From: Infirmifilum sp. NZ
Lineage (GTDB): Archaea; Thermoproteota; Thermoprotei; Thermofilales; Thermofilaceae
Reading direction: 5' to 3'
Length of the DNA: 64,000 nt
NCBI RefSeq assembly: GCF_022693705.1
Contig: NZ_CP094288.1
Coordinates: 1,630,526 to 1,694,525, forward strand
A program made the translations under genes and the position numbers. This document shows, piece after piece, positions 1 to 64,000 of the stretch (position 1 is its first letter; each line of letters opens with the position of its first letter). The notes under the pieces are model-generated. The model was not told where the DNA came from. It saw only the letters and a program-made list of their open reading frames with translations, and ran no database searches.

Positions 1-1311
1 GAAGGAATAATTAAGGCTTTGCTGGATATCTTATCAACGCCTGCATTTACAGTATCACTAGTAGCGCTTGCAGGCCTTATTGCACTTAGGAAGAAGCCAC
101 ACGAAGTGTTCACGGGTTTTATGCGAACTTTCATAGCATTGCTTATTGTCGTGGGAGGAGCAGTAACTATAGTTAATGCACTAAATCCTCTTACGAGCTT
201 GCTCGTTACCGCATTTGGTTTTAAAGGAGTTTTTACTTTAGAAGAGGTTACAACAGCTTCTGCTATGGCTAAAGGATTGGGTTTTGAGATAGGATCCATA
301 TTCGGTATAGGATTCATACTTCATCTCATAATTGTGAGAATACTTGCGCCTAAAACTCCATTCAAGCACATTTACTTGACAGGACATGTCATGTGGACTA
401 TGGCAGGTGCTATAGCTCTAGTGCTTTACAATTATGGCATAATTGGCATGAGCTCTGCTATTATCGGCTCAATACTTCTCGCTATTTATCTCACGATCGC
501 ACCTGTTATGGTTTGGCCTTTTGTGCGCAAAATAACAGATGGGCAATGGAACATTGGTCACACTCAGGACTTTGGATTAATGATATTTGGCGGTTTGATA
601 CCGAGGTTTATAAATAAGATAACTGGTGGCAAGGCAGCTAAAATGGAGGCTGAAGGGTTAAAATTGCCAGAAGAATTGGCATTTTTAAAGCAACCAGGAA
701 TAATTTCAGGGATAATAATGCTTGTGGTTTTTCTTGTTCCTACAATCTATCTAGGACCGACTGTAGTTGAGGAGAAATTTAGCGGTGGAACAAATTATAT
801 CGTTTGGGCTATTATTCAGGCACTAACCTTCGCGGCAGGTATAGAGATCCTGTTATTCGGTGTTAGAACATTTCTAGGTGAGATAATACCTGCCTTTAAG
901 GGTATAAGTGAAAAATTGATACCTGGGGCTATTGCGGCCTTAGATGTACCTACCATTTATCCGTTCAGGCCTGTTGCTCTAACTTTGGGTGTAATAGTCC
1001 ATGTCGTAGTGGTTCCTCTGGCTACTATACTGCAAGCAACACTTGGATCTCCGCTGGTTATATTGCCAAATGCTGTCTACATGTTCTTCGTGGGTGCTAC
1101 AACTGGTATCCTAGCTGATAAGGAAGGCGGTATACCAGGCGTAATAATCGGGAGCATATTATCCGCCTTTTGGTACATGTTCTTACCTATATGGGCATAT
1201 CCATTCCTAGGCGTAGAGAAGCTGGGTTTATCGGGACTGAGCATGAGTGCGGACTGCGGTATCTGGGCAATAATATACGGAGTAATACTAAAAGTTTTAC
1301 TAGGAAAATAA
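1..1311 (+). CDS. PTS system galactitol-type EIIC permease, 5' partial
   Basis: Membrane component of a sugar phosphotransferase system. It carries the substrate across the membrane while partner EIIA/EIIB proteins phosphorylate it. The protein is hydrophobic throughout, with about ten membrane segments, and is clearly paralogous to the complete EIIC at 40010-41299: both share the N-terminal LIAL.GL.ALK/R stretch, the FAAG-ILLFGVR/FAAGFAVLIMGVR segment and the EIIPAFKGI/ELIPAFQGI motif. A TTG at 19 could serve as start, but the frame is open to base 1 and the alignment with the paralogue continues upstream, so the true start probably lies just outside the window. Codon use is visibly more AT-rich than in the following genes, a hint of transfer. 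No EIIA or EIIB is adjacent on this side. Substrate unknown. Confidence 0.85.
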   Translation, partial: EGIIKALLDILSTPAFTVSLVALAGLIALRKKPHEVFTGFMRTFIALLIVVGGAVTIVNALNPLTSLLVTAFGFKGVFTLEEVTTASAMAKGLGFEIGSIFGIGFILHLIIVRILAPKTPFKHIYLTGHVMWTMAGAIALVLYNYGIIGMSSAIIGSILLAIYLTIAPVMVWPFVRKITDGQWNIGHTQDFGLMIFGGLIPRFINKITGGKAAKMEAEGLKLPEELAFLKQPGIISGIIMLVVFLVPTIYLGPTVVEEKFSGGTNYIVWAIIQALTFAAGIEILLFGVRTFLGEIIPAFKGISEKLIPGAIAALDVPTIYPFRPVALTLGVIVHVVVVPLATILQATLGSPLVILPNAVYMFFVGATTGILADKEGGIPGVIIGSILSAFWYMFLPIWAYPFLGVEKLGLSGLSMSADCGIWAIIYGVILKVLLGK

Positions 1312-1329
1312 ATCCCCTCAAATTATGTG

Positions 1330-1335
1330 TTTTTT
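1330..1335 (+). terminator. T-run after EIIC
   Basis: Six T residues about 20 nt after the EIIC stop in an AT-rich gap. Archaeal RNA polymerase often terminates at such runs without a hairpin. The rest of the 103-nt gap before the next gene shows nothing else. Confidence 0.35.
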
Positions 1336-1414
1336 ACTATTACTAATACAGAATTAATTCTTATTAAACACCTGTAAGGCTTCTTCATGGTTCTTATCTG
1401 CTTTTACTATAAAA

Positions 1415-2143
1415 TTAAAGCTGCAGGATTGCTGTGAAGTGGGAGTCGCTCGGCGCAGCCTCCCTCCACGCGGTTCCGAGCGCGACCATTGCCAAACCAC
1501 CCACTACGTGCGCGTTAGCCTTCTCGACGATGCTTACTAGCGCCTTCAGTGTTCTACCACTCCGAAACAGGTCATCGGCTATTAGAACCCTGTCCCCGCT
1601 TCTCAGCAAGTCGGCGGGGAGGTAGAGGTGGACGTAGGAGGGAGGATCCCTCAGGAACAGGCCCGCCTCGAGGTACCTGAGCGTCGGGCTCTCACGCTCC
1701 CTCCTCGCGGCCGCCAGCTTAGCGCCTAGGAAGGAGGCCGTCAGAGTAGCTAGGGGTATACCGTTAGTTGCCGCTGTTACCACGGTATCCACCCTGCCCC
1801 TGAAAAGCGTGAAGGCAACCGCCGCCGCGAGCTCCAGGAGCTGGGTGTTGTAAGCTATTAGCGGGACGTTCACGACGCCCTGGGAGTCGACCTCCACCGC
1901 CTTTCTGAAAGCCTGTGCGACGAGTCCGCTGCGGTAGATTACCTCGAGGATGGTGTAGGCTTTCTCGGGCGAGGGGAGGACTACGCCGCTGAAGTAGCGG
2001 CTAAGGTCGACGGGTGAGATCTCAATCCCCGAGGCGTAGAGAGTATCGAGTATTTGGCGCGGCTGAACGTAAGAGCGCAGGGCGCGGAGCGCCTTCTGGC
2101 ACACAACCTGCGCGACGGCTTCATCGATGCGGCGCGTCTGCAT
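1415..2143 (-). CDS. HTH-phosphoribosyltransferase regulator, GfcR-like
   Basis: 242-aa two-domain protein. Residues about 27-75 look like a helix-turn-helix region, and residues about 95-240 form a type I phosphoribosyltransferase domain with an intact PRPP loop around 186-199 (VLIADDLFRSGRTL). This architecture is known in archaea from GfcR/PyrE2-like regulators, where the PRTase domain senses a nucleotide or PRPP-like ligand. It is divergent from an ECF transporter operon with 85 nt between starts, so it most likely regulates that operon and itself. The ATG at 2143 lies 26-27 nt from a TATA box at 2165-2174 (minus strand), implying a leaderless mRNA. It could instead be a salvage enzyme such as an orotate or purine PRTase; the HTH part favours a regulator. 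Confidence 0.75.
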   Translation of the reverse strand: MQTRRIDEAVAQVVCQKALRALRSYVQPRQILDTLYASGIEISPVDLSRYFSGVVLPSPEKAYTILEVIYRSGLVAQAFRKAVEVDSQGVVNVPLIAYNTQLLELAAAVAFTLFRGRVDTVVTAATNGIPLATLTASFLGAKLAAARRERESPTLRYLEAGLFLRDPPSYVHLYLPADLLRSGDRVLIADDLFRSGRTLKALVSIVEKANAHVVGGLAMVALGTAWREAAPSDSHFTAILQL

Positions 2144-2164
2144 ATTATCAGAGTAAAGCTAATG

Positions 2165-2206
2165 ACTTATAAAATTTTCTTTTTAAAATAAAGATAAATT
2201 TATAAA
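2165..2206. promoter_or_regulatory. Divergent promoter pair, PRTase regulator / ECF operon
   Basis: Two TATA boxes back to back: cttataaaat at 2165-2174 serves the minus-strand regulator (start 2143) and tttataaa at 2199-2206 serves the plus-strand ECF operon (start 2229). Both are centred about 26 nt from the start codon, predicting leaderless transcripts on both sides. The roughly 24 nt between them are A/T-rich and would hold shared regulator sites; I see no clear palindrome there. Confidence 0.6.
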
Positions 2207-2228
2207 GTCGTGCAAACATGCTCCGCAC

Positions 2229-3023
2229 GTGACGGGGAAAGCACAGGTTAAGAGACGAGTTACCTGGGCCCACATAGTGTCGTTCGTCTTGGCGACTGCT
2301 ATTGCGTACGTCCTCGCGGTCCTGTCCTCGCTCATATTCCCTGTGCTCGGCGCTCCGGGAGTTTCCGCGCTGTATGTTGCGACAGCCGTTTACGTTCCTC
2401 TAGGGGTCTGGATGGGGATGTGGGGGGCGCTGGCCGGCTATTTCAGCTGCTTCTTCCTGGGCCTGTACCCCAGCGGGTACACCGTCATTCAGTCCGCTAT
2501 ATGGTCTTTCGCTGACTTCATCGAGGCGTTTATCCCTGCTCTGATTTTCAGGCTTCTCAGAGTAGACCCTGACTTTGCCGTTAAGCGCGGGAAGGCAGCT
2601 AAACTGTTCCCAGTCTTCGTATCGCTGGGTTCGATTATACTTATACTGGGCATCGTGGTGCAGGTGCTCTGGGGGGCCTTAGGGGAACCTTTCACGACCT
2701 TCTACGTCGGGAGCGTCTACACTGGCTTGGCGCTAGCTGTAGTGGGCATCGTTCTGGGGCTCCTTGTAGGCGACGCTAAAACCTGGGGAGCGTATACGGC
2801 GGGGATCATACTGACGGCTTTGCTCTCTGGCATCTGGGGGGCAGGTACGCTCACGGTCTTCAACTTTCCGCCGCCGCTGCCCGCTGAGCTGTTCTGGCCC
2901 GTCTTCACGGGGTGGGTTATCGGGGACCTTATAGTACTCTCGGTGCTCTCAACACCAATACTAACGGCACTAACGCCTATCTTCAAGCGAACAGGGCTGT
3001 ACGTTGAGAGTTGGTGGAGCTAG
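2229..3023 (+). CDS. ECF transporter substrate-binding (S) component
   Basis: 264-aa polytopic membrane protein with about six hydrophobic segments, first in an operon with EcfT and a fused EcfA-EcfA', which fixes its role as the substrate-capturing component of an energy-coupling factor importer. The family is not one I can assign to a vitamin. The flanking phosphoribosyltransferase genes suggest a nucleobase such as uracil or a purine (inference). The GTG start at 2229 is chosen because it lies 26 nt after the TATA box at 2199-2206 and no other in-frame start precedes it. It ends 3 nt before ecfT. Confidence 0.72.
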   Translation: MTGKAQVKRRVTWAHIVSFVLATAIAYVLAVLSSLIFPVLGAPGVSALYVATAVYVPLGVWMGMWGALAGYFSCFFLGLYPSGYTVIQSAIWSFADFIEAFIPALIFRLLRVDPDFAVKRGKAAKLFPVFVSLGSIILILGIVVQVLWGALGEPFTTFYVGSVYTGLALAVVGIVLGLLVGDAKTWGAYTAGIILTALLSGIWGAGTLTVFNFPPPLPAELFWPVFTGWVIGDLIVLSVLSTPILTALTPIFKRTGLYVESWWS

Positions 3024-3026
3024 AGG

Positions 3027-3854
3027 ATGCCAACCATACTCGAGGAGCTAGTAGGAGTGAGAGCGAACCCCACGGTCTACAGCAAGCTAGACGGCTCTGT
3101 GAAGATACTGGTACCGCTTTTTCTATCCCTTGACGTCATCTTCGTGCGGGACCTACTCTCAGCTTCTCTCCTAGTTCTGGTATCGCTGGGGTTCGCTATT
3201 CTAGCCGGTGTTCCGTTAAGGTTCCTGAAGTCCTACATGCTCCTAGTCTCCAGCCTTTCAGTCTTCATCGTCCTCTCATTCGTCCTCTTCACTCAGGTCC
3301 CCGGAAAACCGCTGTTCTCGGCTACCCTGCTGAGCCTGAGGGCGGAAAGAGGGGTCTGGGAGTGGAGGCTCGTGGTCACCGACGCTGCTCTAGCTAAAGC
3401 CGCCTTCTTCATCGCCCGCATTCTCGCGATGATCCTCGTAGCGACAATATTCGTGGCAACGGTCTCGGACAGGGATGTTGTGTGGGGTCTCCGCCGCCTC
3501 GGCCTGCCGGCGGGGCTAGCGGTCTCCGCGTCTCTCTTCTTCAGGGGTCTGAGCTTCTTTGTCTCCGACTTCTACACCGTTCGGGAGGCAATGATGGCTA
3601 GGGGCGTTGACTTCGAGAGGACTAGCCTGGCGAGGCGATTCCTGCTTTACGCCAACGCGCTGATCCCCCTGCTTTCACTGATGGTGACCAGGAGCCTGGA
3701 GATATCGCTGGCCCTAGAGTCCAGGGGCATCGCCCCCTCCACGAGGTTCACCACAAGGTACCATCGCCGCGGGTTAACGCGGTTGGACTTAGCAATCCTC
3801 GCCGTAGCTGTAACCGCTACGGTGTTATTCGCGTGGTGGTCCCTATGCTCGTAG
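3027..3854 (+). CDS. ecfT: ECF transporter transmembrane component EcfT
   Basis: 275-aa CbiQ/EcfT-family integral membrane protein that couples ATP hydrolysis to the S component. It has several hydrophobic helices in the first 160 residues and the two diagnostic coupling-helix motifs: MMARGV near residue 192 and LESRGI near residue 232, corresponding to the family's Ala-Arg-Gly and Ser-Arg-Gly signatures. It follows the S component by 3 nt, and its stop overlaps the start of the ATPase gene, so the three are translated from one mRNA. Confidence 0.88.
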   Translation: MPTILEELVGVRANPTVYSKLDGSVKILVPLFLSLDVIFVRDLLSASLLVLVSLGFAILAGVPLRFLKSYMLLVSSLSVFIVLSFVLFTQVPGKPLFSATLLSLRAERGVWEWRLVVTDAALAKAAFFIARILAMILVATIFVATVSDRDVVWGLRRLGLPAGLAVSASLFFRGLSFFVSDFYTVREAMMARGVDFERTSLARRFLLYANALIPLLSLMVTRSLEISLALESRGIAPSTRFTTRYHRRGLTRLDLAILAVAVTATVLFAWWSLCS

Positions 3855-5503
3855 CGGAGGTTAAGGATCTCTACTGGAGGTACCGAGGCTCGAAGGAGCC
3901 AGCTCTGAGAGGCATTACCCTAGAGGTTAGGGATGGAGAGTTCCTGGCTATCACCGGGCCGAGCGGCTCTGGGAAAACCACTCTGATCCTAGCCCTCACG
4001 GGCATAGTCCCCCAAAGGATACCGGGCGAGTTCAGCGGCAAAGCACAGGTTCTCGGACGCGACACTGCGACGATTGACGTTTCCGAGCTGGCGAGGGACA
4101 TCAGCGTAGTGTTCGAGGACCCCGAGATTCAGTTCGTGATGAGCACAGTTGAGGACGAGATAGTCCTAGGGTTAGAGCCCCTCGGTCTGGACGAGGGTGA
4201 GGTGAAGGAAAGGCTGCGCTGGGCCCTGGGCCTCGTAGGACTGGACGAGTCTTTTCTGCAGCGCACTCCGAACCAGCTGTCGGGGGGTGAGAAGCAGCGC
4301 GTAGCTATAGCTTCAGCTGTCGCCAGAATGCCGAGGCTACTGCTCCTCGACGAGCCGACCTCCGACCTAGACCCAGCAGGCAAGGAGGAGGTGGTCTCGG
4401 CCATCAGGAGGCTGAGGGACGAGTACAGGGCCACCATCGTCATGGTGGAGCACGAGCCCGAGCTGATCGAGGAGTTCGCTGACAGGCTGGTGGTGATCGA
4501 TGGCGGAAGGGTGGTGCTGGAGGGTAGCCCGAGCGAGGTATACGAGCTGGGTGAAGCCGCGAAGCGGCACGCTGCCTACCCCCCTGAGCACGTTGAGCTG
4601 GCGGAGAGGCTGAAGGTCAGCCCCCCGCGGCTCGACGCGCTCATAAAGGCGGCGCGAGAAGGAGCGGTGAGCATCCAACCTATCTGCGACTCCGTACCCC
4701 CCTTGAGCTATCAGAGAGAGGTCGTGGCCTCGGTCAGGGACGTCTGGTTCTCCTACACGAAGGGTATTGACGTCCTCAGGGGGGTCAGCCTCGAGCTACG
4801 CGCGGGCGAGCTAGTCGCCCTCATGGGCCCGAACGGGAGCGGCAAAACTACGCTCTCGAAGATCATCGCAGGCCTCCTGAAGCCCAGGAGAGGAACCGTC
4901 ATCGTCGACGGGGTTAGCATCGACAAATACACGCGCCTAGAGCTTGCGGCGAAGGTCGCCTACATCTACCAGAACCCGCAGCACCAGATTTTCAACCAAA
5001 CCGTGTGGGACGAGGTCTCGTTCGGGTGGAGGATCCGGGGCGTGCCCGAAGAGGTCTACTCGGAGAGGGTTCGGGAGGCGTTGGAGCTCTTCGGGCTTAG
5101 TGGGCTTGAAGGCGAGCACCCCTTCTTCCTCAGCAAGGGTGAGAAAAGGAGGCTCGCGATAGCCAGCGTATACACACTGGAGCCCAAGCTCCTAATAGTC
5201 GACGAGCCGACAACGGGGCAAGATAGGAGGCTCAGCGAGCAGCTGATGGCCACCTTCAAGTCCTTCGCGGAGCGCGGTAAATCTGTTCTCGTAGTGACTC
5301 ACAACGTGAACCTAGCGCTGAAGTACGCTGACAGGCTTGTAGTTATGGTCTCTGGCAGGGTTGTTGCTGACGGGCACCCAAAGGTGGTGCTGAGCGACGA
5401 CTCCGTGGTCAGAGAGGCGAGGCTGAGGCAGCCCGCTGAAATAAGGGTGTGCAAGGAGGCCGGCCTCAGCCCTCTTCCGGGGTACACGCATCGACCTCCA
5501 TAG
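3845..5503 (+). CDS. Fused ECF ATPase EcfA-EcfA'
   Basis: 552-aa protein with two complete ABC ATPase domains in one chain, replacing the usual EcfA1/EcfA2 pair. First half: Walker [11 protein letters not shown]-loop region EDPEIQF, signature LSGGEKQR, Walker [13 protein letters not shown], switch His in VEHEP. Second half: Walker [18 protein letters not shown], signature LSKGEKRR (G to K in the second position), Walker [13 protein letters not shown] and VTHN. The ATG at 3845 overlaps the ecfT stop by 10 nt; a GTG at 3833 is also in frame. The 3' end overlaps the convergent PRTase gene by 38 bp. Soluble, membrane-associated through EcfT. Confidence 0.9.
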
Positions 5504-6500
5504 CTCTCTCTAGCCCCTTCTTTCTCTTCTCGTAAACCTCTTCAAGCCAGCCCTCGTACCAGGAGGCCTTCAGCACAGCCCCCCGCAGCTCCTTCAAGCT
5601 CTTCAAGCTCCGCCCGAGGTGCTCTCCTATCCTCCCCCGCTCGTATCCAAACCCGTTGAACAGAAGGCACTGCCTCTCGCTCCAGTCCCCCGGCTGGTCC
5701 ATCCCCGGGAAGTACTCCAGCGCCATAGCCTTGAAGGCCTCCGGCGTCGTGACACCTGCAATGGTCTTGCCGGCGTCAACTCCAGCGGGGCCTATGTCGG
5801 GGCCGTAGAGGGGCATGTCGTAGTTGTTCGAAGCCAGCGCGGCGTAATCCTGGATGGCGAAGAAGAAGGGCGCGACCCCCCTCTTCTCGAGAAACTCACC
5901 CACAGCACGCGCCCCCTGCTCGGAGATAAAGCCGTAGATAACGGCTCTCTCGAGCTGAGCGCCCTGGAACTCTGCCACATCGAGGGTGAGGCTGAGAGCC
6001 TGGATGAGCGTTCTCCCGGTTGCAATAGTGTCGGCGACTACGAGGGTCTTCTCGCCGCCTGACAGCTCGCTCACCTGAGCGTTGACCACGTGGGGCTGCG
6101 CGTCTGCGTGCTTCTCCCCCGCACCTCCGGCGTAGGCAACCCGAAGGAACTGCTTCTTCAAGTCGAAGCCGAACTCCTGGAGAGCGACGTCCAGCCTGTA
6201 GCCCTGCGAGCCTCTTAGAACGTGGACGAAGACGACAGGTAGAGACCGCTGCTCCAGCTGCTTTAAGTAGCCGGCCACGAGGCGTGAAGGGCTCATGCTG
6301 AGAGAGTCCAGCTCCCTGCCGACGATCTCCGGACTGCTTGCAATGAGGGCCCCTTCACGGGAGTGAACGATGAAGGCCTCACCAGGTACCTCCAGCCGCA
6401 CTCTTATAACCCCAGCCTCCCTGCTACCGTAAACGGTTTCTCCCTCGAGCAGGCGAAGGCCAACCTTCTCGGCGAAACCCGCTACGTTTAGCCTCGACAT
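5466..6500 (-). CDS. Phosphoribosyltransferase-fold protein next to ECF transporter
   Basis: 344 aa. An intact type I PRTase PRPP loop lies around residues 153-167 (LVVADTIATGRTLIQAL). Upstream is a region (about 88-101) with HVLRGSQGY, as in uracil-type PRTases. The 130 residues after the core form a C-terminal extension, with a GFGYERGRIGEH stretch, that I do not recognise. The family is probably nucleobase salvage (base + PRPP to nucleotide), but I cannot name the base. It converges on the ECF ATPase with a 38-bp overlap of coding ends and is not cotranscribed with it. Together with the regulator at 1415-2143 it brackets the transporter, which is the main argument for nucleobase transport. 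Confidence 0.65.
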   Translation of the reverse strand: MSRLNVAGFAEKVGLRLLEGETVYGSREAGVIRVRLEVPGEAFIVHSREGALIASSPEIVGRELDSLSMSPSRLVAGYLKQLEQRSLPVVFVHVLRGSQGYRLDVALQEFGFDLKKQFLRVAYAGGAGEKHADAQPHVVNAQVSELSGGEKTLVVADTIATGRTLIQALSLTLDVAEFQGAQLERAVIYGFISEQGARAVGEFLEKRGVAPFFFAIQDYAALASNNYDMPLYGPDIGPAGVDAGKTIAGVTTPEAFKAMALEYFPGMDQPGDWSERQCLLFNGFGYERGRIGEHLGRSLKSLKELRGAVLKASWYEGWLEEVYEKRKKGLERAMEVDACTPEEG

Positions 6501-6565
6501 GAGCTACGCTCAAAGCCTTTGGAGGAGCTAGCTTTTTAAGCTTAGCTTTCTTCCCGAGAAAAAGG

Positions 6566-8029
6566 CTACTCCAAAACAATCTTCGCCTTGAAGGCCTGGT
6601 CCTCCTCCGACAGCTGGAAGGCGACGATTCCCTTGTACGCGCTCAAGTCGATCGTACTCCTCCCCTTGCTGATGCTGATTGTGTCCTCTTCGGCCCCGCT
6701 CGGCGGGAGGCTGAAGTCGTAGGTGAACACCCTGAGGGTGTTGTCCTTGCCGCTGCTAAGCAGCAGCTTCGGGGCCCTGTAGCCGTACAGCGGGACCCCT
6801 CCCCAAGCCATGTCGAGAACCTGGGAGCCGGAAACGGTGAAGTAAACGGGAGGAGGGTTGCCGAGAAGCGCCTCAGCTCTGATCGCCAGCACCTCCTTCC
6901 AGCCCGCGTCCAGGGGCCCCGCGTCGAGCGCACCGTAGTTGGCGGTTGTGGAGGATCCAAGGTATATTACACCCCCCGCGTTTTCAATGGAGGTGACTCG
7001 CGCACCGAAAGCCCCGACGATCCGCACAGATGGAGGGGTGATGTAGACGAGGACGCTTGGGCCGACTATAGTGTTCATGGCGCGCGCCATCTCCCTCTCC
7101 TCCTCATTTCTCGGGTAAAGGACGCCGTGCGTGAACGCGTTGAAAGCCACTAGTACGCCGCCCCCGAACGGCACAGCTGAGGTGCGTAGAGGCCCGTAGC
7201 CCGAGAGGCCGAAGTCGAACAGGCGCAGAAACGACATGCCCTCACCGCTGAGCGGGTTGCCTACGAGTACACCCCCTCTCACGAAGTGGAAGTATTTCCC
7301 GTAGGCCGATATAGCTGGCCCACTCATCGTGAAAAAGGCGGGCCGCGAGTCGACGCTCGCGGCGGAGTAGTCTACGCCGAAGTACTCCCACTTCCCACTG
7401 ATCAGGTCCAGGCACTGGACAGCCTCGACCCCTCTTCTCCAGTCACGCATGATGTCGAAGCACGCGTAGTCGGATAGGAGAGCCCCCTTGAGGGAAGGGT
7501 TCTCGCTTATCTTCTCCGCCCTACCGCCTCTTCTAGGCAGAGCGTAGACGCCGAGGTTCCTGTGCCCGTCGGCACGGGAGAGGAGAAGCCTGTCGTTCAC
7601 GGGGTCGAATATGATGTTGGATACCTCGCCAGCCCACTCCGACTCGTGCCCAATGCCCTCCTTCCACAGGAGCCTTACGCGGCCCTCGCTCACGCTGTAC
7701 TCGTGGACGTGGCTGAACTTGTCGTAGAAGTATATGAGCCCACCCCTGCCGACTCTCCCGGCATACCTAGCTGGCGCGTGAACCCAACCGCCGAAGTAGA
7801 TCGAGTCGTCAGCCACATCAACGGCGTTGTACGTGTCACCGCCGCTCGTCGGCAGGCTACCCACCTGCTCGAACCTGTAGACCTTCTCGCAATTGTCTCT
7901 AATGAAGTGGGCTTCAGCCTCGAAAGCCACCGTGAAGTACAGGACTCCCTTGTAGTACTTGAGGCCGAAGACCCCTCCACTGCCCCATTCGGGTCCGTAG
8001 CGGGGCGGGAACGTGTGTACGTTTTTCAC
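6566..8029 (-). CDS. Archaeal conserved propeller-like protein, DUF2139-like
   Basis: 487 aa, no signal peptide or membrane segment. It has many short beta-strand-like repeats with Gly/Tyr/Trp-rich turns (for example GDTYNAVDVADDSIYFGG and GGVIYLGSSTTANYGA), typical of beta-propellers. It opens with a RYGPEWGSGGVFGLKYYKG stretch that I associate from memory with the uncharacterised archaeal DUF2139 family; that assignment is unverified. Function unknown. It stands alone, with a 65-nt gap to the PRTase gene on one side and divergent from the MFS gene at 8166 on the other. Confidence 0.6.
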   Translation of the reverse strand: MKNVHTFPPRYGPEWGSGGVFGLKYYKGVLYFTVAFEAEAHFIRDNCEKVYRFEQVGSLPTSGGDTYNAVDVADDSIYFGGWVHAPARYAGRVGRGGLIYFYDKFSHVHEYSVSEGRVRLLWKEGIGHESEWAGEVSNIIFDPVNDRLLLSRADGHRNLGVYALPRRGGRAEKISENPSLKGALLSDYACFDIMRDWRRGVEAVQCLDLISGKWEYFGVDYSAASVDSRPAFFTMSGPAISAYGKYFHFVRGGVLVGNPLSGEGMSFLRLFDFGLSGYGPLRTSAVPFGGGVLVAFNAFTHGVLYPRNEEEREMARAMNTIVGPSVLVYITPPSVRIVGAFGARVTSIENAGGVIYLGSSTTANYGALDAGPLDAGWKEVLAIRAEALLGNPPPVYFTVSGSQVLDMAWGGVPLYGYRAPKLLLSSGKDNTLRVFTYDFSLPPSGAEEDTISISKGRSTIDLSAYKGIVAFQLSEEDQAFKAKIVLE

Positions 8030-8128
8030 AAGATTAAGCTCAGCCCCCTCTTTTTATCCTTAATTACTTACTCACCGCTGTTAAACCGCACCCAAAGCCT
8101 CCCAGTAAACAGAACACAGCATTGAAGT

Positions 8129-8138
8129 AAATTATATT
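8129..8138 (+). promoter_or_regulatory. TATA box of MFS / beta-glycosidase operon
   Basis: aaattatatt, about 31 nt before the ATG at 8166, giving a predicted transcript start a few bases ahead of the codon. It would drive both the permease and the overlapping GH1 gene. Confidence 0.5.
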
Positions 8139-8165
8139 AGCTTTTCCTGGAATATTTTTAACTGT

Positions 8166-9440
8166 ATGCAGAGGCGTTACAAGTGGTTCGTGGTGCTGTT
8201 CTTCTTCGCCTTTCTCACAGTACACGAGGCAGACCGCTTCATAATATCGGCGGTCGCCCCTCAGGTCAAGGAAGAGTTCAACGTGACCTACGGGCAGCTA
8301 GGCCTGGTGTTCTCGCTCACTGTTCTCGTAGCGGCTGTGCTGTACCCGGTCTGGGGTTACCTCTACGACAGGTACTCGAGGAAGATTCTCGCCGGCCTCG
8401 CCGCGCTAATCTGGGGTTTCACAACAATCTTTAACGCGCTCAGCAGGACGTTCAGCCAGTTCTTCGCCACGAGGCTTGCAACCGGCATAGACGACGCGGC
8501 GCCGCCGGGCATATACAGCCTAGTTGCGGACTACTTCGAGCCCTACGACAGGGGCAAGGCCATGGGGCTCTTGAACGCGACAGGGCCCCTTGGAGCGATA
8601 ATCGGCTCGATACTGGCGTTGAGCCTGGTTGGGGCGGGGATGTCTTGGAGAAGCGCTTTCTTCATAACAGGGCCCATAGGAGTGGTCATCGGGATCCTCA
8701 CGATACTTCTGGTGAAGGACGTCCCTCGCGGAAGCTCGGAGCCTGAGCTGGAGGGGTTGCTCGTGGAGGATATCTACAAGGCTAGGCTCTCCGACCTTTC
8801 GAAGCTGCTGCGTATCAGGTCGCTGCTCCTCCTATACCTGCAGGGGTTCTGGGGAGTTTTTCCGTGGAACGCGATAACATTCTGGATAATCACTTACATG
8901 GAAGTTGAGAGGGGCTTCACACCGGACTTCGTCATGGTGGTGATGGTCCTGTGGCTTGTGGCTATGACCGCTGGGAACATCGTCGCCGGCTACCTGGGAG
9001 ACCGGCTCTTCAGGGTTACGAAGCGGGGAAGAGCGCTCCTCGGCGCGGTCGTTGTCCTGTTTTCGGCTATCCTGATATACCTGACCATGAACGCCACGGC
9101 GACCGAGGAGTTCCTCATATTCGGCTTGCTGACGGCTTTCGAGATACCTATGGCTGGACCAAACGTTGTTGCCATGATAACCGACGTAACCGAGCCCGAG
9201 CTGAGGGCCAGCGCTACGGGCTACCTCAGGTTCTTCGAGAACATAGGGAGCGCGGTTTCCCCGGCTCTAACGGGCTTCATGGCGGAAGGGCTCTCGCTGG
9301 GGGCAGCTATAACGATCGTGAGCGCGTCGACGTGGCTCCTGTGCTTCGTCTTCTTCACCCTGCTAGCCATCGTGATACCCAAGGACATAGACAGGCTTCG
9401 GAGAATCATAAGGGAGAGGGCCGACCAGCTGAAGAGGTGA
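8166..9440 (+). CDS. MFS sugar transporter
   Basis: 424 aa with about twelve hydrophobic segments. The major facilitator loop 2-3 signature GYLYDRYSRK occurs near residues 65-74, and a long cytoplasmic loop lies near residues 183-210. The stop codon overlaps the GTG start of the GH1 glycosidase (GTGA), so the two genes are translationally coupled. The natural inference is that the permease imports the glycoside that the GH1 enzyme cleaves, such as lactose or another beta-galactoside. The substrate itself cannot be read from the sequence. Confidence 0.85.
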   Translation: MQRRYKWFVVLFFFAFLTVHEADRFIISAVAPQVKEEFNVTYGQLGLVFSLTVLVAAVLYPVWGYLYDRYSRKILAGLAALIWGFTTIFNALSRTFSQFFATRLATGIDDAAPPGIYSLVADYFEPYDRGKAMGLLNATGPLGAIIGSILALSLVGAGMSWRSAFFITGPIGVVIGILTILLVKDVPRGSSEPELEGLLVEDIYKARLSDLSKLLRIRSLLLLYLQGFWGVFPWNAITFWIITYMEVERGFTPDFVMVVMVLWLVAMTAGNIVAGYLGDRLFRVTKRGRALLGAVVVLFSAILIYLTMNATATEEFLIFGLLTAFEIPMAGPNVVAMITDVTEPELRASATGYLRFFENIGSAVSPALTGFMAEGLSLGAAITIVSASTWLLCFVFFTLLAIVIPKDIDRLRRIIRERADQLKR

Positions 9441-11008
9441 GGTGGGTGTTCCCGAAGGGCTTCATGTGGGGTGTCTCGCTCGCGGGCTTCCAGTTCGAGA
9501 TGGGGGATTCAGCCGGCGAGGCGCTGGACCCAAACACAGACTGGTTCGCATGGGTGCACGACAGGTCAAACATCGAGAGGGGCATAGTCAGCGGGGACCT
9601 ACCGGAGAACGGCATAGACTACTGGCACAGGTTCCGGGAAGACCACGACATCGCTAAATCACTTGCGATGAATGCCTACAGGCTCAACGTCGAGTGGAGC
9701 CGCGTGTTCCCGAAGCCCACCTTCAGCGTGGAGGTCGGGGTAACGCGTGACGACAGGCTCATCAGGGAGGTGGAGATAGACGAAGACGACCTAGCCAGGC
9801 TCGACGAGCTCGCTAACAAGAGCACTGTAGAACACTACCGGGAGGTTGTAACGGACCTGCGCGAGAAAGGGTTCTACGTGATCATGAACCTCGTACACTT
9901 CACGCTCCCCCTGTGGATCCACGACCCCCTCACGGCCAGGGCAACCAAGCTCAAGAAGGGTCCAACAGGGTACGCCGACCCGAGGTTCCCGGTCGAGTTC
10001 GCGAAGTTCGCCGCCTACGCGGCTTGGAAGTTCGGGGACCTTGTCGACATGTGGTCAACGTTCAACGAGCCCAGCGTTGTGGCGGAGGCCGGCTTCCTCT
10101 TCAAGAACGGAAAGTTCCCGCCCGGGCTCTTCAGCCTAGACGGGTACAAGAGGGCCCTGATTAACATAGCGCAGGCCCACGTGGCCGCCTACAGCCTCAT
10201 CAGGAAGTTCGACCGGAAGAGAGCATACCCAAGTAGCCCCGCCGAAGCCTTCGTGGGGATAATACACAACATGATACCCTTCCACCCGCTGCGCACCAAC
10301 AACAGGCGGGACGCCTTAGCGGCTAGCTTCTCAGACCACCTCCACAACCGCTGGGTGCTCAACGCGATTATACGCGGGTGGGTGGACTCGGACATTGACA
10401 TGAAGCAGGAGCCGAGCGAGGTTTTCGAGTCATACAAGAACAAAGCCGACTGGATAGGCGTCAACTACTACACTAGGCAGGTCGTAAGGGGGAGGCTCAG
10501 CCCCGTTGGATTGCTGGCGGGGCTCCCGGCTTACCCGGAGATGGTTAAAGGCTACGGCAACGAGTGCGAACCCCGCTCCAAGAGCCTCGCGGGGAGGCCG
10601 ACGAGCGACTTCGGGTGGGAGGTATACCCTGAGGGGCTCCCGGAGGTTCTGGACATAGCCTTCGAGTACGGCCGGCCTGTTTTGATCACCGAGAACGGGA
10701 TAGCGGACCGCGAGGACAGGCTGAGGCCTCACTACGTGGCGCTACACCTGAAGGTGCTCGAAGCCTACATCGAGCAGAGGAAGCCGGACCTGAGAGGCTA
10801 CCTGCACTGGGCTTTAACGGACAACTACGAGTGGGCGGACGGGTTCAGGATGAGGTTCGGCCTCTACGCCGTGGACCTCGAGACCAAGAGGAGGTTGAAG
10901 CGCCCCAGCGCCGACTTGATGGCTACGATAATAAGGGAGGGAACGGTGCCCGACGAGTACGTTAGAAAGGCGCTCAGCGCCGTTGAAGGCGTTAAGGTCG
11001 CCTTGTAA
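9437..11008 (+). CDS. lacS: GH1 beta-glycosidase (beta-galactosidase), LacS-like
   Basis: 523-aa family 1 glycoside hydrolase closely resembling the Sulfolobus beta-glycosidase LacS (about 489 aa). It carries the same AGFQ.EMG, SGDLPENG, LNVEWSR, DWIGVNYYTR, SDFGWE and YLHWALTDNYEWA.GF blocks. The acid/base is E211 in STFNEPSVV and the nucleophile is E419 in LITENGIAD. There is no signal peptide, so it acts in the cytosol on imported disaccharides. The frame is open far upstream inside the MFS gene, but the GTG at 9437 fits both the family N-terminus (WVFPKGFMWG) and the 4-nt overlap. The 3' end overlaps the convergent winged-helix gene by 17 bp. Confidence 0.93.
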   Translation: MRWVFPKGFMWGVSLAGFQFEMGDSAGEALDPNTDWFAWVHDRSNIERGIVSGDLPENGIDYWHRFREDHDIAKSLAMNAYRLNVEWSRVFPKPTFSVEVGVTRDDRLIREVEIDEDDLARLDELANKSTVEHYREVVTDLREKGFYVIMNLVHFTLPLWIHDPLTARATKLKKGPTGYADPRFPVEFAKFAAYAAWKFGDLVDMWSTFNEPSVVAEAGFLFKNGKFPPGLFSLDGYKRALINIAQAHVAAYSLIRKFDRKRAYPSSPAEAFVGIIHNMIPFHPLRTNNRRDALAASFSDHLHNRWVLNAIIRGWVDSDIDMKQEPSEVFESYKNKADWIGVNYYTRQVVRGRLSPVGLLAGLPAYPEMVKGYGNECEPRSKSLAGRPTSDFGWEVYPEGLPEVLDIAFEYGRPVLITENGIADREDRLRPHYVALHLKVLEAYIEQRKPDLRGYLHWALTDNYEWADGFRMRFGLYAVDLETKRRLKRPSADLMATIIREGTVPDEYVRKALSAVEGVKVAL

Positions 11009-11933
11009 GCCTCACGAAGTTTCTGCCCATTCTTTTCTCCACCGCGACAAGCCCCATGGACTCCAGCTTCCTGACGTGCCTCCAGACGGTTGTTGTAGGG
11101 AGTCCCACCAGGCTTGTAAGCTCAGACTGGAAGAGACCCCCGCCGCTCTGCTTGAGTAGGTTGAGTATCTGCTCATCCACCTCCGATAGCCCCTCCTTGG
11201 ATCCCCTCCTCCTCACGACGAGGAGCACTGCCAGCACCGCCAGCGCCACGATCGCCGCGGCGGCGTAAAGGAGCGCGCCCGGAGCCTGCTGGGCTCCCCC
11301 GGCTTGACCCTGAGTGGACGGCTTTACCTCGGGTGCGCCCGTGGCTGGAGGCGTGGTCTGGGCTCCGGATGGGGCTTGAGGGCTAGGTGTGGGCGGCTTT
11401 ATGGCTGGAGGGAGAACGTAGGCCACGACGACGGGTCCAGGGGGGTATGTGAGGACCACGCTCTGCCCCTCTGCTGTGATGCTCGTCGGCACCACGTACA
11501 GCGCCGACAGCGTGGCGTTGGGGGGCAGCTTCACCGTTGCCGGGAGAGGGGTTGTGAAGTTGATGATCCACCTGCCGGAGATCTTCGAGACGATGGTGGA
11601 GGTGTAGTAGTCCACGGTAACTTGGCTGGAGTCCAGCGCCACGATGGTCATCAAGCCTGCCGTCTCGTTTACGGCGTAGGGCAGAGTGTCTCCCTTCTCG
11701 TTACGCACCAGTATCAGCAAACTGGGGTCGGGTAGACCGACCAGGCCCAGGTCCACCGAGGCTGAGCCGTTCGTCGGGAAGGTGTAGACAACGTGCGCGG
11801 TGCCGTCGGCGAGAACCTCCACCCTGACGAGACCGGAGGGCTGGCATAAGGCGCTAGAGGCTATGAGCGCCACAACGAGGGCGAACGCGAACAGCGAGGC
11901 ACGCCTCACGCATCTCTTCACGTCACGCCACAT
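10992..11933 (-). CDS. Membrane-anchored winged-helix regulator with external domain
   Basis: 313 aa. It has a basic N-terminus and signal sequence (about 13-30), an extracellular beta-rich domain (about 33-175), a Pro/Thr/Gln-rich linker (about 177-219), one membrane helix (about 220-240), an RRRG stop-transfer, and a cytoplasmic winged helix-turn-helix (about 249-313) with VDEQILNLLKQ and TTTVWRHVRKLESMGLV. The order suggests a one-component sensor that reads a signal outside the cell and binds DNA inside. It starts 9 nt after galT on the same strand, so the two are probably cotranscribed, making galactose or galactoside genes the likely targets (inference). Confidence 0.75.
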   Translation of the reverse strand: MWRDVKRCVRRASLFAFALVVALIASSALCQPSGLVRVEVLADGTAHVVYTFPTNGSASVDLGLVGLPDPSLLILVRNEKGDTLPYAVNETAGLMTIVALDSSQVTVDYYTSTIVSKISGRWIINFTTPLPATVKLPPNATLSALYVVPTSITAEGQSVVLTYPPGPVVVAYVLPPAIKPPTPSPQAPSGAQTTPPATGAPEVKPSTQGQAGGAQQAPGALLYAAAAIVALAVLAVLLVVRRRGSKEGLSEVDEQILNLLKQSGGGLFQSELTSLVGLPTTTVWRHVRKLESMGLVAVEKRMGRNFVRLTRRP

Positions 11934-11942
11934 ATAATAGGT

Positions 11943-12968
11943 TTATTCGCCCGCTTGCCCGGAGCTCACCTCCCCCCTGGGCTTGTAGCCGCTCCTCTTG
12001 AGGTTCTCCACGGCTTTGACCGCCGCGCGCCTAAGCTCCTCCGCCTTCTCCTCGGGCAGGGCGTCGTAGGTGAAAACCCAGCCGCCCCACTCTATCCCCG
12101 CGGGGTACTTTAGCTTGTCCGCGCTCCTGTGGACGGGGTAGAACTCCACGTGCATGTGGAAACCCTCATAGCCTCTGCAGGGCTTCTGGTGGAAAACCAT
12201 CATGTAGGGCAGGCTGAAGCCGAACAGGGCGTTGTACGCTGCTGTTACAACCTTCAGCGCGTCGGCCAGCAGGGCCTTCTCCTCCGGTTCGAGCCCCGTG
12301 AGGCTTTCAATGTGCCTCCGCGGGTAGACGTGGACCTCGTACGGCCACATCGCGAAGAACGGGAGGAACGCGGTGAAGGCGCGGTTCTCGTAGACAAGGC
12401 GCGCCCCCTCCTTACGCTCCAGCTCCAGGATGTCGCAGATCAGGCATCCACCGCGTTCGGCTCTGTGCTGTCTCATCATCTCGTACTCGCGCTTAACCCT
12501 AGGGGGGACGAAGGGCAGAACGTACACCTGGGAGTGAGGGTGGGTAAGCGAGACGCCGATGACCTCCCCCTTGTTCCTGAAGGGGAGGACGTACTCGATC
12601 CTGCTATCCCTGCACTCCTCCTCCGTCAAGCTCGCCAGGAGCTCGACGTACTTAACGAGGTTGCTGAAGGGCACAGTGTCAAGGTCCCCCGTGTGCTCGG
12701 GCGTCTCGACGACGACCTTGGCGGCGCCGTAGGCCTCCTCCACGCGGTAGAAGTCCACACCCTCGCGCGACTTGCGGGCGTCTCTCTTCAAGGCCGGGTA
12801 CTTGTTGTCGAGGACGATGACGTCCCACCCGTAACCCGTCTCCTCAGCCCCGGGGCAAAACGGGCACTTCTCCACTGCGCGCCAGGGCCTCACAGCCCTC
12901 CTGCTGGACACTATGACCCAGCACCCCAGCAGGGGGTTCCACCTGAGCTCGTTGAACCCCTCGGACAC
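11943..12968 (-). CDS. galT: Galactose-1-phosphate uridylyltransferase
   Basis: 341 aa, the usual family length. It transfers UMP between UDP-glucose and galactose-1-phosphate in the Leloir pathway. The HIT-superfamily active site LTHPHSQVYVLP has the nucleophilic histidine at H145, a zinc pair CPFC lies at 35-38, and a second conserved region contains HVYPRRH and GFHMHVEFYP. The GTG start at 12968 is supported by a TATA-like aaatatacg about 26 nt upstream on the minus strand. galK is divergent, and the winged-helix membrane regulator follows on the same strand. No galE is seen in the window. Confidence 0.93.
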   Translation of the reverse strand: MSEGFNELRWNPLLGCWVIVSSRRAVRPWRAVEKCPFCPGAEETGYGWDVIVLDNKYPALKRDARKSREGVDFYRVEEAYGAAKVVVETPEHTGDLDTVPFSNLVKYVELLASLTEEECRDSRIEYVLPFRNKGEVIGVSLTHPHSQVYVLPFVPPRVKREYEMMRQHRAERGGCLICDILELERKEGARLVYENRAFTAFLPFFAMWPYEVHVYPRRHIESLTGLEPEEKALLADALKVVTAAYNALFGFSLPYMMVFHQKPCRGYEGFHMHVEFYPVHRSADKLKYPAGIEWGGWVFTYDALPEEKAEELRRAAVKAVENLKRSGYKPRGEVSSGQAGE

Positions 12969-12973
12969 GAAGG

Positions 12974-12999
12974 TTTAAGCAGTGCTAATGCGTATATTT
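12974..12999. promoter_or_regulatory. Interleaved divergent galT/galK promoters
   Basis: tttaag at 12974-12979 is placed 26 nt before the galK GTG at 13003. On the other strand aaatatacg (12991-12999) is placed 26 nt before the galT GTG at 12968. If both genes are leaderless the two start sites are only about 35 bp apart, with both TATA boxes between them. Confidence 0.45.
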
Positions 13000-13002
13000 G
13001 TT

Positions 13003-14187
13003 GTGAAACCACAGGAGATACTGCTCAGCCGCATCCCTGGAAGCCCCCTCCTCGTGTCCTCGGCTCCAGGACGCGTGGATTTCCTCAATACGCACCAGGA
13101 CTACAAGGGCTTACCCGTTGTCCCCATAGCTGTGAACCTCAGGACCTACGTTGCAGTGCTCGAAGAGTCGGAGAACTTCGAGGTCGAAAGCCTGAACCTT
13201 CTGGAGGAGGGTCGAGAGCACAGGGACAGGTTCCCGCCGCGGGCCCCACCCCTGCTACCCGGGAAGTGGTGGGGCAACTACCTCAGAGCGTGCGTCGCGG
13301 CGCTAGAGCAGAGGCTTGGCGTCAGGTTAAGCCGGGGCTTCAGGGCCGTGATCTACAGCGAGGTCCCCGTGGGGTCGGGGCTGTCGAGTAGCGCGGCGCT
13401 GGAGGTCGCGTTCCTAAAGGCCGTCGACTCCTTCTTCAACCTGGGACTGCCCACAGAGGAGTTGGCTGAAACCGCTTTCTACGCAGAGAACACAGTCGCC
13501 GGGATACCCTGCGGCAGGTTGGACCAGTACGCCTCAGCCTACGGCGGGGCGATACTGCTCTACCCCAGGCCCCCAGTCAGGGTTGAGAGGCTGAGTATCA
13601 GTTCACTGGACTTCGTCGTCGTGGACTCCGGGATAAGGCACAGCGTCGCGGACATTCACCCCAGGAGGCAGGCTGAGCTCAACCAGGCCCTTTCAATTCT
13701 ACTCTCGCAGCGCGACTTGCCCAGCTCACTCAGATCGAAGCTGAGACCCGACTTCTCGCAGACCCAGTGGGAGGAGGTGAGCTTCAGCGAGGTGGAGCCT
13801 TTCCTCAAACGCCTCCCAGACCACCTCGCGAGGCGGATAGCGTTCACGTTGCTCATGCATGAGTCGACGATGCGCGTCATAAGTAGCCTCCAGCGGGGCT
13901 CTGCCAGCCTCGACATGCTAGCCAGGGAGGTCAACCTCCAGCACGAGCTACTGAGAGACTACTACGACGTGAGCCTCCCGGAGCTCGAGAAGATGCGCGA
14001 AGCCATGCTGAGCTCAGGAGCCCTTGCCGTCAAGCTGAGCGGGGCGGGTCTCGGGGGAAGCCTCTTTGCGCTGACGAGGGGGGAGCGCGAGAAAGTCAAG
14101 GTCATCGAGGGCGCGGTGAGGGTCGGCGCTAGGAAGGGTTGGTCGCTGAAGCCAGACGAGGGCGCCAGGGTTGAGAAGGCTAACTGA
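13003..14187 (+). CDS. galK: Galactokinase
   Basis: 394-aa GHMP-family kinase producing galactose-1-phosphate. Motif 1 PGRVDFLNTHQDYKG near the N-terminus matches the galactokinase sugar-binding signature. Motif 2, VPVGSGLSSSAALE, binds the ATP phosphates. Motif 3 is VKLSGAGLGGSLFAL near the C-terminus, and the catalytic Asp is in GRLDQYASAYGG. The frame allows GTG 12982, ATG 12988 or GTG 13003. I chose 13003 because a TATA-like element sits 26 nt upstream and the family N-terminus starts about there. It ends with an 8-bp convergent overlap with the next gene. Confidence 0.9.
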   Translation: MKPQEILLSRIPGSPLLVSSAPGRVDFLNTHQDYKGLPVVPIAVNLRTYVAVLEESENFEVESLNLLEEGREHRDRFPPRAPPLLPGKWWGNYLRACVAALEQRLGVRLSRGFRAVIYSEVPVGSGLSSSAALEVAFLKAVDSFFNLGLPTEELAETAFYAENTVAGIPCGRLDQYASAYGGAILLYPRPPVRVERLSISSLDFVVVDSGIRHSVADIHPRRQAELNQALSILLSQRDLPSSLRSKLRPDFSQTQWEEVSFSEVEPFLKRLPDHLARRIAFTLLMHESTMRVISSLQRGSASLDMLAREVNLQHELLRDYYDVSLPELEKMREAMLSSGALAVKLSGAGLGGSLFALTRGEREKVKVIEGAVRVGARKGWSLKPDEGARVEKAN

Positions 14188-16168
14188 AGCAGCCGTAAGT
14201 TCCAGCAAGGTCGGGGTACCCGCAGCGCGTGAGGGCGGCGCAAACCGCGTAGTTCAACTTCCCTTTGAGCTGCTTCTGCCTTATAGCTGCCTCGAAGAGT
14301 AGCCCGGCAAGCCCGCAATCCTCCCGAGTCAGCTCCTTGACGACCTCATCCAACTTCTCCCTAGCCTCCTCGATGCGACCCTTGCCCGCCACCGCGTCGG
14401 CCAGCAGGATGCGGAGGTAGTAGTGATCCTGCTTTAAGCCCTTACCGGATGCATATCTCATAGCTTCAAGTATGCTTTTCTCCGCCTCATCGTACTGCCC
14501 CAGGTTGAGGTAAGCTATGCCCTGAAGCCTGGAGATGCTGTACTCAGCTTCCTCGTCGAGCGGTTTAACGCCGCTCAGGGTTTTGAGAGCGAGCTCGGGC
14601 AGGAGGCGGCTCACCTGGAGCTCCGCGAGCTTTAAGCTGAGCGCCTCTCTCTCACTCCGGAGCTCCTCTGCCTCTAGCGCAGAGAGAATGCCCACAGCCT
14701 TCGAGACAAGTTCCTCAGCGACCGCTAGGCTGCCGGCGTTCTCCGCGAACCTCGCGAGGACCTCGAGCCTAAAGGCTGTGGCGTCCTTCAGTAGCTTGGA
14801 CAACGTTCCGGGGCTCAGTACGGCAACAGCCTCCAACGCTTGGAAGCTAGCCTCATCAGGGACCATGTCCAGAGCAGTCAGGGCGATGTACCTCGCAGCC
14901 CCCTTAGCACCCATCACGGTGGACCAGGCCGCGTGGAAGGGAGACTCGGAAGCGAAGACACTTTCGTGGACGTTTGGCGGGCTAAGCGCGACCCTGCGGA
15001 AAACCTCCCTGGAAACACCGCTTCTCCAGGAGTAAAGGGATAAGGCGTCGTACCTTAGTAGCAACCTGTCCACGAAGGCTTCCTCGTTCTCGTCGGGCTC
15101 GATAAGGGGAGATGGGAAGCACCGGAATCCGAGGGAGGCGGGGATCGCTAGCTTGTCGAGAACCTCCCTTGGAGTGATTTCCCTTAGCTTTGCCTTAGCG
15201 TCCTCGATTGAACGGGGTAGCTCGCAGCTCAAGCCCTTGAGCCTGCACAGAGACACGTAGGCCATTGCTAGCTCCACGAAAGCAGGCCTACCCATCGACA
15301 GCCTGGCGAGCTCGCTCAGATCCCGGTCTGAAAGCGAGACGCCATCCCAGGAGGCGAGCCTCCTCGCAACCTCCTCCAGCTCACCTAACGTGAGCCTGCC
15401 CTCGACGTCTACCCGCGTTACACCGCCGCTCCACCCGGCCGGGACGACCGTGTACCCTCCAGGCGTGAAAACCACCTTCTTACCGTGCAGCACGCCCGCG
15501 GCATCCTGCTGGCCGGCGTAGAGGGTGAAGCCGTCTTTCGACAAATCCACGAGGATCTGGTACATCAGCGCCAGCTTCCCGGTACCAGGGGGCCCTGCAA
15601 GCTCGACTCCTCTCCCAGCGTGGATGGCTGAGAGGGCCTCGTCGACGACAGCGTCCACCCCCTTCCCCCTGACCTGCTCCACGAACAGGGGCCAAACGTA
15701 GCCCAACGCCCAGGGCAGGTCGTCAGCCCCCACTGCTAGGAGAGGGGTAGCGCCGTCACCGTCGAAGACCACGAGCCCCTTAGAGAGCCTTTCCTTTATC
15801 TCGGCAACAACCCTCCTCCAGAGCCTTGCTCTGCCCTCAGTCAGGACGTTGTTCTCCGCAAAGAGGCTGCAGAGCTCCTCCAGCCTCGCCGCAACATCCC
15901 GGTCTATGGACGATAAGCCGAGCCCTCCTAGGAAAGTTTCCACCATTAGGGAGAGTAAGTTCAGGTCCTCGCTGCCGGGACTGCAACGACCCTTAACCTC
16001 CGCGAGCACGCGGATCCTCTCCCTAATCCTCTCAGACTCCTCTTGGCCTACTACGCTTGAGATAACTTCCTCGATCTCACTCCAGTGACTCTGGGCGCAA
16101 GAAGCGATATCGCACAGGCTGAAGTCCCCGCTCCTGAGCTTGTCCGCCATGCAGGTGTAGTAGCTCAA
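14180..16168 (-). CDS. Large P-loop ATPase with C-terminal TPR-like repeats
   Basis: 662 aa. Walker A GPPGTGKLALMYQ lies at about 192-204. Further on, a segment near residues 290-305 (LARLSMGRPAFVELAMAY) resembles the winged/lid part of archaeal AAA or STAND-type ATPases. A clear Walker B is not obvious. Residues about 480-640 are helical repeats of TPR type (for example IAYLNLGQYDEAEKSILEAM). The first 180 residues are helical and unassigned. Such proteins are often signal-dependent switches or chaperone-like ATPases, but function here is unknown. It lies between galK and the phosphoesterase on the opposite strand to galK. Confidence 0.6.
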   Translation of the reverse strand: MSYYTCMADKLRSGDFSLCDIASCAQSHWSEIEEVISSVVGQEESERIRERIRVLAEVKGRCSPGSEDLNLLSLMVETFLGGLGLSSIDRDVAARLEELCSLFAENNVLTEGRARLWRRVVAEIKERLSKGLVVFDGDGATPLLAVGADDLPWALGYVWPLFVEQVRGKGVDAVVDEALSAIHAGRGVELAGPPGTGKLALMYQILVDLSKDGFTLYAGQQDAAGVLHGKKVVFTPGGYTVVPAGWSGGVTRVDVEGRLTLGELEEVARRLASWDGVSLSDRDLSELARLSMGRPAFVELAMAYVSLCRLKGLSCELPRSIEDAKAKLREITPREVLDKLAIPASLGFRCFPSPLIEPDENEEAFVDRLLLRYDALSLYSWRSGVSREVFRRVALSPPNVHESVFASESPFHAAWSTVMGAKGAARYIALTALDMVPDEASFQALEAVAVLSPGTLSKLLKDATAFRLEVLARFAENAGSLAVAEELVSKAVGILSALEAEELRSEREALSLKLAELQVSRLLPELALKTLSGVKPLDEEAEYSISRLQGIAYLNLGQYDEAEKSILEAMRYASGKGLKQDHYYLRILLADAVAGKGRIEEAREKLDEVVKELTREDCGLAGLLFEAAIRQKQLKGKLNYAVCAALTRCGYPDLAGTYGCFS

Positions 16169-16204
16169 AGTCCTCAGCCGTACGGAGTAATTTACCGAAG
16201 CTAA

Positions 16205-17248
16205 TTAAAGTTGTTCCGCTGGTAGCTCAGCAGTCCTGAGGGTCTTCGCGACGCCTCCTTCCCACTTTCCAAGCTCGATAAGCCTGCTGGACAACCTTAC
16301 GAAGGTGCAGCAGTCGTTCACGCCGTTCTCAACCCAGGAGCCCGAGTTCGCGAAGATGCGGCTGTTCTCGACTAGAAGCTCCGGGACGTGAGTGTGGCCG
16401 AGAATGACCCCGTCAACCCTCCCGATCTCGGGGACACTCTCGAGCATGTCTAGGAGCGCGTGTAGCGGCTTGCTGACCGCGATGTTGCTGAGGCTTTTTC
16501 CCCGGAGCCTGCTCCTGAAAACCCTGGCTGCGAGGCCTTGGATGAGGCCGTACCACACTTTATCCTGTAGCTTGCGCCACGAGAGGATTATCATCGGGGA
16601 GAGGAGGAAGAAAGCCGCCAAGCCGAGGAGTAGCTCGCCGCTGAGGCTCGAGACCCCGAAGGTTGCGAGTATAAGTAGGAGGATGAGCGTGGACAGGCCG
16701 GCGAAAACCCACTCGAGCGGGCCTGGAAGGTAGAACAGGGACTCGGAGAGTACGTATATGTAGCTTTGCAGCTTCCAGAGGCTCTTAACCCTTAAGAACA
16801 GGGTGTCCAGCTGGTGCCCGTGCAGGAGGAGGAACCTCCTGCCGCCGACCTTCAGGATAAAGAAGTCGGGCACCACGTAGAGGTCTCCTCTCCCCCTCCT
16901 GCTTTCGAGGCGGAGGTTCGCGATGATCCTGTCGTGGTTTCCCGCGACGTAAACTATCGTCTTGTCGGCTTTAGCGAGCTCCTTGACCGGGTCGTAGGCG
17001 CTCCTAACTATGTCTCCCACGCTGGCGTTCCAGAACTCGAAGATGTCTCCCAGTAGCACTACTAGGCTAACCTTCTCGTCGCGGCAGTACTTAGCCAGGA
17101 ACTCCGCGAAGTCCTCGTACCTCGACAGGCTTCGACCGCGAAACCTCAGCCCGAGGTGCGTGTCGGAAACCACTACTGCCTCCTCGCCGTCTTGCAGCTC
17201 GACTTCAAGGATGCTTCCGACAGCGCTGTCAACTCTGCTGACCTTCAT
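16205..17248 (-). CDS. Metallophosphoesterase with inserted membrane hairpin
   Basis: 347-aa calcineurin-like phosphoesterase, LpxH-like in its core. The metal-binding blocks are VSDTHLG (27-33), LLGDIFEFW (65-73), GNHD (103-106), LLHGHQ (141-146) and LGHTHVP (about 284-290), so both metal sites look intact. Between blocks four and five, two hydrophobic helices (about 181-200 and 205-222) are inserted, which would anchor the enzyme to the membrane. The substrate could be a phospholipid-type pyrophosphate or phosphodiester, but archaea lack lipid A, so LpxH activity itself is unlikely. It follows the divergent region shared with the secreted protein gene at 17382. Confidence 0.75.
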   Translation of the reverse strand: MKVSRVDSAVGSILEVELQDGEEAVVVSDTHLGLRFRGRSLSRYEDFAEFLAKYCRDEKVSLVVLLGDIFEFWNASVGDIVRSAYDPVKELAKADKTIVYVAGNHDRIIANLRLESRRGRGDLYVVPDFFILKVGGRRFLLLHGHQLDTLFLRVKSLWKLQSYIYVLSESLFYLPGPLEWVFAGLSTLILLLILATFGVSSLSGELLLGLAAFFLLSPMIILSWRKLQDKVWYGLIQGLAARVFRSRLRGKSLSNIAVSKPLHALLDMLESVPEIGRVDGVILGHTHVPELLVENSRIFANSGSWVENGVNDCCTFVRLSSRLIELGKWEGGVAKTLRTAELPAEQL

Positions 17249-17381
17249 GCGCCACCGGCTTCACGGCTAAACGGTGAAATAAAATTGATGTTTTCGTTTT
17301 TCCCGAGGCGGAAAGTCCTTTTCTCGTGGGTTACCGCAGTTTTCCTAATTACCCCCCAGGGCTCATTGCTATTGAGCAAGC

Positions 17382-18488
17382 ATGAAGCAGAAGCTGGTAG
17401 CCCTTGGGCTGATAGCGCTGCTCGTGTCGCTGATGGCAGTATCCCAGGTGCAGGCCTCAGAGGACTCTTCGGTTGAGGCACTGATAGCCAACGCTAAGAG
17501 GCTGCGGGGGATTGCTTATGAAAAGTTCTCCTACCTCGCCTCCGCCGTAAACACAACGCTGTACGCGCCGAACATCTCAGAGATCGAGTCACTCCTCTTG
17601 GAAGCAGACAGCTACCTGAACACGAGCGTTCAGCTCTACACCTCCGGGAACATCACCGGGGCCAAGCTCTACGCCATCTACTCGCTTAACACATACGACA
17701 CCGCTATAGAACTCATCGAGAAGCTTGCCGAGAAGGCAGGCCTGGAGCTCGAGATCGAGGTCGAGGCCCCGCAGAACCGGACGGAGGTGAACTTGTCCCT
17801 CCACTACAACATGAGCGTGGCCCTCAGCAGAACAGCCCTCACACTGCAGCTACAAGTCCTGAAAGCCAGGCTCAGCGAGCTCGAGTCCACGCTATCCAAG
17901 CTCAACCAGTCGCAGTACAATCTCACGTACGTGTATGCGCTTATAGCTTACGCGAAGGATATCCTCTCCCAAACCGAGGCGCAGCTGAGCAGCGGGAACA
18001 TCACAGTTGCACAGCTAGCGGCCAACCTGGCTGTGGTCAAGAAGATACTCGGGCTGATCAACGCGGAACTGAACAGGGTATCGCTTCACGTTACAGTCAT
18101 CAGAGCGATGAAGCTCGGGCTCCTAAAGAAGAATGAGACGTCGTTCCTCAACGCATCCCTCCTCAACCACACAGGTCCCAAGCTCAAGGAAATACGCAAC
18201 AGGACCAGGACGGGTCTCAACGAGACTGCCGCAGTGCTGAAAGAGGTTGAAAACGAGGTCAGGAACATGGCTAAGGGCTTGAACGACGCGGTCAAGCAAC
18301 TGAAGGAGAAGATCAAGGAGAAGCATGGAGCCGAGAAGGAGATAAGCGCCCCGCCGACTTTCAAGCCGCCAAAGGAGAAGCCGCTTCCGCCGGGCCTCGA
18401 GAAGAAGCTCGGGGAGAACGCCGGAAGTGAAGAGAGCGGTGAGCAGCAAACCGGCCCAGGCAAGGGCCCGCGAGGTAAAGGCAAGTAA
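17382..18488 (+). CDS. Secreted helical, sequon-rich surface protein
   Basis: 368 aa. A cleavable-looking signal peptide (about 1-25, ending VQASED) is followed by a long region predicted as alpha-helical and coiled-coil from its Leu/Ala/Glu/Lys pattern. The C-terminal 60 residues are Pro/Lys/Gly-rich and end GKGPRGKGK. I count fifteen N-X-S/T sequons spread along the chain, so it should be heavily N-glycosylated outside the cell. There is no membrane anchor at the C-terminus. No family recognised; a cell-surface or adhesion role is only a guess. A T-rich tract follows the stop. Confidence 0.65.
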   Translation: MKQKLVALGLIALLVSLMAVSQVQASEDSSVEALIANAKRLRGIAYEKFSYLASAVNTTLYAPNISEIESLLLEADSYLNTSVQLYTSGNITGAKLYAIYSLNTYDTAIELIEKLAEKAGLELEIEVEAPQNRTEVNLSLHYNMSVALSRTALTLQLQVLKARLSELESTLSKLNQSQYNLTYVYALIAYAKDILSQTEAQLSSGNITVAQLAANLAVVKKILGLINAELNRVSLHVTVIRAMKLGLLKKNETSFLNASLLNHTGPKLKEIRNRTRTGLNETAAVLKEVENEVRNMAKGLNDAVKQLKEKIKEKHGAEKEISAPPTFKPPKEKPLPPGLEKKLGENAGSEESGEQQTGPGKGPRGKGK

Positions 18489-18493
18489 AACAC

Positions 18494-18524
18494 TTTTTTT
18501 AACTTGAATAAACCCTTCTTTTTT
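18494..18524 (+). terminator. Double T-run terminator
   Basis: Seven T residues (18494-18500) and six (18519-18524) directly after the secreted-protein gene and before the alpha-galactosidase gene, typical of archaeal oligo-T termination. Confidence 0.5.
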
Positions 18525-18534
18525 ACGATGCATC

Positions 18535-20595
18535 TTGAGCCCACAGTTTAAACTCTCGGTCGCCAGGCTCGAGGTCTCTACGGGAGGCTTTCTGAAGGAA
18601 GCCACCCCCGCGGAGGCCTACCTTACGGAGCGTGAGCGAGAAGTAAGGGTTAGAGAGGGGGGTGTTCTCGCCGCCCGTCTCCTCCTTCTCAAAGGTAGCG
18701 GCGTTACGACGCCTGAAGGCGTGGCGGCCGTAGCCGACGTGAAGCTCCCACGTTTCCGCCGCGCCCTGGTCTTCCACCACACGTACGACTCGCCTGGGTA
18801 CATGGGCGGAACCAACGAGCCTTACGACTACCCGCAAGCCCAAGAGGTTGGAGAGTTCATGGCTAGCCCGTGGACGTTTCCATGGCACACCGAGAAGCTG
18901 AGCGGGATGCCCAGGTCGCTGAAGATAAACCAGCTCATGCTCGAGGTCGAAGAAGGCTTCGTCTTCGTCCTATGTGTCCCCGCAGACGGGTTTGCACCGT
19001 ACTTCACTGAGCCGGCGGAGGGAGTGCTGAGGCTCGTCGTGACTTCGAGAGCTAGGCGCGAGTGGATGGAAGCCCCTCTCCTAGCGTATGCGCTCTCAGA
19101 AGACCCCTACAGCGCTGTAGAGGCGGTGTACAAGGCCGTGGCTTCACACCTGGGCAGGACGTGCTCCCTCAGGAGCAGTAAGCCCTTCTCGGAACCCCTG
19201 CGCTTCTTGGGATGGTGCACCTGGAACGCGTTCTGGCGCGACGTGAACCAGGAGAAGCTCGTGGAGGGTGCTCGTGAGATCATGGCGAAGGCGCCTGTGC
19301 GGATGGTTCTACTAGACGACGGCTGGATGGAGGAGAAGGACGGGATGCTCAGGAGCTTCGATGAAGACAGGGAGAAGTTCCCAGACGGTCTCGCTTATGC
19401 TGTATCCCGTTTAAGGCAAAGCGGCGCCAGAAGCGTGGGCATCTGGTTGACGCTAAACGGCTACTGGAACGGTATACACCCCGAAAGCCACCTTGCCCAC
19501 TCCTTCAGAGAGGAGCTGGAGGAAGTTGGGGGTTTACTCGTGCCTAAGCCGGAGTCCTCGTTCCGCTTTTACTCGGAGTGGTTTAGGCTCATCAAATCGA
19601 AGGGGTTCGACTTCATCAAGGTCGACAACCAGTACGCTGTCTCCACAGTTTACTCCGAGAAGTACCCCGTCGGCGACGCGTCTCGTATGCTACACGAGGC
19701 CATCGAAGCCGCAGCCGCCCTGCACGGGTTGGACGTGCTGAACTGCATGTCGCTCAACCCAGAGCACTTCTTCAACTGGTTCAGGTCGAATGTGACGAGA
19801 GCGTCTATCGACTACAGCGTGCCCCACAGCTCGTCCAGGTCTAAGCTGCACCTCTACTTCAACGCCTACAACTCGATCTGGCTCTCCCAGCTCGCGTGGC
19901 CCGACTGGGACATGTTCCAGTCCTATGACCCTCTGGCCCTCCCCCACGCGGTGGCGAGGGCGATCAGCGGCGGGCCTATCTACGTTACAGACGAGCCCGG
20001 TAAAACCCGAGCCGAGGTGCTGAAACCCCTCGTGTTTGACAGCGGGGAGATACCCAGCCTGGACGGCCCCGCTCTGCCGACGCGCGATACTGTCATGCTG
20101 GATCCCTACAACGAGAAGGTGGCTCTTAAGCTTGCAAACAGCATCACGGTGCCGGGCCTGGGCGTCTACCACCTGCTGGCAGCTTTCAACATATACAAGG
20201 GCGACGAGGAGGTTTCATACACGTTTAAGCCCAAGGAGCTGGGGGCTCGGGAAGGAAAGGTTGTTGTCTACGAGTACTTCAGCAACCAAGCGGTGAAGGT
20301 GGGCGTCGAGGAAGATGTCGCTGGGAAGCTCGAGCCAGGCGGCGTGCGTCTCTACGTGATCTCGCCTGTAAGGGACGGTTTAAGCGTCATAGGCACTAGG
20401 CAGCTCTACGTGTCTCCCGCAGTGATAGCCCGCGTTGATAGAGGTGAGGGAGAGCTCACTGTCTACCTAAAGGAGAGAAAGCCTGTTCTGCTTTACCTGG
20501 AAGAGAGCCTCGCCGTGGACGGCGCGCAGATAGAGCCAGGTTTACGGGAAGTGATCCCCCGTAGCGCAGCTCTAAGGATAAGGCTTCGCCGCTAG
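18535..20595 (+). CDS. galS: GH36 alpha-galactosidase / raffinose-synthase-like
   Basis: 686 aa, similar in length and motifs to the Sulfolobus alpha-galactosidase GalS. N-terminal beta domain, then a TIM barrel beginning at RFLGWCTWNAFW (223-234). LLDDGW lies at 259-264. The nucleophile is D364 in FIKVDNQ and the candidate acid/base is D426 in RASIDYSVP, with WPDWDMF at 455-461. No signal peptide, so it is cytosolic. It would release galactose from imported alpha-galactosides for GalK and GalT. The TTG at 18535 is the first start in frame; an ATG at 18528 is in another frame. The 3' end overlaps the convergent SdhD-like gene by 24 bp. Confidence 0.88.
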   Translation: MSPQFKLSVARLEVSTGGFLKEATPAEAYLTEREREVRVREGGVLAARLLLLKGSGVTTPEGVAAVADVKLPRFRRALVFHHTYDSPGYMGGTNEPYDYPQAQEVGEFMASPWTFPWHTEKLSGMPRSLKINQLMLEVEEGFVFVLCVPADGFAPYFTEPAEGVLRLVVTSRARREWMEAPLLAYALSEDPYSAVEAVYKAVASHLGRTCSLRSSKPFSEPLRFLGWCTWNAFWRDVNQEKLVEGAREIMAKAPVRMVLLDDGWMEEKDGMLRSFDEDREKFPDGLAYAVSRLRQSGARSVGIWLTLNGYWNGIHPESHLAHSFREELEEVGGLLVPKPESSFRFYSEWFRLIKSKGFDFIKVDNQYAVSTVYSEKYPVGDASRMLHEAIEAAAALHGLDVLNCMSLNPEHFFNWFRSNVTRASIDYSVPHSSSRSKLHLYFNAYNSIWLSQLAWPDWDMFQSYDPLALPHAVARAISGGPIYVTDEPGKTRAEVLKPLVFDSGEIPSLDGPALPTRDTVMLDPYNEKVALKLANSITVPGLGVYHLLAAFNIYKGDEEVSYTFKPKELGAREGKVVVYEYFSNQAVKVGVEEDVAGKLEPGGVRLYVISPVRDGLSVIGTRQLYVSPAVIARVDRGEGELTVYLKERKPVLLYLEESLAVDGAQIEPGLREVIPRSAALRIRLRR

Positions 20596-20931
20596 ATAGA
20601 GCGTCAGGAGGAGTGCGTAAGCGAAGAGGAGAATGCCTAGCGTGGACAGCATTTTCCTCGACTTCCCCTCTGAGACCAGCTTTGCCTCAACCAGAACCAT
20701 GTGGAGCCCATATAGAGCGTGGTACAGCGCAGCGACCAGCAGCGCAAGTTCAGACGCAACCACGAGCGGGTTTTTGAAGGCCATCAGAACCTCCCCGTAC
20801 GTGGGAAGACCCTTGTAGGATCCCTGCAGGTGGACTCTCACCAGGTGAGCTACGACGACAACTGTGAGGACTGCACCGGTCAAAGCCTGGAGCACCCAGC
20901 CGAGGCCACCCTTACGCGAGGACACCGGCAA
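20572..20931 (-). CDS. SdhD-like membrane anchor of GlpA complex
   Basis: 119 aa, three hydrophobic helices, with histidines in VAHLVRVH (about 28-35) and ALYGLH (about 72-77) at places where succinate dehydrogenase / fumarate reductase anchor subunits bind haem b or quinone. It is the last gene of the minus-strand run glpK-glpA-sdhB-like-sdhC-like-sdhD-like, and its start overlaps the SdhC-like gene by 20 bp. No SdhA-type flavoprotein is present; the only flavoprotein in the operon is GlpA, so I infer this anchors a glycerol-3-phosphate dehydrogenase. Confidence 0.7.
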   Translation of the reverse strand: MPVSSRKGGLGWVLQALTGAVLTVVVVAHLVRVHLQGSYKGLPTYGEVLMAFKNPLVVASELALLVAALYHALYGLHMVLVEAKLVSEGKSRKMLSTLGILLFAYALLLTLYLAAKPYP

Positions 20932-21307
20932 TCACCCACACACCTATAGCTATCAACATGATAGCCGAAATCCAGGCCATCACGAGCAGAGTGCGCCTGT
21001 GTTGCAGAAAGTACCCAGCCTCGACAAAGGCCGAGTAGACCCCCAGGGTCCCGTGAATCACCAGGATGCTCCACAGCAGAGAGTCAGCGAGGAGACCGAG
21101 CCTCCCCGAGAACAGGTTTAGCAAAGCGGAGTAAGCCTCCTCACCCAGAGCGAGGGTAGATATGTCGACCAGGTGTAGCAGAAGGTACAGCGCCATAATG
21201 ATACCGGCTAGTCTTCTCGCCGCGAAGGACAAGTGCTCAAGGCTTCGCCCCTTCAACCTGAACCAGCTCTCCAACACCTCCCTCAATCCCATAGCCTCAC
21301 CCCTCAA
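20912..21307 (-). CDS. SdhC-like cytochrome b subunit of GlpA complex
   Basis: 131 aa with three membrane helices. The first is preceded by SFAARRLAGIIMALYLLLHL, resembling the conserved Ser/Arg quinone-site and haem-ligand region of SdhC. A second histidine follows in LVIHGTLGVYSA. It overlaps the SdhB-like gene by 11 bp upstream and the SdhD-like gene by 20 bp downstream, so the subunits are translated together. The initiator could be ATG 21307 or the internal ATG of MGLREV at 21292. Confidence 0.72.
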   Translation of the reverse strand: MRGEAMGLREVLESWFRLKGRSLEHLSFAARRLAGIIMALYLLLHLVDISTLALGEEAYSALLNLFSGRLGLLADSLLWSILVIHGTLGVYSAFVEAGYFLQHRRTLLVMAWISAIMLIAIGVWVIAGVLA

Positions 21308-21962
21308 CCCGTAATTCCCCCTTCAGGAGCCTGCGGCGGAGGCGCATAATAGATTCACCGGGTTTAAAGCCAACCGGACACCTGACGCTACACTCAAAAG
21401 CCGCGTGGCAAGCCCACACCCCAGCCCGAGAGTCCACAACCGCTGGAACTTTGCCGTCGCCGCTTTTAGAGATCAGGGCGAGCAGCGAGGGGCCAAGGTA
21501 CTCGGGGAAGGTGTTGGCGATCGGGCAGGCAGAGTAGCATATCCCGCACTCGATGCAGTCGTAGAGCTTCTCAAGCTGAACCTCTTGAAGCCCACCGTCG
21601 ACTATCTCAAGCGTCGAGGGAGTAACGAGCTTGTACTTTCCAAACATCCTGGACTTGTCTACTGCCAGGTCGCTGATCACCTTGAAACCCCTGAGAGGCT
21701 CAAGGACCACTACACCTCCCTTAGCGACTTCCCCTATGCGCGTGATGCACGCAAGCCTCTCGACCCCGTTAATCACCATACCGCACGCGCCACAGACCCC
21801 GTGGTGGCAGGCGTGCTCAAACGCCAGAGTCCTATCCTTCTCAAGGCTTATCCTCTCAACAACGTCCAGTACGCTCTCAGACGGGTCGGCTTCAACGTCG
21901 AAGGCGTCGAACCTCGGCTCACCCCCAGCCTTAACCCTCTTGATCACAACTCGGAACCTCAT
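21297..21962 (-). CDS. SdhB-type iron-sulfur subunit of GlpA complex
   Basis: 221 aa with the complete three-cluster plan of succinate dehydrogenase / fumarate reductase iron-sulfur subunits. The [2Fe-2S] ligands are C52, C57, C60 and C72 (HACHHGVCGACG, LAC). The [4Fe-4S] motif is CIECGICYSACP (136-147). The third motif, CHAAFECSVRCPVGFKP (185-201), lacks a fourth cysteine, as in the [3Fe-4S] centre. It starts 6 nt after glpA stops and overlaps the cytochrome gene. By family it would pass electrons from a flavoprotein to the quinone pool; here the flavoprotein next to it is GlpA rather than SdhA/FrdA. Confidence 0.88.
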   Translation of the reverse strand: MRFRVVIKRVKAGGEPRFDAFDVEADPSESVLDVVERISLEKDRTLAFEHACHHGVCGACGMVINGVERLACITRIGEVAKGGVVVLEPLRGFKVISDLAVDKSRMFGKYKLVTPSTLEIVDGGLQEVQLEKLYDCIECGICYSACPIANTFPEYLGPSLLALISKSGDGKVPAVVDSRAGVWACHAAFECSVRCPVGFKPGESIMRLRRRLLKGELRVEG

Positions 21963-21968
21963 GGAACC

Positions 21969-23138
21969 TCACCCCTCGAAAAACAGCCAGTAGGGGGCAA
22001 GGGGCCTGCTAGCTGTCTGCGACTCCTTCGCTGCGCCCAGCCTCTCGGCTACAAAGTCGCCCAGCTTCTCTGCCATAAGCCTCGCCGTTGTGAACTTCCC
22101 GCCGATTATGCTCACGAAGTTCTCCGCACCGTCCCGGGAGTGGTCGATCACAGCAAAGCTCCTGCTGACTTCCCTCCCAGTGCTAGCAGCCCCTTCCCCG
22201 ATGAGAGGCCTCGAAGAGACGTAAACGGCCTTGATCTTCAGCCTCGAAACAATGGGTGCCAGCTCCGACCCCCTCTTCACCATGAGCTCTACGTGCTCCC
22301 TAGGAGGTTTAACAGAGTCCGGGTCCTCCACAACCCAAGAAGTGGTCCCCACCACGCTCGTCCCCCGGTGGTGGACTATGATGTCGCCGTCGCCCGGCTT
22401 GTTCAGCCTGTTGAAGACCATGTTACCAATCCTGCCGTCGAGGGCGACCATCACTCCGGGGCTGGGCTTGACGGGGACGCGAAGGCCTGCGAGCCGAGCC
22501 ACCTTGTCAGCCCAAGCCCCCGTTGCGTTGACTACGAAGTCAGGCTTAACCTCGTACTCCCGAGGGACCGTCTTGTCGAGCACTTTCACGCTGGTAACTC
22601 TGCCCCCCTCAACCTTGAAGCCGACCACCTCGTTGAAAGGCTTTATGACCGCACCGCTGAGCTTGGCCGAGGCTGCAAAGCTGAGGATCACTTTGAGGGG
22701 GTCGAAGGTCCCGTCGGGGACCTTCACCGCGGCTTTGAGGTCCGGGTTAAGGTTTGGCTCAAGCCTGAGAGCCTCCTCCCTCGGGACTTCCTCGACGGGT
22801 ATCCCGGCTCTCTCGCACTGCTTCAGGAAGAAGTCCTTGTACCTTAGGTCATCCTCGGTGACCGCGACGAAGAGGCCGCCGTTCTTCTCGAACAGGAAAG
22901 GAGCTATCCTCCTTAAAGTCACGTTCTCGCTGTAGCACTCCCGGGCAACCTCAGCATCGGCTATGTACCTGCACCCGCTGTGCAGGAGGCCGTGGGTTCT
23001 ACCGCTAGTGCCTGCGCCAAGCGAGCCTCTCTCAACCAAGGTGACGCTTAGGCCTCGTGACGCGAGGTCGTAGGCTATAGCTACCCCAGTCACTCCGCCG
23101 CCAATAACCAGGACGCTTTTGGTCAAGGGCCTCAACAC
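21969..23138 (-). CDS. glpA: FAD-dependent glycerol-3-phosphate dehydrogenase, GlpA-type
   Basis: 389-aa DAO-superfamily flavoprotein oxidising glycerol-3-phosphate to dihydroxyacetone phosphate. The FAD-binding GGGVTGVAIAYDLASRG is at 13-29, followed by GAGTSGRTHGLLHSGCRY, the typical GlpA second motif, and IIGGKFTTARLMAE near the C-terminus. It is shorter than E. coli GlpA (about 540 aa), lacking the C-terminal BFD-like domain. It lies between glpK (43 nt upstream) and SdhB/C/D-like genes (6 nt downstream); no GlpB or GlpC is present. Confidence 0.88.
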   Translation of the reverse strand: MLRPLTKSVLVIGGGVTGVAIAYDLASRGLSVTLVERGSLGAGTSGRTHGLLHSGCRYIADAEVARECYSENVTLRRIAPFLFEKNGGLFVAVTEDDLRYKDFFLKQCERAGIPVEEVPREEALRLEPNLNPDLKAAVKVPDGTFDPLKVILSFAASAKLSGAVIKPFNEVVGFKVEGGRVTSVKVLDKTVPREYEVKPDFVVNATGAWADKVARLAGLRVPVKPSPGVMVALDGRIGNMVFNRLNKPGDGDIIVHHRGTSVVGTTSWVVEDPDSVKPPREHVELMVKRGSELAPIVSRLKIKAVYVSSRPLIGEGAASTGREVSRSFAVIDHSRDGAENFVSIIGGKFTTARLMAEKLGDFVAERLGAAKESQTASRPLAPYWLFFEG

Positions 23139-23181
23139 CTATAACTAAAATATATATTTCAATTTTTTGTAACAAGATTAT

Positions 23182-24765
23182 TTACGTACCGTAACCGTAC
23201 GCCCAGGGCACTTCCCTAGCCCAGTTGAGAGCCCTCGCGACGGCCGCCTTCCAGCCTCTGTAGAGTCTCTCACGCTTCTCAGGATCCATCGCTGGCTTGA
23301 AGACCCTTTCCGCTTTCCACGTTTTCCTGATTTCCTCTAAGCTCCCCCAAACGCCGACGGCGAGACCGGCTAGGAATGCTGCCCCAAGGGAGGTGGTCTC
23401 GCGCACCAGCGGCCTGATGACATCCACGCCCAGTATGTCCGCCTGGAACTGAAGGAGAACGTCGCTCCTCGAAGCCCCACCGTCAGCTTTAAGCGACCTG
23501 ATCCGGGAGGCGGTGTCCTTCTCCATAGCCTCCACGACGTCGCGGGTCAGGTATGCTATGCTCTCTATCACCGCGCGTGCAATGTGGCGCCTGGTAGTCC
23601 CCCTGGTGATCCCTATGATCAGCCCCCTCGCGTAAGGGTCCCAGTAGGGGGCCCCGAGACCCGTGAAAGCGGGGACGAAGTACAAACCGCCTGTATCGTC
23701 AGCCGACTCGGCTAGCGGATCCACCTCGGGGGAAACCTCTATGATCTTCAGGCCGTCGCGGAGCCATTGAATAGCGGCGCCTGTTATGAAAACGCTTCCC
23801 TCCAGCGCGTAGACAGCTCTGCCCTGCTCGAGGCTGTAGAATACCGTGCTGAGGAGGTTGTTCTCGGATTTGACCACTCTCTCCCCCGTGTTCATGAGTA
23901 TGAAGTTACCGGTCCCGTAGGTGCACTTCACCTCCCCCGGCTCAAAGCCCGCCTGCCCAAACAGGGCTGCCTGCTGGTCCCCGGCGTCGCCGGTAACAGG
24001 CACCTTTTGGCCGTTGAAGATGCCGTCCAGCTCGGGACCCGTGTAGCCATACGCCTCTTTCTCGCTGGAGGGGCGCGGAAGCGGTAAGCTCTCCTCAGGT
24101 ATGTTCCCCATGAGCTCGAGAAGCTCCGCGTCCCACTCGAGGCGCCGTATGTTGAAGAGCATCGTTCTAGAGGCGTTCGAGTAGTCTGTCACGTGAGCTC
24201 CGCCTCTCCCAGGCGTAAGCGTGTTTGGAGAGCCCTTGGTAAGGTTCCAGATGATCCAGCTGTCTATCGTTCCGAAGACCGCCTCACCCTTCAGGGCTTT
24301 ATCCCTGAGCGTGCCCACGTTCTCGAGAAGCCACTGGATCTTGCTTCCCGAGAAGTAGGGGTCGGGGACAAGGCCCGTCTTCCCGTAGATCACGTCGAAG
24401 TAGTTTTCCCTGAGCTTGTCGGTTATGGGGGCTGTTCGACGGTCTTGCCAAACTATAGCGTTGTAGAGGGGCTGGCCGGTCCTCGGGTCCCACACCACTA
24501 TAGTCTCGCGCTGGTTTGTTACACCTATAGCAGCGATATCTCGTGGATCAACTTTAGAGCGGTCGAGGGCCTCCTTCATGCAGACTAGAACCTTCTCCCA
24601 TATCTCCAAGGGGTTGTGCTCAACCCAACCCGGCCGGGGGTATATCTGTGTGTGCTCGCGGTAGGCCCAGCCTCCCGGGACAGGGTTTCCGTTCTCATCG
24701 TATAAAGCCACGCGCGTCCCCGTGGTGCCCTGGTCCACGACGAGAACTATCTTCCTTTGCAGCAT
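23182..24765 (-). CDS. glpK: Glycerol kinase
   Basis: 527-aa FGGY-family kinase forming glycerol-3-phosphate. The ATP-binding VDQGTTGTR lies near the N-terminus. The glycerol-kinase blocks [38 protein letters not shown] and [10 protein letters not shown] are all present. The frame is open from 24807, but the ATG at 24765 fits the family N-terminus and a TATA box 26-30 nt upstream. The first gene of the glycerol operon glpK-glpA-sdhBCD-like; its product feeds GlpA directly. Confidence 0.95.
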
Positions 24766-24792
24766 TGTCTTTAAAACTCTTCGGAAACTATT

Positions 24793-24801
24793 TATTTTTA
24801 A
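24793..24801 (-). promoter_or_regulatory. glpK TATA box
   Basis: ttaaaaata on the minus strand, about 28-32 nt before the ATG at 24765, predicting a very short or absent leader for the glycerol operon mRNA. Confidence 0.55.
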
Positions 24802-24822
24802 TCTCATCCAGAGTCCTTATAT

Positions 24823-24836
24823 GTAAAAGCTTTTAC
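24823..24836. promoter_or_regulatory. 14-bp perfect palindrome upstream of glpK promoter
   Basis: GTAAAAGCTTTTAC is a perfect 14-bp inverted repeat ending about 22 bp upstream of the glpK TATA box and overlapping the stop codon of the TnpB-like gene. Position and symmetry fit a dimeric regulator site for the glycerol operon; a chance A/T palindrome is also possible. Confidence 0.4.
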
Positions 24837-26005
24837 TTCACGCTCATATACCGGGCGCGCGTTTGTCCGAAGAGAAGCAGCATGGAGGCCGAGCGCTTCG
24901 CCAGCCTTTCGGCGAGCTCCTCGACCTCGGCTTCCTCTATGAACAGCTTTAATACATGAAGCGCCGGCACGCTGTCGCGCTCGAACTCCATGCCGCACTC
25001 CCTGCACTTCATCACCCTCGTCCTCCCCCTCTTTCTGACCTCCTCCAGCTTGCCTCCGCAGAGCGGGCACCTCTTCGAGGGCAGAGTCCTCTCGATTACT
25101 GGAATGCCGTGGAATCCGAGGGCGTTCTCCAGCCTCCTCGCGAAGCTGCGCAGAGTCCTCTGAAGGCCGCTGTTCCTCAGAGACTCGTCGAATGGCACAT
25201 CGATGAACGCTACAGCCCTCTTTCCCCTGAGCTCCTTAGTCGCCTCCGCGACAGCACTCAGCAATGCGGCTCTGCGGCGCCTGTGCGCTTTCCTCAGCGC
25301 GCAACGAGCGGTGGCCCAGGCGCCCGGCTTCCTGGACTTAGTTGCGTTGCGCTGTAGCTCCTTTATCCTCCTCCAGTCGATTTTCGGAATCTTGAACCTG
25401 CGGATCCTGAAGCTCCCGCTTCTGAGGTCGTAGGCGAGGAAATAGAAGCCGTGACTGCTGTTGACGTCGACTACTGCGATTACTTCCAGGTTCTCGAGCA
25501 ACTCCTCCACGCTCAGGCTGTGAGAGCAGTGGAGCACGACGCTCACCTGCCCATCGCTCTTCACGGCAACGTACCTCGACATCTCCCCTCCGGATTCCCT
25601 GCAAGCATCCTCCTGCCTCCCCAGCCACTCCGCTCCGCGCTCGGGCAGAGGGATCCTGTAGGTTCTCCTGTAGAGCCTGATTATCAGCTCGGCACCCTGC
25701 ACGTTCGCCCCTGTGCGCCTCAGCATCCACGAAAGTAGCGGGAAACGCAGGTAACTCCTCCTCTTCGACGCAGTGCTCGGTTGCACCATTTTGTCGAACG
25801 CGTCCCTGTAAGCCCACGGCACAGCCTTCCACGCGCCTTCGAGCTCCTTGCTGTCCAGGCCAAGTAGCCTCTGCCAGAACCTCAGCGAAGCTTCCGGCTG
25901 GTACACCCGCTCAATGAACTCCCTGAGCTCTTTGGGCAGCTCAGCCCTGAACCTCAGCACCCTGAAGCCCTCGACCGTTATTTTTCTCTCACGGGGGTCA
26001 GCCAC
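24833..26005 (-). CDS. tnpB: TnpB-like RNA-guided nuclease, IS605/IS1341 type (copy 1)
   Basis: About 390 aa from the GTG at 26005, which has a GGGTGGGGG purine stretch just upstream; the frame is open to an ATG at 26122. RuvC-like blocks: first Asp in VVDVNSSHGFYFLAYD, Glu in IDVPFDESL, a zinc ribbon CPLCGG...CREC, and last Asp in ERDSVPALHVLKL. The set appears intact. It shares the ESLR-S-LQRTL-RLEN and zinc-ribbon blocks with the broken copy at 28313-29825. No TnpA transposase lies nearby. It sits head-to-tail upstream of glpK, and no hairpin-rich right end follows its stop, unlike copy 2. Confidence 0.75.
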   Translation of the reverse strand: MADPRERKITVEGFRVLRFRAELPKELREFIERVYQPEASLRFWQRLLGLDSKELEGAWKAVPWAYRDAFDKMVQPSTASKRRSYLRFPLLSWMLRRTGANVQGAELIIRLYRRTYRIPLPERGAEWLGRQEDACRESGGEMSRYVAVKSDGQVSVVLHCSHSLSVEELLENLEVIAVVDVNSSHGFYFLAYDLRSGSFRIRRFKIPKIDWRRIKELQRNATKSRKPGAWATARCALRKAHRRRRAALLSAVAEATKELRGKRAVAFIDVPFDESLRNSGLQRTLRSFARRLENALGFHGIPVIERTLPSKRCPLCGGKLEEVRKRGRTRVMKCRECGMEFERDSVPALHVLKLFIEEAEVEELAERLAKRSASMLLLFGQTRARYMSVK

Positions 26006-26122
26006 ACCACTCCCCCACCCGCTCCACTCTCTTTTCCCCGAGAGTGCAGGCGCCACCATGCGGCGCCAGTTTTCTCGGGGAAGCACCCTGGCCCGCGCCC
26101 CCGAGGCCGGCTCACCCTTCAC

Positions 26123-26888
26123 CGGCCACCTCTTGCGGCTGCGGGCCTCATTCTTCCCTGAGCGGAGGGGGTTAATATGTGCTCCGATGTTAACGTTGAA
26201 AGTATAACATTGTTACATTCTGTTGAAGGTTGGTTGCTTTTTCAGGGCTTACGGCTACGTGCGCAGAGCGAGGATATGCAGCTTGTGCCGAAGGTCTTGC
26301 TGAGCGGCTTAGGCTGCCTCAGGCGCCACAACATCCTTGTGAGGCCTGTCAGCTCGAGCCACCTCGCGACGCCCCCTCCCAGGCCTCACCGCCGACCTCG
26401 ACCCTCACAGCTACGGGCGGGGATGGGGTTATAAACGCTCACATAAGCCTGCTAGGTCTGCGAGGTTAGGGGCCGTGGACGTGACGGACTACCGCGTCGT
26501 GCTCGGGAAGGCTTAGCGCTCGGAGATCGTCTGCGCCCGCGCCACGCCGGTTGAGAAGGAGGGGCTGAGGAGAGAGGCAGGGGAGAGGGGCCTGAGCCTC
26601 TCCGAGTACCTTCGCATCAAGATCCTGGGGCTGAAAACAGTTAAGCCTTTTCTCTCCTCTCTTTGTTTTCCCCACTCTACCTGGCCCCATGTCTGCTGTG
26701 TCGTGGCGAACCTGGAGCACGGGGACGTTGCTCGAACACTCTCACACAACCTCCCTCTAACCCGCTGGAAGCGGGGGAAACCGTAGGTCGAGCACGGGAG
26801 GAAACCAGGGAAAAGCTAAAAAGCACAAGTACGCCCCCTCTAAAGCTAAAGTAATTTAAACGCGCGCCCCTTTGGTAGCTGAACCCAC
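26123..26888. other. Gene-poor 0.77-kb stretch between TnpB-like and HAD genes
   Basis: GC-rich sequence with short spurious frames in all directions. The only coding signal I can support is a ribbon-helix-helix remnant (26481-26640, listed separately). Around 26758-26775 an inverted repeat CCCGC-TGGAA-GCGGG is visible. An oligo-A/T-rich segment at 26840-26856 (aaagtaatttaaac) can act as TATA box for the HAD gene at 26889. Otherwise nothing recognisable. Confidence 0.5.
26481..26640 (+). pseudogene. Ribbon-helix-helix antitoxin-like remnant
   Basis: Reading from 26481, an in-frame TAG at 26514 is followed by a segment translating as ARATPVEKEGLRREAGERG and then LSLSEYLRIKILGLK. This has the strand-helix-helix pattern and the GLSLSEYLR motif of CopG/RHH antitoxins. 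No start codon lies between the stop and the motif, so it looks dead. No toxin gene is recognisable beside it. A chance frame cannot be excluded. Confidence 0.4.
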
Positions 26889-27635
26889 ATGCAGGACTTG
26901 AAGCAGCTAGTGGAGCGGGTGAGGGTCTTCTCATTCGATATCGACGGCACTATCGTAGACAGCTACAGCTACATGCGCGACGTCATCGAGATTCTGCTGC
27001 TTTACATAGGGGTGCCGGCAAGCATGCTTCAACCTGTGGCCGACGAAGCCGTGGAGGAGTGGCTCAGCCGCGAAAAGAGCGGCACCATGGACTACTCGAA
27101 AATGCTCGACATCCTCTTGGAAGCCGCGGCGAAGAGAGGCCTGAAGCTGAGCCCGGACCCGAGGGAGTTCACCGAGCTACTGCTCGAGGCTCGGGTGAAG
27201 GCGTCGCAGACCCTGCCTTGCGCGATCAGGCTGCTGCGCGAGCTCAAAAGCAGGGGAAAGGTTGTGGTGTCTGTGTCGGGCGGGGACGGCGTGCCCGGCA
27301 TGAAGAGGAGGAGGATGGATCTAGGCGAGCTCTCGAAGTTTTTCGACGAGATAATCGTAGTGCCCGATGACGCTCCCTCGAGAGTAGATGCCCTAGCTAG
27401 CCTAGCCTCCAAGTACGGCACCTCCTTCGAGGAAGTGGCCCACGTCGACGACCGCGTCGAGCACGCCAACAGCGTGGCCCAGGCCGGGTTCCAGTCCATA
27501 CTGGTCAAAACGGGGATGCTGAACCCCGAGCAAAGCATAGACAGTAGAGTCGTGGTTATCGAGAACCTGTGCCAGCTGTACGAAGCTGTGGCGGGAGAGG
27601 AAGCGGCGAAGAGCGCTAAGCGCGGTAGAGGTTAA
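26889..27635 (+). CDS. HAD-superfamily hydrolase
   Basis: 248 aa. Motif I FDIDGTIVDS (15-24) carries both catalytic aspartates, motif II is VSVSGGDG, and the motif IV region is HVDDRVEHANSVAQAGF with the metal-binding acidic pair. The cap lies between motifs I and II. Probably a small-molecule phosphatase of phosphoglycolate-phosphatase type; the substrate is not readable. The protein ends KSAKRGRG and its coding end overlaps the convergent SDR fragment by 20 bp. Confidence 0.8.
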   Translation: MQDLKQLVERVRVFSFDIDGTIVDSYSYMRDVIEILLLYIGVPASMLQPVADEAVEEWLSREKSGTMDYSKMLDILLEAAAKRGLKLSPDPREFTELLLEARVKASQTLPCAIRLLRELKSRGKVVVSVSGGDGVPGMKRRRMDLGELSKFFDEIIVVPDDAPSRVDALASLASKYGTSFEEVAHVDDRVEHANSVAQAGFQSILVKTGMLNPEQSIDSRVVVIENLCQLYEAVAGEEAAKSAKRGRG

Positions 27636-28089
27636 GGGGCGAGAATACCTGCAGGAAGCCCAGCAGGCCCGGTACGAACACCTCCCTGCAACCTTTCTCC
27701 ACGCACGCGACGACTTTCTTGGCCACGGTCTCCGGCCTAACGGCGAAGCGTGGCGTCCGGGCTCCCGTCCTCTCGAAGAACTCAGTTGCTGTTGCACCAG
27801 GGTACACTCTCACAACTCGAACCCCCCTACTCTTGAGCTCCCTCTCGAGGGCGGCAGAGAGTACATGCAGCGCCGCCTTGGAGGCGGTGTAAGTCGCGAG
27901 CTTCGGTGTCAGCGCGAAAGCGGTCGGAGTCACGAGGTTCACAACCACAGAGCCTGGCTGTAGCAGCTCCTTTAGGGCAATTACGAGCTGAGCGGGCCTC
28001 ACCGCCGGGTTTATAAGTGTGCCTCCTTCAGGGCCTGCTCGGGTGCTGTCTCCATGGAGGGCGCAGGCAAGCCTCAGCGAGACCGTCAC
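27616..28089 (-). pseudogene. 5'-truncated short-chain dehydrogenase (SDR)
   Basis: 157 aa covering only the second half of an SDR. The catalytic YTASKAALHVLSAALERELK (Tyr and Lys of YxxxK) is present, followed by RVVRVYPGATATEFF. The N-terminal Rossmann part with the Gly-rich NAD(P) loop, about 80 residues, is absent. The 5' sequence (LRLACALHGDSTRAGPEGG) does not match SDRs, and the frame upstream is broken by stops. Complete SDRs are 230-280 aa. It lies beside a TnpB element, so truncation by transposon insertion or rearrangement is likely. Confidence 0.6.
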
Positions 28090-28312
28090 ACCGGCTGGGT
28101 GCGACGCTTTTTCAGGGAGCCGTAGTCCAGCAGCCTCAGGCGGTCCTCCAGCTTAGCCGGTCTGAGCCTGCATGAATTCTTCCCTGTTTGCCGTGTTTTC
28201 ACTTTCGGCGTTTATTTTCGGCGCAGGGATATAAGGCCGCGTAGCTCAGTGTAATGTGGGGCTGAAGCGCAGAAAGGGCCCGGGGCCGCAACAGTTCCCT
28301 GGAGGTGGGAGC

Positions 28313-29825
28313 GTGGGCCGGAAAGGCGAGGGGAGCGGCGAGAGACACGTTGACGCCTACAGGGTCTGGGAAGTCAAGACCAACAGGGAAAAGAGGCAAA
28401 GACTGCAACGGCTGTACGTGAGGCTGTCCAGCGCAGTTAAGCAGGCGTGTAAGGCCCTCAGAAAGAAGCACGGCGACGCGTTCAGGAGGGAACCGGAGAA
28501 GTTCAGCGAGGAGCTGGCTGGGGAGGCTTCGAAGACAGCGGGACTGCCGAAGGGCCTCTTCTATTACGCAGTGGAATGGCGGAGCATGGTTGCCGAGGCC
28601 AGGAGGAAGTCTAAGAGGCGCAACGGGTTCACTCCGCCTCCAGTACCGCTACTCGTCAAGGTGGTCAACAGTGGTGAGAGGCTTCACGGCAAGGGCAACG
28701 CTGTAGCAGTCCTTAACGTCGACGGAAAAGAACTACGCGTGCCCAGCGCTGGCGTCGCGGTGAGGCTGAAGCCATCGCTGATTAGGGCGGTGCTCGAGGA
28801 CGTTGAGCGTTTCCCAGATTTGAAGCTGACGTTGCAGCTAACAGCTAGGGGGAGGCTTCGCCTAGTGACGCACCGCGAGGTTAAAACTACATGGTGGGAC
28901 GGCGACGGCAAGCTGGCTGTCATAGCGGTGGACGTGAACAGTAGCCACGGCCTCTACCTCATTGCCTTCGCCTTCGACGGCGAAGCCAAGCTGGTGGTGC
29001 AACGCGTGTTTAAGCCGCCTAACACCACCATGCTGACTGCTCGCGGCCATTATGCACAGCTACTCCAAGGTTAAGTTCTGGAGTGAGGCCGTAGAGAGGT
29101 TCAGGGAGAGGAGGGACGTCGAAAAGCTGCGGAGAGAGGGGAGGGGCTGCGCGGTGGAGGAGGCCTTGAGGCTGGCGGAGAAACTGAGAGCGAAAATGAA
29201 CCTGACGCCGGAGAGGGCTGAGAGAATAGCTAGGCAGGCCCTCAGGAAGATTCGAAAGCTCAACGACGGCTGGATTCGTAGCGTGCTCAGAGAGCTGAGA
29301 GCGTTGATAAGAAAGCTACGGGATCAAGGCTACACAGTCGTCGTTGTCGTCGACGTGCCCCAGGCCGAGTCCCTCAGAGGCTCGCAACTGCAGAGGACGC
29401 TGCTGAGAATAGCAAAGCGGCTTGAGAACCTCGCCCTCTACGAGGGCGTCAGGTGGCTCAAGCCTGACAACAACGTCTCGGGCAGGCGGTGCCCCCTCTG
29501 CGGGAAAGAGGGGGTAGAGGTTCAGAAGCGCTACTACCGCTGCGAGGGCTGCGGCCTGGTCTGGGGGAGAGACTGGGCCGCGGCGTTCAACGCCGCCAAG
29601 CTCTTCCTAAAAGCATGCACAGCCGAAAAGCACCTCCAGGCGCTGCAGAGCTGGCTACAGAGCCACCCACGAGCACTGGCGAAGAGGTACTACATGCCAC
29701 GACCCACGGCTCCAGAGACAGGCCAGCATGCCCCAGCCACAGCTCCCGCAGCTCCCCCACCTGGGGGACTAGCGGGTGCTGCGCGCGGCGCGAGGAGGGT
29801 ATGTGCCCGCGGCGACACGGGCTGA
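28313..29825 (+). pseudogene. tnpB: TnpB-like gene, frameshifted (copy 2)
   Basis: Two overlapping frames make one TnpB. The first runs from GTG 28313, with a strong GGAGGTGGG ribosome site 3-12 nt upstream, to a stop at 29074, and includes the first RuvC block AVDVNSSHGLYLIAF. The second runs from about 29052 to 29825 and carries the Glu block VVDVPQAESLRGSQLQRTL, zinc ribbon CPLCG...CEGC and last block GRDWAAAFNAAKLF. A +1 shift between 29052 and 29074 would restore one product of about 500 aa. The last 45 residues are Pro/Ala/Gly-rich and coincide with a chain of hairpins, so they may be non-functional read-through into the element's right end. Confidence 0.7.
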
Positions 29826-29884
29826 AGGCCGCCCAGCCAGGGCGGCCCGCCCCGGAAAGGGGCGACCCATGACCCCGCAAGGGG
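29753..29884 (+). ncRNA. Hairpin-rich right end / candidate TnpB guide RNA scaffold
   Basis: Successive hairpins at the 3' end of the copy 2 TnpB: TCCCCC-ACCT-GGGGGA (29753-29768), GCCCG-N8-CGGGC (29805-29822), GGCCGCCC-AGCCA-GGGCGGCC (29827-29847), CGCCCC-GGAAA-GGGGCG (29848-29864) and CCCC-GCAA-GGGG with a GNRA loop (29873-29884). Omega/reRNAs of IS605-family TnpB genes overlap the 3' end of the gene and the element's right end, which is exactly this position. No expression evidence; in GC-rich DNA some stems could be fortuitous. Confidence 0.45.
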
Positions 29885-29985
29885 GCTCTCAGAAAAGTGA
29901 AGGGGGCAGATGAGCCAGGCGCGGCCGTAACCAAGGCTGTCTTCAGCGTCTGCACCTAAACCTTTCCAGCCCATTACTACGAAAG

Positions 29986-29994
29986 TTTAAAAAC
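29986..29994 (+). promoter_or_regulatory. TATA box of LysO-like gene
   Basis: tttaaaaac, centred about 24 nt before TTG 30012 and 34 nt before ATG 30024, so the transcript begins at or just before the coding region. Confidence 0.5.
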
Positions 29995-30023
29995 ATTACA
30001 CCTACGATGAGTTGGACATTTGC

Positions 30024-30890
30024 ATGGAGCTGAGCTCAGCGGGCATCCTACTCGCCTTCGTGGCGTCCATAGCTCTTGGAAGACTCCTCAAGGTTAAGAT
30101 CCCCGAAGCCGCCTTCAAGCTCGTCGTAGCCACTTTGGTGTTCACTATCTCGCTCTGGGCCTCGACGCACGGCGCCGCGGTGCTCTTACAAAGCCTTGCG
30201 ACATCTGCTGTGATGCTAGCTTTGCTGACAGCCGTCACGCTACTTCTCGGAATGATGATCGACAGGGGCTCCTCTGGAAACCCCGGCGGGAAAGCTAGGG
30301 GAAGAGCCGACCCGGTGTTGCTCCTTTCAATCGCGGGGGGCTGGGTAGCGGGCCTCTTAGTTGGCGAACGCCTGTCCAGCTTAATAAGCTCCGCTGTAAC
30401 TTTAGAGGTCTACGCTGTGATAATTGCCACTGGGCTCACAACCGCTGACGCCGTGACCGTGGACGCTGTTAGGAAAGGCGGAGCGGTAGCCATGAAGGCG
30501 ACCGGTTTGAGCATAGTTTCTGCGCTGGCTACAGGTTTCCTCGCCTCGCTAACCCTCGCGGTGCCCCTAGAAGCGTCTCTGGCTACGATGCTCGGCCTAG
30601 GGTGGTACAGCTTCGCGGGCCCGTTTGTGGCGCAGGTTTACGGCCCAGCTTGGGGCTTCACAGCATTCCTCACGAACGTGCTGAGGGAGCAGCTGACGTT
30701 CATCCTCGTGCCCACTCTCAGGAAACCCAGGGCGTCTATGATCAGCCTCGGTGGAGCCACTACCATGGACAACACGCTGCCAGTATACGTCTACACTTAC
30801 GGAGACGAGGCCTCCATCCCGAGCATTATTCACGGCTTCCTGCTGACGCTACTAACACCCTTCCTCGAGAGCCTCGTCGTAAGCCTGTAG
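30024..30890 (+). CDS. LysO-family (DUF340) lysine exporter-like protein
   Basis: About 288 aa, eight or so hydrophobic segments. The C-terminal half has the family blocks LGWYSFAGPFVAQVYGPAWG, FLTNVLREQLTFILVP and GGATTMDNTLPVYVYTYG, matching the DUF340/LysO group whose E. coli member exports L-lysine. Residues about 80-95 form a hydrophilic Gly/Arg loop. The start is ATG 30024 or the in-frame TTG at 30012. It stands alone; the actual substrate in this organism is inferred from family only. Confidence 0.75.
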   Translation: MELSSAGILLAFVASIALGRLLKVKIPEAAFKLVVATLVFTISLWASTHGAAVLLQSLATSAVMLALLTAVTLLLGMMIDRGSSGNPGGKARGRADPVLLLSIAGGWVAGLLVGERLSSLISSAVTLEVYAVIIATGLTTADAVTVDAVRKGGAVAMKATGLSIVSALATGFLASLTLAVPLEASLATMLGLGWYSFAGPFVAQVYGPAWGFTAFLTNVLREQLTFILVPTLRKPRASMISLGGATTMDNTLPVYVYTYGDEASIPSIIHGFLLTLLTPFLESLVVSL

Positions 30891-31125
30891 AATCAATCAC
30901 TATCACCCACTTCATTTAACGGTGCTCACGTCCAATTAGGGAGGTTTTTCAGGTAGCTGTGGAAGGTAGTAGCGGCGCCGGCGCCTTATCGATACGAGTG
31001 GAAGGCCAAGCGATCGAGCTCTCGTTGTGATACTCGTTAACGTTGCCTGCCCCTCAGGCACCGCTTCAGGCCTGGCGGTGCGGAAAGTTTTTCTAAGAGC
31101 CGGCTAGACCCAAAGGGGAACGCGC

Positions 31126-32238
31126 TTGGAGCCAGCCTACATCCTGTCCTTCATGGCCTCCTTCCTGCAGGCGGTCTTCACTCCAGCCCTCGTCCTCTAC
31201 GCCTACAGCCTCTCACTCGACGAGCTTCAGATCAGCGTGATCTCGGGCGTCGCGTCGTTCGTGTACGTGGCCGGATCATTGACGTCTTCGGCGGCTCACA
31301 ACCGCTTATCCGGCTCTAAGATCATCGCCTTGGCTTTCGGCGTAATGTCAGCAGGCTTCGCCGCGCTGCTGTTCTCTAAAACATTCACGGGGATACTGGC
31401 TTCCTCCAGCCTCGTCTTGCTGGGCTTCGGGCTCTTTTGGCCGGCGGTTGAAGCACACCTATCTCGTAGCGGGTCGTCGGTGTCTAAGTTTTCATTCTCG
31501 TGGAGCTCCGGCTCGCTCGTCGGAGCTCTCCTCACCTCCACCCTCCTCAAGCTCGACTTAAAGCTACTCTTCGTTGCATACACCGCTCTCTCTATCTCTC
31601 AATCTGCGTTAGGGCTCAGGATTAAGGGCAGCAGTTCGAGCGTGTATAGACATGCTGGGGATGCGGGCACGAGGGATCTGCTCCTGCTCTGGGCCCCCTG
31701 GGCGTACTGCATAGCCTACTCTGCCTCGTCTAGCGGGGTTTTCACATTCTATCCTCTGTTCGTTGAGAGCAGGAGCTTGTCACGCGACTACATCTCGCTC
31801 GTCAACTTCACAATGCTCCTGACGAGGACAGCCACATTCTTCTTCTACGATAAAGCCCCTAGATCGCTCAGGAACCCTCTGCTGGCTATGCTGGGTTTTC
31901 TAGCTGGCCTCGGCTTGACCTCAACCGCAAACCCCATACTTGTGGCGCTGATCTCCGGCCTCATAGGGTACGCTCAAGGGATGATCTACGCGACCGCGCT
32001 CGACCTCGTCTTCAGCCGAGGCAGTGGAATCGAGAAGGCGACCTCTCTGTTCGAGGCCTTCATAGGTTTAGGCTACGCCGCGGCTCCACCCCTCAGCGGA
32101 GCCGCAAACGCCGCTTTCGGCTTCGAGCCAATATCGTTTGCGAGCGTCCTAGCGTTGGCAACCTCGCTGTCAGCGAGCCTAAGCATGAAAAGCTTTAATG
32201 CAACTAGACATTCGAAGACGCGAGACAGAAATTATTAG
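31126..32238 (+). CDS. MFS transporter, 370 aa
   Basis: Eleven to twelve hydrophobic segments of major facilitator type but slightly short (370 aa). The usual loop 2-3 signature is weak. TTG start at 31126. No neighbour points to a substrate. The 235-nt gap upstream (30891-31125) contains no gene; a CGGCGCCGGCGCC GC-palindrome at about 30974-30986 is the only structure seen there. Confidence 0.7.
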   Translation: MEPAYILSFMASFLQAVFTPALVLYAYSLSLDELQISVISGVASFVYVAGSLTSSAAHNRLSGSKIIALAFGVMSAGFAALLFSKTFTGILASSSLVLLGFGLFWPAVEAHLSRSGSSVSKFSFSWSSGSLVGALLTSTLLKLDLKLLFVAYTALSISQSALGLRIKGSSSSVYRHAGDAGTRDLLLLWAPWAYCIAYSASSSGVFTFYPLFVESRSLSRDYISLVNFTMLLTRTATFFFYDKAPRSLRNPLLAMLGFLAGLGLTSTANPILVALISGLIGYAQGMIYATALDLVFSRGSGIEKATSLFEAFIGLGYAAAPPLSGAANAAFGFEPISFASVLALATSLSASLSMKSFNATRHSKTRDRNY

Positions 32239-32306
32239 TCCTGGCCGGCCCGCTGGGCCCGGGGCTCTAGAGCTACCTCTGTTTGGTACAAGCTGGGTGC
32301 GGCGGT

Positions 32307-34022
32307 ATGAAAGTGGCGATGCAGGGTTTGTCAAAGATTTTAGAAGTTGACTCGCAAGAGCTCCTCTTTCTCACCTACTCGGTAGCGACGGGCTTGCTCG
32401 TAGGGGTTTTTAGCCTAGCTTATCTCGGGCTCTTCAACACTCTCTCGAGCGTAGCCCAAAGACTGAGCTCGGCAAGTGTGTTCGCGCGTGCCGCCCTACC
32501 TATGGTCGGGCTAGCCGCGTCGTCGCTAGTACTGCTCCTGCTTACAGGCTACGCAAGGCACCTTGGGACTCACAACGTGATCTACGCCTACCATTTCAGG
32601 GGTGGGGAGATAAAAGCCAGGGAAACGCTCGCCGACGCCGCGTCGTCCATCCTAACGATAAGCCTTGGTGGGAGCGCGGGGCTCGAGAGCCCGGGCCTAC
32701 ACCTCGGCGGAGGGATAGGATCCCTCGCCTCCAGGCTCTTCCGCTTAGAGGCCGGGGATAGAAGGAGGCTGATGATAGCAGAAGCTGCCGCAGGCCTGAG
32801 CGCGATCTTCAGAGCCCCTCTCTCGGGCACGCTCTTCGCCCTGGAGATCCCGTACCTGTTCGATATCGAGAAAGAAGTGTTCCTGCCAGCGCTCCTGGCA
32901 TCAGCAGCATCGTACCTCGTTGTACTAACATTGGGCGGTGGCGAGACCCTGGCCTACCCATTTCTCGCTCAGTACCCGATGACCGTTGAGCCTCTGCACG
33001 TGGTCTTGGCCGGGGTTGCATCGGCGGCTGTGGGCCTCTTGTTCGTCAGGTTTTACAAGCTGGTGCAGAGCAGGCTCGCCCGACTTAGGCTTGCACAAAG
33101 GATCGCTCTAGGCGGAGCCATTCTGGGCACTCTCGTGGCCCTTTTCCCGGAGGTCTCGGGCACAGGGTACGGAGTTATAGAAGCGGCTCTCCGGAACGAG
33201 CTCAACGCAAGCATAGGTCTCCTCGCCGCCCTTCTCTTGCTGAAGATAGTTGCAACCTCACTCACGCTGAGCTCCGGAGGCTCGGGCGGCCTCTTCATAC
33301 CCTCGCTCTACGTCGGCGCTGTGATGGGCCTAGCTTACACGAGACTCTTCGGGCTCGACCCCCGATACACCCCCGTTTTCATGTCAGCTGTCCTCGCCTC
33401 TACGACGAAAACCGCCATCATGCCCGTGGTGTTCGTCGCGGAGCTTTACGGCGGAGGAGCCATAGTGCCCGCATCACTAGCGTCCGTAATAGCCTACTTC
33501 CTCTCGGGGCACGAGACCTTCTACGAGGACCAGCTTCTCAGACGGCCACCCTTAGAGACCTACACTCTCGCAGAGGTCTACTCAATCCTCAAGCAGCAGA
33601 AACCGGAGGTCCTCGAAAAGTACCGTGTCGCTGAGTTCGCGGAGAAGCCATTCGCCATAACGCTAAGTACTCGACTCGAGCAGTTGCTCGCTATCGCTGC
33701 GAAGCGCGAGGCGGAAGTTTTCCCCGTCGTGACGAATGACAGCAAGCTCATAGGCTACCTGACGCTAACGGATGTTCTCAGCTTCAACCTATCAAACCCA
33801 AGCCTCAGTGTCGAGGCGCTCCCGATCAGGAGGCCTCTGACGGTACAACCCTCAGAGCCTATCGGGAGCCTCGCAGAGCTAATGGTTAAGGAGTGTGAAA
33901 CCCACGCCTTCGTCATAGACGCCCAAGGGAGACTCCTGGGAGTGATCTCAGCCGACAAGCTTACAGAGAAGCTGTTGCCCCACTTCCTGTCAAGAGGGAA
34001 AGGTTTATCTAAGGCTAAATGA
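32307..34022 (+). CDS. ClC-type chloride channel/transporter with CBS pair
   Basis: About 571 aa. The membrane part (to about 410) has the three ClC selectivity signatures: GGSAGLESPG with a glutamate at the gating position, FRAPLSGTLFALE and GSGGLFIPSLY. The last 140 residues hold two CBS repeats (PVVTNDSKLIGYLTLTDVL and FVIDAQGRLLGVISADKL), which in this family bind adenine nucleotides and tune transport. The gating glutamate suggests anion/proton exchange or gated flux. ATG 32307 is preferred over the in-frame TTG 32283. Confidence 0.88.
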   Translation: MKVAMQGLSKILEVDSQELLFLTYSVATGLLVGVFSLAYLGLFNTLSSVAQRLSSASVFARAALPMVGLAASSLVLLLLTGYARHLGTHNVIYAYHFRGGEIKARETLADAASSILTISLGGSAGLESPGLHLGGGIGSLASRLFRLEAGDRRRLMIAEAAAGLSAIFRAPLSGTLFALEIPYLFDIEKEVFLPALLASAASYLVVLTLGGGETLAYPFLAQYPMTVEPLHVVLAGVASAAVGLLFVRFYKLVQSRLARLRLAQRIALGGAILGTLVALFPEVSGTGYGVIEAALRNELNASIGLLAALLLLKIVATSLTLSSGGSGGLFIPSLYVGAVMGLAYTRLFGLDPRYTPVFMSAVLASTTKTAIMPVVFVAELYGGGAIVPASLASVIAYFLSGHETFYEDQLLRRPPLETYTLAEVYSILKQQKPEVLEKYRVAEFAEKPFAITLSTRLEQLLAIAAKREAEVFPVVTNDSKLIGYLTLTDVLSFNLSNPSLSVEALPIRRPLTVQPSEPIGSLAELMVKECETHAFVIDAQGRLLGVISADKLTEKLLPHFLSRGKGLSKAK

Positions 34023-34081
34023 AATTTAACTAGGGTACATTCCTCCGCGCTCTTCTCACTTGCAGCCAGAGGGTGAGCGGT

Positions 34082-35080
34082 ATGCTAGCTGTGGAGGTTA
34101 GGGATCTTAGGAAGAGGTACGTCTCCCGGACCCGGCGGGGTTTCCTCCGCTGGGAGACAAGCGTAGTCGAGGCTCTTAGAGGCGTTAGCTTCAGCGTGCG
34201 GAGGGGGGAGCTATTCGGGATACTCGGCCCTAACGGCGCGGGGAAATCAACACTCGTCAAGATACTGTCGACCCTGCTCCTCCCCGACGGAGGTGAAGCC
34301 AGCATCCTTGGATTCGATGTGGTGAAAGATCGAGATGAGGTGAGGAAGCACATAGGCATATCTCTGAGCGTCGAGAAAGGCTTCTTCTACAAGCTGACGG
34401 CCAGGGAGAACCTGAAGTACTTCGGGATGCTCTACGGCCTCAACGGCTCGAGGCTCAACAGCAGAGTCGAGGAGGTTCTCCGCGAGGTGGGCCTCCACAA
34501 GCACGCGGACAAAACGTACGAGGATATGAGCCTCGGTATGAGGGCTAGGCTCAGCATCGCCAGAGCACTACTAAGCAACCCTGAAGTCCTAATACTGGAC
34601 GAGCCCACGCTCGGGTTGGACCCCGTCTCCGCAAGGAGGATACGCGGGCTCCTACTGGACCTCGCCCACAAGCAGGGCAGAACGGTGCTCCTAACGACAC
34701 ACAACATGTTCGAGGCTGAGACCCTCCTGGACAGGGTGGCGATACTGGTTGATGGGAGGATCGTCGCCGTAGACAGCGTTGAGTCACTCAAGAGGAGCAT
34801 AGCCGACTCCGTGTTCATCGAGGTGAGAGTGTCAGGAGTCCCGCACGAAGCGGTTGTGAAGGCCCTCCAGTTGGTGGAGGGCGCAAGGCTCAGCACCCAC
34901 CACGCCCACGGGAACGTAGAGAAGCTCACCGTCGCCGTTCCTGCGAGCAAGGCGGACGAGGCCCTAGAATCCCTCGTGCACAGCTTCAGAGCCAGCGGGC
35001 TGAAAGTGCGCGGAGTCTCAGTCAAGGAGCCAACCCTTGAGGACGTGTTCGTGGCTTTGACGGCTAAGAGGGGTGGCTAG
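34082..35080 (+). CDS. ABC exporter ATP-binding protein
   Basis: 332 aa. Walker A GPNGAGKST, Q-loop SVEKGFFYKLT, signature MSLGMRARLSIA (LSGGQ variant), Walker B VLILDEPTLGLD and switch His in TTHNMFEAE, followed by a roughly 80-aa C-terminal domain ending EPTLEDVFVALT, typical of DrrA/NodI-like exporters. ATG 34082 has a GAGGGTGA ribosome site upstream; GTG 34073 is also possible. The next gene starts 2 nt after the stop. Exports an unknown lipid, drug or polymer. Confidence 0.88.
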   Translation: MLAVEVRDLRKRYVSRTRRGFLRWETSVVEALRGVSFSVRRGELFGILGPNGAGKSTLVKILSTLLLPDGGEASILGFDVVKDRDEVRKHIGISLSVEKGFFYKLTARENLKYFGMLYGLNGSRLNSRVEEVLREVGLHKHADKTYEDMSLGMRARLSIARALLSNPEVLILDEPTLGLDPVSARRIRGLLLDLAHKQGRTVLLTTHNMFEAETLLDRVAILVDGRIVAVDSVESLKRSIADSVFIEVRVSGVPHEAVVKALQLVEGARLSTHHAHGNVEKLTVAVPASKADEALESLVHSFRASGLKVRGVSVKEPTLEDVFVALTAKRGG

Positions 35081-35082
35081 CC

Positions 35083-35868
35083 GTGAACACCAGGGTCTTC
35101 ATCGCCCAGCTGAAGGCGGGGTTTCACCTGTGGTTGGCCTTCTACAGGCACAGCCCAGCTCTCATAGCAGTCCTCCTGCTGCGGCCCTACCTGGTCCTTC
35201 TCGCGCTCACGGCGATCAGCCAGGAAACAACCCCCACGAAACTGCTCAAAGACGTTATGATCAGCGTCCTGGTGGTCTCATCGATAGACATAGTTTGGGA
35301 CCTGGCGGGCAACGCCCTGTCCCTCCGCTTCCTGGGGGTTCTACCATACATAGCCGTGGCGCCGTCTAGCCCGTCTATCGCTCTGGTGCTGAGCTACATC
35401 CCGAGGTACCTGATCGAGTCGCTCCTCAAGGCAGCGGAGTTCCTCCCCTTGCTCGCCCTCTTCGTAGGTTTTGCCCCCGCGCTCCTGAATGTTTCCCTCA
35501 TATTCCTGCTCTCGCTTCTGGCCGCTCTGCCCCTGCTTGGCCTCAGCTCGCTCGTAGCTTACTCAGTTCTCGCATCTAAGGAGGAGACCGTCTGGCTCGA
35601 CTGGCTCGCCCCCCTAATACTCCTCGTCTCCGGCGCAATCTACCCTATCTCAATCCTACCCCCATGGGTCCAGGCCGTCGCGAAGCTCCTGCCGACCACC
35701 TACCTCTTCGAGCTCGTCCACGCCCTCACAGAGGGGGGCCTCGCCGGCGACGCAATCACAGCAGTGGCGCTCGTCTACCTGACGACGAGTCTACTCTTCA
35801 ACAGCATCCTCCAATTCCTAGTGTCCAAGGGCGAGTCCGAACTGCTCAGGAGGGGGATACACGTATGA
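35083..35868 (+). CDS. ABC-2 type permease, subunit 1
   Basis: 261 aa with six hydrophobic segments. The conserved C-terminal SGAIYPISILPPWVQAVAKLLPTTYLFELV block is typical of ABC-2 permeases. GTG start at 35083, 2 nt after the ATPase gene; its stop overlaps the next start as ATGA. It should form a heterodimer with the following subunit. Confidence 0.82.
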   Translation: MNTRVFIAQLKAGFHLWLAFYRHSPALIAVLLLRPYLVLLALTAISQETTPTKLLKDVMISVLVVSSIDIVWDLAGNALSLRFLGVLPYIAVAPSSPSIALVLSYIPRYLIESLLKAAEFLPLLALFVGFAPALLNVSLIFLLSLLAALPLLGLSSLVAYSVLASKEETVWLDWLAPLILLVSGAIYPISILPPWVQAVAKLLPTTYLFELVHALTEGGLAGDAITAVALVYLTTSLLFNSILQFLVSKGESELLRRGIHV

Positions 35869-36671
35869 GCCGGCGCTTACGCTGTGGAAAAAAGCCAAAA
35901 ACGGCATCGACATTATCCGTGAGGAAGCTCAAAGCCCTCCTCTGGCTGCACGCTTTGAGAACAAAGCGCTACTTCCTGAGCACAGCGTCTGGTTCGCTGA
36001 CCGACGCCCTCTGGATGTCCATATTCCTCTTTGGGGCTTACTCCTCCCAGGGCCCCGAGTTCGCTAGAGAGACATACTGGGCGCTCGTAGCCTGGGCTGT
36101 GATCGCCAACGCTGGCTGGATGATCGGAGGGTGGGTGGATTACCTGACCGAGCTCGGGTTGCTGGAGCCGCTGGAGTTCTCAGGCGTGTCGCCGGTCGCA
36201 GCCGCGTCCGGCAGGAGCCTTGTCATCGCCGTGCCAGTGTCGATCTCGTCTCTGCTGGTGCTGACTCTCTCCTACAGCATGGGAATAGACGCGCTTAACG
36301 TAAAGTCACCGGGAGTAGCCCTTGCCTCGCTCCTGCTGCTGTGGGCTCAAGGCACGGCTTACGGCGCAATCCTGGCTGCCACCGTCCTAAGAACAAGTAT
36401 ACCGGCAGCCCTGCTCGACATCGCCGCTCTAACCTACCTGGGGCTTCTGCTAGCCCCCCTCCCACCGATCAACCACCATGTCCTAGCGCTTGTACCGTTG
36501 CTCGGGCCGGGATACATCACTAGGCTTGCTGTCGCTAAGGGTGCCGGCTGGACCCTCCTCGCGCCTACAACTCTTTCCACGCTGCTCCTAGCGGCTGCTG
36601 CCCTGCTTTACTCGCGGAAAACCCTCGAGCACGTTAGGGGGAGAGGCTTCAAAGCAGTAGTGTTCCAGTAG
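35865..36671 (+). CDS. ABC-2 type permease, subunit 2
   Basis: 268 aa beginning MSRRLRCGKK, six membrane segments, basic N-terminus of about 40 residues. The open frame extends upstream into the previous gene, but the ATG at 35865 in the ATGA overlap is the natural start. It lacks the clear PPW...LPxTY block of subunit 1 and so is the more divergent partner. Three-gene exporter operon 34082-36671. Confidence 0.75.
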   Translation: MSRRLRCGKKPKTASTLSVRKLKALLWLHALRTKRYFLSTASGSLTDALWMSIFLFGAYSSQGPEFARETYWALVAWAVIANAGWMIGGWVDYLTELGLLEPLEFSGVSPVAAASGRSLVIAVPVSISSLLVLTLSYSMGIDALNVKSPGVALASLLLLWAQGTAYGAILAATVLRTSIPAALLDIAALTYLGLLLAPLPPINHHVLALVPLLGPGYITRLAVAKGAGWTLLAPTTLSTLLLAAAALLYSRKTLEHVRGRGFKAVVFQ

Positions 36672-36691
36672 TTTCGCCGCGCGTGTAGATG

Positions 36692-37243
36692 CTAGGCTTC
36701 CCCCACAGGGCTAGCGTACCTGTCTCCTCCGAGGTGGAGTAAAGGCCTAGCCCTTCTCAGGTCGTAGGTCGCCCCATCCCAGGCGTCAGCACGGGCTCTG
36801 GCCCACACAACCCTGCCCACCACAAGAGCGTGGTCCCCCGCCGGGTACTGCGCCCACACGCGGCACTCGAGGCAGGCCAGCGCGCCGTCAATGCACGGCA
36901 CCGAACCCCTCTCAGCGGGGAGGAGCTGGATTCCGGCCTCCTTTACCTTGTCCACCTCCCTACCGGATGTGGAGCCCGTGAGCTCGACCACGCTCCTCAT
37001 CTCAACCGGGACAGGGTTCACCGTGAACTCCTCCCTGGCCTGGAGGAGCTCGTAGCTGAAGCGCTTCGGCGAAATAGCCACGGTGATTAGGGGAGGGTTT
37101 ACGCTCGCCGGCATAGCCCAGCTCGCGGGCATCACATTCACCTTTCCGTCTCCAGACGATGTGACGACCAGCGTGACGAGCTTAGGGTGAAGTAGCCTTG
37201 TGTGCCTGCTGAGCGGAACCTCGACATATACACTCTTAGACAC
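36692..37243 (-). CDS. Flavin reductase-like FMN-binding protein
   Basis: 183 aa of the flavoredoxin / split-barrel family: MPASWAMPASVNPPLITVAISPKRFSYE is the FMN-phosphate-binding block and EFTVNPVPVE the following conserved segment. Members reduce or carry FMN. It converges on the ABC exporter with a 20-nt gap and diverges from the nitrilase-family gene over 62 nt. Electron partner unknown. Confidence 0.8.
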   Translation of the reverse strand: MSKSVYVEVPLSRHTRLLHPKLVTLVVTSSGDGKVNVMPASWAMPASVNPPLITVAISPKRFSYELLQAREEFTVNPVPVEMRSVVELTGSTSGREVDKVKEAGIQLLPAERGSVPCIDGALACLECRVWAQYPAGDHALVVGRVVWARARADAWDGATYDLRRARPLLHLGGDRYASPVGEA

Positions 37244-37305
37244 GTATACTCCTGCGGTTCGAGCAAATATAAACCTTTAAAGTCCCCGAACCAAAGAAGG
37301 TCAGC

Positions 37306-38193
37306 GTGAAGCTCGTCGCAGTCCAGTACGAGTTTAACTGCGAGAGCTACGAGAATGCAAGCGCTTTCTATGACTCCATCGAGCACCCGCTTCTCGAGGC
37401 GGAGTCCGTGCTCGGCGACCTTCAGGGAGCCATAGTGGTCTACCCCGAGCACATTGGGACCTTCCTCATATTCCTGGGCGAGAGAGTTCGCGCCGAGACG
37501 CTCGAGGAAGCGCTAGCTAGGCTAGCCCTCAGAAACCTACCCCGCTTCCTGCTTGAGACCCTGCGCTCCCTGAACCCTAGGGGCGCGCTGCTGTCGCTGA
37601 AGTGGAAGCGCATCAGAGAAGCCTACTTCACCGCATTCAGCAGGCTAGCGTCGAAGTACAAGGCCGTTATAGTCGCAGGCTCCCTGCTCGAGCCCACTTC
37701 CCCGAGAGCGATCCAAAATGTCTCGTACGTCTTCGACAGCGATGGCCGCGCGAAGTGCAGGCAGGTGAAGGTGCACCTCGACACCCCTGAGCTCCAGCTA
37801 GGCGTATCACCCGGGTCGATAAGCGATGTCACAGTTTGTGAGACTCCTTACGGGAGGCTCGGCGTAGCCATCTGCCTAGACTCATTCAAGGAGGACATCG
37901 TCTCACGCCTCGCCTCCCAGGGGGCCGATGTGCTCGCACAGCCCTCCGCAAACCCCGAGCCGTGGGACGAGAGGCTAGAGGAGGAGTGGAGGAACAGCGC
38001 CTGGTACATGATTCAGAGGTTTGATTCCCTCAAGTACGGTGTAAATCCCATGGCCGTCGGTAGAATCGTGGGCCTCGAGTTCGAGGGCATCAGCAGTATC
38101 GTAGCAAAGGCTAGCATGACGAGCGACGGCTCAGGCTACCTGGCTAGGGCCGCGAACCCGAAAAAACGCGAGGTTCTAGCAGTGGAAGTCTAG
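37306..38193 (+). CDS. Carbon-nitrogen hydrolase (nitrilase superfamily)
   Basis: 295 aa with the Glu-Lys-Cys triad: E48 in VVYPEHIG, K155 in RQVKVHLD, C190 in GVAICLDSFKED. An insertion of about 50 residues after the first block (roughly 55-105) is longer than in typical amidases. GTG start. The substrate amide or nitrile is unknown; no operon partner. Confidence 0.75.
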   Translation: MKLVAVQYEFNCESYENASAFYDSIEHPLLEAESVLGDLQGAIVVYPEHIGTFLIFLGERVRAETLEEALARLALRNLPRFLLETLRSLNPRGALLSLKWKRIREAYFTAFSRLASKYKAVIVAGSLLEPTSPRAIQNVSYVFDSDGRAKCRQVKVHLDTPELQLGVSPGSISDVTVCETPYGRLGVAICLDSFKEDIVSRLASQGADVLAQPSANPEPWDERLEEEWRNSAWYMIQRFDSLKYGVNPMAVGRIVGLEFEGISSIVAKASMTSDGSGYLARAANPKKREVLAVEV

Positions 38194-38220
38194 CGCCGTC
38201 AAGACGAGCGCGCTTCGAGG

Positions 38221-38853
38221 TTAGGGGTCTCCGAGCTCCCTCTCGAGGACCTCCCTAAGGGACTCCCCGCTACCCCTATCGACGTAGACAGCTTTGACTC
38301 CAGCCCGCCTAGCGTTCGCGAAGTCGTTCTCCTCGTCGTCTCCGACGTGGAGTATCTCCTGCGGGCTGACGCCTAGAAGCTCCGAGACTCTCTGGAAGAA
38401 CGCGGGCGGCTTGCCGGGGAAGCCGAAGTCGGAGGAGGATGAGAACACGTGCTTGAACGAGCTCCGGTACAGCGGGATCCTGGACAGAACCAGGTTGACG
38501 AACTCCCTCGCAGCGCTCGTGCATATGACCAGCGTGCACCTACCTCTCAGCAATTCCACAACCTCGAGCGCGTCGGGGTAGGGCCTAATCCTCTCCGCGG
38601 CCTCCCGCAACGCGTCCTCAAGTCTGTCCTCTATCCCAAACCTCCTAAACCAGTAGCCCGGCATGTACCACCTCACGTCCCCCGGTCCCACCTCGTCGTA
38701 CGAAGCGTACACAATCCTCTTTGCCTCCTCAAGCCCCAGGCTGTGCCTCTCAGCATAAAGCCTCGGGACCAGCTCCAACCAAAAGTAGTCCACGTACTCG
38801 CGCGTTACAAGCGTACCGTCGAGGTCAAAGCTTACAACTGACACGCTCCTCAT
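38221..38853 (-). CDS. HAD-superfamily phosphatase
   Basis: 210 aa. FDLDGTLV (9-16) supplies the nucleophile and acid, VICTSAAREFV is motif II and HVGDDEENDFANARRAGV motif IV. The cap of about 90 residues is of type I. Probably a soluble phosphatase acting on a sugar or glycolate phosphate. A TATA box at 38877-38887 on the minus strand predicts a leaderless message. Confidence 0.8.
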   Translation of the reverse strand: MRSVSVVSFDLDGTLVTREYVDYFWLELVPRLYAERHSLGLEEAKRIVYASYDEVGPGDVRWYMPGYWFRRFGIEDRLEDALREAAERIRPYPDALEVVELLRGRCTLVICTSAAREFVNLVLSRIPLYRSSFKHVFSSSSDFGFPGKPPAFFQRVSELLGVSPQEILHVGDDEENDFANARRAGVKAVYVDRGSGESLREVLERELGDP

Positions 38854-38876
38854 ATCCCTTCCTGCTCCTTAAGGAT

Positions 38877-38984
38877 TGTATAAATTAAACTCTATCTACA
38901 AACACTTTACTCAATTATTGAACATGTTCTAAAAATATTGCTGAATTAGACCTCTTAGGGAAGTTAGGCTCAATGCTTATAATT
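38877..38984. promoter_or_regulatory. Divergent promoters, HAD phosphatase / lactonase-like gene
   Basis: gtataaatt at 38877-38885 (minus direction, start 38853) and cttataatt at 38976-38984 (plus direction, start 39008) are both about 26-28 nt from a start codon. The 90 nt between them are AT-rich without an evident palindrome. Confidence 0.5.
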
Positions 38985-39007
38985 CTGTTCCTGGGATTGT
39001 TTATCGT

Positions 39008-39955
39008 ATGGGCGTGCTAACAGTGAGGGGCTTGGTCCCCGACTCTGAGGTTAGGATGTTTAACTCCCACATCCACCTCGTAGCTCACCCCCCAGCGTGG
39101 CTCTACAAAACCCCCTCTTTCGAGAACGACCCCGACTACTTTTTAACCGACTGGGAGAGGGGCCTTGAGGAGCTCAGGCACCTGATAGACTCCGGGGGTA
39201 GGGGGGCCCTCGACGCGACTACTAGGGATTACGGGCGCAACCCCGCGGCTTTAAAGTACATCGTAGACCGAGCCCCGGGCTTCCACCTCGTAGCAGTCAC
39301 GGGCTTCAACCGGGGCATATACCTCGACGACAGCTACTACAACACCCCCCTCGACAGGCTCGCGGACTTCTTCGCCTCAGAGGTCTCAGAGGGGATGGAG
39401 GGCACAGGCCTCAAAGCGGGGGTCATTAAGGTAGGGGCTGACTACATGAGGATGCTGCCCATCGAGGAGAAGTGCATGAAAGCCGCGGCTATAGCGCACA
39501 AGGCTACTGGGGCTCCCATAGTTGCGCACACCACGCTAGGCACCTTCGCGGCGGAGATCCAGGTTTTCCTCGAGAGGGAGGGCGTGGACCCCGGCTCTGT
39601 GGTGTTCTTCCACGCCGACCGCAACCTCGATCCCTGGTACTGGAGCATGGTTTTGGAGAAGGGGTCGTACATCGTCCTCGACCAGATTGGGAAGATCAAG
39701 TACTCCCCCGACGGCAGGAGGGCTGAATTCATCGCAGATATGGTGTCGCGGGGGTACGAGGGTCAGATCCTGCTCGGGACAGACTTCGCCAGGAGGAGCG
39801 ACTTCAAGTCCTACGGCGGAGGCCCGGGCCTAGGGTACCTCTTCTCATCATTCATACCCCTACTCAGAAGAGTGCTGAGGAGCAAGGGCTTCGAGGAGCG
39901 CTTAGCCGACACATTCACCAACGAAAACCCATCGAAAGCCTTGAGGATACGCTAA
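39008..39955 (+). CDS. Phosphotriesterase-family hydrolase, probable sugar-phosphate lactonase
   Basis: 315-aa amidohydrolase with the binuclear metal site: H21 and H23 in NSHIHL, carboxylated-Lys candidate K141 in VIKVGADY, H174 in VAHTTLG, H202 in FFHADRN and D259 in LLGTDFAR. Some bacterial members of this family (COG1735) sit beside PTS genes and hydrolyse phosphorylated sugar lactones. Here the next gene is a PTS EIIC 54 nt downstream, so a lactone-phosphate product of the PTS is the most plausible substrate (inference). Confidence 0.8.
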   Translation: MGVLTVRGLVPDSEVRMFNSHIHLVAHPPAWLYKTPSFENDPDYFLTDWERGLEELRHLIDSGGRGALDATTRDYGRNPAALKYIVDRAPGFHLVAVTGFNRGIYLDDSYYNTPLDRLADFFASEVSEGMEGTGLKAGVIKVGADYMRMLPIEEKCMKAAAIAHKATGAPIVAHTTLGTFAAEIQVFLEREGVDPGSVVFFHADRNLDPWYWSMVLEKGSYIVLDQIGKIKYSPDGRRAEFIADMVSRGYEGQILLGTDFARRSDFKSYGGGPGLGYLFSSFIPLLRRVLRSKGFEERLADTFTNENPSKALRIR

Positions 39956-39978
39956 ATTAGAATTATGTTTGGTACAAA

Positions 39979-39988
39979 GTTTAAATAA
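39979..39988 (+). promoter_or_regulatory. TATA box of PTS EIIC gene
   Basis: gtttaaataa, centred 26 nt before ATG 40010, predicts a leaderless transcript and shows that EIIC has its own promoter in addition to any read-through from the lactonase gene. Confidence 0.6.
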
Positions 39989-40009
39989 GAGCTTTGAGCG
40001 ACAAAAACG

Positions 40010-41299
40010 ATGGATCCAGCAACAGAGATTTTAAACTTCATAGTAGCACTATTTAGAGAACCGAGCATCTTCCTTGGCCTAATTGCGCTCACGGGGTTAG
40101 TCGCGCTCAAGGAGAGGATCGAGAAGATAATCTCTGGGACTTTGAAAACAGCCCTGGGCTTGCTCATCCTCTTAGCTGGAGTTAGCCTAATGGTCAGTGC
40201 GCTGACTCCGCTTGGCTCAATAGCTGCTAGCGCACTGAAATTACCACCCGTTAGGGTTGAGATCGGAACAAACAACGTGATAGCAGAGCTTGGCTTTGAG
40301 ATAGGGCTTGTGATGGTTTTTGCATTCTTGGTAAATGTAATTGTAGCGAGAATAAGCAAAACCTTTAAGTACATATTCCTTACAGGGCACCTAATATTCT
40401 GGAACGCCGTAATATACACCGCGGCCTTCAGGTACATTCTAGGGATGACCGGATGGCCTCTCATAATAGCGTCCTCGCTTTTCACAGGACTCTACCAGAT
40501 CATACAGCCGTGGTATACCCACTTCTTCGACCTAGAGGTGAACCAGAACGCCGGATTCGTTCTTGGTCACTCCTCATCCCTTGTCGTTCTTACAACATCG
40601 CTGATAACGAAACCACTCGGCAAGAACAGGAAGTTCAAAAGCATGGAGGAACTGACTTTCCCAGAGTACCTCAGCTGGCTCAGGGAACCCATGCTGATGA
40701 TAGCGGCAAGCTATCTGATAATCTACATCATAGTCGGAATAGTCGCTTGGGACAGCGTTGTAGCAGCAGCCAATGCAGCTGGCAAGCATCCAGTCATATG
40801 GCTACTCCTCCAGGCGCTTAACTTCGCTGCAGGCTTCGCTGTACTCATAATGGGCGTCCGAATGCTAATAGCCGAACTAATTCCCGCATTCCAGGGGATA
40901 GCTCAGAAGATCGTGCCAGGAGCGGTTCCAGCTTTAGACTGCCCCCTGTTCTTCCCATACGGACAAGTATCCATGTCTTGGGGAGGCCTCATCGGTATGC
41001 TCTCAATGGTCATCACCTCACTCATCTTCGCAAGTGTGAAATACCCGTGGTTCATCTTCGCCCCTACAATGTCTGCGTGGTTCCACGGTGCAACAGCGGC
41101 CGTTTACGGGAACAAGTACGCAGGAGTCGTCGGAGCTATAATAGGCGGAGTCCTAGCTGGTGTGCTCATGGGTATAGGGCAAGCCATAATGTGGCCAATT
41201 ATGGGCTTTGCTATCGGTGACTTCTTCAGCTGGGCATCCGACACCGACTACGTATGGTTCCCACTAATAGTGTACCTCTTCAGCATCTTCAAAAGATAA
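40010..41299 (+). CDS. PTS system galactitol-type EIIC permease
   Basis: 429-aa membrane protein of the GatC/galactitol EIIC family with about ten membrane segments. Paralogous to the partial EIIC at the left edge. It imports and helps phosphorylate a sugar or polyol, receiving phosphate from EIIB. EIIA follows 41 nt downstream on the same strand; the matching EIIB is on the opposite strand at 42546-42851. Its GC content is between that of the left-edge EIIC and the surrounding genes. Substrate uncertain; galactitol and pentitol are both used by this family. Confidence 0.88.
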   Translation: MDPATEILNFIVALFREPSIFLGLIALTGLVALKERIEKIISGTLKTALGLLILLAGVSLMVSALTPLGSIAASALKLPPVRVEIGTNNVIAELGFEIGLVMVFAFLVNVIVARISKTFKYIFLTGHLIFWNAVIYTAAFRYILGMTGWPLIIASSLFTGLYQIIQPWYTHFFDLEVNQNAGFVLGHSSSLVVLTTSLITKPLGKNRKFKSMEELTFPEYLSWLREPMLMIAASYLIIYIIVGIVAWDSVVAAANAAGKHPVIWLLLQALNFAAGFAVLIMGVRMLIAELIPAFQGIAQKIVPGAVPALDCPLFFPYGQVSMSWGGLIGMLSMVITSLIFASVKYPWFIFAPTMSAWFHGATAAVYGNKYAGVVGAIIGGVLAGVLMGIGQAIMWPIMGFAIGDFFSWASDTDYVWFPLIVYLFSIFKR

Positions 41300-41340
41300 A
41301 AACTCTTTAAAGGCATTTTTCTCTCATTTGGTGTTGATCT

Positions 41341-41832
41341 GTGAAAGAGCAACCTGTTGGCTTTCTAGAGGCTTTGGGTGGTAGGGTTGTTGTGGTTGAG
41401 GGTGTGAGTGGCTGGGAGGGTGCTGTGGCTTTGAGCGGTAGGCTTCTGCTGGAAGGCGGCTGCGTGGAGGAGAGGTATATTGGGAGGATGGTGTCGACCT
41501 GCAGGGAGCTCGGCCCCTACATCGCCATAGCCCCGGGGATCGCGATCCCCCACGCTAGGCCGGAGGACGGGGCTAGAAGGGTCTGCCTCTCCCTGGTCGT
41601 CGTGAGGAGCGGCGTGAGCTTCGGCTCCCACAACGACCCAGTCTACGTCCTCATCGCCTTCTCCACACCCGACAAGCACTCACACATCAAAGTGCTCCAA
41701 GAACTCGCAAACCTCCTCACAGAGAAGGGGGAAGAGCTAGTGAGAAAGCTCCGAGAGGCGAAAAACCGGGAAGAAGCACTACAAAAACTGAGAGAGCTTC
41801 TTAGAGATTCTTCTCTAAATCAGCAAGCCTAG
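41341..41832 (+). CDS. PTS system EIIA, fructose/mannitol/Ntr fold
   Basis: 163 aa with the phosphorylated histidine H71 in APGIAIPHARPEDG, the signature of the EIIA-2 domain, and the conserved SFGSHNDPVYVLIAFSTPDKHSHIKVL block. It accepts phosphate from HPr and passes it to EIIB. GTG start at 41341, 41 nt after EIIC. Its 3' end overlaps the convergent creatininase-family gene by 32 bp. No EI or HPr gene is in the window, so they must be encoded elsewhere. Confidence 0.88.
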   Translation: MKEQPVGFLEALGGRVVVVEGVSGWEGAVALSGRLLLEGGCVEERYIGRMVSTCRELGPYIAIAPGIAIPHARPEDGARRVCLSLVVVRSGVSFGSHNDPVYVLIAFSTPDKHSHIKVLQELANLLTEKGEELVRKLREAKNREEALQKLRELLRDSSLNQQA

Positions 41833-42538
41833 CTTTGATAAGATCTGAGATAGTTTTACATACTTCAAGAAAAATCTTCTCGCCTTTCTCCCTTGATGCT
41901 TTAGTCGGATCCCCGATAACCGCTGGTGGAGTTATTTTCTCCCATGGCACAAAAACGTTCGAGAAATAGGTAGGTTGTGCTTCAGGGTAGAATGCTCTAG
42001 CTTTACTCATGTCAACGCTGTCAGGCTTTAGATATAATATCAGGGAAGTTTCTATTTCCTCAGCATGGAAGTAATCAGGGTGCCAGAACTCAGACTCAAC
42101 GTATTTTGAGGCGATTTTCCTGATGATATCCGGGTTAAACAACATAACCTCCATACCTTCCTCAAGTAACCTCCTGAGAGCTTCGCGGAGAGAGCCGGAA
42201 TTTCCGACGTGAGAGTTCACAACGACGAGCATCTTGAATCCACTCTTCTTAAGAGCTCTTCCTATTTGGTAGACTACTTCCTCCAATAAGTGGGTTTTCA
42301 GCCAAACAGAGCCTGGGAATCCGCGGGTAGACCATAATGTTCCATAGTGTACTACCGGAAAAGCTACAGCGTTAACCTCCTCTGCAACCTTCTCAGCAAT
42401 GGCTTCAGCAATTATTGAGTCTGTTGTTATAGGTAGGTGGGGTCCATGAGCCTCAACGGCTCCTACGGGGAGAATTGCGATGGGGTAAGTAGTCTCGGAA
42501 ACGTATCTCCTAATGTCCTCCATCGACGGGATTTTCAT
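41801..42538 (-). CDS. Creatininase-family amidohydrolase
   Basis: 245 aa. The metal-site blocks PVGAVEAHGPHLPITTD (24-40), NSHVGNSGSLREAL and YFHAEEIETSL match the creatininase family, whose members cleave amide or lactam bonds. The usual NGHGGN reads NSHVGN here, still with His and Asn. It follows the EIIB gene by 7 nt on the minus strand, so it is cotranscribed with EIIB and should act on the PTS substrate or its product. That would mean a carbohydrate bearing an amide or cyclic group (inference). Confidence 0.8.
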   Translation of the reverse strand: MKIPSMEDIRRYVSETTYPIAILPVGAVEAHGPHLPITTDSIIAEAIAEKVAEEVNAVAFPVVHYGTLWSTRGFPGSVWLKTHLLEEVVYQIGRALKKSGFKMLVVVNSHVGNSGSLREALRRLLEEGMEVMLFNPDIIRKIASKYVESEFWHPDYFHAEEIETSLILYLKPDSVDMSKARAFYPEAQPTYFSNVFVPWEKITPPAVIGDPTKASREKGEKIFLEVCKTISDLIKARLADLEKNL

Positions 42539-42545
42539 CCAGAGT

Positions 42546-42851
42546 TTACCCTTTTAGCCTTTGTATAGCTTCGAGAAGCTTTTCTTCGATTTCCCTCCTG
42601 TTCCCATAGTTGTATACTGCAATAATGATCTTCGCAGCTCCCTCCTTCTGAAATCTTTCAGCGAGGTCAGGTCCTGTCACAATTATGTCGGGCTTCATCG
42701 CGGCGGCTAAGGTGGCATCCGCCGTCTCAACACTTGCGTCAATACCAGCTTTTCTCACAATACTTTCAACGACAGTTTTCAAGAACAGTGCAGTACCTGT
42801 TCCGAGGCCGCAAGCCGTTACAATTTTCAGCCTGTTAGGCATGGTAAGCAC
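42546..42851 (-). CDS. PTS system EIIB, galactitol/ascorbate type
   Basis: 101 aa. The P-loop cysteine C14 in IVTACGLGTGTALFLK is the phospho-acceptor; a second block DIIVTGPDLAERF matches the Lac/Gat-type EIIB fold. ATG at 42851, or the internal ATG at 42842. It completes the EII set with EIIC 40010 and EIIA 41341 but is transcribed in the opposite direction together with the creatininase-family gene. An AT-rich TATA-like tract lies at 42870-42880. Confidence 0.85.
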   Translation of the reverse strand: MLTMPNRLKIVTACGLGTGTALFLKTVVESIVRKAGIDASVETADATLAAAMKPDIIVTGPDLAERFQKEGAAKIIIAVYNYGNRREIEEKLLEAIQRLKG

Positions 42852-42955
42852 CGGTAGTGTACCGCTTAAACTGTAATTTAATCATTACTCCAAACTTCAA
42901 GTCGAGGTTTAAAGAAATCTTTCCCGGGATTCTTTTGTCAGGTGAAATCCGCGGT

Positions 42956-44047
42956 CTAAACAATAACTCTTCCAGTCTTTTTGTCAAAGACATGGGCGTA
43001 CTCAAGCTTGAAGCGTATCCACACTTTCTCTCCTGGTGCGGCCTCGAAGTGCCCGGGGTACTTGGCCTTCACGAGGGAGTCGCCGTGCTTAAAGTCGATA
43101 ATGGTCTCGGCCCCCAGGGGCTCGGTGACGAACACCTCGACTTGGTAGCCGCCGGGTAGCTCCTGCTTGCTCAGTTCTATGTGCTCGGGCCTTATCCCGA
43201 ATATCACCTCCGATGGGGCGCCTGCCTCGAGGAGCGCTTTCCCGGCGTCTCTTGGTAGCTCGATCGTGAAAACGCCGGTGTCGAGGTACACGGTGCTGTC
43301 TCTCTGCTTAACGGAGGCGTCGATGAAGTTCATAGCCGGAGCACCTATGAAGCCTGCGACGAAGGTGTTTGACGGCCTGTAGTAGAGCTCCGCTGGCTCC
43401 GCGAGCTGCATGATCTTCCCCTCGTTCATGACGGCAACCCTGTCTGCCATCGTCATGGCCTCAGCCTGGTCGTGCGTCACGTAGATCGTGGTGATGCCCA
43501 GCTCCCTCTGAAGCCTCTTCAGCTCGGCCCTCATGTAGACCCTGAGCTTAGCGTCGAGGTTGCTCAGGGGCTCGTCCATGAGGAACACCTGTGGTTGCCT
43601 AACGAGCGCCCTCCCGAGCGCGACTCGCTGCTGCTGCCCCCCGCTCAGCTGCCGCGGGTACCTGTCGAGGAGGTCCTCTATCCTGAGCAGCTTCGCGACC
43701 TCTCTGACCCTCCTATCTATCTCATCCCTCGGGACCTTGCGCACCCTAAGCGGGAAGGCGATGTTGTCGTAGACCTTCATGTGCGGGTATAGCGCGTAGT
43801 TCTGGAAGACCATGGCCACATCCCTGTCCTTAGGCGGGAGGTCGTTCACAAGCCTGTCTCCTATGTAGATCTCCCCCTCGTCCGGCGTCTCGAGGCCAGC
43901 TATCATCCTGAGAGTGGTGGTTTTACCGCACCCGCTGGGCCCGAGCAGTACGAGGAACTCGCCGTCCCTGGCCTCGAAGGACACGTGGTCGACGGCGACA
44001 ACCTTCCCGAACCGCTTCACCAGCTCTTTGACAGCTACCCGAGCCAT
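42956..44047 (-). CDS. Sugar ABC transporter ATPase, MalK/UgpC type
   Basis: 363 aa. Walker A GPSGCGKTT, signature LSGGQQQRVALGRAL, Walker B VFLMDEPLSNLD, switch His in YVTHDQAEAM, then a C-terminal TOBE/MalK regulatory domain (about 240-363). This is the multi-purpose ATPase that drives CUT1-type sugar importers. No permease adjoins it. The only CUT1 importer in the window, 57576-60737, lacks an ATPase, so this one may serve it. A TATA box near 44086-44095 and a GTGGGGGA ribosome site precede the ATG. Confidence 0.9.
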   Translation of the reverse strand: MARVAVKELVKRFGKVVAVDHVSFEARDGEFLVLLGPSGCGKTTTLRMIAGLETPDEGEIYIGDRLVNDLPPKDRDVAMVFQNYALYPHMKVYDNIAFPLRVRKVPRDEIDRRVREVAKLLRIEDLLDRYPRQLSGGQQQRVALGRALVRQPQVFLMDEPLSNLDAKLRVYMRAELKRLQRELGITTIYVTHDQAEAMTMADRVAVMNEGKIMQLAEPAELYYRPSNTFVAGFIGAPAMNFIDASVKQRDSTVYLDTGVFTIELPRDAGKALLEAGAPSEVIFGIRPEHIELSKQELPGGYQVEVFVTEPLGAETIIDFKHGDSLVKAKYPGHFEAAPGEKVWIRFKLEYAHVFDKKTGRVIV

Positions 44048-44101
44048 TCCATTCCCCCACCTACATAGACATTTCTGTGCAAGCCTATATATAAGTTAAC
44101 C

Positions 44102-46252
44102 CTAACTATCAGCGTGAATAACAACGCCCCTCGCAACCTTCAAGCACTCCTCCCTGAACCTGTTGTACGCCTCGGTGAACCCCCTCATCGTCTTCACTCT
44201 GGGCCCGAAGGACGCCCACTCCTCCACCCTAACCCCGCTCTCACCGTAGCCGTCAACATCTAGGCCCGCCTCCTTCAGGGCGCGCTTAAGCTCGGGGGTT
44301 AGGTCGTAGGCTTTCCTGAACTCGGCCCACTTTAGAAGCAGGTCGAGCTCGCTGGGCCCCCAATTCACCGCCACAGCCATCATGTAGTCTTCCAGCCGGA
44401 CTCTACCGTGGAGGTACTCTAGGTGCACGTTCAGCTGGTGGTTTGGGAACTCCGTGTTCGTCATATTCCTAGCGGCGAGCGTGCAGTAGGTGTCGGCGGG
44501 CTTGCGCTTTGACGCCGGCAGAACGTCTATGCCGTCTAGAACCTCCTCAGCCTGCTCGGGTGCGAGGCCGTACTTCCTCACTATGTAGCTCAGCCACAGC
44601 CTGCGGTTCCCCTCGCTGAAGAATATCCCCCACACCCTCTGCGCGACGAACGTCCCGCTCAGCGAGATGGCCCGCTCCCACGCCTCCAGGCAAGCCCTCA
44701 CCTCCTCCCGCGTAGCGCCGCAGACGCCTGCGCCGGCGAGGAAGTCGATCAAGGCGTCGTTAACCAGCGATCTTATGTAGGCTTGGCTCGATACGAGCTC
44801 CGCCTTCTCCTCCAAGGTCCTGGCTTCGAGCCCGTACCCCCAGCCGCTCTGCCCCCTCCAGACGCCGCCCGGCTTGGTCTCCGGGACGCCGAGCCTCTGG
44901 GCAAGCTGCGAGAGAGCCTCCTCGGGGTCGTCGTAAAGCTTCAGGGCTGTCTTGATGAGCTCACAGGCTTTAACCTCGCGCAGGTGGGCCTCCAGCCTCC
45001 CACCCATGTTGGTCTCGTAGACCTTCGTGAGCCTGACGCCCCTCCTGGCCGCGGAGGCCCTCCCCTCGATCTTCGCGAGGATCAGGCTCACCTCCTGCGA
45101 CACGGAGAACGTCACGGTGTTGTTCGTCCCTATCCCAAGGCTCTCGAGCACCCTCGTTATCTCGATGGAAGCACCGCTGCTCCCCGCCACCTTGAACACG
45201 ATGTTGGGCCTCCCCCTCTCCATGTAGCTGGGCCACCCCCAGAGGAGGTACGCGTCGTACCTAGTGAAGTACTCCTCAGCCATCGCGTATATCCTCAAAG
45301 CATCCTTAACGCTTCCCTCCACGCTATCGGCGACGTTCGGGTTGAGCTGGTAGCTGACCATGCCGTCCTTGAAGTCAAGGAGAAACGCCACCGGCCTGAA
45401 CACCTCCATGTTGGGTATGAGGGCTAGCAGTGTGGCTGCCATGGCGAGCTCATCCCCCTTGCCCTCGAGGTCCGCGAGCAGGTCCCGGCGCGACTTCAGG
45501 TACTCCCTGAACCTGTCCCAGAGAGAGGGGTCGTCCCTGTACGCTTCAGCGGCGAGGACGGGGTTCGTTGAGACCTGGACGAAGCCCAGCCTCCTGAGCC
45601 ACCTCAAGCCCAGGGCGTAGTCGTTCCCGAACCTGCACAGGCCCTGGAGGGTCATGCGGTAGTAGGCGTTTGACTCGAAGAGTTTCCTCATAGCGGTCAC
45701 GAAGCTGGAAAGCGGGTGCTCCCCGTCGATGAGCTTCGTTGCTTCGTCGGCCATCCAGGCAAGCATGCTCTTAGCCTTCGGGTTGCTGGACATCACCTTC
45801 CTCATGTCCCCTAGGTAGTAGTCTACGACAGCTTTGGAGAGGAGTGGTGCTCCGAGCCTACTCCTCTCCTCGTGCTCGAGGCTCCTGAGCTCCTCGACCG
45901 CGAAGCCGAAGGCCTTCTGCCTCTCGACCTCGGGAACCCTAGCCCACAGCATCTCCAGCCCCGCAGTGTTCAACGCCACCTCGGCGACCAGCGCGTACGT
46001 CCTCAATGCCTTGAGAGCCTCCTCAGATGAGAGAGCCTGGAGCACGGTGAGGTGTGCCTTCCTGGTGAGCTGCCCGACGATCTCCGAGTAGCGGGTCGAC
46101 GTTAGGGGGTTGAGAAGGTTGTCGGCACCGAGGTCGGGGTACCCCCTCAGCGCGGCGAAGACGGCGAGGGAGGAGTGGTCTGAGACGGGCGGTGCTTCGG
46201 GGAGGTGCTCGCGTTGGAATATCATCTTAGCTGTGCTCTCTTCCACCCTCAC
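44102..46252 (-). CDS. Large transaldolase-like protein
   Basis: 716 aa, far longer than normal transaldolases (220-380 aa). The central region matches the family: VSTNPVLAAEAYRDDP (227-242), a GMVSYQLNPNVAD block (297-309), and IVFKVAGSSGASIEITRVLE (351-370) in which K354 is the candidate Schiff-base lysine. This is followed by GIGTNNTVTFSVSQ. The N-terminal 200 and C-terminal 330 residues are helical and not assigned. A role in sugar-phosphate interconversion is plausible but untested. It lies between the MalK-type ATPase and pyrG, all on the minus strand. Confidence 0.65.
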   Translation of the reverse strand: MRVEESTAKMIFQREHLPEAPPVSDHSSLAVFAALRGYPDLGADNLLNPLTSTRYSEIVGQLTRKAHLTVLQALSSEEALKALRTYALVAEVALNTAGLEMLWARVPEVERQKAFGFAVEELRSLEHEERSRLGAPLLSKAVVDYYLGDMRKVMSSNPKAKSMLAWMADEATKLIDGEHPLSSFVTAMRKLFESNAYYRMTLQGLCRFGNDYALGLRWLRRLGFVQVSTNPVLAAEAYRDDPSLWDRFREYLKSRRDLLADLEGKGDELAMAATLLALIPNMEVFRPVAFLLDFKDGMVSYQLNPNVADSVEGSVKDALRIYAMAEEYFTRYDAYLLWGWPSYMERGRPNIVFKVAGSSGASIEITRVLESLGIGTNNTVTFSVSQEVSLILAKIEGRASAARRGVRLTKVYETNMGGRLEAHLREVKACELIKTALKLYDDPEEALSQLAQRLGVPETKPGGVWRGQSGWGYGLEARTLEEKAELVSSQAYIRSLVNDALIDFLAGAGVCGATREEVRACLEAWERAISLSGTFVAQRVWGIFFSEGNRRLWLSYIVRKYGLAPEQAEEVLDGIDVLPASKRKPADTYCTLAARNMTNTEFPNHQLNVHLEYLHGRVRLEDYMMAVAVNWGPSELDLLLKWAEFRKAYDLTPELKRALKEAGLDVDGYGESGVRVEEWASFGPRVKTMRGFTEAYNRFREECLKVARGVVIHADS

Positions 46253-46304
46253 GCGGCTTGTTGCGATTAAAACCGCATTTATAGTTCAGCGCTAAGGCTT
46301 ATAT

Positions 46305-47972
46305 TCACGAACGGTTACGCCTGCTCTCCCTCAGAATGGCTTCCAAGAAAGCCCTGTAGACAGGGGATGGCCTGCCGGGCCTGCTCTTGAACTCCGGGTG
46401 GAACTGCACGCCGACGATCCAGCTCTGACCCACCACCTCTATGGAGTTGATTATCCGCCCCGAGGGGTCAGTGGAGGACGCGATCATGCCCTTCTCCTCA
46501 GCTAGCTTCAGGTAGTCGGGGTTTATGTGGTACCTGTGCCTGAACCTCTCGTACACGAGCTCACTCCCGTAGGCTGCGTGGAGCTTGGTCCCGGCCTTTA
46601 TCTTGACGGGGTGAGCGCCCAGCCTCATGGTCCCACCCTTCAGAACAGCTTTCCTCTGCTCGGGCAGGAGGTCCACGACGGGGTGGGGTGTCTCGGGGTC
46701 TATCTCCGTGGAGTGGGCTTTCTCGAGGCCGGCGACGTAGCGCATGAAAGCCACGAAGAGGAGCTGGGCGCCGAAGCATATGCCCAGGAACGGCTTCCCG
46801 CTCTGCAGGGCGTAGCGGGCTGCGTGGATCATCCCCTCAACTCCTCGAGCGCCGAAGCCCGGTGTGAGCAGGATACCGTCCGCCTGGCCCAGGAGCTCCT
46901 CAACCCTGCTGGGCTCCCGCTCGAAGTCCTCAGCCTCTATGTACACGCGCCTCACCCTCACGCCCAACGAAGCCCCCGCGTGGTTCAGAGCCTCGTTTAT
47001 GCTGATGTAGCTGTCCTGGATCATCGTGTACTTCCCGGGCATCGCGATGACGACCTCCTCCCTGGTGTTCAGGAACGCGTCCACGGTCCTCTCCCACTCC
47101 GCCTTCCTGTCGGGGTCAGGCTCCAGGGGCAGGTTTAGCAGTTTGCTGAGGTAGGTTCCGAGGCCCTGCCTCTCGAGAACCAGCGGGAGCTCGTACACCG
47201 TCTCGAGGTCCGGGTCGGAGAACACCGCCTCAGGCGGAACGTTGCAGTAGAGGCTTATCTTCCTCCTGACGTCCTCCGGCAGTGGCCTGTCCGACCTGCC
47301 GATGATAACGTCCGGCTGCAGGCCCATGCTCTGCAGCTCCTTAACGCTGTGCTGGGTGGGCTTCGTCTTCAGCTGCCCAAGCGTCGAGAGGAATGGCACG
47401 AGGGTCACGTGGACGAGCGCCGTGGTCCCGGGTGGTTGCTCGAGCCTGAACTGCCTAACGGCCTCGAGGAAGGGCATCGCCTCGATATCCCCCACGGTGC
47501 CGCCGATCTCCACTATGAGCACGTCGGGCTTGCTGCGCTCGGCAACGCTCCTTATCCTCCTCTTGATCTCATCCGTGATGTGCGGTATGACCTGTATGGT
47601 CCTGCCCAGGTACGTGCCGGCTCTCTCGCGGAGAATGACGGAGAGGTAGACCTGCCCGGAGGTTATGTTGTTGGAGGGGTGCATGTTGACGTCGAGGAAC
47701 CGCTCGTAGGTCCCGAAGTCCTGGTCTATCTCGGCGATCGTGAACCTGTAGCCGGGCGCGGGCTCGAACTCCCACACGTCCTCGCAGACGAAGACCTCCC
47801 CGTGCTCGACGGGGTTCAGCGTACCGGGGTCCACGTTGAGGTAGGGATCCGCCTTAATAACGTCGACCCTGAGCCCCCTCATCTGGAAAATCTTCCCGAT
47901 GGAGGCCGCGACCACGCCCTTCCCCAAGCCGCTGACCACGCCGCCTGTTACGAATACGTAGCGAGTCTGCAT
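46305..47972 (-). CDS. pyrG: CTP synthase
   Basis: 555 aa, normal length. N-terminal amidoligase domain starts YVFVTGGVVSGLGKGVVAAS and includes DPYLNVDPGTLNP. C-terminal glutamine amidotransferase has the nucleophile in GICFGAQLL and the His/Glu pair in GVQFHPEFKSRP. Converts UTP, ATP and glutamine to CTP. It heads toward the transaldolase-like gene with a 52-nt gap and is downstream of the pyrC-pyrD block on the same strand, forming a pyrimidine cluster interrupted by two small genes. Confidence 0.96.
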   Translation of the reverse strand: MQTRYVFVTGGVVSGLGKGVVAASIGKIFQMRGLRVDVIKADPYLNVDPGTLNPVEHGEVFVCEDVWEFEPAPGYRFTIAEIDQDFGTYERFLDVNMHPSNNITSGQVYLSVILRERAGTYLGRTIQVIPHITDEIKRRIRSVAERSKPDVLIVEIGGTVGDIEAMPFLEAVRQFRLEQPPGTTALVHVTLVPFLSTLGQLKTKPTQHSVKELQSMGLQPDVIIGRSDRPLPEDVRRKISLYCNVPPEAVFSDPDLETVYELPLVLERQGLGTYLSKLLNLPLEPDPDRKAEWERTVDAFLNTREEVVIAMPGKYTMIQDSYISINEALNHAGASLGVRVRRVYIEAEDFEREPSRVEELLGQADGILLTPGFGARGVEGMIHAARYALQSGKPFLGICFGAQLLFVAFMRYVAGLEKAHSTEIDPETPHPVVDLLPEQRKAVLKGGTMRLGAHPVKIKAGTKLHAAYGSELVYERFRHRYHINPDYLKLAEEKGMIASSTDPSGRIINSIEVVGQSWIVGVQFHPEFKSRPGRPSPVYRAFLEAILRESRRNRS

Positions 47973-48007
47973 AGGCTATCAGACTCGGCCGGGTATTAAC
48001 CTTTTAC

Positions 48008-48232
48008 TTAGTCCCTTACAGGCCTGCTCCTGAGAACCTTCAGGTAGATTTCCCGAAGCCTCTCGTCCCGGTGGGCCTCCCGGATGATCTCGAGGGACTT
48101 GTTTATGAACTCGTTGAACCAAACCCAGTACTGAGGGTTGCTCCTGGCCATCTGGGCGAAGAGCTTCATCGCCCTCAGGTTGGCCTCTACGTCTCCAGGA
48201 TCGAGACGTCTATACTGAGCCTTCTCGCCCAC
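48008..48232 (-). CDS. Small helical protein beside nucleotidyltransferase
   Basis: 74 aa, charged and helical (FAQMARSNPQYWVWFNEF...SLEIIREAHRDERLREIYL). The frame overlaps the 3' end of the nucleotidyltransferase gene by 46 bp if GTG 48232 is used. A later start at the internal ATG (48169, MKLFAQMARS) would remove the overlap. No family recognised. Its coupling to the nucleotidyltransferase resembles toxin-antitoxin gene pairs, but that is only a suggestion. Confidence 0.5.
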   Translation of the reverse strand: MGEKAQYRRLDPGDVEANLRAMKLFAQMARSNPQYWVWFNEFINKSLEIIREAHRDERLREIYLKVLRSRPVRD

Positions 48233-48759
48233 CTCTCCAGCTCACCTCGGTCAAGCCTCTCCCTGAACGATTCGTACAGGTACTTGGCGTCCTCAAGGTC
48301 CTTCATGGACCCGAGGTGGACCTTGTACGCGATCTGGAGCTCGATCGGGGAGATGTAGATCACGCGCCCACCCAGCAAGACCTTCACCCTGTTCTCGAGA
48401 GCATAGCGGTGGAACTCGTTCCTGGGAGCCTTAACCTCGAAGTTCGGCAGAATGCTCGGCGGCTTATAGAACCTGACTGAGCGCTCTCTGTAGTCCTCCT
48501 CTATGCTGGACTCGAGCGTCAACACCTCGAAGCCCCTCCTCTTGAGAGCGCTGTAAAGGGATAGGGCGCTGTCCGCCTCAGCTATCACGTCAACATCGTC
48601 CGTCGTCCTTGGCCTACCGAAGAGTATAGCGACGTAGCCTGCCACTACGACGTAGCTCCTAACGGCCCCCTCGATGGCCTCGACGAACTCGAGGACAAGC
48701 CTATCGAAGTCGTTGAGCGGCCTCGAAAGCACAACCTCCCTCAGCACGCGCTCACGCAC
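48187..48759 (-). CDS. Nucleotidyltransferase-fold protein, AbiEii-like
   Basis: 190 aa. The sequence YVAILFGRPRTTDDVDVIAEAD near 42-63 has the G-R-x-T-x-D-x-D pattern of nucleotidyltransferases of the AbiEii / minimal-NTase group, with a later conserved segment ISPIELQIAYKVHLGSMKDLEDAKYL that is usual in that group. Typical partners are small antitoxins; here the 74-aa gene downstream overlaps it. It sits in the middle of pyrimidine genes, 20 nt after pyrD. Function unknown. Confidence 0.7.
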   Translation of the reverse strand: MRERVLREVVLSRPLNDFDRLVLEFVEAIEGAVRSYVVVAGYVAILFGRPRTTDDVDVIAEADSALSLYSALKRRGFEVLTLESSIEEDYRERSVRFYKPPSILPNFEVKAPRNEFHRYALENRVKVLLGGRVIYISPIELQIAYKVHLGSMKDLEDAKYLYESFRERLDRGELERWARRLSIDVSILET

Positions 48760-48779
48760 GTCTCCACGTGGAGCAGGCT

Positions 48780-49703
48780 TTAAAACTTGTGGGCTAGGCC
48801 CACGATCTCCTTCACGGAGGCGAAGCCCTCGTCCTCCAGGTACTTAGACAGCCCCCTCGCTATCTCGCTGAAGAGCGCGAGGTCCTTCTTCGCTATGCTG
48901 GAGCCAACACCCACAGCCGAGGCGCCCGCGAGAATCATCTCGACGGCGGCCTGCCAGGAGTCAACACCCCCGACGCCGATGATCGGCACGTCGCCAAACC
49001 TCTCGTAAAGGTCGTACACTACCTTGACGGCCACAGGCCTTATCCCCGGACCCGAGTACCCGCCGTACCTGTTGCTGAGCACGGGCCTACGGGCGTAGAT
49101 GTCTATAGCCATTCCGCGGATGGTGTTTATCGCCGTCAAGCCCGAGGCGCCCGCCCCGATAGCCTTCTCAGCCACCCTCAAGTAGTCGTGGTGAGGGGAG
49201 AGCTTGACGAGCACCGGAGCCTCAACGGAGCCGCTGAGCTCCGCCACTATCCGGGCCACAACCTCAGGGTTGTCCCCAACCTCGGCGCCCATGCCCTTGA
49301 CGTGTGGGCACGAGACGTTCAGCTCGACCGCCTGAGCACCGCACTCCACGCCCCTTGCAGCCACCTCCACGAAGTCCTCCAGCCTCCCCCCTCCCGCGCT
49401 GAGGATGACGGGTATGGACAGGGTTTCCCTCATCGCTCTGAGCTCCGAGCAGAACGCCTCGATCCCCGGGTTGGCGAGCCCTATGGCGTTGAGGAAGCCG
49501 TGCTCCAGCTCGACGAAGGTCGGGTTCTCGTAGCCCCTCCTGGGCTCAGGGGTTATAGTCTTCGTCGTGAAAGCCCCGGCCCCGGCCTCCTCAACCCTCC
49601 TCGCCAGGCTCGCGCTGGTCCCCAGGATGCCGGATGCGAGGACGGTGGGGTTACGGAGCCTCAAACCCGCTAGCTCGACCTCGAGGGACGGCAAGCCTCC
49701 CAC
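48780..49703 (-). CDS. pyrD: Dihydroorotate dehydrogenase, class I
   Basis: 307 aa. FMN-barrel enzyme oxidising dihydroorotate to orotate. LRNPTVLASGILG near the N-terminus, ELNVSCPHVKG with the catalytic cysteine typical of class 1 enzymes, INTIRGMAIDIYARRP and GVGGVDSWQAAVEMILAGASAVGVGS. No electron-transfer subunit (PyrK) adjoins it. Its start lies inside the end of pyrC (53-bp overlap), so the two are translationally coupled. Confidence 0.94.
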   Translation of the reverse strand: MGGLPSLEVELAGLRLRNPTVLASGILGTSASLARRVEEAGAGAFTTKTITPEPRRGYENPTFVELEHGFLNAIGLANPGIEAFCSELRAMRETLSIPVILSAGGGRLEDFVEVAARGVECGAQAVELNVSCPHVKGMGAEVGDNPEVVARIVAELSGSVEAPVLVKLSPHHDYLRVAEKAIGAGASGLTAINTIRGMAIDIYARRPVLSNRYGGYSGPGIRPVAVKVVYDLYERFGDVPIIGVGGVDSWQAAVEMILAGASAVGVGSSIAKKDLALFSEIARGLSKYLEDEGFASVKEIVGLAHKF

Positions 49704-50943
49704 CCTTCTCGGCCATAAAGTAGCCGGCAGTATATACCTCTAACCCTCGGACGTATACGGCGTGTGTCTTCGTCCGGAGCACCCGCCCCTCAAAGGGGGT
49801 GTACTTGGCCCTCGACTCGAGCTCCTCCCCCCTCACCCTCCACTCCTCCTTCGCCACCACTACGAGGTCTCCGTCGAAGCCCGGCGCTATCGAGCCCTTG
49901 CTGAAGCCCATGAGCTCCGCGGGTCTCCTGCAGTACAGCTCGAGTGCAGGTAGGCCCAGCCTCCCCGAGAGGATCTCGTCGAGCAGGAGGTGGAGCGCCA
50001 GCTCCAGCCCCGGGAAACCGGGCGCAGGATTGTCGGCGAGCTTCTCCTCGAGGCTGTGCGGCGCGTGGTCCGTGACGAGGGCGTCGGCGAGGCCGCTCCT
50101 CAGGCTAGCGTACACGGCCCTCACGTCTCCCTCGCTGCGGAGAGGGGGGTTGACAACGGCGACCTTGGAGAGGGGGGAGGAGTAGAGGGCCTCGCTCAAA
50201 AGAGCGTGGTGAGGGGTTACGTCGAACGTCACGCGATGACGTGCAGACACCTTCGCCCGCAGCACCTCGAGCAACCCTATCTCCGTGCTCAGGTGGGTGA
50301 CGTGGAGCCACGCACCTGTAGCCTCTGCGAGGTCTAAGGCCCTCAGGATCCCAGCCCTCTCGGCCACAGGAGGCCGGGCCTCGCTGTGCCTCCGCGACTT
50401 CCTGAAGAACGAGGGGTCCTCGGCGTGGACCACGACGGGCTTACCTACGCTGGCCGCGCGCCTGAAGACGCTCACGGCATCCTGAGCGAAGAGATCCTCG
50501 GGGTACAGCTTGAAGCCCACGTAGAGCCCCCCGCAATCCTCCAGCTCCTCTAGCCTCGGGTTGAAGCCCGCGTAGAAAGCGAAGTCCACCAATGACTTCT
50601 CGGAGGCCCGTTGGAGCTTCTCGCGAAGCCTATCGCAGCTATTAGAAGGCGGCCTGTTGTTCGGCATGTCCACCACGAGCGTGACGCCTCCCTTGACCGC
50701 GGCCCTCGACCCCGAGCGCCAATCCTCCTTGTACTCCAGCCCCGGCTCCCGCATGTGGACGTGGAGGTCAACCATCCCGGGGAGGACAAGGAACTTCTCG
50801 CCGAACTCCACCCTCGCGTTGCTGGGCGGGGCTAGAGGGGGCTTCGTGACGCCGACTATAACGCCGCTGTCAACGGCTATAGCCACCTCCTCGAAGCGGC
50901 CACCCAGGTAGGCCTTCCCGATGACGACTAGGTCTACGGTCAT
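49651..50943 (-). CDS. pyrC: Dihydroorotase
   Basis: 430-aa amidohydrolase. Zinc ligands in MVDLHVHMREPGLEYKEDW, further HVTHLSTE, and LVTDHAPHSLEEK as the last metal-binding block. Cyclises carbamoyl aspartate to dihydroorotate. First gene of the minus-strand block pyrC-pyrD-(NTase pair)-pyrG. The carbamoyl-Asp binding blocks are all intact. Confidence 0.94.
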   Translation of the reverse strand: MTVDLVVIGKAYLGGRFEEVAIAVDSGVIVGVTKPPLAPPSNARVEFGEKFLVLPGMVDLHVHMREPGLEYKEDWRSGSRAAVKGGVTLVVDMPNNRPPSNSCDRLREKLQRASEKSLVDFAFYAGFNPRLEELEDCGGLYVGFKLYPEDLFAQDAVSVFRRAASVGKPVVVHAEDPSFFRKSRRHSEARPPVAERAGILRALDLAEATGAWLHVTHLSTEIGLLEVLRAKVSARHRVTFDVTPHHALLSEALYSSPLSKVAVVNPPLRSEGDVRAVYASLRSGLADALVTDHAPHSLEEKLADNPAPGFPGLELALHLLLDEILSGRLGLPALELYCRRPAELMGFSKGSIAPGFDGDLVVVAKEEWRVRGEELESRAKYTPFEGRVLRTKTHAVYVRGLEVYTAGYFMAEKGGRLAVPRGRASGFEAP

Positions 50944-51032
50944 CCAATCTTATGCAGAACCGTATCTATTAAGCTTGGCTAAACGAGGGGGGCCCGGCGG
51001 AAGACCAGCTGGTGAGCAAGTAGCGGGGAGCC

Positions 51033-51893
51033 GTGCAAAGGCTTATCTCTCGGTTAGCCAAAGTCAACTTTGTGGAAATAAGATCACTGGTTTCCAGAGC
51101 CGTCGAGGCCTTGAGCAAGGCCGGGGAGCTGGCGAGCAAAACCTCGCTGGATGCCTACGGGGAAGCGTCGCTGCGGTGGTTCCTCTACGAGGCTCACCAG
51201 GACCTGCTCGACGCCCTGGCGGCGCTCGTAGCGGAGCTAGGGCTCAGGAAGCCGCCAACCTACGCGGGTATCGGCCATGTACTCGCTGAGAACGGCCTCA
51301 TAGGTTCAGGGGACGCTGAGCTCATCTCCCTACTGGCGAGGAACAGGAACAGGTTAGCACACGCCTATAGGCTCCTGGACTTAACCGAGCTCAGGGAGGT
51401 TTACCTGCAGGCACGGGACCGCGTCCCGCGCCTCGCGGGACTCCTCCTCCGCATCATCGAGGAGAGAGGCGTGGACCCGCCACCTCTACCGGAGAGCCTC
51501 CTCGCTCTGCTTAGAAGCTACGGCGTCAAGGCCCTCCTGCTCTTCGGGTCAAGGGCTAGGGGCGACTACAGCGAGGCGAGCGACTACGACGTTGCCGTTC
51601 TCGCAGGGCGGCAGCTGAGCCTCCGGGAGCTGGACGCGATAGCGGGCGAGCTCTCACGGCTCTGGGGCGGCGCGGATGTCGATATCGTGGACTTAAGCGA
51701 GGCCCCGAACGAGCTGCTCTACAAGGTTCTCAGGGACGCTGTCCCCCTCTACGTGGAGGACGAGCGCTGGTTCAGGTCCTGGGCTGCACGCGAGTACTCG
51801 CGAGTCCTGGACGAGGAGGACCTCATGGACATCTACTACAGGAGGCTTCAGGCCCGCCTCCAGCCTGGAAAGCCGAGGAACGAGAGCCGTTAA
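51033..51893 (+). CDS. HEPN-MNT fusion: HepT toxin and MntA antitoxin in one chain
   Basis: 286 aa. Residues about 15-140 form a HEPN domain with the exact RX4HXY motif of HepT RNases (R105, H110, Y112 in RNRLAHAY). Residues about 150-250 form a minimal nucleotidyltransferase with the GSX10DXD motif (G172-S173, D184, D186 in GSRARGDYSEASDYD) of MntA. In known HepT-MntA pairs the MNT enzyme adds AMP to the HEPN tyrosine and silences the RNase. Here both are in a single polypeptide with all key residues. GTG 51033 or a later GTG at 51069 may start. The coding end touches the aspartic protease gene. Confidence 0.8.
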   Translation: MQRLISRLAKVNFVEIRSLVSRAVEALSKAGELASKTSLDAYGEASLRWFLYEAHQDLLDALAALVAELGLRKPPTYAGIGHVLAENGLIGSGDAELISLLARNRNRLAHAYRLLDLTELREVYLQARDRVPRLAGLLLRIIEERGVDPPPLPESLLALLRSYGVKALLLFGSRARGDYSEASDYDVAVLAGRQLSLRELDAIAGELSRLWGGADVDIVDLSEAPNELLYKVLRDAVPLYVEDERWFRSWAAREYSRVLDEEDLMDIYYRRLQARLQPGKPRNESR

Positions 51894-52257
51894 GACATAC
51901 CCGGCAACATGAGGAGTTGCGCCTCCTTGAGTGTGTTCTTAATAGGGTCCACTTCAAGCCCCAGCGACTCGAGCGCCGTGGCGCCCAGGATAGCAGATTC
52001 ACCGTCTTCGCCGAAGATGAGGGTTACTCCGCCCCTCCTCCCCATAAGCTCTACCTCGGCAACCCCCACCTCCCTGACAACCTCCCCGCCGAAGGCCTTG
52101 AAGACCCTCTTCTCGACGGGGGCAATGCCTATGGACTCCAGAAGCCTCCTGCTGACCACAGTGTATATAGCCCCCGTGTCCACCACTCCCTCCACGTCGG
52201 CGAACCTCGACCTGTCCGCGGGGTTGTATATCCTGACCTAACCCTAACGAAGCCCAT
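51890..52257 (-). pseudogene. Retropepsin-like aspartic protease with early frameshift
   Basis: The long frame (GTG 52195 to 51890, 101 aa) has the clan AA catalytic site VVDTGAIYTVVSRRLLE and the later SAILGATALESLGLEVDP. Homology in the same frame continues upstream of that GTG as IYNPADRSRFADVEG until a stop with no start codon. A good start, ATG 52257 with a GGGGGAT ribosome site and a TATA-like tttaaag upstream, opens a different frame reading MGFVRVR. One missing base in the GTTAGGGTTAGGTCAGG stretch (52230-52246) would join them into a roughly 120-aa protein. Either a sequence error or a recent inactivation. Confidence 0.6.
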
Positions 52258-52398
52258 CAAACTATCCCCCTTGATATTACACAGCAAGACGTAGATAAAC
52301 TTTAAAACCGAGAAACGCGAGCTTGACAGCGCAGCTCTCAGAGGAGCCTTTGCCCCTAAAAATGAGGCATCGCGCCGGCAACACAGGAGCTGTCTGCA

Positions 52399-53196
52399 CT
52401 AGCGTTGAAGCGTCGAGGAGGCTTGCAAGAGTTCTCTTGCACGCGCCAGCCTCTCGCGTGCCCCCGCAACCAGAAAGCGATAGTCGCTACCGAGAGCGAT
52501 TAGCTTGAAGCCGCTCCTCAGAGCGAACTCGAGAGACTCGTTGTCGGAGCAGTACATGCCACCGGGCACGCCTGTCTGCTCTGAGACCTCCGCTAGTCTC
52601 TCGACGGCTTTCCTCACAACCTCGTCCTTCCAGGACCTCTTACCGTACGAGAATGAAAGGTCGTTTGGCCCAATGAAGAATGCGCTCACCCCTTCAACCG
52701 CCAGGATCTCTTCAGCTCTCTCAACAGCCTCACGAGTTTCAATCTGCACGATGACGAGAATGTTATGAGCCTCCTTGAAGTACTCCTCTGTCCTGAGCCC
52801 CCAGGAGGCCGCTCTTCTAGGTCCAACCCCCCTTATACCCTCAGGCGGGTACTTCACCGACTTCACCGCGAGCTCGGCGTCTTCTTTTCTGTTGATGAGC
52901 GGGAAAAGAACGCCTGCCACACCTAAGTCAAGTACCCGTTTCACGTAAACGGGGTCGTTGAAAGGCACCCGCACGAGCGGCGTCGCGTCGCTCCTAACAC
53001 CCATAAGCATGTGCTCGAGGTGCTGGTAGTCGATCGGCGCGTGCTCCAGGTCAAAGAGGAGCCAGTCAAAGCCGAGCAGGGAGAGCATTTCAGGAACCTC
53101 CGGGTTTGCTATAGTCACCCATGCGCCGAAGCTCACCTGTTTCTGCTTAATAAGTCCGGGTAGCTTGCCGAACATTTTGTATCGAGCTTTTAACAT
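52399..53196 (-). CDS. HpcH/HpaI-family class II aldolase
   Basis: 265 aa. FDLEHAPIDYQHLEHML, VRVPFNDPVYVKRVLDLG, QIETREAVERAEEIL and FIGPNDLSFSYG are the metal- and oxoacid-binding blocks of 2-keto-3-deoxy-aldarate type aldolases, which release pyruvate from 2-keto-3-deoxy sugar acids. ATG at 53196; an internal ATG at 53175 is possible. It is divergent from the dehydrogenase gene, with a CCTAACCTGTTTGG element 23 bp upstream of its start. Confidence 0.85.
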   Translation of the reverse strand: MLKARYKMFGKLPGLIKQKQVSFGAWVTIANPEVPEMLSLLGFDWLLFDLEHAPIDYQHLEHMLMGVRSDATPLVRVPFNDPVYVKRVLDLGVAGVLFPLINRKEDAELAVKSVKYPPEGIRGVGPRRAASWGLRTEEYFKEAHNILVIVQIETREAVERAEEILAVEGVSAFFIGPNDLSFSYGKRSWKDEVVRKAVERLAEVSEQTGVPGGMYCSDNESLEFALRSGFKLIALGSDYRFLVAGARERLARARELLQASSTLQR

Positions 53197-53218
53197 TAGT
53201 CAAGTTATTTGAAATTCG

Positions 53219-53232
53219 CCTAACCTGTTTGG
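53219..53232. promoter_or_regulatory. Operator candidate, site 1 (aldolase / dehydrogenase)
   Basis: CCTAACCTGTTTGG, an imperfect inverted repeat (ideal CCAAAC-NN-GTTTGG), between the divergent aldolase and dehydrogenase genes. It lies at the expected BRE/TATA position of the aldolase gene and just upstream of a TATA-like acatatatc (53239-53247) of the dehydrogenase. It recurs at 56587 and 57524. Confidence 0.65.
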
Positions 53233-53280
53233 ACACTTACATATATCTAACCCTCTCTCCATCGTTAACCCGAGGAGGCA

Positions 53281-54297
53281 ATGTACAAAGTCGCTGTCGT
53301 CAATTCGCGCTCTTTCGGCGTTAACGCCCCAGAACTCCTTGACGAGTTAAGGAAGCAAGCTCAAGTCGACTTTATAGAGGTCGATAAAAAGCTTAGGGGC
53401 AGAGAGCTCGCCGAGAGGCTCAGAGGTTACCACTTTATCATAGCAAGCGTCACACCCACTTACGATGAGGAGTTCTTCAGGACCAACAAGGATGTCCTCC
53501 TGCTCGCCAGGCACGGTATAGGTGTGGACAATGTTGACGTGAAAGCCGCAACCGAGGAAGGGGTCATCGTAACCAGGGTGCCTGGCTTCAAGGAGCGAGA
53601 CGCCGTTGCCGAACTCGCAGTTGCTCTGTGCCTCAACGTTGTACGCAAGGTATGCTACTCTTACACCCTCGTAAAGCAGGGGAAGTGGTCTGAGCGCGGA
53701 AAGATTATCGGCTTCAACATCCGTGGAAAAACTGTAGGAGTTATAGGGATCGGCAACATAGGGGGGCGTGTGGCTGAGATATTTGCCAAGGGCTTCAACG
53801 CTCGAGTGCTGACCTTCGACCCCTACGTGAAACCGGAAGAAGCCGCCAGGATTGGTGCACAGCTAGTAGACTTAGAAACTCTTCTCAAGGAGTCAGACAT
53901 AATAATGCTACATGCCCCCCTCACGCCACAGACATATCATATGATAGGCGACAGAGAATTTTCACTAATGAGGCAAGGAGTAATAATTGTGAACACTGCT
54001 AGAGGGGAGCTCATTGACACCCAAGCCCTTTTGAAAGCCCTGGATAACGGTAAGGTGGCAGGAGTCGGGCTGGACGTCGTAGAAGGCGAACCTATAGACG
54101 CCACGCACCCCTTGCTCAAGTACGATAACGTCGTCATCACACCACATATCGGGGCAAACACCCGAGAGGGGCTAAGGGGAATGGACGAGTCGAACGTTGA
54201 CGCCATATTGAAGGTAATCCGAGGAGAGCCACCGACGGAGTACATGGTAAACCCGGAAGTACTTTCGAGAGGAACCAGAGCCAAACTCCAAACTTAG
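53281..54297 (+). CDS. D-isomer 2-hydroxyacid dehydrogenase
   Basis: 338 aa. NAD-binding GIGNIGGRVAEIFAKGF near 158-175, catalytic Arg in NTARGELID, Glu in GLDVVEGEPID and His in ITPHIGANT. Interconverts a 2-keto acid and a D-2-hydroxy acid, for example glyoxylate, hydroxypyruvate or a sugar-derived keto acid. ATG with GAGGAGGC ribosome site. Divergent from the class II aldolase, whose products could be its substrates. Convergent with the FGGY kinase downstream. Confidence 0.87.
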   Translation: MYKVAVVNSRSFGVNAPELLDELRKQAQVDFIEVDKKLRGRELAERLRGYHFIIASVTPTYDEEFFRTNKDVLLLARHGIGVDNVDVKAATEEGVIVTRVPGFKERDAVAELAVALCLNVVRKVCYSYTLVKQGKWSERGKIIGFNIRGKTVGVIGIGNIGGRVAEIFAKGFNARVLTFDPYVKPEEAARIGAQLVDLETLLKESDIIMLHAPLTPQTYHMIGDREFSLMRQGVIIVNTARGELIDTQALLKALDNGKVAGVGLDVVEGEPIDATHPLLKYDNVVITPHIGANTREGLRGMDESNVDAILKVIRGEPPTEYMVNPEVLSRGTRAKLQT

Positions 54298-54309
54298 AAA
54301 CCAGTCAAC

Positions 54310-55824
54310 CTAAGCAACGGCTTGGCGAAGATAAACTGGTTTAATTCTCTCCAGTAGTAATTTGAACAATTCATAGCTCTTCCGGTAGCCGTCCAAGTTC
54401 TCCCGACTAGGCGTAAAAGTCTTAGCGATTCTAGCTTTTCTCTCCGCGTAACTCCTCAAGTCCCTAATATATCCCAGTGCCTTCATCCCCAGTAAAGCAG
54501 CACCCCACAGGGCTGCATCCCTTGTATGGACGCGGCGAACAGGAACTTCCAGCACATCAGCTATTATCTGAAGCCACAGGTCAGAGCTCGCCCCGCCACC
54601 GGTTATCCTCACCTCCCTCACATTGATCGAGTTCTCTTCTAAGGCCTCCTTAACAAGCCTCAAGTTGTAAGCTACCCCCTCAAGGAAGCTCCTTATAACA
54701 TGAGCCCTCGTGTGGTCCTCTCTAAGCCCGAATAAAACGCCCGAAGCTTCGTTACCGAACTCCGGTATCCGCTCCCCGACCAGGTAGGGCAGGAAGATTA
54801 ACCCTCCTGCACCCGGCGGTGCTTGACCGGCTTCAAGGGTCAACGCATCGTATACGTTTTCGCCGAGCTCCTCTGAAAGGAGCTTCTCGAGGTGACCGAA
54901 GTTGTCCCGGAACCACCTCAGCACAATACCGGCGTTGTTCAGCGCTCCACCGGGTAGCCAGACACCATCGCACGCATAGTAAATTTGAAACCTCATCTTA
55001 CCGGTACCATCCACAATAGGCCTGTCGCTCGCAACACGTAGCATGGTGCTTGTTGAGAGGTGGGAGGAGCCTATACCGCTAGATAAAGCGCCTTCACCGA
55101 CAGCCACGGAGCCTCCATCGAATATCCCCGGGATCACTGGGACAGGTTTCTCAAGCCCGATCAGCCTTGCGACCTCTGGCTTCAGGTCTCCAATGATTTC
55201 GTCGCCCTCAACCAGCTCTGGGAGCTTCGACGCGTCTAGACCTAGCTCCTCTAAGAGTTCATGGTCCCAGCTCATACTCCTCATATTCATTAGCTGAGCC
55301 CCTGAGGCGGAGCTTTTCTCGAAAACTGCCCTCCCCGTGAGCTTGTAGAGGAGGTAACCTTTCGCGTCCAGGAAATACCTCGTCCTCGCGTACTTCTCGG
55401 GACTTCGCTTGTAAAGCCAGTAAATCTTAGCAAGCTGGTAGATGTATAGGGGCGGGCACCCTGTCCTCTCGTAGACGACCGAGGGTTGTATCTTAGAGTA
55501 GATCTCTTTGAGAACTTCAGCAGGCCTCCTGTCGAGCCATGTAATTATCCCTGTTAAAGGTTCTCCGGCGGCATCTACCCCTGTCAAACCGAAAAGGTAG
55601 CCTGAGAAGACAAGCGCGTCGATCCTGACCTTCGAGCTAGAAACAGCCTCACTGGCTAGCTTGACGAAAAGCTGCAGTAAGAGTTCGGGGTCATGTTCGG
55701 CTGCTTGCGCTTCAGGTCTTAAAACCGGTACTTCTACACCCTTGAAAAACAGGAAGTCGGACTCACCGCTAACTATTGATACTTTAAGTGTGGTAGTGCC
55801 GATATCGGCGACAAGGAAGTTCAT
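54310..55824 (-). CDS. FGGY-family carbohydrate kinase (1)
   Basis: 504 aa. ADIGTTTLKVSIV at the N-terminus, GCPPLYIYQLAKIYWL in the sugar-domain region, GIGSSHLSTSTML and ITGGGASSDLWLQIIADVL in the ATP domain. Related to xylulo-, glucono- and similar kinases; the sugar is not readable. It is paralogous to the kinase at 60745-62226, sharing the GCPPL-Y-LAKI block. It follows the HTH regulator by 14 nt on the same strand and is probably cotranscribed with it. Confidence 0.87.
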   Translation of the reverse strand: MNFLVADIGTTTLKVSIVSGESDFLFFKGVEVPVLRPEAQAAEHDPELLLQLFVKLASEAVSSSKVRIDALVFSGYLFGLTGVDAAGEPLTGIITWLDRRPAEVLKEIYSKIQPSVVYERTGCPPLYIYQLAKIYWLYKRSPEKYARTRYFLDAKGYLLYKLTGRAVFEKSSASGAQLMNMRSMSWDHELLEELGLDASKLPELVEGDEIIGDLKPEVARLIGLEKPVPVIPGIFDGGSVAVGEGALSSGIGSSHLSTSTMLRVASDRPIVDGTGKMRFQIYYACDGVWLPGGALNNAGIVLRWFRDNFGHLEKLLSEELGENVYDALTLEAGQAPPGAGGLIFLPYLVGERIPEFGNEASGVLFGLREDHTRAHVIRSFLEGVAYNLRLVKEALEENSINVREVRITGGGASSDLWLQIIADVLEVPVRRVHTRDAALWGAALLGMKALGYIRDLRSYAERKARIAKTFTPSRENLDGYRKSYELFKLLLERIKPVYLRQAVA

Positions 55825-55838
55825 ACTTTAGACTCACA

Positions 55839-56552
55839 TCAGCTAGAGTTAAGCAAAAGCGTAAGTAGCTTCTGCTCACCCCTCCGGAGGTGCTCGCTTA
55901 AAGTGGCCTTCGAGATCCCGAATTCTCGGGCTAGCTCCGTAAGAGAGATTTTCCGTGGCCATTCATAGTATCCACGCTTAATAGCCTCAACGAGTATTGC
56001 CCTCTGGGATGGGGTTATAGCTTCACCGGCAGCAATGTTCAAACCCAGGAGGCTTGTCTCACGGATAGCTGTTTCGAACGAGACCTTCTCAAAAGACAAG
56101 ACTTTCCCATGCATTGAAAGCCTGGACAGCACTGAGCTATGATTTTCTGGTGAAATCATGTAGAACACCCTCCTGCCCGACTTGAGGACGTATGGGAAAA
56201 ACGTAAACCTGCCTGAGCTGAGGGTGTACTCGTAAAACTCGCATAAACTCTTCGTAACTGCCATGATCATAGAGTATCTTTTTTTACTCATAATCCTATA
56301 GTCCTCAACCTCAGGGTGCTTGTTGAGCTCCTCCATGAACATCTGGTGGATTCTCTTCTTCTCAGGAAGCGAGACGTAAATCATGGTTGTGGCGTGGTTG
56401 CCGCTTACTGTTATTCCTTCAACGTACACACTTACTCCGGGGATCTTGCTGAGAGCCCCCAGCACGCTCCTGTACGGCTCCATAACAACCCTGTACGTGG
56501 AAAGGCGTGTCTCGGGGCGGTCCAGGCTTCTCGCGACATCAGCTGACTCCAT
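55839..56552 (-). CDS. Bat-type helix-turn-helix regulator of the sugar locus
   Basis: 237 aa. The C-terminal domain (about 180-235) reads ITPSQRAILVEAIKRGYYEW then ISLTELAREFGISKATLSEHLRRGEQKLL, the HTH_10 domain of bacterio-opsin-activator-like archaeal regulators. The N-terminal 175 residues, probably the ligand-sensing part, include a block at about 80-95 (EVEDYRIMSKKRYSMI) but no family I can name. It lies inside the catabolic locus, is divergent from the DapA-family aldolase, and has an operator candidate (56587-56600) at its own promoter, which suggests autoregulation and control of the locus. Confidence 0.82.
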   Translation of the reverse strand: MESADVARSLDRPETRLSTYRVVMEPYRSVLGALSKIPGVSVYVEGITVSGNHATTMIYVSLPEKKRIHQMFMEELNKHPEVEDYRIMSKKRYSMIMAVTKSLCEFYEYTLSSGRFTFFPYVLKSGRRVFYMISPENHSSVLSRLSMHGKVLSFEKVSFETAIRETSLLGLNIAAGEAITPSQRAILVEAIKRGYYEWPRKISLTELAREFGISKATLSEHLRRGEQKLLTLLLNSS

Positions 56553-56586
56553 GCTGAGTTAGATGAGTGAAGTGGGGCAATATAAA

Positions 56587-56600
56587 CCTACCCTGTTTGG
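56587..56600. promoter_or_regulatory. Operator candidate, site 2 (regulator / aldolase)
   Basis: CCTACCCTGTTTGG, sitting exactly between two divergent TATA boxes: aatataaa (56579-56586) facing the regulator gene and tataataaata (56601-56611) facing the aldolase gene. A protein bound here would cover the BRE region of both promoters. Confidence 0.65.
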
Positions 56601-56638
56601 TATAATAAATAATTCAAGAAACTGAAGCTCAGTTACCG

Positions 56639-57523
56639 ATGACGACTCAGCTCTTTGGCATAATTCCCCCGCTGCTGACGCCGTTTACCTCTGCTGGCCA
56701 CGTAGACTTCGACGCGCTCAAACAACTGCTAGACCTCACGATGCCATACGTGCACGGGTATTACGTGTGCGGGACCTACGGGCAGGGCCCGCTAATGAGC
56801 ATCGCGGAGAGGAAAAAAGTCGTCGAAAAAGTCGCTGAGCATGTGGGCTCGTCGAAGCAGCTGGTCGTGCACGTGGGCTCTGCGGCCACGGATGCCGCGG
56901 TAGAGCTCGCCAGGCACGCAGAGGAGGTGGGCGCAACAGCGGTGGCGAGCGTCCCGCCTTACTACTACCGTCACACGGAGGAGGCCGTTTTAGAGTTCTT
57001 TAAAGACCTCGTAAAGTCGACAAGCCTCCCAGTCTACGTGTACAACAATCCTCCGCGGGTTGGGTACCCTGTAACCCCTGAGCTTGCCGCTAAGCTCAAA
57101 GCCATCGGCGTAAGAGGGGTGAAGGACAGTAGTTTTGACGTTCTCACGTACATGAACTACAAGCTGCAAGCAGGTGAAGACTTCGACGTGGTTGTGGGAA
57201 CAGAGGCTTTAATGCTCCCCACATGGGTTCTAGGTGCAAAAGCGTTCATACCCGGTATGTCGAACTACCTTCCCGAGCTCGTATATGAGCTGTTCAAGGC
57301 GCTGGAAAGCGGCGACCTAAGTAGAGCTCAGCTGCTGCAGTTCCGCGTAAACAGGCTACGCGAAGAGCTGCACAAGCTAGGTAGCCCGATACCAACAGCA
57401 TACGCTCTACTGAGAATTAGGGGCATAAAGGAATGCTACCCCAAAAAGCCATTTCTGCCCCCCAGGAAAGACCTAGAGGAAACTGCAAGGAAAATAATGG
57501 AGGAGTTCTTACGTAATCGATGA
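56639..57523 (+). CDS. DapA/KDG-aldolase-family class I aldolase
   Basis: 294 aa of the dihydrodipicolinate synthase / N-acetylneuraminate lyase family. Y135 in YVYNNPPRVGYP and Schiff-base lysine K162 in RGVKDSS. The GTTGE loop common in the family reads GTYGQG (45-50), a difference shared by pyruvate aldolases with other substrates. Likely cleaves a 2-keto-3-deoxy sugar acid to pyruvate and an aldehyde; lysine biosynthesis is unlikely given the sugar context. Confidence 0.85.
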   Translation: MTTQLFGIIPPLLTPFTSAGHVDFDALKQLLDLTMPYVHGYYVCGTYGQGPLMSIAERKKVVEKVAEHVGSSKQLVVHVGSAATDAAVELARHAEEVGATAVASVPPYYYRHTEEAVLEFFKDLVKSTSLPVYVYNNPPRVGYPVTPELAAKLKAIGVRGVKDSSFDVLTYMNYKLQAGEDFDVVVGTEALMLPTWVLGAKAFIPGMSNYLPELVYELFKALESGDLSRAQLLQFRVNRLREELHKLGSPIPTAYALLRIRGIKECYPKKPFLPPRKDLEETARKIMEEFLRNR

Positions 57524-57537
57524 CCTAACACGTTTGG
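57524..57537. promoter_or_regulatory. Operator candidate, site 3 (ABC importer operon)
   Basis: CCTAACACGTTTGG directly after the aldolase stop and immediately upstream of a TATA-like cttaaaaaag (57538-57547) that serves the ABC importer operon starting at 57576. Half-sites CCTAAC and GTTTGG are the same as in sites 1 and 2. Confidence 0.65.
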
Positions 57538-57575
57538 CTTAAAAAAGATTACGGGCCTTAAATATATAAGCATGT

Positions 57576-58967
57576 ATGAGCACGCAAACCAATAGGGCGG
57601 TTCTAGCCGTAGCAATAATAGGGATTATTCTCGTCATCGGCGTCGTAGCCTACTTCCTCACGAGGCCAACACCAACACCTACCACCCCGGCACCAGCCCA
57701 GCAACCCCAACAGGCGGCGAGACCGAAGCTTGTAATATGGGGTAGAGCAACCTTCACCCCACCCCAGATGTACTGGGTTGAGAAGAAGGTCAGGGAGTGG
57801 GCAGCACAGCATAACGTTGACGTGGAGATTACGTGGCTGGCCGTCGCGGATATAGGGAAGAAGTTAACAGCGGCGGTAGAGGCGGGCAACCCGCCCGACG
57901 TAGTTATAAACGGGCACCCTGTAGCCATATTCGCTGAGCGGGGACTTCTCGTACCGATCGACGACGTCGTTAAGAAGCTTAACGAGAGCGACATCTACGA
58001 GATCAAGCTGAAGGAGTGCTCATGGGGAGGCCACTACTACTGCATCCCGACAATGTTTGAAGCTACTTGGCTACATGTCAGGTGGGACATTGTCGAGAAA
58101 GCCGGTGCACAAGACCTCTTCCCGCTGAAGAGCCTCGACGACTTCTACACCGCGGCTAAGAAGTTACACATGGTGGAGCCAGGCGTCTACGGTATTGGCC
58201 TACCCCTCGGCCTAAACGGGTATGACACTTGGTGGACATTCCTCCACTTCTGGGGCGGCTACGGTGGAGCCATGCTTACAAACAGGTCTGTGGCCGGTGT
58301 CGTAATGGACAAGGAGCCCTACAGGAGTGCTTTGAAGAAGGCCTTCGAGATTGAGAGAAGGATATGGGTCGAAGGCCTCACACCACCAGATAGCGACCAG
58401 TGGGTCGACGCCTCAAACAACAACGCTTTCCTGCAGGGAAAGATCGCCATGACGATGAACCCCGCCAGCATCTACTACGCGCTGATGACCCAGAACCCCA
58501 AGCTCGCCGCTGTCACAAAGCTGTTCCTTGCACCCGTATCTGTCGACTGCGGAGACGAGAGCGTGTTCATTTTCAAGACGACGAAGTACCCCGACCTCGC
58601 GAAAGACCTTGTGTACTACCTCTTCGCGGATAAGGATGACTACAGGAAGGGCTTCTGCGAGGCGTCAGCTCTCTACGCGCTCCCGATATTCAAGAGCCAG
58701 ATGGCGGTAATCTCCAAGGACTGGAAGGCCGGCAAGTACCCGCAGTTCGGCGAGGACCCGGCGAAGGCTGTTGAGAAGATAAAGTTCATGGAAACAGCCG
58801 CGTTCCCGCTGGGAGAGAGGACGACGCCTAGCGAAGAGTTCCGCGAGGGCTTTACTTGGAACGAGATGATCCAGAAAGCCGTAGTAAAAGGCGAGGACTT
58901 CGACAAGGTAATAGATGAGTACGCGCAGAAGCTGAGGGACGAGGTAAAGAGGGTTTACGGCGGATAA
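57576..58967 (+). CDS. Sugar ABC transporter substrate-binding protein
   Basis: 463 aa. A hydrophobic N-terminal anchor (about 10-29) is followed by a Thr/Pro/Gln-rich linker (30-50), as in archaeal sugar-binding lipoprotein-like anchors. The binding domain is of the extracellular family 1 type, with GNPPDVVINGHPVAIFAERG and a hinge region NAFLQGKIAMTMNP. It captures the sugar outside the cell for the two permeases that follow. First gene of the operon 57576-62226. A T-rich tract in the 30-nt gap after it may partly attenuate the downstream genes. Confidence 0.9.
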   Translation: MSTQTNRAVLAVAIIGIILVIGVVAYFLTRPTPTPTTPAPAQQPQQAARPKLVIWGRATFTPPQMYWVEKKVREWAAQHNVDVEITWLAVADIGKKLTAAVEAGNPPDVVINGHPVAIFAERGLLVPIDDVVKKLNESDIYEIKLKECSWGGHYYCIPTMFEATWLHVRWDIVEKAGAQDLFPLKSLDDFYTAAKKLHMVEPGVYGIGLPLGLNGYDTWWTFLHFWGGYGGAMLTNRSVAGVVMDKEPYRSALKKAFEIERRIWVEGLTPPDSDQWVDASNNNAFLQGKIAMTMNPASIYYALMTQNPKLAAVTKLFLAPVSVDCGDESVFIFKTTKYPDLAKDLVYYLFADKDDYRKGFCEASALYALPIFKSQMAVISKDWKAGKYPQFGEDPAKAVEKIKFMETAAFPLGERTTPSEEFREGFTWNEMIQKAVVKGEDFDKVIDEYAQKLRDEVKRVYGG

Positions 58968-58997
58968 AAATATTTTTCTTTTATCGGTGACTTCTTC

Positions 58998-59855
58998 ATG
59001 ACTAAGAGCTTAAATGAATCCATATACAAGTGGCTCTACGCCCTACCCACAGTAGCTCTGATCTTCTTCATTTTCATCATACCTACAATATACGAAATCT
59101 GGCTTAGCTTCCACACCAAGGTAATTGGGGGAGAACCGGTTTTCGCGGGTCTATACAATTACCAACGCCTCATATCTTCTGAGGTCTTTTACAAGACTAT
59201 TCTTAACACGATCATTTACTCATTCACATCTGTGTTCGCAAAGGCCATTATTGGCCTCGGTGCGGCTCTGCTCCTCAACATGAGGTTCAGAGGAAGAGGG
59301 TTCCTGAGAGGGTTCTCGATCCTCCCGTGGGCTTTCCCCTCCTTCGTGTGTGCAGTGCTATTCTGGTTCAACTACGACTACCGAGGCACCTTCAACATGA
59401 TACTAAAAGCCTTGGGTCTTCAGCCGATCCACTGGATGAGCTACGACAACGCCATGTTCTCGGTGATTCTGCTTAACATTTGGCATGGTTGGCCGTTCTT
59501 CTTCATGGGATACCTGGCGGGGTTGCAGGCGATACCCGTAGACCTCTACGAGGCCGCTGACATCGACGGTGCGTCACCGCTTCAGAAGTTCAGAAGCATC
59601 ACGCTCCCGATGCTGAAGCCTGTGCTACTTACGGTGATGCTCTTGTCTTTAATGTGGACGATGGGCGAGTTCACGCAGATTTACATGACAACAGGAGGAG
59701 GTCCCATAGACGCTACGCTGACGATCCCGATCCAGACCTACAAAATAGCTTTCCAGACAGAGTTAAACATGCCGCTAGCGGCGGCTTACAGTGTTCTAGT
59801 TCTCCCCATATACCTTGTCTTAATCTACTTCACGCTCAGGCAGATGGGTGAGTAG
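58998..59855 (+). CDS. Sugar ABC transporter permease (MalF type)
   Basis: 285 aa, six membrane segments. The cytoplasmic EAA loop DLYEAADIDGASPLQKFRSITLPML (about 188-212) docks on the ATPase. CUT1 family. Next permease starts 3 nt after its stop. No ATPase gene follows. Confidence 0.9.
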   Translation: MTKSLNESIYKWLYALPTVALIFFIFIIPTIYEIWLSFHTKVIGGEPVFAGLYNYQRLISSEVFYKTILNTIIYSFTSVFAKAIIGLGAALLLNMRFRGRGFLRGFSILPWAFPSFVCAVLFWFNYDYRGTFNMILKALGLQPIHWMSYDNAMFSVILLNIWHGWPFFFMGYLAGLQAIPVDLYEAADIDGASPLQKFRSITLPMLKPVLLTVMLLSLMWTMGEFTQIYMTTGGGPIDATLTIPIQTYKIAFQTELNMPLAAAYSVLVLPIYLVLIYFTLRQMGE

Positions 59856-59858
59856 CGC

Positions 59859-60737
59859 ATGTCGGTCGCACGGCGGAGGATCTACGAAAAGGTCGTCATT
59901 GCTGCTGGCAGTGCGCTCCTACTTCTCTGGATAATCATCCCGTCGTTCTGGGCTTTCAAGACAAGCATCTCACCTCCCGAGGAGGCCTGGGCCCCGATCC
60001 CCTCGCGTATAACTCTCGACAACTACCTCAGCCTCTTTAACCCCAGTCTCGAAGCAGTGCTCAGGGGGATGGGTCTCAGGGCCACGATACCTGACCCCAT
60101 GATAGTGTACATCACCAACAGCTTGGTAGTCTCCTCAATAGCATCTATTCTCGGTGTCTTCTTTGGCTCGCTGGCTGGGTACAACCTAGCTAGATTCAAC
60201 TACCGCGGGAAAAGGCTCGTAATATGGCTTGTGCTCTTCGCCTACGTTTTCCCCGTCTTTGTGCTCATGGTGCCGATAGTCCTAGTCGTGAGGGCCCTTG
60301 GCCTTTACAACACGTTATGGGGACTGGCCCTCGTCCACCTCGCCTACACGCTACCCTACTCGACCCTCATGATGAGGAGCTACTTCTACGGGATACCCGC
60401 AAGCCTCGAGGAAGCGGCGCTGATAGACGGGTGCACGAGGTTCGAGGCTCTGTGGCGGGTAGTGATCCCCGTAGCCGTGCCGGGCTTCGTCACAGCTTTC
60501 ATATTCTCCTTCACCCTCTCCTGGAATGACCTCCTCTTCGCCTTGATCCTCATCAACACGAGCAAGTACTACACTCTACCTATAGCGACGACGTTCTTCC
60601 TCTTCGGAGGCGAAATAGTGGATCCCGGGGGCCTAGCCGCGACAGCCATATTCGCAGGCCTCGTCCCAGTTGCCATTTACATGTTCGTGCAGAAGTACGT
60701 GGTAGTAGGGCTGGTTAAAGGCGCGGTGAAGGCGTGA
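59859..60737 (+). CDS. Sugar ABC transporter permease (MalG type)
   Basis: 292 aa, six membrane segments. The EAA loop ASLEEAALIDGCTRFEALWRVVIPVAVPG (about 180-207) is present, and the C-terminus ends FVQKYVVVGLVKGAVKA, the usual MalG-type tail. Forms the channel with the preceding permease. The kinase gene starts 7 nt downstream. Confidence 0.9.
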   Translation: MSVARRRIYEKVVIAAGSALLLLWIIIPSFWAFKTSISPPEEAWAPIPSRITLDNYLSLFNPSLEAVLRGMGLRATIPDPMIVYITNSLVVSSIASILGVFFGSLAGYNLARFNYRGKRLVIWLVLFAYVFPVFVLMVPIVLVVRALGLYNTLWGLALVHLAYTLPYSTLMMRSYFYGIPASLEEAALIDGCTRFEALWRVVIPVAVPGFVTAFIFSFTLSWNDLLFALILINTSKYYTLPIATTFFLFGGEIVDPGGLAATAIFAGLVPVAIYMFVQKYVVVGLVKGAVKA

Positions 60738-60744
60738 ACCGCCG

Positions 60745-62226
60745 ATGGAAGACTTTCTCCTAGCTGTTGACATTGGGACAACCAACGTTAAAGGGGCTCT
60801 CTTCCAAGTAGACGAGGGCAAAGCCATTGAAACATTTTCGCAGAGAATAACCACTTACTCAGACGAGAGAAGAGGGGCCGCGGAACAAGACCCCGAGGAG
60901 ATATACAGAGCATTCGAGAAGGTGCTGGGTTACTTCGCGGGAAAGGGGTACTCGAAGAAGATAGGGGCGATCTTCCTCTCATCGCAGATGCACGCCTTCG
61001 GCACCCTGAGTATGGAAGGCAGGCCCTCAACCAGGCTGCTCACGTACTTCGACACGCGGAGCAGAGAAGTGCTCCCGCTGCTCAACAGGGTTGGGTACGA
61101 CCTTTACCTGGAGACAGGTTGCCCGCCCCTGCACGTTTACCCCCTGGCGAAGATCATCCTAGCGCGCAGCAGGGGATGGATCAGCAGGGCGGACAAGGTT
61201 CTCTTATCCGCCAAAGACTACGTCATCCTGAAGGCTACGGGCGCCCACGTCCTAGACCTATCCACCGCCTCCGGATCGCAGATGCTGAACGTGCGTACCC
61301 GAAAATGGAGCAGCCTAGCGCTAGAGCTTGGAGGGGTGGACGAGAACCAGCTCCCCGATCTCGTGGAGGGCTCCGAGAAGCCCCTCGAAATCTCCCCTAT
61401 GCTCGCAAAGAAGATGGGTCTACCTGAGGACACAGAGGTGTACGCAGGCGTATCCGACGCCTCGGCAAACCAGTTCGGAGTGGGGGCGACGAAGCCCGAC
61501 ACCGTGGCTATCAATCTCGGAACCAGCGCGGCGGTACGCTTTCTCACAGACAAGCCCGTGTTCGACGATGAGAGGATGCGCTTCTTCCTCTACTACGCTG
61601 GTAGCGGCAAGTACCTGGCTGGGGGCGCGGTCAACAACGGGGGGATAGTGGTGGAGTGGTTCCTCAGAAGCCTGGGCCGGCTCGAATCCGAGTTCTCCGC
61701 GGTGCCTGGACTCGACGCCTACAGACTCGTTGACTCCCTAGCCTCCACTTCGCCACCTGCTTCGAACGGTTTAATAGCCCTCCCCTTCCTGCACGGTGGC
61801 GAGCGCTTCCCCATAAGGAACCCGGACGCCAAGTGCATAATCTACGGCTTACAGTTCCACCACAGGAGGAGCGACATCCTGAGAGCGCTACTGGAGGGGG
61901 TGGCTTACACCCTTAAAATGATCTACGACGCTCTGTGCGAGCACGGCTTAAGCGCCCGCCTAGCGAAGATAGGCGGAGGCGCGTCGAGCCTCACGGTGTG
62001 GCGCCAAATCATCGCGGATGTTTTCCAGATGCCTGTTCACAGAGTAAAGTCTGTCGAGTCAACCCTGTTAGGCTCGCTAATCCACTACGCTAACGCCAGG
62101 GGTGCTCTAAGAGAATTCGCGCTACCTGAAGACGTGACACAGCCTATTGAAGAGAATCGGGAAACCTACGCAAATGCGTATGCAAGGTACCTTAAATTGA
62201 TTGAAAAGCTCTCGGAGTTTGTATAA
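60745..62226 (+). CDS. FGGY-family carbohydrate kinase (2)
   Basis: 493 aa. AVDIGTTNVKGALF at the N-terminus, AEQDPEEIYRAFEKVL, GCPPLHVYPLAKIILA, and KIGGGASSLTVWRQIIADVF in the ATP domain. Last gene of the importer operon, so it most likely phosphorylates the imported compound. Paralogue of the kinase at 54310-55824. A 60-bp degenerate copy of part of this gene lies at 63027-63090. Confidence 0.87.
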   Translation: MEDFLLAVDIGTTNVKGALFQVDEGKAIETFSQRITTYSDERRGAAEQDPEEIYRAFEKVLGYFAGKGYSKKIGAIFLSSQMHAFGTLSMEGRPSTRLLTYFDTRSREVLPLLNRVGYDLYLETGCPPLHVYPLAKIILARSRGWISRADKVLLSAKDYVILKATGAHVLDLSTASGSQMLNVRTRKWSSLALELGGVDENQLPDLVEGSEKPLEISPMLAKKMGLPEDTEVYAGVSDASANQFGVGATKPDTVAINLGTSAAVRFLTDKPVFDDERMRFFLYYAGSGKYLAGGAVNNGGIVVEWFLRSLGRLESEFSAVPGLDAYRLVDSLASTSPPASNGLIALPFLHGGERFPIRNPDAKCIIYGLQFHHRRSDILRALLEGVAYTLKMIYDALCEHGLSARLAKIGGGASSLTVWRQIIADVFQMPVHRVKSVESTLLGSLIHYANARGALREFALPEDVTQPIEENRETYANAYARYLKLIEKLSEFV

Positions 62227-62336
62227 CTAGCTATCTTCTGTGTGCCTTGCAAAAGGTTCTGGCTTTGGCTTACATATGAGGGGATGCTTAAACAATTTCA
62301 ACACTTATGATTAGTATAAAGTGCTCTAGAGTAAAA

Positions 62337-62346
62337 GCTTAAAAGG
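62337..62346 (+). promoter_or_regulatory. TATA box of hicB
   Basis: agcttaaaag, centred about 26 nt before ATG 62368, predicting a leaderless hicBA transcript. Confidence 0.5.
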
Positions 62347-62367
62347 CTGGGTACACCCTTACACACT

Positions 62368-62568
62368 ATGAAGAGAATTATTCACGTAAGGATTTACAAG
62401 GGAGAAAAGTATTACGTTGCAGAGTGCATTGATCTTCCAGTTGTGAGCCAGGGTAAGACTCTAGACGAAGCAGTAGAAAACATAAGAGAAGCTATACATC
62501 TTCATCTTGAAGGAGAAGATTTAAGCGAATGGGATATTCACCCAGACCTTTCTATCCTAGAAGCATAG
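62368..62568 (+). CDS. hicB: HicB-family antitoxin
   Basis: 66 aa: KYYVAECIDLPVVSQGKTLDEAVENIREAIHLHLE is the partial RNase-H-like HicB fold with its C-D-L-P and G-x-T-x-x-E-A-x-x-N-I-x-E-A blocks. The short form without a C-terminal DNA-binding domain. Followed after 12 nt by hicA, which is frameshifted. Strongly AT-rich relative to the window, consistent with recent acquisition. Confidence 0.82.
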   Translation: MKRIIHVRIYKGEKYYVAECIDLPVVSQGKTLDEAVENIREAIHLHLEGEDLSEWDIHPDLSILEA

Positions 62569-62580
62569 AAGTCCCCTCCT

Positions 62581-62824
62581 ATGCCGAAGCTTAAAAGCAT
62601 TAAGTGGGAGAGACCTAGTTAAAATATTCTACAGACTCGGATTTACGGTAGCTTCTCAGAAGGGAAGCCACGTTAAACTAAAAAGAATTCTACCAGATGG
62701 AACAAAGCAAATCCTAACTATTCCTCTACACGAAGAATTAGACAAGGGGACTCTGAAAGCTATCTATAGACAAGCCTTGAGATATATTCCAGAAGAGGAA
62801 TTAAAAGCATATTTTTATGAGTGA
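62581..62824 (+). pseudogene. hicA: HicA mRNA interferase, frameshifted
   Basis: ATG 62581 starts MPKLKSI, then the frame hits a stop after 13 codons. Shifting one base near 62602-62604 (an extra A in ttaagt) gives GRDLVKIFYRLGFTVASQKG, then SHVKL...LTIPLHEELDKGTLKAIYRQA, ending at TGA 62822-62824. That is a complete HicA with its catalytic histidine in GSHVKL. Without the extra A the protein would begin MPKLKSISGRDLV, the family norm. The toxin is therefore probably inactive while hicB is intact. Not annotated by simple ORF calling because no start lies in the second frame. Confidence 0.72.
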
Positions 62825-62927
62825 GTATTCTGCACTTCCGATAGAAGAGAAGTTTTTGAAAAACTTTAGGTGGGGTAGAGCTGAAATAAGTGGAGAAGTT
62901 TCGAGAACTTTAGAGTTTTCTAACTAA
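62817..62927 (+). CDS. Short ORF of 36 aa after hicA
   Basis: ATG 62817 overlaps the hicA stop (ATGAGTGA) and runs to TAA 62927, giving a 36-aa peptide beginning MSEYSALPIEEKF. No family recognised. The overlap geometry is like a coupled third gene, but it may be a remnant or chance frame. Confidence 0.25.
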   Translation: MSEYSALPIEEKFLKNFRWGRAEISGEVSRTLEFSN

Positions 62928-63026
62928 TTAGCTAATAAGATTAAGAAAAATAGCAAGGGATAGAAGGCTTTTATGGCACAATAAAAACCGTCCAGTGGCA
63001 ATTGGGTAAAAATCATTCAAGTGTGT

Positions 63027-63090
63027 AACAGGGGCTTAGGAGGGCGGACAATGTTCTCCTAATCCACTAAAGACTACGTTATTCTAACCA
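63027..63090 (+). pseudogene. Fragment of FGGY kinase gene
   Basis: The stretch around agggcggacaatgttctcct (63040-63059) and aaagactacgttattcta (63069-63086) closely matches 61187-61230 inside the intact kinase, coding RADKVLLSAKDYVIL. In the copy, substitutions and stops destroy the frame. It shows a local duplication or rearrangement that has decayed. The surrounding 62928-63198 holds nothing else I can support. Confidence 0.55.
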
Positions 63091-63198
63091 CGCACGGCAC
63101 ACTCCCCCCTCAGGGCCTTCATTCTGCGGCTTCCTTGGGGTGGTCGTGGGCTCCATGTCTTCGCCCCCCTCACCGGGCTGTTTGCCAGTAGCAGCTCG

Positions 63199-63672
63199 GG
63201 GACGCAGCTCCTACTAATCACCTCTATGGCGCGCGGCGACTCAGAGGGAGCGTTGTTCTACGAGAGAGTCCTGGACTACGTGGCCGGCGACGAAAACATT
63301 CACATACTCACAGACCAGCAGGGCGTCCACGATCTAGAGGTTAACGCGCTGCAACGCGTAACCACCGTTGGCCTCCACACGGCGGTCAGGGAGGGCTTCG
63401 GGCTCGCGGTAACAGAGTTCCTTTGGAAGAGCGTGCCGGTGGTTGCTAGGCCCGTGGGAGGGGTTAAGCTGCAGGTGATAGACGGGCAGACTGGGCTCAC
63501 GGGCTGGAGCGTGCCCGAGCTGGCCGAAAAGGCGGCCAGGCTCCTGAGCGAGCCCGACGCGAGGACAAGGCTCGGGGAAGCGGGCAGAGAGCACGTGCTC
63601 GAGAACTTCGTCATCACCCGGCACGTGCAAAGGTACTTGGCCTTCTTCTCCAGCCTTCTATGCGGTCATTAG
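63199..63672 (+). pseudogene. C-terminal fragment of TreT-like trehalose synthase glycosyltransferase
   Basis: From about 63202 the frame reads TQLLLITSMARGD, then a stretch with NIHILTDQQGVHDLEVNALQR, REGFGLAVTEFLWKSVPVVARPVGGVKLQVIDG and GREHVLENFVITRHVQRYL. This matches the C-terminal GT-B half of archaeal trehalose glycosyltransferring synthase (TreT, about 410 aa). The EGFGL-TE nucleotide-sugar motif is intact, but the N-terminal 250 residues are missing. An ATG at 63226 lies within the homologous region and is not a real start. Confidence 0.65.
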
Positions 63673-63735
63673 CATATGCGCATACCTATCGATATTTTTA
63701 CAGGGAAATATCGAGAGCTGTACATAAAGTTTTAT

Positions 63736-63765
63736 ATACGTTTTGATACGTGTTTAATAACGTAT
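63736..63765. promoter_or_regulatory. ATACGT repeat operator and TATA region of molybdoenzyme gene
   Basis: ATACGTT (63736-63742) and AACGTAT (63759-63765) are exact inverted repeats, with a third ATACGT at 63746-63751 between them. tttatata at 63731-63738 is a TATA box about 29 nt before ATG 63764. Repeats cover the stretch from TATA box to start codon, so binding would block transcription initiation. Confidence 0.5.
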
Positions 63766-64000
63766 GACCGAGATCACAAGGAGGGACGCCATCAAGCTCG
63801 GAGCCTTCCTCGCCGCGGCCACGGCTGTTAAGTGGCCCGTAAGCCTCGTCGTGAAGCCCCCAAGCCAGCCCCAGAGCCTCGCGGCCGAGGAGAAAGCCCC
63901 CGTGTCTTGCAACATGTGCGCCGCCGGCTGCGGGCTGTACTTCGTCAAGAGGAACGGCACCATGTACTTTGAGCCCAACCTTGAGCACCCACAGCCGGGC
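63764..64000 (+). CDS. Molybdopterin oxidoreductase catalytic subunit, 3' partial
   Basis: First 79 residues only. A twin-arginine signal TRRDAIKLGAFLAAATAV (5-22) indicates folded export through Tat. Then CNMCAAGCGLYF (C49, C52, C56) supplies ligands of the N-terminal [4Fe-4S] cluster of complex iron-sulfur molybdoenzymes such as polysulfide, thiosulfate, tetrathionate or arsenate reductases. Which one cannot be told from this part. Cut by the right edge. Confidence 0.78.
   Translation, partial: MTEITRRDAIKLGAFLAAATAVKWPVSLVVKPPSQPQSLAAEEKAPVSCNMCAAGCGLYFVKRNGTMYFEPNLEHPQPG

Follow-up and report, generated by a model that had tools for sequence, protein, structure and literature searches.

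Palindromic elements of an archaeal sugar-acid locus are probable operators of its own HTH_10 regulator

In the 64,000-nt stretch of the Infirmifilum sp. NZ genome analyzed here (the window), three copies of a short inverted repeat lie among genes that appear to serve the uptake and cleavage of a sugar acid. The first-pass annotation of this DNA proposed that the three elements cover every promoter of the locus and form a single regulon under a Bat-type regulator encoded at position 55839. This raises the questions of which protein reads the elements, whether it activates or represses, and how far its regulon extends. We addressed them in the complete source genome (G000; 1,829,130 bp), in comparison genomes (G numbers), and in individually fetched loci (L numbers).

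The locus consists of nine genes in five transcription units (Table 1). Its aldolase, kinase, and importer families fit sugar-acid (2-keto-3-deoxy) catabolism, and a dehydratase gene is absent from the locus; a sugar acid is the substrate suggested by family membership. The importer operon encodes a substrate-binding protein, two permeases, and the second FGGY kinase. Since there is no gene for an ATPase in the locus, the ATPase that serves the importer is probably a shared one. For the HpcH aldolase, a start at 53175 is probably correct rather than one at 53196, because its relatives begin with M-F/I-G-K/R-L-P.

Table 1. Candidate operators and genes of the sugar-acid locus, in window coordinates.
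Feature	Position	Strand	Sequence	Location, families, and relatives
Class II HpcH/HpaI-type aldolase	52399..53175	-		PF03328; best solved relative 2-dehydro-3-deoxygalactarate aldolase 1dxe
Operator 1 (candidate)	53219..53232	.	CCTAACCTGTTTGG	Between HpcH aldolase (-) and dehydrogenase (+)
D-2-hydroxyacid dehydrogenase	53281..54297	+		PF02826/PF00389; relatives phosphoglycerate dehydrogenase, glyoxylate reductase
FGGY carbohydrate kinase, downstream of regulator	54310..55824	-		PF00370/PF02782; best solved relative gluconate kinase 3gbt
HTH_10 (Bat-type) regulator, 237 aa	55839..56552	-		PF04967, E=8e-21
Operator 2 (candidate)	56587..56600	.	CCTACCCTGTTTGG	Between regulator (-) and DHDPS-type aldolase (+)
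Class I (DHDPS/KDG-type) aldolase	56639..57523	+		PF00701; best solved relative archaeal KD(P)G aldolase 2r91
Operator 3 (candidate)	57524..57537	.	CCTAACACGTTTGG	Between class I aldolase and importer operon
ABC sugar-type substrate-binding protein	57576..58967	+		PF01547
ABC permease, first of two	58998..59855	+		PF00528
ABC permease, second of two	59859..60737	+		PF00528
Second FGGY kinase, closes importer operon	60745..62226	+		PF00370/PF02782

The three 6-2-6 elements are present as first described, with one small correction: the half-site CCTACC of operator 2 breaks the symmetry at one base. All three are intergenic. Operators 1 to 3 are the only matches to CCTAMCNNGTTTGG without mismatch in the window, and in the whole of G000 the symmetric form CCWAMCNNGTTWGG has no exact match other than these. 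Matches with two mismatches number 255 genome-wide, compared with 323 for a reversed control pattern, and G000 therefore appears to hold no hidden wider or scattered family of the element. Among the one-mismatch matches inspected elsewhere in the genome, nearly all fall within ORFs. A wider regulon in G000 was considered and rejected, as the inspected one- and two-mismatch matches are nearly all in ORFs or off promoters. Separately, a perfect palindrome of another sequence, CCGAATATGTTCGG, was seen at positions 82057-82070 of the G000 contig, about 6 kb from the only other HTH_10 gene of the genome (75692-76252), and is possibly an operator variant of that gene.

The protein encoded at 55839 carries a C-terminal HTH_10 domain (PF04967) that scores 74 bits against a curated cut-off of 23.1. 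Other domain matches were limited to weak, generic HTH families, and the PAS and GAF domains are absent, so the protein is not Bat proper. In the predicted structure (pLDDT 88.6), two tandem beta-alpha-beta-beta-alpha-beta domains precede the C-terminal HTH. A fold search of the PDB with this model returned only weak matches, the best being 5m86 (Ta1207).

The regulator has orthologues in three congeners, with identities of 58, 46, and 40%, and further ones, at about 34-35%, in the order-level relatives G022 and G024. The order of the locus is kept in the three congeners, with truncation at a contig end in G002, and most of their orthologous promoters carry the element. Between the dehydrogenase and the HpcH aldolase, the site is CCTAACCTGTTTGG in G005 (identical to operator 1), CCTAACAGGTTTGG in G002, and the pair CCTAACGGGTTTAT and CCAAATGCATTAGG in G003. 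At the regulator promoter, G005 has CCTATTCTGTTTGG and G002 a degenerate, weak CCTAACTTTTTCGG, and no recognizable site was found in G003 at the position of operator 2. At the importer promoter, the sites are CCTAACAAGTTTGG in G005, CCAAACGAATTTGG in G003, and, as a 6-3-6 variant with a spacer of 3, CCTAACTTTGTTAGG in G002. The sites of the congeners are conserved while the flanking intergenic DNA has diverged.

In G022 and G024, genes of a phosphotransferase system (PTS) stand beside the regulator orthologue in place of the ABC importer. The regulator comes after HPr, with enzyme I nearby, and in G024 EIIC-GAT and EIIB components are also close (protein families were assigned by scanning the G024 proteins, and the G022 labels rest on sequence similarity to these). 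Divergent from the regulator is a related class I aldolase (52-54%) in both genomes and, in G024, also a dehydrogenase (40%). The only exact genome-wide matches in the two genomes are CCTAATATGTTAGG and CCTAATACATTAGG, and both lie in the divergent promoter that faces the regulator operon on one side and, on the other, the aldolase or the dehydrogenase. The transporter is thus exchanged, while the regulator, the operator, and an aldolase or dehydrogenase stay together. G024 also encodes a second regulator paralogue (L061), adjacent to a further EIIC-like gene, for which no site could be recognized.

The same restriction was found on a wider scale. Among 31 genomes scanned, the six with an intact regulator orthologue contain nine exact sites for the palindrome CCWAAYNNRTTWGG, and all nine are in the locus; the chance of this is about 7e-18 when 20 kb per 1.6-Mb genome is counted as locus, a rough figure given that the congeners are related. 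The other 25 genomes gave 13 matches, and at the 11 places examined most were inside ORFs and the remainder intergenic at unrelated genes. Scatter at unrelated positions, which the first-pass annotation had named as the outcome that would speak against its proposal, was seen neither in G000 nor in the regulator-bearing genomes. Gene losses provide natural experiments. G008 has kept the divergent HpcH/dehydrogenase pair (74-75% identity), and near this pair there is no regulator, kinase, class I aldolase, or transporter of this type; its HpcH/dehydrogenase promoter lacks the element, the best match having four mismatches. In G231, a genome of the same species (98.7% DNA identity; L123), about 8.3 kb corresponding roughly to window positions 53949-62233 is missing; the gap begins within the dehydrogenase, ends shortly after the second kinase, and includes the regulator. 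A truncated dehydrogenase and operator 1 remain, so we read the deletion as recent and its operator 1 as probably a relic. The module is therefore polymorphic within the species (window 53949-62233 versus L123 of G231). Directly beside the deletion end point, at window positions 62368-62824, lies a HicB-like antitoxin gene followed by a HicA-type toxin gene (PF07927) whose frame is apparently interrupted near its start.

The upstream activating sequence (UAS) of bop, through which haloarchaea switch on their light-driven proton pump, is among the best-studied archaeal activator sites, and the version that was mutated experimentally is reportedly ACCcnactagTTnGG. This UAS controls bop and co-regulated genes (PMC3184054, PMC1502140, PMC1447603), and the BRE of the bop promoter is not conserved (PMC2121645). 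We fetched 80 haloarchaeal rhodopsin loci and scanned them with a half-site matrix trained on 12 Thermofilum-order sites only. Matches upstream of rhodopsin genes include CCGAAC-T-GTTTGG, CCCAACAGGTTTGG, CCCAACAAGTTTGG, CCTAACTGGGTTGG, and CCTACCCTGTTTGG, the last of these (L189, Natrinema ejinorense) being the same 14-mer as operator 2. Against dinucleotide shuffles, 36 of 77 rhodopsin promoters reached p<=0.05, where about 4 are expected, and 54 of 77 ranked in the top 5% of the same-locus background, where 25 column-permuted matrices gave 6-33. In the 936 kb of sequence, 8 of the 14 strong matches are inside promoter windows that make up 1.2% of the DNA (treating the loci as independent gives P about 1.5e-12); such P values overstate the strength because haloarchaeal loci are related, and the variants nonetheless come from several genera. 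Bat-type genes adjoining the rhodopsins share the HTH core GYxEWPR...HLR..E.KL with the window regulator, whose HTH_10 domain is identical to those of two Bat-type proteins at 19-23 of 54 residues. By their sequence, the window elements appear to belong to the Bat-type operator pattern, an inverted repeat like CCnnAC-n1-2-GTTnGG lying immediately upstream of TATA at target promoters.

Several other observations were made in these loci. The top-scoring haloarchaeal site, CCAAACTGTTTGG (L126 position 363, L197 position 9063), is located elsewhere than at the rhodopsin promoter and may belong to a further target promoter. In Halobacterium salinarum DSM 3754 (L124, positions 1-124), the DNA directly upstream of bop is unlike that of relatives, ends at the contig start, and is without a UAS-like site; this is possibly an insertion in the strain or an assembly edge. 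We also considered and rejected a family-wide HTH_10 autoregulatory operator: only 3 of 46 upstream regions of other HTH_10 genes had a match at p<=0.05, about what chance would give, and since most of these regions lack the element, the family has no one common autoregulatory operator. An exception is L033/L204, where a perfect CCTAACATGTTAGG (L204, G037, 4956-4969) precedes the start of another HTH_10 regulator by four bases; this regulator is near a CstA-like gene, and G037 belongs to a different family of the same class.

From these results, we consider it very probable that the three elements are operators of the HTH_10 protein encoded at 55839-56552, which would act as a dedicated local regulator of the sugar-acid uptake and cleavage locus. 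The exact matches form a local, autoregulated pattern: these candidate operators are confined to the promoter of the regulator gene itself and to the neighboring units. In the mechanism that we propose, a dimer of the regulator would read the half-sites CCWAAC and GTTWGG across the 2-bp spacer, and operator 2 would put the regulator gene under its own control. The two predicted alpha/beta domains at the N-terminus may sense the sugar acid or its 2-keto-3-deoxy derivative as inducer. Once the inducer is sensed, the bound regulator would compensate for the poor BRE of these promoters by recruiting TFB/TBP, in the manner of TFB-RF1 (PMC5937170).

Promoter geometry bears on how the regulator acts. 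In G000, the best TATA-like box is 5 nt away from the palindrome edge for both the dehydrogenase and the HpcH aldolase, 1 nt away for both the class I aldolase and the importer, and 0 nt away for the regulator. The earlier claims that each element sits at a TATA/BRE position, and that together they serve all five transcription units, hold in that every unit has a TATA-like box 0-5 nt from a site. With such spacing, the palindrome fills the BRE position, and at the two divergent promoters it does so for both directions of transcription. Operator 2 has a TATA-like box touching or nearly touching it on both sides; operator 3, the first base of which is 1 nt past the aldolase stop codon, abuts the box of the importer operon. 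In the promoters of relatives, the spacing is mostly 0-7 nt, with larger values from the automatic scan for three (11, 27, and 34 nt); the 27-nt case is the G005 importer, where, just as in G000, the site is also directly adjoined by a CTTAAAAGAG box. Because the palindrome sits between or just upstream of TATA-like boxes, where TFB would contact the BRE, we lean toward activation as the mode of control. The same regulator and operators could also work by repression, with the bound dimer blocking TFB/TBP until the sugar acid releases it. Sites 0-5 nt from the boxes, some of them flush, could equally block TBP/TFB; the overlap of operator 2 with the core promoters on both its sides, in a divergent pair under self-regulation, is an arrangement often seen with repressors; and promoter-bound regulators have been described as blocking TFB/TBP (PMC5937170). 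However, Bat, which has the same element at its target promoters, is an activator of bop (PMC3184054), and the GG ends of the palindrome take the place of the BRE, so that the bare promoters should be weak; repression thus appears the less probable mode, if a plausible one.

It is very unlikely that another regulator, with its gene elsewhere in the genome, reads the element instead, as the sites follow the 55839 orthologue even where most other genes of the locus have been replaced (G022 and G024), are absent where it has been lost (G008), and resemble rhodopsin promoters under the control of an HTH_10 protein. Although the elements are just 14 bp long and lie in promoter regions, chance matches or core-promoter (BRE) conservation can hardly account for them, given that 1.83 Mb holds no further exact match, that the element is kept amid diverged flanks, and that shuffle tests of the individual G000 regions gave P values of about 0 to 0.0035. 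The assignment to the local regulator is therefore well supported by the restriction to the locus, the absence of the element from G008, and the match to rhodopsin promoters; together with the HTH_10 domain and the tracking of sites with orthologues, these bear out the single regulon that had been proposed.

Our literature search found no description of this regulon, which appears to be a new, well-bounded one for a known regulator family. A candidate regulator, its operator, and a full target list are now given for a hyperthermophile, and to our knowledge few hyperthermophile sugar regulons have a defined site. The likeness of the operator to the Bat element across phyla was unexpected. One possible explanation, which we offer tentatively and with some doubt, is that one HTH_10 lineage has a DNA code (CCnnAC/GTTnGG, immediately upstream of TATA) that is older than the divergence of Thermoproteota-type archaea and haloarchaea, or that spread between them, and that became attached to unrelated sensors, for sugar acids in one case and for oxygen and light in Bat. 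If so, the bop UAS would be one particular form of an ancient activator element in archaea. With the operator linked to the bop UAS across so deep a divergence, the HTH_10 protein-DNA recognition code becomes testable.

Among known systems, the closest comparison is with Bat and the UAS of bop, brp, and crtB1 in Halobacterium and other haloarchaea, which share the HTH_10 domain and, immediately before TATA, the half-sites CCnnAC/GTTnGG. Bat senses through PAS and GAF domains and responds to oxygen and light, whereas the window regulator, at 237 aa, is predicted to have two alpha/beta sensor domains and is encoded in a sugar-acid locus. Spacers differ too: many of the haloarchaeal sites have 1 bp (CCGAAC-T-GTTTGG), the window elements 2 bp. 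The small regulators NarO and DmsR of haloarchaea are likewise HTH_10 proteins without PAS or GAF domains that act as pathway-specific regulators (PMC11218638), but their targets belong to anaerobic respiration, and the comparison here is one of protein type. TFB-RF1 of Pyrococcus furiosus is a different protein with a different palindrome (TCTG-N5-CAGA), but its palindrome similarly lies directly upstream of a weak BRE/TATA, and its local regulon, conserved within an order, also includes an ABC transporter (PMC5937170).
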